A stretch of 32,109 nt of DNA from Chitinophagaceae bacterium (GTDB lineage Bacteria > Bacteroidota > Bacteroidia > Chitinophagales > Chitinophagaceae), in contig CANGSR010000008.1 of NCBI GenBank assembly GCA_947456055.1, forward strand, positions 1-32,109, written 5' to 3'. The translations under genes were made by a program, and so were the position numbers. Below are positions 1 through 32,109 of this stretch, piece after piece. The notes beneath the pieces were generated by a model. That model was not told the DNA's origin, made no database searches, and saw only the letters and a list, made by a program, of their open reading frames with translations. Numbering within the stretch: position 1 is the first letter of the stretch; each line of letters starts with the position of its first letter.

Positions 1-1
1 T

Positions 2-1069
2 ATGCTCCCCGGCCCATCATCAACCCAAACGGTAATGCTCATTGCCCTGAAGAGGGGTGGGGTGCCGCTGGCAATACTCACCCTATTGTTATGGGTTTTT
101 CCGGCGGCACTGATTATGGGTGCTTTCTCATTTTTGATTTTGAATCTAGAGTCAATGGGCCTGAAAGGGAATAAGATATTCCCTAATTTGTTTTCCTATG
201 TTCAACCGATGTCGGTGGGTTTTGTATGCTATGCGGCAGCCAAAATGATGCAGACAAGCGTAAAATACCTGGCCACAGCTAGTATAATGCTGGGTAGTCT
301 GGTGGCGACCTTGTTTATCCCCTCGCCATGGGTATTCCCTATACTATTGGTGCTATCGGGTACTATCAGTAATTTTAGTAATAACCGTATCCCTACCCCG
401 CTTGAAAAGCCTAAGAAAATCAACTGGATGCACTTGTGGCTATTTGCACTCCTGTTTATTGTAGCTGGTATTTTAAGTTATATGGCCAAATTAGGGGACT
501 GGCATTATGGGCGTATTTACCACTTGTTCGAGAATTTTTACCGTTTCGGTTCCATCGTATTTGGTGGTGGACAAGTGCTGCTGCCCATGATGGTTTACCA
601 GTTTGTGAAGTCAAGAAACCCGGTGCTTACCTATGGACAATTGCTTACCGGTTATGGAATGGTGCAGGCCGTACCCGGCCCTGTATTTTCAATATGCTCT
701 TTTGCCGGTGGCCTGGCTATGAGTTCTTACGGTATGGGCTGGCAGGTAGCTGGCTGCCTTGTGGCTACAGTAGCTGTTTTTCTTCCCAGTACCCTCCTTC
801 TGTTTTTCTTCTTCCCTATCTACGAAAACCTGAAGCACCACGTTATCATCTTCCGTGCGTTGGAGGGATTTAATGCTGCTGTGGTAGGAATCATCTGGGC
901 TTCGGGTATCTTCTTGTTCCAGTCAATAGCCTTCGACCCCAAAACCCTTGATTTTGAGTGGAGCAATCTGGTTATTGTAATTATTACCTTCTGCTTGCTC
1001 TATTTCACTAAAATACCGTCGCCGCTTATCGTGTTGGCGTGGTTGCTGTTGGGGTGGTCATTGCATTAG
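2..1069 (+). CDS. Chromate transporter (CHR/ChrA family), 5' end probably cut by the window edge
   Basis: Begins with a GPSSTQ-like CHR motif at the extreme window edge; hydrophobic protein with a second CHR-like half (FGGGQVLLPMM, QAVPGPVFSICSFAGG). Confidence 0.85.
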   Translation: MLPGPSSTQTVMLIALKRGGVPLAILTLLLWVFPAALIMGAFSFLILNLESMGLKGNKIFPNLFSYVQPMSVGFVCYAAAKMMQTSVKYLATASIMLGSLVATLFIPSPWVFPILLVLSGTISNFSNNRIPTPLEKPKKINWMHLWLFALLFIVAGILSYMAKLGDWHYGRIYHLFENFYRFGSIVFGGGQVLLPMMVYQFVKSRNPVLTYGQLLTGYGMVQAVPGPVFSICSFAGGLAMSSYGMGWQVAGCLVATVAVFLPSTLLLFFFFPIYENLKHHVIIFRALEGFNAAVVGIIWASGIFLFQSIAFDPKTLDFEWSNLVIVIITFCLLYFTKIPSPLIVLAWLLLGWSLH

Positions 1070-1084
1070 GGCCATTGCTTATCA

Positions 1085-1432
1085 TTACAACTCCACCATT
1101 GGGTCCCAAAACAATTTCGCAAAATCAACAACTTTGTCGTTTTCTACTTTTACGCCTTCGCTTTCCAGTAATTGCTGCATTTGCTCGGGAGGGGAGAAAT
1201 GGAATTTCCCAGTGAGGAGTCCATTGCGGTTCACTACACGGTGGGCAGGCACTTTGGGGCTTACCCCATGGCACATATTCATGGCATAACCCACCACCCT
1301 TGCCCCTGATGCGGCTCCAATAGCTGCCGCTACAGCCCCATAACTGGTAACCCTGCCCTCAGGCACACAGCGCACCACATCGTATATGGCATCATAAATG
1401 CTTTCCTTATCCTTTTTGGGTGGTGGTATCAT
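1085..1432 (-). CDS. MGMT/ATL-family alkyltransferase-like DNA-binding protein with PAHR in place of PCHR
   Basis: PEGRVTSYGAVAAAIG...ARVVGYAMN...VPAHRVVNRNGLLTG matches the MGMT DNA-binding domain; the active-site Cys is Ala. Confidence 0.88.
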   Translation of the reverse strand: MIPPPKKDKESIYDAIYDVVRCVPEGRVTSYGAVAAAIGAASGARVVGYAMNMCHGVSPKVPAHRVVNRNGLLTGKFHFSPPEQMQQLLESEGVKVENDKVVDFAKLFWDPMVEL

Positions 1433-1601
1433 TATTTTGCTTTTGAAGTAGTTCAGTTCTTTTTGGTTCGGCTACATTTACGTAATCGAAGGGGCAATTG
1501 AGGCAGCCATTACCGCAGCAATAGCCTCGTTCCTTGAGGTAAGTAGCAGTAAATACCAGCAGGCCATTGGGCAATATCAGGTAATCCTTACCCTCCTTCA
1601 T
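1407..1601 (-). CDS. Small Cys-rich protein, DUF5522-like
   Basis: 64 aa, YCCGNGCLNCPFDY motif; overlaps trmB upstream and the ATL gene downstream. Confidence 0.65.
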   Translation of the reverse strand: MKEGKDYLILPNGLLVFTATYLKERGYCCGNGCLNCPFDYVNVAEPKRTELLQKQNNDTTTQKG

Positions 1602-2316
1602 CTGTTTCTATGCTATCATCTTCATCGTTATCCTCACCACCTTTGGCAAACCTGCCCTTCAACTCTATAGGTGTTGCAGGTAGGGTAAAGGAAACATAAT
1701 AAATAGTTCTGCCATCTTCAAGGTGCATGCCTTCGTAGTAGGTTTTGATGGCCAATGGGCCCGTTGCCATGCCCTTGCCATAGATATCGGCAATATTATC
1801 TACAATGGTGCAACCTTCTTCAGCTATAGTTTCCAGAGTGAAATCATAGAGTTCCTTAGAGTCGGTTTTGAGGTTCACCTTGCCACCTGCCTTCATTATT
1901 TGCTGGTAGCTATGCAGGAAACGGGCATGGGTGAGGCGGTTCTTCGCCTTGCCCTTACGTAAAAATGGGTCAGGGAAAATTATCCAAATCTCATCCACTT
2001 CGTCCTGGGCAAAATATTGGGTTATCTGCCCTATGTGTATACGTAGGAAACCTACGTTACTTAGCTTTTCGGTAAGGGCTATTTTGGCACCGGCATAGAT
2101 ACGGTTGCCCTTTATATCTACTCCCAGATAATTCTTGTCCCGGTTTTCACGGCCCAGACCCACACTATATTCCCCCCTGCCGCAGGCAAGTTCCAGTGTC
2201 AAAGGGTTATTATTGGTGAAAAAATTATTCCAATTACCTTTCATGTTTTCGGGGTACTGCAATACATTGCTATATGTATCAATAGCCTGAAAACGAATGA
2301 GTTTTTTATGTCCCAT
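1588..2316 (-). CDS. trmB: tRNA (guanine-N7-)-methyltransferase
   Basis: LELACGRGEYSVGL SAM motif, YLGVDIKGNRIYAGAK, IIFPDPFLRKGKAKNRLTHARFL. Confidence 0.92.
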   Translation of the reverse strand: MGHKKLIRFQAIDTYSNVLQYPENMKGNWNNFFTNNNPLTLELACGRGEYSVGLGRENRDKNYLGVDIKGNRIYAGAKIALTEKLSNVGFLRIHIGQITQYFAQDEVDEIWIIFPDPFLRKGKAKNRLTHARFLHSYQQIMKAGGKVNLKTDSKELYDFTLETIAEEGCTIVDNIADIYGKGMATGPLAIKTYYEGMHLEDGRTIYYVSFTLPATPIELKGRFAKGGEDNDEDDSIETDEGG

Positions 2317-2406
2317 AGAACCGGCAAAGATAGGCCAAATTGAAAATAGGTGATCGGTTTGTTCTTTAAAACCTTATGAACCAAAAAAGTAAGCTAGATT
2401 CATTTT

Positions 2407-3318
2407 TTAGTTTTCTAACGCTTCTAATGTGGTATCAAAGTTCTTTTTATGCTTATTAATGTCTTTTCTAATTTTTTTACATAAATTTTCGTCAAATGTT
2501 AGTCCATCTTGTCCGTATTGAAAATACTGCCTTCCTGTTTCATCCTTTACTAAAACAGAATGGGCAAATTTGTTTCTGATTGAATTTATTTCTTCTTTAT
2601 ATTCATTGCTATAATCATTTAATTTCAAGTATTCTAAAATTACACCCAGTGTCTTGATTTTATACTCAGCACTAAATACAAAATTATCCTTTGTTAATTT
2701 GGTGAATTTTGAATCTCGCTTCCATTCATCTACCAATTTAATTTTACGATTATAGAGTTCAATTATTTCATCATAAATGCCTAACGCCATAGTATTAAAG
2801 TCAATTTTGTCATTCTTCAAAGCCAAATTAATTATTTCCAACATTTGCATATCTAATGAACTAGTTTCTTGCATAATTAAACCTCTCATAGCCACAATAT
2901 GCTGAAACTTTTTTATTGTCAATCCAATTAGCTTTTTTAGATGTATAATCAGAACTTCTTGATGGTTTCCTTGGGTTTTTAACCCTCTAGTTTCAAGAAA
3001 GGTTATCCTATCTTTTTTAATGGAGTTCAAATCCTCAGCCTGAGCAGTATAAAACATTATCTCAGTAAGTATTGATTTATCTCTAACCGTATCTACTATT
3101 TCATTACCATTAATTCTGTTTAAATGGTAATCTGTTAAAATTAAATCAAATGAGTCATCCAACTCTTTGAAAAACTCTTCTTCTTTAGAAACAGTAATAA
3201 TAATTGGATTAAATCCTTCGTCTTTCAAAAAAGCATCAATTTCTTCAATATATTGATCTTCAACAAAAAGTTCTTCAATCTTATCATCCAGCCAAAGTAT
3301 TTTGTAATCTAATTTCAT
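2407..3318 (-). CDS. Receiver-domain protein with a C-terminal putative HEPN-like domain (R-x4-H)
   Basis: N-term ILWLDD, LILTDYHL (D63), IMFYTAQ (T91) = receiver; C-term alpha-rich with SIRNKFAHSVL (R248-H253). Starts 2 nt after the stop of the upstream ATPase gene. Confidence 0.75.
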   Translation of the reverse strand: MKLDYKILWLDDKIEELFVEDQYIEEIDAFLKDEGFNPIIITVSKEEEFFKELDDSFDLILTDYHLNRINGNEIVDTVRDKSILTEIMFYTAQAEDLNSIKKDRITFLETRGLKTQGNHQEVLIIHLKKLIGLTIKKFQHIVAMRGLIMQETSSLDMQMLEIINLALKNDKIDFNTMALGIYDEIIELYNRKIKLVDEWKRDSKFTKLTKDNFVFSAEYKIKTLGVILEYLKLNDYSNEYKEEINSIRNKFAHSVLVKDETGRQYFQYGQDGLTFDENLCKKIRKDINKHKKNFDTTLEALEN

Positions 3319-3320
3319 AA

Positions 3321-5639
3321 TTATATGGTGATTTTAAAAGTGGTTCCCGTATCTTTAGTAGATTCAACATCAATAGTTCCTTTTAATTTGCTTACTATAT
3401 CCTTTACTTGAAATAAGCCTATACCTGATCCATCAGTTGTAGTAAATCCAAGATCGAAAATCTTTGATATATTTTCCTTAGGAATACCAGTTTTTGCATT
3501 ATCACTAATTTCAAGCACTAAATTATTTTTTAATTTAGAAAATGTAAATGAAATTTTTTCTGCTCCAGCTTTTTCTGCATTAGATATGAAATTATCTATG
3601 AGTGTTGTAATTTCCAATGGTCTAATTGCCCTAACAAATCGGTTATTGCCTCGATTTATAATATTTATTCCTAGAGTGGTATCAATAATTTTATCGTTAG
3701 ATATGTAAATTTCATTGATGTATTCCGTAATGAATTCTACGATATCGATTTCAATTTCACTCGCTACCAAATTAAAATTTGCTTTGGTTATGAAATTTGC
3801 AATTGAATGAATCTTTGTTGTCTCCATTGAAATCACTGTAATGTACTTGCGAATTTGCTCATTCAATTGCATAGGATCTAACTCTCTTAACAATAACTTT
3901 AAGTTTCTTGTAATTCTACTGGATGAATGAAATATTTGGTGTTGTAAACCAATAATTCTTTCCTTATCTGTACCTAGTAAAGCACCCTTCCAAGACCCTT
4001 TTTTTATTTCTTTTTCTAGTTCAATTGCTAATGATTCGTTTTTAATTAGTTCTCTAAATGCGTCATCCTCTGCTTCATTTTTAATTTTCTCAAGATTAGA
4101 TATTTTATTTTGAGCTTTATCAATTACACTTAAAATCTCATGCTTTTCAAAATTATCTTGTTGAATTTTCTGCCTAATTTCTGATAGAATTCCTCTAGCT
4201 GAATTTTCTCCTTTTGATTCTAAAATTTGAAATAAATCAGGTGCATAATCAATCGATATAATATTTTTGGTTTTAGAAAGATTCATTACGATATTTTGCA
4301 ATGCTAGAACTTTGCTATTTTCATCAAGATTTATGTAATCATCTTCGGATAAATCTTTCCCCCAATCTGAAACTTCAATAATATACTTCTCTAATCGTTT
4401 AAGTGTAGTGTAAAACCATTCATATAAAGCATTGTATGTTTCTGTCTTTATTAAACCATCTCCTCTGCTTGAAGTTTCTCTTAATTCATCATTTGAGCCA
4501 TTAATATTAATATATCCAATAACTTCACGAGTACCTAGAAATCTAGTACGTCCTTGGGCTTTTCTATTATCCATTTTCAGTGGATCTTCTCCCCTTTCTC
4601 CATACGGATATATCCTCAATCCATTTTTGTAAATGAATATATGACCATAATCTACAGGAGGCACACCCATTCTTCTCGTAAATGTTGATTTTGAGGAGTG
4701 ATTCAAATAATAAATTGTAAAATCGACGCTTCCTAAAATTGGTAATGGATTTTCCTCAACTATACAATATACCAATTTACCTCCTTCCTGAAGCTCAGTT
4801 TTAACTATTGCCTTTTGAGTGTCTGATACTTGCGAAATAATCTTAGTTGTTTTAATATCTAAAGCTTCAAAAATTAAATTCTCAACTTCCCCATTAACAA
4901 CATCCTTATATATTGATTCTCGAGTAAGAGACTTCTTTAATCCTTCCTCTTTTACTTTATTATCCTCAGGTAATTCAGAATCGACTATTAAGCTAATTTT
5001 GAATACATCGTCACTATCCTTAGTATTAGGGTTTACTAGCTTTGCCAAGGCACTTTTCAATTTCAGCAACTTCTCTCTATCCCATGTACTTCTCAAGTTA
5101 GTTATCTCTAATACTGTTCCGTGATTTAAACGGTAATTGCTGTATTCAATTGTATCATGAATTACGCTTATATCTATAAATTCCTCTGTAATATCAGATT
5201 CGAATTTTTCCCAATCAGTGTATAATACTTCCGTTTTTGCATTTAATTCATTTTTCTTAGTCTCTAAATAAAGGTAGGAACCAAGTCTGTCACATGAAAA
5301 TCGTCCAATTCCTTTAGCACCGGCATATGCTCTTTTGGTGTTTATTTTATCTCTATAAGTATAATTATCCTCCTCTGTACCCTCTTTTTTAGCTGAATAT
5401 GCAAGAAACAGCCATTTATTTACTAAATCTTCATAATTCATGCCTTTGCCATTGTCACGAATAATTATTTTTTGTTTTTCAGTTTTGAGATTTTCAAATA
5501 TAATTTCAACTTTAGTTGAATGGGCATCATATGAATTTTTCACGAGTTCAAATACAGCAATGAAGTCATCATTTATTAGATCTCTTCCAATAATGTTCTT
5601 CAATGCAGAACTAATTTTAAATTGCAGTTTTGACTCCAT
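3321..5639 (-). CDS. Dual GHKL ATPase: N-terminal Hsp90/MORC-like ATPase plus C-terminal histidine-kinase-like HATPase_c
   Basis: N-term VFELVKNSYDA, IIRDNGKGM, AGAKGIGRFSCDRLG; C-term TLIDNFISNAEKAGA, ISDNAKTGI, IFDLGFTTTDGSGIGLFQVKDIV. Confidence 0.85.
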   Translation of the reverse strand: MESKLQFKISSALKNIIGRDLINDDFIAVFELVKNSYDAHSTKVEIIFENLKTEKQKIIIRDNGKGMNYEDLVNKWLFLAYSAKKEGTEEDNYTYRDKINTKRAYAGAKGIGRFSCDRLGSYLYLETKKNELNAKTEVLYTDWEKFESDITEEFIDISVIHDTIEYSNYRLNHGTVLEITNLRSTWDREKLLKLKSALAKLVNPNTKDSDDVFKISLIVDSELPEDNKVKEEGLKKSLTRESIYKDVVNGEVENLIFEALDIKTTKIISQVSDTQKAIVKTELQEGGKLVYCIVEENPLPILGSVDFTIYYLNHSSKSTFTRRMGVPPVDYGHIFIYKNGLRIYPYGERGEDPLKMDNRKAQGRTRFLGTREVIGYININGSNDELRETSSRGDGLIKTETYNALYEWFYTTLKRLEKYIIEVSDWGKDLSEDDYINLDENSKVLALQNIVMNLSKTKNIISIDYAPDLFQILESKGENSARGILSEIRQKIQQDNFEKHEILSVIDKAQNKISNLEKIKNEAEDDAFRELIKNESLAIELEKEIKKGSWKGALLGTDKERIIGLQHQIFHSSSRITRNLKLLLRELDPMQLNEQIRKYITVISMETTKIHSIANFITKANFNLVASEIEIDIVEFITEYINEIYISNDKIIDTTLGINIINRGNNRFVRAIRPLEITTLIDNFISNAEKAGAEKISFTFSKLKNNLVLEISDNAKTGIPKENISKIFDLGFTTTDGSGIGLFQVKDIVSKLKGTIDVESTKDTGTTFKITI

Positions 5640-6856
5640 TATACTAAATATTTTTTTAGAACCAGTCCGCTTTGTTCGCCAAAAAGAGGAGGAATGGCGT
5701 TTCCTATTTGTGTATATCTAGGTACTTCCTTAGTACGCATTTTACCACCTGATGTATACTTGCCTTTAAAATGGTAAGAATCGGGGAAAGATTGAATACG
5801 TGCATATTCCCTTACAGTCATTATTCTAGGTTCTATATAATGTATATAATCATCGGGCAAGCTTGTAATTGTTGGGCTTTTTTCATTTTCGTCTAACGGT
5901 ATAATTGTATGCTTTTTTATACCAAACTTCGTTCTTACTTCTTTATCTATTTCTTTATTTTTCTTACAGTTGCCTAGTATGTATTGAAATTTGCCAATTA
6001 TATCGGGTCTATGTTGTGGAAATCTATGGCTATCAACTATCGGGCTGTCAATACCTTTCCTCATTAATTTTTGGTAGGCACTTGTGGGGGTTGAGTATAT
6101 ACCTGCATTAAAACGCTTCGTATCTGGTGATTGAATTTCCCCATTGCTTTTCAATAAATCGGATATTGCATCACCTAGGTTAGTATTTTGGTCAATATTC
6201 CTTTCTGCAAGAAATTGTGTTTTATTAATTTTTAATTGTTTAAAAAACCATTCAGCAGTTTCTATTGATGAATTAGGAACACTTTTTCTTATTCCAACAA
6301 GAATAAATCTGACCCTTTTCTGAGGAATGCCATAGTCTCCAAAATTAACCAACTGACCATGTACATGATATCCCAACCGATCGAGCATTTCAGTTACATA
6401 TTGTGAATATGCAACACCTTTCGTCTTGTTTTTATCAAATTTCAATGTAAAGCCCCTAACATTTTCAAAGAAAATAATTTTAGGCTGTACGTACATAATG
6501 AACTTCAAATATGATTTAATGAGGCTATTTCTTAAATCGCTTTCACGCCTCTTTCCTGCTGTAGAGAAACCTTGACAAGGAGGGCCACCAGTTACTAATT
6601 CTACCTTACCTATTAGTTTTAGAAGGTCAGTTTTATGTTCTAACAATAATTGATTGATATCCCAAGCACGTTTTTGCAACCAAGATTCAGGCCATAAAAA
6701 ATGCTTTTTTTCAGTTATTAAATTATGTTCTAGAGTTTTAAACGCATCAGCATTTTTTTCTACTGCAAATAAACCCTGCCAACCAGCTTGATGAAGGCCT
6801 AATGATAATCCTCCACAACCAGCAAAAAGGTCAATATAAGTAGGTTTACTTTCCAT
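5639..6856 (-). CDS. DNA (cytosine-5-)-methyltransferase
   Basis: GCGGLSLGLHQAGW, VTGGPPCQGFSTAGKR, FFENVRGF, QKRVRFILVG, QIGNAIPP. ORF is open from 6889, but the ATG at 6856 (MESKPTYIDLFAGCGG) fits better with a -7-like box at 6893-6900. Confidence 0.93.
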   Translation of the reverse strand: MESKPTYIDLFAGCGGLSLGLHQAGWQGLFAVEKNADAFKTLEHNLITEKKHFLWPESWLQKRAWDINQLLLEHKTDLLKLIGKVELVTGGPPCQGFSTAGKRRESDLRNSLIKSYLKFIMYVQPKIIFFENVRGFTLKFDKNKTKGVAYSQYVTEMLDRLGYHVHGQLVNFGDYGIPQKRVRFILVGIRKSVPNSSIETAEWFFKQLKINKTQFLAERNIDQNTNLGDAISDLLKSNGEIQSPDTKRFNAGIYSTPTSAYQKLMRKGIDSPIVDSHRFPQHRPDIIGKFQYILGNCKKNKEIDKEVRTKFGIKKHTIIPLDENEKSPTITSLPDDYIHYIEPRIMTVREYARIQSFPDSYHFKGKYTSGGKMRTKEVPRYTQIGNAIPPLFGEQSGLVLKKYLV

Positions 6857-6892
6857 GATGATTCGCAATTTAGGAGAATTAGCAAACAATTA

Positions 6893-6900
6893 CAAATATA
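6893..6900 (-). promoter_or_regulatory. Candidate Bacteroidota -7 element (TATATTTG) for the methyltransferase operon
   Basis: Reverse complement of caaatata matches TAnnTTTG; no clear -33 box seen. Confidence 0.4.
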
Positions 6901-7066
6901 TATAATATTCTATGTGTATATCGCTGACTGTTAATTTTATAAACTTATTTATCATTACATTTTGTTAATGACAACTTTAATAGCTGGCTTAACTAATGAA
7001 TTCAAACACAAAATTAAGCACCCTATAAATATTACCAGCTACCCCCAAAAAATATTTCTCAAAATA

Positions 7067-7099
7067 TTTGATAAAACTATAAAAATAGTTTTACCTTTG
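7067..7099 (+). promoter_or_regulatory. Bacteroidota-type promoter TTTG-N21-TACCTTTG upstream of the blaI-like gene
   Basis: TTTG at 7067-7070 and TACCTTTG at 7092-7099 match the TTTG/TAnnTTTG consensus; ATG at 7120. Confidence 0.7.
7072..7093. promoter_or_regulatory. Palindromic operator TAAAACTAT-AAAA-ATAGTTTTA inside the promoter spacer
   Basis: Perfect 9-bp arms with 4-nt spacer; a second related site (AACTACAAAGATAGTT) at 7100-7115 downstream of the -7 box. Confidence 0.7.
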
Positions 7100-7119
7100 A
7101 ACTACAAAGATAGTTTTAG

Positions 7120-7476
7120 ATGAAATCATTGACAAGAGCAGAAGAACAGGTAATGAAGGTGCTGTGGAAATTGGGTAGTGGCTTGCTTATGGAACTGGTA
7201 GAGGCAATGCCCGAACCACAGCCCCATAAAAATACTGTAGCCACCATTCTGAAAACACTGGTGGATAAGGAATTTGTAACCATCGAAATCCTAGGGCGCA
7301 TACATAGGTATCACCCGGCAATATCAAAGGATGATTATTCCACATCATCATTGACTAACCTGGCCAAAGGATATTTTGAAGGGTCATTTAGTAATGTAGT
7401 ATCCTTCCTGGTTGATGAGCAAAAACTATCGGTTGATGACCTGGAACTACTATTGAAACAATTGAAGAATAAATAA
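7120..7476 (+). CDS. BlaI/MecI/CopY-family transcriptional repressor
   Basis: LTRAEEQVMKVLWKLG...HKNTVATILKTLVDKEFV winged-helix motif; followed by an M56 peptidase. Confidence 0.9.
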   Translation: MKSLTRAEEQVMKVLWKLGSGLLMELVEAMPEPQPHKNTVATILKTLVDKEFVTIEILGRIHRYHPAISKDDYSTSSLTNLAKGYFEGSFSNVVSFLVDEQKLSVDDLELLLKQLKNK

Positions 7477-7517
7477 GTACCTGAAGACCGATTTTTAAAA
7501 ACTTTAAAACCACTTTT

Positions 7518-8981
7518 ATGAATGCGTATATCCTCTTTCTCTCAAAGGCCATCCTAAGTTCAGGATTGTTTTACCTATGGTATTTATTGGTTTTGAAAAA
7601 CCAGAAGATGCACGTATTCAACCGTCATTTCCTAAGGGCGGCAGTGGTGGCAAGTCTTTTATTACCAACTACCAATATTAGCTACAACCTGGTAACCAAA
7701 TCGCAAAACCTCGTTGCAATAAAAATGCTACAGGTTATTAGCGGTGGGGAAGAAGCCGATGTGGTAGTCTCATCTGGTACACAATCATGGTTCACTATGG
7801 AACATGTACTTTTTAGCCTTTATGCCTTTGTAATCGGCATACTATTGGTTTGGAGCATAATACCCATAGTAAGGCTGTTCAAAATAAAATCAGGCAGCAG
7901 GGTAAGTAAATATCCTGGTTACAACCTTATCCATGTCAATATTCCATCTGCCCCATTTTCATTCCTCAATAATTTGTATTGGAATGAAAGTACCGACCCT
8001 GAAACCGACCCTGGTAAGCAAATGATGGTTCATGAACTGTGTCACATCAAACAAAAACACTCTTATGACAACCTGCTGATGCAACTGGTATTGGTGGTTT
8101 TCTGGATTAATCCTTTTTATTGGCTTATGAGAAAGGAGCTCACAATGGTTCACGAATTTATAGCCGATGAAGCTGCAATAGCACCTAATGATACTGATAC
8201 TTTCGCACGAATGTTGCTGCATGCCCGCTACGCTAATCTTTTCCCAACAATTGCCCATTCATTTTTTCACTCACCCATTAAAAGACGATTAACTATGCTT
8301 ACAAAATCGCCCAACACTTCATTTGCTGGTCTTCGCCGTATTCTGGCACTCCCATTATATCTGGGTATTGCAACCTTATGCTCGTTCAAAATCACCAACA
8401 CCCCCCAAACCCGAGCCACTGAACGCACCCTTATAGTGCTGGATGCAGGCCATGGAGGGAAGGATAATGGTGCATACAATAATGATGGCTTATTGGAAAA
8501 AAATGTAGCCATGCAAATAACAAATAATCTTAACCGTCTGGCTAAAGAATACAATATTGACGTGGTACTCACAAGGGATGGAGATAACTATCCAACTCTG
8601 GCAGAAAGGGTGAAAATGGCCAATGAAGCTCATGCCGCACTCTTTGTTTCTATACATACTAATAGTAAGCTTCCCGGCCGTGACTCAGTGAGTGATTATG
8701 AAATATATGTTTCTAAAGGAAATAAGCAATTACCACAAAGCTTATTACTTGGTTCTGCAATAGCTGGTAGACTTGCAACCCAAGGCCTCACGTTGCCAAT
8801 TAAAGAAAAGAGAATACATGTACTCAATGAAAATGATAATCCTGCTGTATTAATTGAATGTGGAGATATACGCAATCCATCACAAATGGCGATGCTCAAA
8901 GACCCTGCGAAGTCGGAGCAATACTGCCGCAATATATTGAGTGGAATTGTAGATTTTGTGAATAGCAAGGACAAGAAGTAA
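7518..8981 (+). CDS. M56 (BlaR1/MecR1-type) membrane metallopeptidase fused to a C-terminal N-acetylmuramoyl-L-alanine amidase (amidase_3)
   Basis: TM helices, VHELCHIKQKH (HExxH); then VLDAGHGG, GLLEKN, FVSIHTN, AVLIECGD amidase_3 zinc/catalytic motifs. Confidence 0.88.
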   Translation: MNAYILFLSKAILSSGLFYLWYLLVLKNQKMHVFNRHFLRAAVVASLLLPTTNISYNLVTKSQNLVAIKMLQVISGGEEADVVVSSGTQSWFTMEHVLFSLYAFVIGILLVWSIIPIVRLFKIKSGSRVSKYPGYNLIHVNIPSAPFSFLNNLYWNESTDPETDPGKQMMVHELCHIKQKHSYDNLLMQLVLVVFWINPFYWLMRKELTMVHEFIADEAAIAPNDTDTFARMLLHARYANLFPTIAHSFFHSPIKRRLTMLTKSPNTSFAGLRRILALPLYLGIATLCSFKITNTPQTRATERTLIVLDAGHGGKDNGAYNNDGLLEKNVAMQITNNLNRLAKEYNIDVVLTRDGDNYPTLAERVKMANEAHAALFVSIHTNSKLPGRDSVSDYEIYVSKGNKQLPQSLLLGSAIAGRLATQGLTLPIKEKRIHVLNENDNPAVLIECGDIRNPSQMAMLKDPAKSEQYCRNILSGIVDFVNSKDKK

Positions 8982-9009
8982 TTGGAATAAATCTGATACT
9001 GGTAAATTC

Positions 9010-9058
9010 CGGCTGTGATGATTAGGCGATGTCTTTTTCATCACAGCCGATTTTTTTT
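9010..9058 (+). terminator. Rho-independent terminator after the M56-amidase gene
   Basis: CGGCTGTGATGA...TCATCACAGCCG hairpin followed by T8. Confidence 0.85.
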
Positions 9059-9200
9059 ACAAATAAATTATTTTGTTGGGTTACTAACATTTGGCTAATA
9101 AATTACGTCTATATATTAAGACACCAATAAAATTTCATCGGTATTGGGAATGTTGGCCTCGTCAGCCTTCTTTACTTAACCTAACAAAATAAATTGTTTT

Positions 9201-11102
9201 ATGAAAAAACTGTTACTCCTTTTTATTGCTGCAATTTGCATGTCTGTTGCCACTTTTGCTATTGCACCAATTGTGGGTCCAACCACAGTATGCCAACGTT
9301 CCTACGCTTATCTATCCGATTCTACGCCGGGTGGTACATGGAGTAGTAGTGATCCTGCTATTGCCACTATAAACCCAACTGATGGAACATTATTTGGGGT
9401 AGCAAGTGGAAGTTGTGTTATTACATATACAGTAGGTGGTTCTTTTATTACCGAAATATTTACGGTTGGTCCTTTTGTTCCTTGGATAACGGGTCCTTCG
9501 GGAATTTGCGTAGGAGTAACCTCAGCGGTTTCAGATGCCGATCCGGGTGGCACATGGAGCGTTGATTTTCCGTCAATTCTTACTATAAATGCTACGACGG
9601 GAGTTATTGTGGGTGTTTCCCCTGGTGTTGCTACAGTCTATTATACACTGGGAACAGGTTGTTCGGTTGATGGGAGTATCACGGTTAATTCAACGGGAGT
9701 GGGACCGATAGTTGGCCCATCCTTGCTATGCATTGGGGCTTCTGATTCTATGTTAGATTCATATCCCGGAGGAACATGGGAGAGTTCTAATACTGCGGTG
9801 GCTACTGTTTCAAGTACAGGTTTGGTAACTGGAGTCTCCTCAGGCACTACATTAATTAGTTATACTGGTGTTGGGATTTGCGGAGCAGAAACCGTGACTA
9901 AAGTATTAAGTGTGGGCACACCCATTTCATTGGCACCTATTTCGTATACTACATTAAATGTTGCCATCGGTGCTATGGTTATATATACTGACGCTACTTT
10001 AGGGGGTACATGGGCAAGCAGTACCCCGGCGGTTGCAACTGTTAATCCATCAACCGGTGTTGTTACCGGTATTGCATCAGGTACTACCACATTAACCTAT
10101 ACTGTGCCAAGTTGTATCGGCACTGTTTTTTGCACTCAGGTTATCAGTGTTTCGGTACTTAATGGTATTTCAGGTAATATAGTTTTTTCTAGTGGTGCTT
10201 ATTCAGGTCCACTCACTGTATGGTTGATCCATTACAACTCTGGTACACATAATTTAGTAGCCGTTGACTCTATTTATACTACGGTTTCGGGCATAAGCAG
10301 CTATTATTATCACTTTACTGGCATGGCTTCAGATTCTTTTAGGGTTAAGGCAGCAGGCTACGATTCCACAGCTTCCTATACCGGATATGTGCCTACCTAC
10401 CACACAAGCAGTTATTTCTGGAATACTGCTGATGTTATCAACCATATTAGCGGAACAGCCGATGTAAATAAAGACATCGATATGGCATGGGGTACCGTAC
10501 CTGCCGGAACAGGGTTTATTGCTGGGGACGTTACTACTGGTGCCAATCGTGGTTCTTCTACAGGTTTACCTGCGGTTCATCTAAGGATATACCTGATAAA
10601 TTCAACTACCGGTAGCCTCATCCAACAGGTCTTCACTGATGCTGCCGGTCATTATACTTTCCCGTCTATCCCGGTTGGTCAGACTTATACCGTTCACCCT
10701 GAGGCTATTAATTATACTACAACACCATATACGGGTATTATGCTCACTTCAGCAAACCCCTCTATGTCGGCTGCAAATTTCATTCAGCATACAGTTTCAA
10801 AAACGATTACACCAGGTGCAGAATCTGTACCCGGTCTAAATAATATAGTTGCTTCCATTACGGCCTATCCTAACCCTACAAATGGCAAACTAAACCTTAG
10901 TTGGCAGGAATTAACAACCGAAAAGGCAACCATTACTATTACAGATATTACTGGGAAGGAGCTAATTCAATCATCAATAACCCTGACCAAAGGTTCTGGT
11001 AATCAACAATTTGATTTATCGGGTCTTACAAATGGCCTTTATTTAATGAATTTTAAGTCTGAAAATATTAATTACAACAACAAAATACAGGTGCAACATT
11101 AA
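9201..11102 (+). CDS. Secreted protein with Ig-like (BIG_2-type) repeats and T9SS-type C-terminal sorting domain
   Basis: Signal peptide MKKLLLLFIAAICMSVATFA; repeated GGTWxSSxxxxATVxxxTGxVxGxxxGTxxxxYT; C-term AYPNPTNGKLNLSW...GLTNGLYLMNF. Confidence 0.85.
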   Translation: MKKLLLLFIAAICMSVATFAIAPIVGPTTVCQRSYAYLSDSTPGGTWSSSDPAIATINPTDGTLFGVASGSCVITYTVGGSFITEIFTVGPFVPWITGPSGICVGVTSAVSDADPGGTWSVDFPSILTINATTGVIVGVSPGVATVYYTLGTGCSVDGSITVNSTGVGPIVGPSLLCIGASDSMLDSYPGGTWESSNTAVATVSSTGLVTGVSSGTTLISYTGVGICGAETVTKVLSVGTPISLAPISYTTLNVAIGAMVIYTDATLGGTWASSTPAVATVNPSTGVVTGIASGTTTLTYTVPSCIGTVFCTQVISVSVLNGISGNIVFSSGAYSGPLTVWLIHYNSGTHNLVAVDSIYTTVSGISSYYYHFTGMASDSFRVKAAGYDSTASYTGYVPTYHTSSYFWNTADVINHISGTADVNKDIDMAWGTVPAGTGFIAGDVTTGANRGSSTGLPAVHLRIYLINSTTGSLIQQVFTDAAGHYTFPSIPVGQTYTVHPEAINYTTTPYTGIMLTSANPSMSAANFIQHTVSKTITPGAESVPGLNNIVASITAYPNPTNGKLNLSWQELTTEKATITITDITGKELIQSSITLTKGSGNQQFDLSGLTNGLYLMNFKSENINYNNKIQVQH

Positions 11103-11126
11103 TCCTGTTTATTCTTTTAGTATTGG

Positions 11127-11154
11127 GCAGGAGTAGAAATGCTCCTGCTTTTTT
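11127..11154 (+). terminator. Rho-independent terminator
   Basis: GCAGGAG tagaaatg CTCCTGC followed by T6. Confidence 0.8.
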
Positions 11155-11255
11155 ATGTTGTATTTAGAGCCAAAAAGTCGCATGAGTCCCTTATGAATAT
11201 AACCCCTCTTCGGTTAAATAAGGTTAATCTTCTATACCGGGTGCATTTCTGTCCC

Positions 11256-11263
11256 TACCTTTG
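11256..11263 (+). promoter_or_regulatory. Candidate -7 element TACCTTTG for the receptor gene
   Basis: Exact TAnnTTTG match 21 nt before the ATG at 11285; no -33 TTTG seen. Confidence 0.4.
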
Positions 11264-11284
11264 GGGAAATAGCTATCCATAAGT

Positions 11285-13699
11285 ATGAGTTGGATTACCA
11301 AAGTATTATCCCTATTAGTTTGTTTGTTATGTCCCTTGGCGGCTGTAGCCCAGTTATTGACTATTAGTGGTATAATAAGCGATGAAAAGGCAACCCTTAG
11401 TGGGGCTACGATTTCCCTATTGAAAGGCGCAGATTCGTCATGGGTTAAAACGGAAATCTCTGATGATAAAGGGGTATTTACTTTCAGTCAGGTATCAGGT
11501 GGTAGCTATTTACTTTCAGCTACATCTGTAGGTTATGAATCCCTTTTGATGCCTATAAATGTCAATGAAAATACCTCAGTGCCATTCAACATACAATTAC
11601 ATAAATCCAATAATTCGCTTGGAGAGGTTGCCATTACTGCGAAAAAGCCTTTTATCGAAATGTCGCTGGGTAAGTTAGTGGTAAATATTGAGGGGACTTC
11701 TACTACAGCTATTTCTACAGTTCTTGATTTGTTGCGCAGGTTACCGGGGGTGTCGGTTGACCAAAATGGAAATATTACCATGATGGGTAAGGCTGGTGTA
11801 ATGGTGTTGATTGACGACCACCCCACCTATCTTAGTGGCGATGACCTGGCCAATTATCTACGCACCATTACTGCCGAAGAGGTAAGTCAGATAGAACTTA
11901 TTACCCAACCAGGTGCCAAATATGATGCAGCCGGAAATACCGGGGTTATCAATGTAAAGATTAAGAAAAATAGAAAACAGGGACTCAATGGCAATTTAAC
12001 CCTAAGTTATGGGCAGGGTGTGCGCTACAACAGGCATGAGAGCTTACAGGTAAATTATAAGAAAAAGAAGCTGAACCTATCCTTTGGACTCACTGATATG
12101 GAGGCTATAGGTTTTGCAGATTATCTGGAAACCCTTAGTTATTTCAATGTTGCCAATTCTAGCCTTTTGGCGAAAAGTAAAGTCCATTCAGCTACAATAG
12201 AGGATTTCAGTAATACGGCAATAAGATTGGCTGCTGATTATGACCTTGATAAGGATAATACTATAGGGGTAAATGTGCGTAGTACTTACCACCCTAACAA
12301 TACCCATGGTGATATTAGTACTGCAACCACAAACGACGTGAATAATAGTATAGGGTTTGGAGAGGTGAGAAATAAGGATTACCACCTGCGCAAGGACATT
12401 ATGGCTAATGCCTACCTTACCCACAAGTTCAATAAAGACAATACCCTTGATGTGAATCTTGATTATCTCGCATTCACTAAAACAGCATGGCAGGACATCA
12501 ATAATACCCAATATGATGTTATCAAGCTCCTAACTAATCAACAACTATTGCATAGCCAGCAGCCATCAGAAATCAACGTATTTAGTGCAAGGGCAGATTA
12601 TTCAGGCACATTGAAGCATGATATAAAAATGGAAGCAGGACTGAAAAGCAGCATTGTAGGTACTGATAATGATGCAAAATTTACCCAGTATGTTGGGGGG
12701 GCCTGGGTATATGACTCTACCCGCTCCAACCGTTTCAATTACAAGGAGAATATTAATGCTGCCTACCTTAATTTCTCTAAAACACTCAACCCTAAATGGG
12801 ATGCCAGAGTGGGGCTAAGAGCAGAGCAAACTAATGCTGATGGACAACAATACGTTCATGATGTTCATTTTACTAAACATTATCTTTCCCTTTTTCCAAC
12901 AGGATTCCTTTCTTATAAGAAAGACAGCAGCAATCAGTTCGAACTCAACTATGGCCGCCGAATTGACCGTCCATCCTACAATCAGTTGAATCCTTTTATT
13001 TATTATGCCTTTGATTACAACTACAATGTAGGCAATCCAAATCTTCAGCCGCAGTTTACCAATAGTATTGAATTGAAGCATAGCTATAAGAATATGATTA
13101 TAACTACATTAAACTATTCGGCTACAAATGATGTAATGAATGATATACTAGAGGTAAATGACTCAACCAGGGTAGTGTACAAAACCCAGAAGAATTTTGC
13201 ATCTAATAATTTTGGGTATATAGGTATTCAATTCAATAAAAACATTTTTAAATGGTGGAGTCTCAATTCATCAGTAAGTGTGTTTTATGCCAGCTACAAT
13301 GGCATGGTGAATAATGTAAATAAGCATGTGGAATACTCAGGATATTCGGTTTCTGTGAATACCCAATTCGATTTTGGTAAAGGATGGAAAGCTGATGGCT
13401 ACGGGTATTATAACAGCAATGGCAGATCATCACTTACCGAGTCTTTTATGGCTAACGGCTATATGGAATTGGGTGTGTCAAAAAAAATAAACGAGCGTTT
13501 CTTAATCAAGTTCTCAGCCGAAGACCCACTGTATATCAACAAATTTTACTATTATAATGAGTCAACAAATTTCAAGTCGGACGCTAGGGTAAGGTATGCC
13601 ACCCAATTTTTTAGTCTTGCCCTTACCTGGAAATTTGGTGGCAAACAATCTGAAACCCATCAGGTAAGTGCCATTGATGAAGCTGGGAGGGTGAAGTAA
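11285..13699 (+). CDS. TonB-dependent receptor-like outer membrane protein (CarboxypepD_reg-like plus OMP_b-brl_3 barrel)
   Basis: Signal peptide, TISGIISDEKATLSGATISLLKGADSSWVKTEISDDKGVFTFSQV, plug-like VVNIEGTSTTAISTVLDLLRRLPGVSVDQNGNITMMGK, long beta-barrel C-terminus. Confidence 0.87.
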   Translation: MSWITKVLSLLVCLLCPLAAVAQLLTISGIISDEKATLSGATISLLKGADSSWVKTEISDDKGVFTFSQVSGGSYLLSATSVGYESLLMPINVNENTSVPFNIQLHKSNNSLGEVAITAKKPFIEMSLGKLVVNIEGTSTTAISTVLDLLRRLPGVSVDQNGNITMMGKAGVMVLIDDHPTYLSGDDLANYLRTITAEEVSQIELITQPGAKYDAAGNTGVINVKIKKNRKQGLNGNLTLSYGQGVRYNRHESLQVNYKKKKLNLSFGLTDMEAIGFADYLETLSYFNVANSSLLAKSKVHSATIEDFSNTAIRLAADYDLDKDNTIGVNVRSTYHPNNTHGDISTATTNDVNNSIGFGEVRNKDYHLRKDIMANAYLTHKFNKDNTLDVNLDYLAFTKTAWQDINNTQYDVIKLLTNQQLLHSQQPSEINVFSARADYSGTLKHDIKMEAGLKSSIVGTDNDAKFTQYVGGAWVYDSTRSNRFNYKENINAAYLNFSKTLNPKWDARVGLRAEQTNADGQQYVHDVHFTKHYLSLFPTGFLSYKKDSSNQFELNYGRRIDRPSYNQLNPFIYYAFDYNYNVGNPNLQPQFTNSIELKHSYKNMIITTLNYSATNDVMNDILEVNDSTRVVYKTQKNFASNNFGYIGIQFNKNIFKWWSLNSSVSVFYASYNGMVNNVNKHVEYSGYSVSVNTQFDFGKGWKADGYGYYNSNGRSSLTESFMANGYMELGVSKKINERFLIKFSAEDPLYINKFYYYNESTNFKSDARVRYATQFFSLALTWKFGGKQSETHQVSAIDEAGRVK

Positions 13700-13713
13700 C
13701 ATTCGGGGCCTAA

Positions 13714-13752
13714 TCAAAAAAATAATGGGCTACCATAATTGTATGATAGCCC
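13714..13752 (-). terminator. Probable (bidirectional) terminator between receptor gene and hemL
   Basis: GGGCTATCATA/TATGGTAGCCC stem (one G-T pair) with T-rich tract on the minus strand. Confidence 0.6.
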
Positions 13753-13776
13753 CTTATTATAATAATCTGGTTGTTC

Positions 13777-15075
13777 TTAAAAATTCGAAATAAAGTTTTG
13801 CGCAGCAAAAACAGTCTCATCGATATCCTCAAATGATAATGCCTTACTGATAAACCAGGTTTCAAAAGCTGATGGTGGCAAATAAAAACCATCGGTAAGC
13901 ATGCCATGGAAGAACTTATTGAAAAGTGCATTATTGGCAGCGGCAGCAGATGCGAAATTATTCACCGGCTTTTCGCTAAAATGTACGCTAATCATAGAGC
14001 CAAAACGGTTGATAACAAATGGGGAACTACCCGTGCTTAATGCTTTCTCCAATCCTGCTTGCAGGTAAGCGGTTTTATCTTCAATCTCTTTATAGATAGA
14101 TGGATTGTCCTTTAAAGTTCTCAGCATGGTATACCCGGCTATCATGGCTATTGGGTTACCACTCAGTGTGCCTGCCTGGTAAACATTACCCAATGGGGCT
14201 ATATGCTCCATAATGGCCCTTTTACCACCAAAAGCACCAACAGGCAATCCACCACCTATCACCTTACCATAGGTTACCAGGTCGGCATCAATACCTAGTC
14301 TTTCCTGTGCACCACCAGCAGCAAGCCTGAAGCCTGTCATCACCTCGTCGAAAATAAATACAATATCTTCCTTATCGCAAATATCCCTTAGCCCTTGCAG
14401 GAAGCCGGGTTCTGGTATAATACAACCCATATTACCAGCAACAGGTTCTATGATGATAGCTGCTATTTCTCCCGGATATTGTTTTACCAGTTGCTCTACA
14501 GCCTCAAGGTCATTATATGGGGCAGTAAGGGTATCAATTGATACACCCGCTGTAACACCAGGCACTGTTTGTATATTAAAAGTAGCCAGCCCGCTACCTG
14601 CCTTTACTAGAAAAGCATCAGCATGCCCATGGTAACAACCTTCAAATTTGATGAATTTGTTCCTGCCGGTATAGCCACGGGCTAGCCTTAGTGCACTCAT
14701 ACATGCCTCAGTACCACTGCTCACCATACGCACCATGTCCACATTTGGAGCCATGCTACATATAAGTTCAGCCATTTCTATTTCCAGCTCTGTAGGTGCA
14801 CCAAAAGAAGTAGAGTGGGCTGCTTTTTCGCAAATAGCATCCACTACAGGTTCATAAGCATGGCCTAAAATCATAGGGCCCCATGAGTTGATATAATCTA
14901 CATACCTGTTGCCATCAGCGTCAAACATGTATGCGCCTTTAGCCCGCTCCATAAATAATGGTGTGCCACCCACGCTCCTGAAAGCCCTTACCGGTGAGTT
15001 TACCCCGCCTGGTATTGTTTTCTGGGCCCTTTCGAATAATTCCTGGCTTCTTGTCGTTATTTTCATCTGTTTCAA
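13777..15075 (-). CDS. hemL: Glutamate-1-semialdehyde 2,1-aminomutase
   Basis: [65 protein letters not shown]. Confidence 0.95.
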
Positions 15076-15171
15076 TTTTATAATTGAGCTACAAAATATT
15101 TTTTCTTAGTGGTTCTGATGATAAATCCTGAACTTTGTTATAACTTTATTTGAATATTATCTGTACTATTT

Positions 15172-15408
15172 ATGATTCTTATTGCCATTTTGTTTCCCGG
15201 TTTGTCATTTTTGCTCAGGGGCAAATTGATTTCTGCGGTGTTTGCTATCATCCTACAGGTGATTGCGCTTTTTACTTTAGTCTTAGTTGGCCTGGGTTTC
15301 TACATTTGGTTATTTACAGCTATCTGGGCTGTGAGCTCTTATACACAATCCCGTGCCGACAGAAGAAACCGTGAACTTATCCGTGCCATAAGGCAGGGTA
15401 GAAGGTAA
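15172..15408 (+). CDS. Small membrane protein, YqaE/Pmp3-like
   Basis: 78 aa with two hydrophobic helices and basic C-terminal tail. Confidence 0.5.
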   Translation: MILIAILFPGLSFLLRGKLISAVFAIILQVIALFTLVLVGLGFYIWLFTAIWAVSSYTQSRADRRNRELIRAIRQGRR

Positions 15409-15444
15409 TAACCTAAAGAACTTTGTCATAAATAAATGCCCGAA

Positions 15445-16041
15445 TTACGCTAAAGACGTTTTCCTATAAACCTCATTCAATGGCAAGTCGAATCCGATTG
15501 AATCAATAACCAAAGAAGAGTTACCATCTTCCGCATAAATTGGCTCGTCCCAGGTAGTTTCATTCTTTCTCCTGTTTATTTGAATAAATTTCCTGGTAGA
15601 ATCCACCAAAATATATTCCTTCAAAGAGGGTATTTGTTTATAGTAGTGAAATTTGAACGCCATATCATAACCCTTGGTTGAAGAACTCATTACTTCAATG
15701 ATTGCTGTTGGGTTGGTTAATGTATCAAATCCATTTTCTTTACGCTGTAGCTCTTCACATAAAATTGTCAGGTCTGGATACATGAAAGAATCAAAATCAG
15801 GTGTTGTGACCCTTAGGTCAGCCACCAAAATCTCACACTCTTTACCTTCCAAATAATTGCCAATCTTTCTCATCAGGTTGGCAACTATAAAGTTATGGTC
15901 GAAAGAAGCACCCGCCATATCATAAATTCTTCCTTCGAAGTATTCATGTTTTTCTAGACTTCTTACCTCTATTTCGAGATAATCATCAGGTGTTATATAA
16001 CTAACTGCTGGAAATGCCATAAATGCAGATTTATGATACAA
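15445..16041 (-). CDS. Uma2-family (DUF820) putative PD-(D/E)XK nuclease
   Basis: YEIEVRSLEKHEYFEGRIYDMAGAS-type N-terminus, YPDLTILCEE, TAIIEVMSSSTKGYD, YYKQIPSLKEYILVDS. A start at 16020 (MAFPAV) is also plausible. Confidence 0.85.
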   Translation of the reverse strand: MYHKSAFMAFPAVSYITPDDYLEIEVRSLEKHEYFEGRIYDMAGASFDHNFIVANLMRKIGNYLEGKECEILVADLRVTTPDFDSFMYPDLTILCEELQRKENGFDTLTNPTAIIEVMSSSTKGYDMAFKFHYYKQIPSLKEYILVDSTRKFIQINRRKNETTWDEPIYAEDGNSSLVIDSIGFDLPLNEVYRKTSLA

Positions 16042-16049
16042 ATATAAGA

Positions 16050-17027
16050 CTATCCGTTTATCAATTTGGCGGCATCCTTGGCATAATAGGTAGCAATAAG
16101 GTCGGCACCGGCACGCTTTATGCTGCTTAGTGACTCAATAATGGCCTTATTTTCATCCAGCCAACCCATTTTTACGGCAGCTTTTATCATGGCATATTCA
16201 CCGCTAACATGGTAGGCACTTACCGGCACATCCACACTATCCCTCACCTCACGGATAATATCCAGATAAGCCATAGCAGGTTTTACCATTACTATATCAG
16301 CACCTTCTTCCACATCCATCAGGGTTTCCTTTATTGCTTCACGACGGTTGGCGTAGTCCATCTGGTAGGTTTTCTTATCGCCAAATCCTGGTGCACTATC
16401 CAGCGCATCCCTGAAGGGACCATAAAAGCAACTTGCATACTTGGCACTATAGGCCATTATGCCTGTGCGGGTCATGTTGTTTTGTTCCAATGCTTCCCTT
16501 ATGGCTAGTATGCGGCCATCCATCATGTCGCTGGGAGCCACAATATCTGCACCTGCCTGGGCATGGCTCACACTCATTTGCGCCAATACTTCCACAGTAG
16601 GGTCGTTCACTATTTCATTATCTTCTACTATTCCGTCATGGCCATAGATGCTAAATGGGTCTAAAGCCACGTCAGTCATCACAATCATACCAGGGCAGGC
16701 ACTTTTAATAGCCCTTATGCTCCTTTGCATCAATCCGTTAGGATTTAATGCTTCTGTACCCTTATTGTCTTTCAGTTCATCTTTGCACTTAATGAAAAGC
16801 AATACACTTTTAATTCCCAAACCCCACAATTCTTTCACTTCATTCAGGGTATTATCAATACTCATGCGGTAATAGCCCTGCATTGATGATATTTCTTCCC
16901 TTACCCCGCTTCCTTCGGTAATAAAAAGTGGTGCTATAAAATCTGCCGGCCTTAAGATAGTTTCGGCTACCATAGCCCTTATTGCCGGTGACTGGCGTAG
17001 TATGCGGTTTCTTCTGATTAAATGCAT
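16050..17027 (-). CDS. hemB: Porphobilinogen synthase (delta-aminolevulinic acid dehydratase)
   Basis: FIAPLFITEG, DVALDPFSIYGHDG, VAPSDMMDGR, YQMDYANRREA, VMVKPAMAYLDIIR. Confidence 0.96.
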   Translation of the reverse strand: MHLIRRNRILRQSPAIRAMVAETILRPADFIAPLFITEGSGVREEISSMQGYYRMSIDNTLNEVKELWGLGIKSVLLFIKCKDELKDNKGTEALNPNGLMQRSIRAIKSACPGMIVMTDVALDPFSIYGHDGIVEDNEIVNDPTVEVLAQMSVSHAQAGADIVAPSDMMDGRILAIREALEQNNMTRTGIMAYSAKYASCFYGPFRDALDSAPGFGDKKTYQMDYANRREAIKETLMDVEEGADIVMVKPAMAYLDIIREVRDSVDVPVSAYHVSGEYAMIKAAVKMGWLDENKAIIESLSSIKRAGADLIATYYAKDAAKLING

Positions 17028-17208
17028 AGTCTGTAATTTGTGATGAAGGAGACAATTATTGACCCATTTCGTGACGCAAAACTAAGGTTATTATAAAACC
17101 CAAAACCTAATTGTCGTCATTTTTTCCATATTAAAATTATATAACACGAAAGAGTGGTGGGATCCTGCCAAATCGGGACGCAATAGAGCAATACACTAAA
17201 CCTATTTA

Positions 17209-18183
17209 TTACCTATTCTTGAACCTGTCATCGGTTAGTGTATTCAAAAAAGCTTCAAGGTCTATTTTATCCTGGGTTGAGAGATTTAATGGGGCAGTTA
17301 AAACTGAATCTGTATTTATGGGGTGAGGAACTACCTTACGAGGGTCATTGTAATATTCTATTACCTCTTTCAAGGTTTTGAACATCCCATTGTGCATATA
17401 AGGGGCAGTAACGGCCACATTCCTCAGTCCGGGCACTTTGAACTTGCCAATATCTGCTTTGTTTTTGGAAATCAAGTATCTACCGGAGTCATTCAGTTTT
17501 CCCCCATCAAACAAGCCTACATTCCTGAATTCATCACCGGTAAAATCTGGGGTAAAATGGCACTCAAAGCACCGTGCTTTCTCCAGAAATAATGTCCTAC
17601 CCCTGAGTGCTGATTCACCCATCAATATTGAATCATCGTTTGCCATATACCTGTCGTACGTAGTTTTTGATGTTTCCAGGGTTCGTTCGTAGGAGGCAAT
17701 AGCAGATTTGAGGTTGTTTTCATTAGGTTCTTCCTTAAAGACAGATTTAAACCAGGCTATATATTCTTTGTTTTGCTGCAACCTTTTTACTGCCTTGGGT
17801 AATGGTAGGTTCATCTCCACCTCGTTCTCAATTGGGAATTTTACTTGTTCCTCAAGGGTAGCAGCCCTGCCATCGTAAAACAAATAAGGGCGGTCGGCAA
17901 TATTGGCACAGGATGGTGCATTTCGGCCACCAGTTCTGTTCATAACACCTTTACTAAAAGCAACAGTATCTGCAAACCCATATTCAGGAATATGACATGA
18001 TGCGCAACTTTTGGTACTATCAGAAGACAATATTTTATCAAAAAACAATACCTCGCCCAGCTGCGCCTTGGTCTTTGGTTCTCCCGAAAAAGAATATTGT
18101 ATACTAGTTTTCTTCTGTTTGCTAAATGCAAAACAAACTACCAACATCAACAATAAAAACAGGGTAACGAGGGATTTCTTCAT
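17209..18183 (-). CDS. Di-heme cytochrome-c peroxidase (MauG/CcpA family)
   Basis: Two CxxCH motifs (CASCH, CFECH), QLGEVLFFDKILSSDST, VPGLRNVAVTAPYMHNGMFKTLKEVI. Confidence 0.92.
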   Translation of the reverse strand: MKKSLVTLFLLLMLVVCFAFSKQKKTSIQYSFSGEPKTKAQLGEVLFFDKILSSDSTKSCASCHIPEYGFADTVAFSKGVMNRTGGRNAPSCANIADRPYLFYDGRAATLEEQVKFPIENEVEMNLPLPKAVKRLQQNKEYIAWFKSVFKEEPNENNLKSAIASYERTLETSKTTYDRYMANDDSILMGESALRGRTLFLEKARCFECHFTPDFTGDEFRNVGLFDGGKLNDSGRYLISKNKADIGKFKVPGLRNVAVTAPYMHNGMFKTLKEVIEYYNDPRKVVPHPINTDSVLTAPLNLSTQDKIDLEAFLNTLTDDRFKNR

Positions 18184-18335
18184 GAAAACAAAAACGAGAT
18201 AGCAAAATTAGCACTTTCGGGACTTTTAGGCTAATTCTTGCTCCTAACAAAAGTCAGTTTGGCAAAACTAATTAACGAATATTCTCCACTTTCAAAATGA
18301 AATAATTCACTACCTTTATTCTTCAAATACTTTTT

Positions 18336-18770
18336 ATGGGAGTAAACAAAGTTATTGAAAGCAATACTCTGAAAAATAAATTTGTCTTATTTACGGGTAA
18401 TAATAATTTTAACCTTGTGGCAAATGCCCGTAAAGGTATAGGATCCGATGTGTTCTACGACTTTGCTGCCTTGATCAAAATGTCTGAAAAGAATCTTGCG
18501 CAAATTATTCATCTATCTACACGCACAATTAGTAATTATAAAGCGAACAAAAAATCGCTTGAACCTTTACAAAGTGAGCATTTGCTTAAGCTGATTTCCT
18601 TATATCAATTAGGAGAAGAACTTTTTGGCAACCTAGACGAATTTAATTATTGGCTACAAAAGCCGTTTTGGAATAGACCTGAAAAACCAATAGAGTGGCT
18701 AATAACACCGGGGGGCGTAGATTTGGTAAGGGACGAATTGATGAGATTGGCATATGGCGATGCTTTATAA
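18336..18770 (+). CDS. Xre/MbcA/ParS-type (DUF2384) antitoxin
   Basis: Size and architecture (HTH-like LAQIIHLSTRTISNYKANKKSL, C-term NYWLQKPFW...GVDLVRDELMRLAYG) and position upstream of a RES-domain gene. Confidence 0.85.
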   Translation: MGVNKVIESNTLKNKFVLFTGNNNFNLVANARKGIGSDVFYDFAALIKMSEKNLAQIIHLSTRTISNYKANKKSLEPLQSEHLLKLISLYQLGEELFGNLDEFNYWLQKPFWNRPEKPIEWLITPGGVDLVRDELMRLAYGDAL

Positions 18771-18881
18771 ATTTTACCCATGCTTCTTGGGAAAATCAAA
18801 TTTCTTTTCAAATAAGGTAACGCTACTTTTTCATCCAATCATTTTCATCGTACTAATTTCGATTCCAATTAAGAAGTAAAC

Positions 18882-19352
18882 ATGTTCGTATACAAAATTG
18901 CAAATAAAAATTACGCAAGTAAATTTGTTGCATCCGGAATTGACGGTCGATGGTCATCAGGAGGAAGATTGGTTATTTATACGGCCGAATCAATAGCTTT
19001 ATCTTTTTTGGAGAGTATGATAAGGCGGCATGGAATAGGTTTTAATAATGATTTTAAGACAATTCTTATTCATATCCCAGACGATTTACAAATTGAAAAA
19101 GTTGAGCTGCATGAATTGCCCAAAGGCTGGAATAACTATGGTGATTATGCTATTAGCCAATCCTTTGGTAATAAATGGTGCGATGATTTAAGGTCACCAC
19201 TTTTAAAAGTACCGTCAGTATTATTGCCAGATTCATTCAATTATGTAATCAATACTGTACATACTGATTTTTCAAAAATAGAAGTAGCCGGAATCACTGA
19301 CTTAACGCCAGACCCTAGAATCGAAGACATTTTGAAAAACTATAAAAAATAG
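18882..19352 (+). CDS. RES-domain toxin (NAD+-degrading family)
   Basis: GRWSSGGRLVIYTAESIALSFLESMIRR RES signature; follows Xre-type antitoxin. Confidence 0.87.
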   Translation: MFVYKIANKNYASKFVASGIDGRWSSGGRLVIYTAESIALSFLESMIRRHGIGFNNDFKTILIHIPDDLQIEKVELHELPKGWNNYGDYAISQSFGNKWCDDLRSPLLKVPSVLLPDSFNYVINTVHTDFSKIEVAGITDLTPDPRIEDILKNYKK

Positions 19353-19356
19353 CCTC

Positions 19357-20265
19357 CTACACCCACTCCCTCGGCTGGTAATATTTCATCATAGCCTCTT
19401 CGGGACTGCCGGGTTCGGGTTGGTAATTATACTCCCAGCGGGCTCTTGGTGGCAGGCTCATTAATATACTTTCTGTCCTGCCATTAGTCTTTAGCCCGAA
19501 AAGTGTACCCCTGTCATGAATCAGGTTGAACTCCACATAGCGTCCCCTTCTTATTTCCTGCCATTCTACCTGGCGTTCACTATAGGGTATATCCTTCCTT
19601 TTTTCAACTATGGGCAGGTATGCGGGTAAAAACGCATCCCCATTAGCCCGCTGGAAATTCATTAATAATGCAGCATCCCCAGCATCTTTTGGACGCAGGT
19701 AATCATAAAACACACCACCTATACCCCGCATCTCATTGCCACGGTGTTTGTTTACAAAATACTCGTCACAATACTGTTTATATTTCGGGTGCTTATCTAC
19801 TCCAAAGGGCTCCATAGCTGCTTTCAGTACACCATGAAAATGTATCGCATCCTCCTCAAACAGGTAATATGGGGTAAGGTCAGACCCACCACCAAACCAG
19901 CTATCCAGTATCTTGCCCTCCTTATCATACAGCTCAAAATAGCGCCAATTGGCATGGACCGTTGGCACATACGGATTTAGCGGGTGTATCACCAGCGACA
20001 AGCCACAAGCGAAAAAATTGCTTTCAGGTACATTGAAAGCCTTCTGCATAGCATCGGGCAATACCCCATGCACGGCACTGGTATTCACGCCGCCTTTTTC
20101 AAAAACTTTCCCACCACTTATCACACGGGTCTTACCACCCCCGCCTTCAGGCCTCACCCATTTATCCTCCACAAATTTCGCCTTGCCATCAATCCCTTCC
20201 AACCCAGCACAAATCCTGTCTTGCAGTGCATATATATATCCCGTGAATTGCTCCCTTATAGTCAT
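19357..20265 (-). CDS. hemF: Oxygen-dependent coproporphyrinogen III oxidase
   Basis: GGGKTRVISGGKVFEKGGVNTSAVHG, HANWRYFEL, WFGGGSDLTPYYLF, RYVEFNLIHDRGTLFGLKTNGRTESILMSLPP. ORF open from 20307; MTIREQF at 20265 is the likely start. Confidence 0.96.
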   Translation of the reverse strand: MTIREQFTGYIYALQDRICAGLEGIDGKAKFVEDKWVRPEGGGGKTRVISGGKVFEKGGVNTSAVHGVLPDAMQKAFNVPESNFFACGLSLVIHPLNPYVPTVHANWRYFELYDKEGKILDSWFGGGSDLTPYYLFEEDAIHFHGVLKAAMEPFGVDKHPKYKQYCDEYFVNKHRGNEMRGIGGVFYDYLRPKDAGDAALLMNFQRANGDAFLPAYLPIVEKRKDIPYSERQVEWQEIRRGRYVEFNLIHDRGTLFGLKTNGRTESILMSLPPRARWEYNYQPEPGSPEEAMMKYYQPREWV

Positions 20266-20287
20266 AATGAGTTTGCCATATTTGCCT

Positions 20288-20323
20288 AAAAAATAGAGGC
20301 GAACCACCGATTCGCCTCTATTT
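20288..20323 (-). terminator. Terminator-like hairpin immediately upstream of hemF start
   Basis: AAATAGAGGCGAA / TTCGCCTCTATTT, 13-bp perfect stem, 7-nt loop, T-run on the minus strand, ending about 22 nt before the hemF ATG. Confidence 0.7.
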
Positions 20324-20437
20324 GTAAAAATAAGTAATGATTGTTATTCAATGAATATCGAACTATTATTTTAATCTTCTTTTAGTAATCTTGATACAGA
20401 TTCATTATACTCTCCAAAATCCGACTATCTAAGATAT

Positions 20438-20511
20438 ACTAAGTACCCTCCAAAATCTGTCTTTCTACTCTACAATATCTACTAAGTACCCACCAAAATC
20501 CGTCTTTCTAC
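20438..20511. repeat. Two imperfect tandem copies (43-bp period) of ACTAAGTACCCWCCAAAATCYGTCTTTCTAC
   Basis: Copies at 20438-20468 and 20481-20511 with two substitutions. Confidence 0.85.
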
Positions 20512-20560
20512 TTTCTACTTTCTACTCTCTACTTTCTACTTTCTACTCTCTATTTTCTAC
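20505..20560. repeat. Heptanucleotide tandem repeat (TTTCTAC, 8 units)
   Basis: TTTCTAC x3, TCTCTAC, TTTCTAC x2, TCTCTAT, TTTCTAC; overlaps the hemE stop codon. Confidence 0.95.
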
Positions 20561-21588
20561 TTAGAATAATCTTTAACCGCCTCCACAAAAGCCTTTGCAT
20601 GATCTACAGGCACATTAGGCATAATGCCGTGGCCCAGATTGGCGATATAGTTTTTCACACCAAAAGCATCAATCATTTCCTTAACCTCTTTTTTAATTTG
20701 CGGTATAGGAGCTAAAAGGTGAGATGGGTCAAAATTGCCCTGTATGGTTATTTTATTACTTGTCATTTCACGGGCCATCTTGGGGGTAATCGTCCAGTCG
20801 ATGCCTATACCTGCGGCACTACTGTTGGCAATATCAGGCAAGGCATACCAGCTACCCTTAGGGAATAATATCACAGGCGCATCCTTGCTTACAGCATCAG
20901 AAATCTGCAAAAGGTAAGGCAGCGCAATACTATTAAAGTCAGCAGGACTCAACATTCCACTCCAGCTATCAAACACCTGCACCAGGTCGGCACCGGCTTT
21001 TATCTGGGCTTTTAGGTATAGAATGGTAATATCAGTGATTTTCTGCAAAAGGCTATGAGCCATTTCGGGCTGGGTAAAACAAAATTGTTTCGCTTTATCG
21101 AATGATTTACTGCCCTTGCCTTCTACCATATAACAAAGCAAAGTCCATGGTGCACCTGCAAAACCTATCAATGGCACACGGCCATTCAGTTCGTTCTTGG
21201 TCATTGCCAGGGCCTTCATTACATAGTCCAGGCGGTTGTCTACATCACCGGTATTCAGTGCATCAATATCAGCCTGGGTTTTAATGACATTAGGCAAAAT
21301 TGGTCCCTTACCTTCCTCAAGCAATACAGTAAGGCCCATTGCCTGTGGTATCACCAGGATATCTGAAAATATAATGGCAGCATCCACACCTACTTGGTCC
21401 ACAGGTTGCAGGGTGATTTCGGTAGCCAGTTCAGGAGTTTCTACCCTGGTAAAGAAATCATACTTTTCCCTCAGCTTAATATAATCAGGCAAATACCTGC
21501 CCGCCTGGCGCATCATCCATACCGGTGGCCTGGATAATTCTTCGCCCCTCAATGCCCTTAAAATCAAATCATTTTGCAATGCCGCCAT
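20557..21588 (-). CDS. hemE: Uroporphyrinogen decarboxylase
   Basis: [65 protein letters not shown]. Confidence 0.97.
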
Positions 21589-21665
21589 TAATCTATGTTT
21601 ATTGATTACTTAAAAATAGGATACTACCTCCGGTTTGGCCTTTAGGTTTTTGCCGGAGGGCATTA

Positions 21666-22364
21666 TTATTTATGAAAATGCGCTATAAGCTGGTCTACCA
21701 TTACCTCCTTGGATGGAGAGTCACAAACCACTAGTTTGTTGGTAGATTTTTCCTTTATGGCCTTTGCTGTGGTATTGCCAATGGCAAATAATACCGAACC
21801 TGGCAAAGGGGTATTTATCCTGAAAAAGCTATTCACACCATTAGGACTATAGAACATAATACCCTGGTAATGCTTCTTCACCTGGTCGGGGGTTTCCTTG
21901 GTTTTATACACCACTATTTCCCTCACCATAATATCATGCTTGTATAAGAAATCAGGCAGGGCATCTAGGCGCTTATCACCGCAAAAGAAGACCACATCCT
22001 TTACTCCATTGGCTTTTATTTCAGCTGCCAGCCCTGCACCATCATTAGCAGTTGCCTTTATTTGCGAAGCGTCGAAGTAGGCCATCACCGCCTTCTTGGT
22101 GGCTTTGCCAATACAATATATACTCCAGTTTGGCTTGATTCCTTCGAATAATGAACCTATCGAGTTGATAGCATTCGCACTCGTGAATACGGCATTGATG
22201 CTTGTGTTTGCCAGCTTTAGCAAATCCTCGCTTAGGTTGTTTTCCCTTATAGGTTCCACCTGTATAAAGGACACCGCATCAATTTCTATACCATGGTCCA
22301 GCGCTTTCTGAACCAGAGTTGGATCCAGATCTGCTGTACTTAGTATGTATGTATTCAGTTTCAT
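21666..22364 (-). CDS. hemD: Uroporphyrinogen-III synthase
   Basis: Size, position between hemC and hemE, VFTSANAINSI, MFYSPNGVNSFF, FAIGNTTAKAI. Confidence 0.9.
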   Translation of the reverse strand: MKLNTYILSTADLDPTLVQKALDHGIEIDAVSFIQVEPIRENNLSEDLLKLANTSINAVFTSANAINSIGSLFEGIKPNWSIYCIGKATKKAVMAYFDASQIKATANDGAGLAAEIKANGVKDVVFFCGDKRLDALPDFLYKHDIMVREIVVYKTKETPDQVKKHYQGIMFYSPNGVNSFFRINTPLPGSVLFAIGNTTAKAIKEKSTNKLVVCDSPSKEVMVDQLIAHFHK

Positions 22365-22372
22365 TTTTAAAA

Positions 22373-23284
22373 TTATTTGGACAAAGATTCTAATATTTCC
22401 CTACCACCATCTTCCAATATCTCCTGCCCTGCCATTGCACCCAGATTAGCTGATTCTCCTATTATCACCCTTCTGCTTACTTCAATCTTTTTAGTACCAT
22501 CCGGACTTAGAACATTACCCGTAAAGTGCACATAGCCATCTTCCACCATTGCCAGTGCGCTTATAGGTGTGGAGCAACCACCCATCAATGCACGCAAGAA
22601 ATCACGCTCAATGCTGGTGCATAATGCTGTATTACTGTCGTGGAAATGTGCACATGCTTCAAGGCAGTATTCATTATTCTCCCTGCATACCACCAGAATA
22701 GCGCCTTGTGCTGGTGCAGGTAACATCCAGTCTAGTTCTATTGCATTTTCAGGACGAAGTCCAATTCTTTCCAGTCCGGCAGCGGCAAATATCGCCCCGT
22801 TCCAGTCATTCTCGGCCACCTTGCGCAGGCGGGTATTTACATTGCCCCTCAGGTTCACAAGGGAATCATCGGGAAAGCGGTTCAGCCATTGTGCCTTGCG
22901 CCTTATACTGCTTGTAGCTATGATAAAAGGTCCGGGAGTTCCTTCAATGTTGGTACCAGGTTTTGGTACCAGTAAATCTTTATACGATGCCCTTGGCAAT
23001 ACCGCAGCCTGCACTATTCCCTTAGCCATCATGGTAGGCACATCCTTCATAGAATGCACCGCAATATCAATATCATCATTCAGCATGGCAATATCGAGCT
23101 GGCGGGTAAAAATACCCTGAACACCAATTTCGTAAAGCGGGGTTTTAAGGTCGGTATCGCCTTCACTTTTTATAAACACCAGCTCTGCTTTGTAACCATT
23201 GCTTTCCAGCAGGCCCTTTACAGTTTCAGCCTGCCACACGGCAAGCTGGCTTTCCCTGGTTCCTATGCGGATTATCTTATCCAT
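22373..23284 (-). CDS. hemC: Hydroxymethylbilane synthase (porphobilinogen deaminase)
   Basis: IRIGTRESQLAVWQAE, DIAVHSMKDVPT, ATSSIRRKAQWL, LRGNVNTRLRK, LMGGCSTPISA. Confidence 0.97.
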   Translation of the reverse strand: MDKIIRIGTRESQLAVWQAETVKGLLESNGYKAELVFIKSEGDTDLKTPLYEIGVQGIFTRQLDIAMLNDDIDIAVHSMKDVPTMMAKGIVQAAVLPRASYKDLLVPKPGTNIEGTPGPFIIATSSIRRKAQWLNRFPDDSLVNLRGNVNTRLRKVAENDWNGAIFAAAGLERIGLRPENAIELDWMLPAPAQGAILVVCRENNEYCLEACAHFHDSNTALCTSIERDFLRALMGGCSTPISALAMVEDGYVHFTGNVLSPDGTKKIEVSRRVIIGESANLGAMAGQEILEDGGREILESLSK

Positions 23285-23286
23285 AC

Positions 23287-24606
23287 TTAAGAAATGTACT
23301 CGTTTATAGCCTGTATATAATGACAGCCCAGTGTATTGTTTTGGCGTATCCTTATGGCTAATGAATTAATCACCTTCTGTATCTTCTCATCGTTACCTGC
23401 ATTGGCATGGGCGGTAGGTTGAGTAAGATTAAGCAAAGATGGTGAAATATAAATTTCATTCAACTTATTTTTTACCTCCTTCAATACTGGTACATGCTTG
23501 CGCAATTCATACCAGGTCATGAATTCGCCAATAAGTTCATTAATAATGGCAATAGCCTTTGGCACCTCTGCCTTGCGCTGTTGTAAAGTATCGTCCTTGA
23601 TTTTTGACAGCAGGTCAACATCCACAAATTTCACATTAGGCAATTGTTGTGCAGCTACTTCGGTATTGCAGGGAATAGAGAAATCTATGATTAACTTTTC
23701 GCCATTACCAGCCAGGTCCTTAGCCAGCACCATTGGCTCAGCCGAACTTGTAGATACTAATACTATATCAGCATCCATCAGTTCCTTACCCAGATTTTCG
23801 ATAGGTGCCGATTTCAGTTTCAATTCCTTAGCCAGTTCAGCAGCAGTAGCTTCAGTCCTGTTAATGAGGGTAATATTATGTGTACCCAGGTAATCAACCA
23901 GGTTGCGGCAGGTCGACTTACCAATCTTGCCTGTACCTAATAGTACTATTTTCTTATCTTCAATATTTGTCTTTTCATTGCTTATGTAGTGGTTGATGGT
24001 TGGGGTGGTCATCATATGGGCAGTAGAAGGGCATTTCATTTTAGGCGTAGTAGTTGGCCCTTCAAAAGCTTCCCTGATATATTGTACTGCAGCAAATGAT
24101 ACAGAAACAGTCCCCCCGCTTAAAGCAGTATGGGTCTTAATAGCCTTAGAAGCCTGAAGCACGGTGGTGAGCAACCTTTCCATGAATGGGCCAATGAAAC
24201 CATGAGTCTTAGCAGTCTTTACAGCAATTTTAATCTGACCAAGTATTTCGTAATCACCCAGGATCTGTGAATCAAGCCCTGCGCCTACCTGAAACAGGTG
24301 TTCCATAGCCTTCTTACCATTCTTTATATAAGCAGTTTGCTGGAAGGTAGCCATATCGCCGGCACAAACACTGCAAAGCAGGCTTGATAATTGGCAATGG
24401 TGCTCGGCAAAACCATAAATTTCCGTCCTGTTGCAGGTTGACAAAATGAAGAATTCATTTACGCCATATTCCTGGGCAACAGATAAGAGATGTTCATATT
24501 GATCATTATTAACGGCAAACATTCCCCTTAGTGCAGCGTCGGTTTTCTTATAATTGATACCTGCTACCCAAAAATCCTGAATGTTTTGTTTGTCTTTAGT
24601 ATTCAT
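23287..24606 (-). CDS. hemA: Glutamyl-tRNA reductase
   Basis: LSTCNRTEIYGF, GLDSQILGDYEILGQIKIA, VSVSFAAVQYI, VLLGTGKIGK; first gene of the hem cluster. Confidence 0.95.
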   Translation of the reverse strand: MNTKDKQNIQDFWVAGINYKKTDAALRGMFAVNNDQYEHLLSVAQEYGVNEFFILSTCNRTEIYGFAEHHCQLSSLLCSVCAGDMATFQQTAYIKNGKKAMEHLFQVGAGLDSQILGDYEILGQIKIAVKTAKTHGFIGPFMERLLTTVLQASKAIKTHTALSGGTVSVSFAAVQYIREAFEGPTTTPKMKCPSTAHMMTTPTINHYISNEKTNIEDKKIVLLGTGKIGKSTCRNLVDYLGTHNITLINRTEATAAELAKELKLKSAPIENLGKELMDADIVLVSTSSAEPMVLAKDLAGNGEKLIIDFSIPCNTEVAAQQLPNVKFVDVDLLSKIKDDTLQQRKAEVPKAIAIINELIGEFMTWYELRKHVPVLKEVKNKLNEIYISPSLLNLTQPTAHANAGNDEKIQKVINSLAIRIRQNNTLGCHYIQAINEYIS

Positions 24607-24629
24607 ATACTTTGGTTAAATGCTCGGTA

Positions 24630-24637
24630 CAAAGATA
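24630..24637 (-). promoter_or_regulatory. Candidate -7 element TATCTTTG upstream of hemA
   Basis: Exact TAnnTTTG match on the minus strand 23 nt before the hemA ATG; -33 not seen. Confidence 0.45.
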
Positions 24638-25106
24638 CCACCACCACCATCCACAGCATAATATCTGTGTCATGAAGTCGTCATTTAAGCGTATGATATT
24701 AGTCATAAAAATTTCTAACGGCGGTCATAATTCTCAAATCCACCCAATCCAAATGACACTAAAATGAAAATCTAATTAATTGATAATGAATAAATAACAA
24801 GGAGTAAACAATCAATATCTGATTTTGGATTTCAGACAATAATTAATAAAATTATACATGCATAATATGCAGATATTTGCATGATTATTATCATGATTTT
24901 GGAGGTATGAATTTTTCCTGGATTACTTAGCGAAGGAAGGTTAATAAGATCTTGTGCATTGAAGTTGTCCTTATCGCGAGTGTTCCGAAGGATTACTCCT
25001 TACTACCAATATCAGCCGGTCTGCGACCGGAATTTAAGGCCCTATAGCTAAAACCAAAACTCCAAGCCAAATAGCACCAATATAACTACAAATAAAAAAT
25101 CAGCTT

Positions 25107-25145
25107 AATCAGAATAATCAGGTTCAATCAGTGTTTCAGACAAAA
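25107..25145. repeat. 39-bp dispersed direct repeat, copy 1
   Basis: 35/39 identical to 28013-28051 (counted by eye). Confidence 0.85.
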
Positions 25146-25156
25146 TAGTTGCTGGG

Positions 25157-25201
25157 CAGGATTTAAAATCCTGTCCTAAATGGCCAGGGATTTTTAATCC
25201 C
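25157..25201. repeat. Two adjacent mini-palindromes (CAGGATTTAAAATCCTG and GGGATTTTTAATCCC)
   Basis: Perfect inverted repeats at 25157-25173 and 25187-25201. Confidence 0.75.
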
Positions 25202-25269
25202 CGAGAAAAATGCGCTATAGGCTAACATGAAATCGTATTGTTGATGGTCCAATCTTTCCACATTTCCCG

Positions 25270-25378
25270 TACTGGTCGAAGGGTCTCCCTTCGTCCTTTT
25301 ACATGCAAGCGTCCTGCTTCTGTGTCGCAAGCGGGACGCTTGCATGTAAAAGGACCGAGCGAGACGCTCGGACCAGTA
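25270..25378. repeat. Palindromic four-way-junction (cloverleaf) element, intact copy
   Basis: Outer stem TACTGGT/ACCAGTA; arms CGAAGGG-TCT-CCCTTCG, 26-bp long arm with 9-nt loop, CCGAGCG-AGA-CGCTCGG, no unpaired junction bases. Confidence 0.9.
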
Positions 25379-26136
25379 GTTGGAGCATTAGGTGTTTTTA
25401 ATGAAAGAATTGGGAAACCCCTTGGGAAACTCGGAACTTATTTGGCAGAGAAAAATCCCACAAATAAGTTGGGGTTAAAGAGTATACCGAAACATGTTTC
25501 ATGTGAAACTTTCCTATGCGACCCAACTTATAAGGAAAAGATTAAACAGCAAAATTCACAAGTTATGCTGGAGGCTATTTCTCTGGTTTTTCCAATAGGG
25601 GAGGCAGCCGAGCCAGTTGAGGCTATCGCCCCTAAATTAGGTTCTAAATTAACGTTTTCAGAAGTTGATAATTTGGCTGCCAAAAGTATTTCAAAAGCTA
25701 ATAATACTGGAATATTAAAAAAAATAACGCCAAATATAACTGTAGTAGAAGAAGATGGCTTTGCTATTATCCGGGATGCAAATCAAAGGCCAGCTGGAAA
25801 AGGTTATTTATATAATGGGGAATTGCATCTTACAATCACCACCAAGGGAACTACTCTTGAGGGTAGTGGAAGAGAAGTTTTAAATGCCATTTTAATTTTG
25901 TAAATACTAATTTTGATGAGGTTACTGCAATTAGAGGTACATGACGAGAAGTATTGCCGGATAATCTGGAAACTTTTAATAAACTAGTTAATCAATTTGG
26001 CGAAAATGGAGCGGCAATTAATACTTTTACCGGAAAGGTGGCAAATGAATTAGGCTTTTCGAAAGTGCAAATGGGAGAGACAATAAAAGATGCTAAAGGC
26101 TACTATATTTCTGTTGATGTTCTTTTTAAAAAATAA
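25379..26136 (+). pseudogene. Remnant of an Rhs/polymorphic-toxin C-terminal region (frameshift and in-frame stop)
   Basis: ORF 25238-25903 stops at TAA 25901; shifting frame at the T-run near 25890 gives ...FNFVNTNFDEVTAIRGT*REVLPDNLETFNKLVNQFGENGAAINTFTGKVANELGF... continuous with ORF 25954-26136. Confidence 0.65.
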
Positions 26137-26142
26137 TGTTGT

Positions 26143-26448
26143 ATGATTACTACTGATAAACTTAAAAAGTTAGGATTTAATGGTTTTGATTTTCTACGTA
26201 AAGAACAGCGGGATAGCTTTGAGAGAATGGCCTTAATAACTTTGATAGAAAATCGACAATTTACAGTTAGAGTAATTTTAAAAAATAATAGTTGGTGCAT
26301 TGATTTCATTCAATTGGACGGTGATATTAATGGGGAGGTACTATCGAAATATTTACATCCCGATTACTCATTAGAAGATGTAGTTAACGTAATTAAACGC
26401 ATGGAATATAATGCCATATTATTGAATAAGCAGTTTAGGAGTTACTAA
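26143..26448 (+). CDS. Putative immunity protein for the upstream toxin remnant
   Basis: Small acidic/mixed ORF starting 6 nt after the toxin-remnant stop and followed directly by an Rhs-core fragment. Confidence 0.5.
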   Translation: MITTDKLKKLGFNGFDFLRKEQRDSFERMALITLIENRQFTVRVILKNNSWCIDFIQLDGDINGEVLSKYLHPDYSLEDVVNVIKRMEYNAILLNKQFRSY

Positions 26449-26450
26449 AT

Positions 26451-26681
26451 AAACCAGCTAGCCACCGCCAACCTTGGCGGTGGCGGCAATGCATACTACC
26501 AGTATAGCGGTGGCCAGCGCGAGCGCAAGACCATAGTAAATGGCACCATCACCGAAACCCGGATATACCTGGGTAGCTATGAGATATACCGTAAATACAT
26601 AGGCACTACACTAAGTATAGAGCGCACCACCGTGCATATAAGCGACGATACAGGCCGCATACCATGTATGAAGTACGCACC
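26451..26681 (+). pseudogene. Rhs/Tc-type core fragment, copy 1 (1-nt deletion, interrupted by palindromic element)
   Basis: QLATANLGGGGNAYYQYSGGQRERKTIVNGTITETRIYLGSYEIYRKYIGTTLSIERTTVHISDDTGRI; homologous to 27621-27852. Confidence 0.85.
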
Positions 26682-26682
26682 G

Positions 26683-26767
26683 TACTGGTCGAAGGATCTC
26701 CCTTCGTCCTATTACGGTGAAGCGTCCCGCTTCTGTTTCGCAAGCGGGACGCTTCACCGTAATAGGA
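26683..26767. repeat. Palindromic cloverleaf element, copy 2 (third short arm and closing strand missing)
   Basis: TACTGGT CGAAGGATCTCCCTTCG then perfect 26-bp arm with loop CTGTTTCGC. Confidence 0.9.
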
Positions 26768-26838
26768 GATGCCAAACTAAATATTCACCTTTGCAGTTTG
26801 AACAAGGCACTATGTTTGAAGGAAAATAACAGATTGAT

Positions 26839-27492
26839 ATGGATAATAAAATAAAATGGAATCAGATAAAAACCGTGAGCGGGTATGGAACTGGCTTGCC
26901 TGAGACAATCCAAAGGTTGATTTCGCCAATTGAAGCTGAGCGAAAAAGAGCATCTAATGGCTTGGACAATGTTGTTGTAGTGCAAAGTACTCTTTATGAA
27001 GCGGCCTATTACGTTATTGAACCTATTTTAGAGCTTTTAGAGAAAGATTATACCGTAGATAGGTTTGAGCCATTAACCGTACTTGCAGAGATAGCTCTTG
27101 GCTGGGGAGGAAAAAAAGAAATAATTTTGCAGGAATGTGGTGAGCAAATTCTTCTAGAAAAGGCATGTAGAAATAAACTGAAGGAGTTAAAGCCTAGAAT
27201 TGAAAAGATAGTAACATGTACTCAGAAAGAGCGAGAAGAAAAAGATTGCATTCTTGAAACCATTGATGAATTTTGGCAACGAGAATTACATAGATTTGCC
27301 CCAGGCGGATATAAAATATATGACGTAATAGAGGTTCTAAAAATTCTGAAAGCGCAAGGAGTTTCTCGACACGATGTTTATCAATCCCTTGAAAGTGAGC
27401 TAAGAGTATCTAAAGTTGCTAAGCAGAGCGTGGATTGGATTTTAGATATAATGGATATTTTAAATAAATATAGTGATGGGATATGGCAATAA
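26839..27492 (+). CDS. Putative HEAT-like immunity protein without an intact toxin partner
   Basis: IKTVSGYGTGLPETIQRLISPIEAERKRASNGLDNVVVVQSTLYEAAYYVIEPILELL resembles HEAT-like polymorphic-toxin immunity proteins; sandwiched between two Rhs-core fragments. Confidence 0.55.
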   Translation: MDNKIKWNQIKTVSGYGTGLPETIQRLISPIEAERKRASNGLDNVVVVQSTLYEAAYYVIEPILELLEKDYTVDRFEPLTVLAEIALGWGGKKEIILQECGEQILLEKACRNKLKELKPRIEKIVTCTQKEREEKDCILETIDEFWQRELHRFAPGGYKIYDVIEVLKILKAQGVSRHDVYQSLESELRVSKVAKQSVDWILDIMDILNKYSDGIWQ

Positions 27493-27620
27493 TGTAATTC
27501 AAATTGATGCCCTCGACTTTAATTAGTCTTTCAGAGGCATTTGATGTGAAGCCCAAATATGAATATTTCTGTTTGTAAATTATTGAATAAGTTCTTTGAA
27601 ATATTGCAAAAATAAACCCA

Positions 27621-28023
27621 AAACCAGCTAGCCACCGCCAACCTTGGCGGCGGCTGCAATGCCTACTACCAGTATAGCAGTGGCCAGAGGGGCAGGAAAA
27701 CCATAGTAAATGGCTCCATAACCGAGGAAAATATCTACTTTGGCAGTTATGAGGTTTATAGAAAGAATATAGGCGGCATAATATCTGTAGAGCGCACCAC
27801 AGTGCATATAAGCGACGATACCGGCCGCATAGCCATGTATGAAGTACGCACCATAGGCACCGACCCCTCAGCAGCTACACTGGTGCGATACATTTACAGC
27901 AACCACCTCAGTACCGCTACCCTGGAACTTAACCAGGATGCCGCCATCATCAGCTACGAAGAATACCACCCCTATGGCACCAAAAAAACATCTTATACAG
28001 GCAATTCAGTGGAATCAGAATAA
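27621..28023 (+). pseudogene. Rhs/Tc-type core fragment, copy 2, truncated
   Basis: QLATANLGGGCNAYYQYSSGQRGRKTIVNG...ISDDTGRIAMYEVRTIGTDPSAATLVRYIYSNHLSTATLELNQDAAIISYEEYHPYGT; no 5' part, ends at the 39-bp repeat. Confidence 0.85.
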
Positions 28024-28051
28024 TCAGCTTCAATCTGTGGTTCAGATAAAA
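28013..28051. repeat. 39-bp dispersed direct repeat, copy 2
   Basis: 35/39 identical to 25107-25145; supplies the stop codon ending the Rhs-core fragment. Confidence 0.85.
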
Positions 28052-28332
28052 ACGCCCAATAAACAAACCATCGATAACAGCCTCCTCAATCTTTCCACAT
28101 TCCTCCCAAAAATTTACCTTCCTCCAAACAAAGCCCAAAATTTGCACCCTAAAAGGTTGGAATATTATTACCTTCTTAGCCGTTCTGTTTTCAGCAATCC
28201 ATAACCAATTTCGCAATTGCCCCAGCGGGGCTACCGGTGCCCACCATAAATATGAATTAGGCAATTACATACAAAAAACTACTACTTTATTGACTAAATA
28301 AAATCCTATTTTCAACCACGCCTTACCAGTAG

Positions 28333-28352
28333 CCCCGACCTTTAGGTCGGGG
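28333..28352. repeat. Perfect hairpin CCCCGACC-TTTA-GGTCGGGG
   Basis: 8-bp perfect inverted repeat, 4-nt loop. Confidence 0.85.
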
Positions 28353-28372
28353 TATAAAAAATAAAACACATA

Positions 28373-28431
28373 GGCTTTAGCCGAAATTTGACGCACATAA
28401 AATCCCCATAAAACTAATTTTGGCTAAAGCC
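28373..28431. repeat. 16-bp inverted repeat GGCTTTAGCCgAAATT / AATTTTGGCTAAAGCC
   Basis: One mismatch, 27-nt spacer. Confidence 0.8.
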
Positions 28432-28813
28432 ACATTAAACTTAGTCATATTCTACGACCTAAAACACGTGGCTACTAAAAAAGCCAATGTTGGGGCATTC
28501 TGGGTACATGCAACTTAAGGTAAACTTGTTCACCGAATTTAACCATATATATAATGAAGGTAAGCAGGCATACATTAAAGGCCAGTTTAGAACGAAATAA
28601 GCCTACTGTTCATTAATGCTACTAAGCAATGCGCAATCCATTAAACACCTTCATTTTTGCCATCTAATGGGCATAACATAAAACCCTACAGGTTCCAGTT
28701 AATGGGATTATCCACTTATGAAATTGATTCTCTTACAACACCATCGCCGCTCTTAGAACCAATTAAGCATAATTTAGACCTCAACTCAATTTCAAATAAC
28801 TAACAAAAAGTTA

Positions 28814-28851
28814 CAAAAAAAATCGGGTAGCATTTTTGATGCTACCCGATT
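28814..28851 (-). terminator. Rho-independent terminator of the large T9SS repeat protein gene
   Basis: AATCGGGTAGCAT/ATGCTACCCGATT 13-bp stem with T-run on the minus strand. Confidence 0.9.
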
Positions 28852-28877
28852 TATATTTCCGGAATACCGGTTAAATC

Positions 28878-31800
28878 TTATTTCTGAATTTCAAAATGGA
28901 ACACAGCGTTACCAGTTGAAGTATGGAGGTTCAACAAGTACATACCGTTAGCCAATGAATTGCTTAATTGTAATTGTTCGTTGATAGAACCACCCTGAGC
29001 CATTACTTTACTTGAGTAAACAACCTGGCCTAACATGTTAGTTACATCAATAGTTACTTCTTCAGTAGCTGATGTAGCTAATGTACCCTTAACGGTGAAA
29101 GCACCATTGTTAGGGTTAGGAAGGATATTGAAATCATTAACAGAAGCAACAGTATTTACACCAAGTGCACTTACGCTCATAACCATATAACGTGTATAGC
29201 TCTTAGTTCCACATGGGCTATTGCTTGTAACCGTACAGCTAACTGTATCATTATTCCTCAGGTTAGCAGTTGAGAAAGTAGCAGTGGTGCTAGCTGTAGT
29301 ACCATTATTAACTTTCCAAGCGAATGAAGGAGCAAAACCAGCTACATGAATATCCAAAGAGAAATTAACATTGCTGTATTTGAAGATGTTAGTACCTGGA
29401 TCAGCAACCATTGTGAATTCAGGAGTAACTGGCACATCAACATTTTCAGCGATGTTATTACTTGTAACGTTATCCATTGTGCGGCAAGCTAAATTACTTG
29501 TCATTACACAGAATACAACATCACCAGCAGCAGCATTGTGGTTCAAAGTGCTAGATGAAGCACCAGCAACAGGAGCACCATTAACTTTCCATGCATAGAA
29601 AGGAGCAGCACCACCATTTACAGGTGCAGCAGTGAAAGTCATTGGAGCACCAGGACAAACAGGAGCAGAAGAAGTACTAATGCTTACAGATGGAGTCAAC
29701 TTAGTAGTAACTGTGATTGGTAAGTTACCATTAGCTACTGTAGTAGTTGCACAAGGAGCATTGCTGTTCATTGTAAGGGTAAGAATATCACCAGTAGTAG
29801 GAGCATAGCTATAAGTAGAAGAAGTACTTACAACTGAACCACCATTAACTTTCCATGCATAAGTAGGTGTACCACCATTTACCGGAACTGCAGTATAAGT
29901 AGTTACATCACCAGAACATGTAGAAGCATTACCACCAATTGTTACAGCAGGAGTAACTGTAGGATTAACATTTACAACCTTAGAACCCGACATGTTGCTA
30001 GCACATGTAGTAGTAGCATTCAAAGCAGATACAGTATATGTACCTCCGTTTGTCATCAAACCAAAGTCAAGTGCACCATTTACAGATGGGGTAAGTGCTG
30101 TGCTGAAAGTACCATTAGTAGCAGTATAAGTAATACCTGCATTAGCATTTGACAGACCAACATGAACACCAGTACCACCAGCGCAGAATGAACCACCACC
30201 AGTTACTGCATATACAGAAGGTAATGGATTAGAAACGATAACTGCACTTGAAGCCATTGTATTAATACAACCATAAGCTATATCAGTAGCTTTAACAGTA
30301 TATGTACCAGTAGTAGTAATCAAACCGAAAGATAATGGACCATTAACACCTGTAAGAGGACCAGCAACTAATGCACCACTTGCATTGTATAATGAGTAAG
30401 TATCAAAACTATCAGAAGTAGAAACACCAACTGGAAGACCAGCACCACCTGCACAATACTGACCAGAACCAGTTACAGTATAAGCTGTAGGTAAAGAAAC
30501 GATATTGATAACAGCAGGAGTTGACATACTGCTAGAGCAAGAAGTCAAAGGATTAACAGCAGTAATAGTGTAAGCACCTGGAGCTAACTGAGTACCAAAA
30601 TCAAGGCTGAAACCAGTACCTGCCATTGTCATTGGAGCACCTGAAGGACGTGTAAGTGTATAATTGATACCTACACTTGATAAAGCAAGACCTACATGAC
30701 GACCAGCACCACCTACGCAATAGTTACCACCACCTGTAGTAGAATAAATTGCCGGAGTAGGATTAACATTGATAGCAGAGCTACCATTCATAGTAGAAGT
30801 ACAGTTAGTAACCGGATCAGTACCTATAACAGTATAAACACCAGGTACAGACTGAACACCCATATCAAGGGTTGGAGCACCAGTACCAGGAACACCACCA
30901 CTATAAGGGAAACCACCAAGGATTAGTTGATAAACTACTGTATTCTGAGAACCATCAAGAGTGATATCAACACCTGCACCACCAGAGCAATAATTAGCAC
31001 CACGAGATACATTATAAACTGTTGGGTTTGGATTGATAGTTACTGACTGGCTACCAATCATTGTGCTTACACAAGTTGTAGCAGCATTAACAGCACCAAT
31101 TGTGTAAGTACCTGCAGCATGCTGGAAACCAAAACTTAATGAAGAACCTGTACCAGTACCGGCAACTGAAGCACCAACTGGAGTAGCACCCATATATAAT
31201 TGGTAAGTAATGCCTGCATCAGAATTATCCAAAAGGATTTCAGAACCAGCACCACCAGCGCAATATGCACCACCACCAATCACATTATAAGTGCTTGGTA
31301 AAGGACTAACACCTACAACAGCAGTACCAGCCATATTAGTAGTACAACCAGTAGCATCAATTACGGCAGTAATGTTGTATGAACCAGCAGTTGTCATTAA
31401 ACCGAAGTCGATACCTGAGTTAGAACCTGCAATTGAACCACCACCAGTTACAGTATAAGTAGTACCTGTAGAAGAATTATTCAAACCAACATGAACACCA
31501 GCAGTACCAAAGCAATAGTTACCACCACCAGTTACAGTGTAAACTGTAGGTAATGGGTTGATATGGATTGTTGCATTACCATTCATATTGTTATGACAGA
31601 AAGTAGTAGCGTCAGAACCAACAACGGTATAAACACCATCAGCAGTTTGGCTACCAAAATGCAATGCACCACCGGCAATATCACCTGGTAATGTTGCAAC
31701 AGGAGTAACACCATTGTATAAAGTATAGTTAACAGATGCATCAGATGCTGAAATATAAACATCAGAACCTGTACCACCCATACAATAGTTACCACCGCCC

Positions 31801-32109
31801 ATTACACTTGATGCAACAGGAAGAGGATTAGTAGCTACAGTAGCAGAACCAGTCATATTGTTTGCACAAAGTGATGTTAGATTACTAGCAGCAACAGTAT
31901 AAGTACCAGGAACTGTTTGAAGACCGAAATTGAGAACGCCTGCACCAGTACCAGTGATTGGTGTACCAACTGGAAGTGTACCATTCATTAATTGATAAGC
32001 AACACCTGTTTCAGAATTGTCTAACTGAACAAGAACACCACCTGTACCTACACAATAGTTACCACCGCCGATTACGTTAAAAGCAGTAGGTGGAGTATTA
32101 ATAGATACA
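28878..32109 (-). CDS. Large secreted repeat protein with T9SS-type C-terminal sorting domain, 5' end outside window
   Basis: ORF remains open past 31988 to the window edge; repeats with GGGNYCxGGxG...C, then Ig/PKD-like units (YAWKVNG) and C-term NDFNILPNPNNGAFTVKG...LANGMYLLNLH. Confidence 0.88.
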   Translation of the reverse strand, partial: VSINTPPTAFNVIGGGNYCVGTGGVLVQLDNSETGVAYQLMNGTLPVGTPITGTGAGVLNFGLQTVPGTYTVAASNLTSLCANNMTGSATVATNPLPVASSVMGGGNYCMGGTGSDVYISASDASVNYTLYNGVTPVATLPGDIAGGALHFGSQTADGVYTVVGSDATTFCHNNMNGNATIHINPLPTVYTVTGGGNYCFGTAGVHVGLNNSSTGTTYTVTGGGSIAGSNSGIDFGLMTTAGSYNITAVIDATGCTTNMAGTAVVGVSPLPSTYNVIGGGAYCAGGAGSEILLDNSDAGITYQLYMGATPVGASVAGTGTGSSLSFGFQHAAGTYTIGAVNAATTCVSTMIGSQSVTINPNPTVYNVSRGANYCSGGAGVDITLDGSQNTVVYQLILGGFPYSGGVPGTGAPTLDMGVQSVPGVYTVIGTDPVTNCTSTMNGSSAINVNPTPAIYSTTGGGNYCVGGAGRHVGLALSSVGINYTLTRPSGAPMTMAGTGFSLDFGTQLAPGAYTITAVNPLTSCSSSMSTPAVINIVSLPTAYTVTGSGQYCAGGAGLPVGVSTSDSFDTYSLYNASGALVAGPLTGVNGPLSFGLITTTGTYTVKATDIAYGCINTMASSAVIVSNPLPSVYAVTGGGSFCAGGTGVHVGLSNANAGITYTATNGTFSTALTPSVNGALDFGLMTNGGTYTVSALNATTTCASNMSGSKVVNVNPTVTPAVTIGGNASTCSGDVTTYTAVPVNGGTPTYAWKVNGGSVVSTSSTYSYAPTTGDILTLTMNSNAPCATTTVANGNLPITVTTKLTPSVSISTSSAPVCPGAPMTFTAAPVNGGAAPFYAWKVNGAPVAGASSSTLNHNAAAGDVVFCVMTSNLACRTMDNVTSNNIAENVDVPVTPEFTMVADPGTNIFKYSNVNFSLDIHVAGFAPSFAWKVNNGTTASTTATFSTANLRNNDTVSCTVTSNSPCGTKSYTRYMVMSVSALGVNTVASVNDFNILPNPNNGAFTVKGTLATSATEEVTIDVTNMLGQVVYSSKVMAQGGSINEQLQLSNSLANGMYLLNLHTSTGNAVFHFEIQK
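29970..32109 (-). repeat. Tandem coding repeat of about 84-91 aa, 8 units visible
   Basis: YC motif recurs at about 30181, 30453, 30719, 30986, 31260, 31511, 31780, 32050 (spacing 251-274 nt), with near-identical DNA such as caatagttaccaccacc. Confidence 0.9.

Follow-up and report, generated by a model that had tools for sequence, protein, structure and literature searches.

HEPN RNases are dimers with an Rx4-6H site and metal-independent cleavage, MutL/MORC-type GHKL clamps work on DNA and undergo a conformational change when they bind ATP, and histidine kinases hand phosphate to receiver aspartates. In Detocs, the best-described effector is an ATP-cleaving PNP domain. Across the HEPN superfamily, the Rx4-6H motif has a polar residue after the arginine and is preceded by an acidic residue, often as Ex3[KR]; in the text of one study of HEPN domains (PMC3710099) the word receiver occurs once, for a transmembrane domain bearing a receiver in place of HEPN. 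A kinase/regulator pair found near C5 methylases, HEF_HK (PF19191) and Response_reg_2 (PF19192), was reported by Bellieny-Rabelo 2021 (PMC8011034), whose text does not contain the term HEPN and describes no HEPN output. In VcSduA, a GHKL-nuclease fusion, the ATPase is required for phage defence (PMC12137116). A figure legend of DefensePredictor names HATPase and REC domains among its predicted systems, and, as far as that legend goes, some overlap with the cassette described below may exist.

The locus analyzed here lies in a 32,109-nucleotide stretch of DNA from a Chitinophagaceae bacterium (the window) and consists of three minus-strand genes: a putative C5-cytosine DNA methyltransferase (416 aa, 5639..6889), a soluble sensor kinase (772 aa, 3321..5639) and a 303-aa protein that joins a receiver to a HEPN-like domain (2407..3318; supported by the ORF listing, homologues and cassette linkage). 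The methyltransferase matched Pfam DNA_methylase (5.3e-56) as well as DNMT1, HaeIII and HhaI, has a TTG start as listed, and contains conserved PPCQ and ENV motifs. The kinase carries two Bergerat folds, arranged as an N-terminal HATPase_c_3 domain (MutL/HgiDII/paraMORC-like), a linker, a phospho-histidine helix and a C-terminal HATPase_c, with the C-terminal part forming a histidine-kinase core. This assignment was based on Pfam matches at 8.8e-23 and 7.8e-24 (the latter to HATPase_c), MutL and histidine-kinase matches in the PDB, and a BbrUII/HgiDII match (NF050001, 6.6e-20) restricted to residues 29-200. Both ATP-binding folds are conserved among cassette kinases, and the putative phospho-accepting histidine H567 in an HQ motif (3939..3941, minus strand) is invariant in 67/67 of them and in 20/20 in A3.

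The order methyltransferase, kinase, receiver-HEPN was found in 67/67 testable loci spanning many phyla, and the cognate histidine kinase gene is directly upstream of the receiver-HEPN gene. These came from 75 loci, of which seven were cut by a contig edge and one had a split kinase with a methyltransferase-cluster gene upstream. The median gene spacings of -1 and -4 bp indicate an operon, and the divergence of the three proteins was correlated (Mantel r 0.43-0.70, above all 999 permutations). No restriction-enzyme or nuclease domain was found in the three genes with Pfam, PADLOC or NCBIfam. Recurrent but variable neighbours were Vsr, HNH_2, a small HTH gene and a calcineurin-like phosphatase, with Vsr or HNH present in a minority of loci only. 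The phosphatase, a possible accessory, lies directly downstream of receiver-HEPN in L048, L078, L084, L090, L092 and L098, mostly from Campylobacterota. The anatomy of the cassette is well supported, and the invariance of H567, D63, R248 and H253 and the strict linkage are established here.

When we compared this arrangement with the described systems, each shared part of it. The PF19191/PF19192 pair is likewise a two-gene kinase/regulator unit with a double-HATPase soluble kinase, a frequent C5 methylase, and Vsr and HNH_2 neighbours. Membership in that pair was rejected, since neither window protein matched either Pfam family at E<=1; the PF19192 proteins recovered in this analysis are about 525-575 aa long and have no conserved Rx4-6H, whereas the window regulator has 303 aa. 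VcSduA/paraMORC3 Shedu and BbrUII/HgiDII-type restriction proteins have an N-terminal GHKL ATPase as sensing engine in common with the window kinase, but VcSduA carries its nuclease in the same chain, whereas the window kinase joins its ATPase to a histidine-kinase core and leaves the effector role to a second protein. Detocs (PMC11249213) follows the same design, an immune system of two-component type with three genes and an effector of its own, while the window cassette has no PNP domain by Pfam and includes a DNA methyltransferase. With type II restriction-modification the cassette shares a predicted DNA methyltransferase, but no restriction endonuclease was found among its three genes. Known HEPN RNase effectors (Anantharaman 2013, PMC3710099; the nearest tested being RiboL-PSP and Swt1) share the RNx3H motif and the acidic helix-1 residue, and may share the helical bundle, but the window HEPN is fused to a receiver and comes with a dedicated histidine kinase. 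No PADLOC model matched the receiver-HEPN protein, and the kinase was matched at noise level only.

The first-pass annotation, which considered the regulator without the methyltransferase and kinase genes, had placed an R-x4-H motif of HEPN type, RNKFAH, at 2560-2577. The 303-aa product of the minus-strand ORF 2407-3318 contains EEINSIRNKFAHSVLV, and the motif coordinates are exact, as the R248 codon in SIRNKFAHSVL occupies 2577-2575 and the H253 codon 2562-2560. A bare Rx4H occurred in 18% of shuffles of the protein and in 42/153 background ORFs of similar size; the motif alone therefore proves nothing, and a test of homology was needed. The more specific RNx3H was found in 1.3% of shuffles and 3/153 background ORFs versus 77/81 family members (R[ND]x3H in 80/81), which rules out a chance origin.

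A scan of the genome collection for receiver-HEPN homologues yielded 73 loci. Many of the hosts are metagenome bins, and their range takes in Bacteroidota, Campylobacterota, Clostridia, Verrucomicrobia, Patescibacteria and the archaeon Methanimicrococcus, among others. The motif was retained in each of five homologues with 27-31% identity that came from genomes of the same class. In an alignment of 72 homologues, with pairwise identities averaging 30% and going down to 17% and with 55 clusters at the 60% level, the two residues whose lack of conservation would have spoken against the annotation, R248 and H253, were invariant (72/72), and the polar position 249 was N in 69/72 and D in 3/72. The full set of invariant residues comprised M1, Y5, I7, L8, W9, D58, D63, R79, Y90, R145, G146, R248, H253 and R284, of which R145-G146 fall within the long linker/HEPN helix 1. 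An acidic residue was also conserved upstream, at D156 (2851..2853, minus strand; D 68/72, E 4/72), in the segment that aligned with helix 1 of RiboL-PSP HEPN, where RiboL-PSP likewise has an acidic residue.

We assigned the HEPN-like output domain to about residues 119-303 (2407..2964, minus strand, stop codon included) on the basis of a structure model, profile comparison with controls, and HEPN-clan Pfam matches in homologues. In the HMM search proposed earlier, the window protein itself had no HEPN match in Pfam, but single family members matched HEPN-clan/Abi families weakly, namely Swt1 (8 members, best 0.0012), MAE_28990 (6), RiboL-PSP (3, best 1.1e-5), Cthe2314 (2), Abi_2 (2) and DUF4145 (1). 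The RiboL-PSP matches call for caution, as one of them had its best stretch beyond the HEPN region. For profile comparison by hhalign, two independent HEPN sets, RiboL-PSP and Swt1, were built from genome hits. The profile of the C-terminal half reached 30% probability against RiboL-PSP and 18% against the Swt1 HEPN set, compared with 21% for the positive control of RiboL-PSP versus Swt1 HEPN. None of 11 negative controls (the profile in reverse, eight column shuffles, the receiver half and the kinase linker) exceeded 0.3%. Judged by these profiles, the C-terminal half is as close to the two HEPN families as they are to each other. At a permissive setting, the RiboL-PSP alignment placed MRGLIMQETSSLDMQMLEI on HEPN helix 1, including its acidic residue, and RNKFAH on RHKIAH, with both landmarks collinear.

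The confident AlphaFold (AF2) model built from 72 sequences (pLDDT 88, pTM 0.79) replaced a poor first model from 6 sequences (pLDDT 69). It consists of the receiver, a continuous helix from 119 to 168, further helices, a helix from 237 to 252 with R248 to H253 at its end, a short hairpin and a last helix, so that the C-terminal half, predicted by eye as helical in the first-pass annotation, is indeed modelled as an almost all-helical bundle apart from the hairpin. Displayed Foldseek matches of the model were receiver-driven and included no HEPN structure, and those against the PDB and viral models were also dominated by receivers; since the displayed matches were receivers, Foldseek was uninformative on the HEPN half. 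A PDB sequence search with the family profile likewise returned receivers and no HEPN among its significant matches. With a profile match to HEPN families far above the controls and R248 and H253 invariant, the earlier proposal of a HEPN-type output domain held up: homology of the C-terminal half to HEPN appears very probable, though the similarity is remote, and HEPN catalysis, that is, RNase activity, is probable as well, at somewhat lower confidence.

The receiver domain covers residues 1-118 (2965..3318, minus strand) and was recognized by Foldseek matches to REC structures and by Pfam Response_reg (E=1.3e-6), where its 29.0 bits fall marginally below the 30.2 cut-off, as in a diverged receiver. 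Response_reg matched 52/72 family members at E<=1, and NCBIfam returned generic receivers with no further informative match. The expected phospho-acceptor aspartate D63 (3130..3132, minus strand) is invariant (72/72), as are an acidic residue (D/E) at position 11 and S/T at position 91; position 12 is occupied by D in 57 of the 72 sequences and by N in the other 15. No conserved lysine was found after beta-5 in the 72-sequence alignment, a nearby column containing Arg in 42/72. A receiver without the active-site lysine is a pseudo-receiver by strict definition (PMC12632262), and the window receiver falls under this term because that lysine is not conserved. Control of the HEPN protein by phosphorylation is therefore likely rather than certain.

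The cassette has a GC content of 28-33%, against 42-47% on one flank and about 40% on the other, and a search of 34 further genomes of the genus, not all of them complete, did not find it (present in 1/35). In relatives, trmB and MGMT, which adjoin the cassette in the window, are still together without the cassette beside them. The window copy is thus an AT-rich, accessory, island-like element. Elsewhere in the window are an Xre/ParS-type antitoxin gene and, after it, a RES-domain toxin gene (18336-19352), a Uma2-family putative nuclease (15445-16041) and two ORFs with no Pfam match (25238-25903 and 26839-27492). Kinase relatives occurred on 55 IMG/VR contigs. Receiver-HEPN is encoded on 16 of these, each time with RNx3H, and on 15 of the 16 the methyltransferase lies within a few genes; because IMG/VR contigs can include prophage together with flanking host DNA, this shows association rather than phage origin. 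Receiver-HEPN was found neither in named phage records nor, by its own pattern, in viral contigs, although the kinase search did recover such contigs. A plasmid search with the receiver protein gave only a remote Cetobacterium match over the receiver part, and a promoter pattern search was uninformative, with 71 matches versus 72 expected.

Examination of related loci showed that the third gene can differ. In six loci, a methyltransferase and a kinase of this kind precede a receiver-like protein and a caspase-like protein (L213 5139-6549, L214 5480-6854 and L215 4043-5411 from genomes; L223 10553-11891 and L236 9529-10906 from IMG/VR contigs; and L274 7126-8456), which indicates that effectors have been exchanged. 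The kinase of L215, like that of L079, is split in two frames beside cassette genes that are open or nearly so, which could reflect decay or sequencing error. GHG and C-x-SN motifs are invariant in the caspase-like protein of the first five loci. A profile built from these five proteins retrieved caspase-6 and caspase-2 below significance (best caspase E 0.45), and in the caspase-6 alignment GHG lay opposite caspase SHG and C-x-SN opposite caspase ACRGN; as the sequence match alone is not significant, the caspase-like call rests on the conserved HG/C dyad. An analogous set on a Stenotrophomonas rhizophila plasmid comprises a methyltransferase, a GHKL kinase, a receiver and an SHG/SCGTA protein, and in L239, L260 and L264 the genes downstream of a distant kinase relative encode a receiver, an HNH endonuclease and a large protein that resembles a methyltransferase. 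On a Burkholderia plasmid (L275 3610-8779), a Type I M subunit, a GHKL-type ATP-binding protein, a response regulator and a metallo-beta-lactamase-fold hydrolase stand in a row. The related loci look as one would expect if the sensor is conserved and the effectors can be swapped.

Taken with the methyltransferase and kinase genes, on which the case for a receiver-controlled HEPN hinges, these data lead us to favour, with reasonable though not high confidence, a reading in which receiver-HEPN serves as effector in an immune cassette of three genes that resembles restriction-modification, with phosphotransfer to an RNase in place of the restriction enzyme. The C5 methyltransferase would mark host DNA at target sites, and the kinase's N-terminal GHKL/MORC-like clamp, rather than powering a nuclease fused to it, would engage foreign DNA that has no mark. 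The C-terminal histidine-kinase core would then autophosphorylate H567, and the phosphate would pass to D63 of the receiver. The signal may travel along the long helix 119-168 to rearrange or dimerize the HEPN domains, whose composite R248/H253 sites would cut RNA and bring about dormancy or abortive infection. Methylation sensing, phosphotransfer, RNase activity and the anti-phage outcome are all predicted steps of this scheme. The first-pass annotation had spoken of an unusual toxin effector; the protein is best read as the effector of such a cassette and not as a stand-alone toxin.

Among other explanations, the one that deserves most weight, doubtful as it is, keeps the same cassette but removes the phospho-switch: the kinase would be an ATP-driven clamp that contacts a pseudo-receiver and activates HEPN allosterically. 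The missing active-site lysine would fit this, and the strict pairing and overlap of the kinase and receiver genes suggest a complex, but H567, D63, the acidic residue at 11 and Ser/Thr 91 are kept in every member, position 12 stays D or N throughout (57 and 15), and both ATP-binding folds are intact. It is unlikely, by a further step, that receiver-HEPN is catalytically dead or purely regulatory, binding protein or nucleic acid to regulate the methyltransferase operon or host genes. Non-enzymatic HEPN families, such as part of the MtlR family and nucleotidyltransferase-linked HEPN, lose Rx4-6H wholly or partly (PMC3710099), whereas here R and H are kept in 72/72 sequences at about 30% identity, and exchange with caspase-like proteins suggests an effector role; that such families exist, that response regulators are usually regulatory, and that HTH genes lie upstream in some loci speak on the other side.

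An epigenetic two-component system that senses methylation for normal gene control and not for defence would be in keeping with the cytosolic sensor and its constant linkage to a methyltransferase. We nevertheless consider this improbable, given the patchy presence (1/35 congeneric genomes) in an AT-rich island, the Vsr and HNH neighbours, the members on contigs of a viral collection and the plasmid-borne relative. Least probable of all is a toxin-antitoxin module in which HEPN would be the toxin and the antitoxin role would fall to the kinase or methyltransferase: HEPN domains often serve as toxins (PMC3710099), but the cassette has no small antitoxin or MNT gene, the residues for kinase and receiver chemistry are kept, and effector exchange leaves the kinase and methyltransferase families constant.

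More broadly, the chances seem about even that these loci represent a class of restriction-modification analogues in which a MORC-like sensor kinase reads DNA methylation and passes phosphate to exchangeable effectors: a HEPN RNase in the window type, a caspase-like protease in the sister type and probably an HNH nuclease in the distant type. If the proposed reading is correct, restriction-modification and two-component signalling would be joined in one system, in which unmodified DNA is not cut and cell-wide RNA cleavage is triggered instead. It would give a concrete output to kinase/regulator pairs that have been known in the open literature since 2021 only as 'TCS-like, linked to R-M', and would add a histidine-kinase/receiver pair as a switch for HEPN RNases. 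Effector exchange would then offer a direct route to test what MORC-type ATPases sense.
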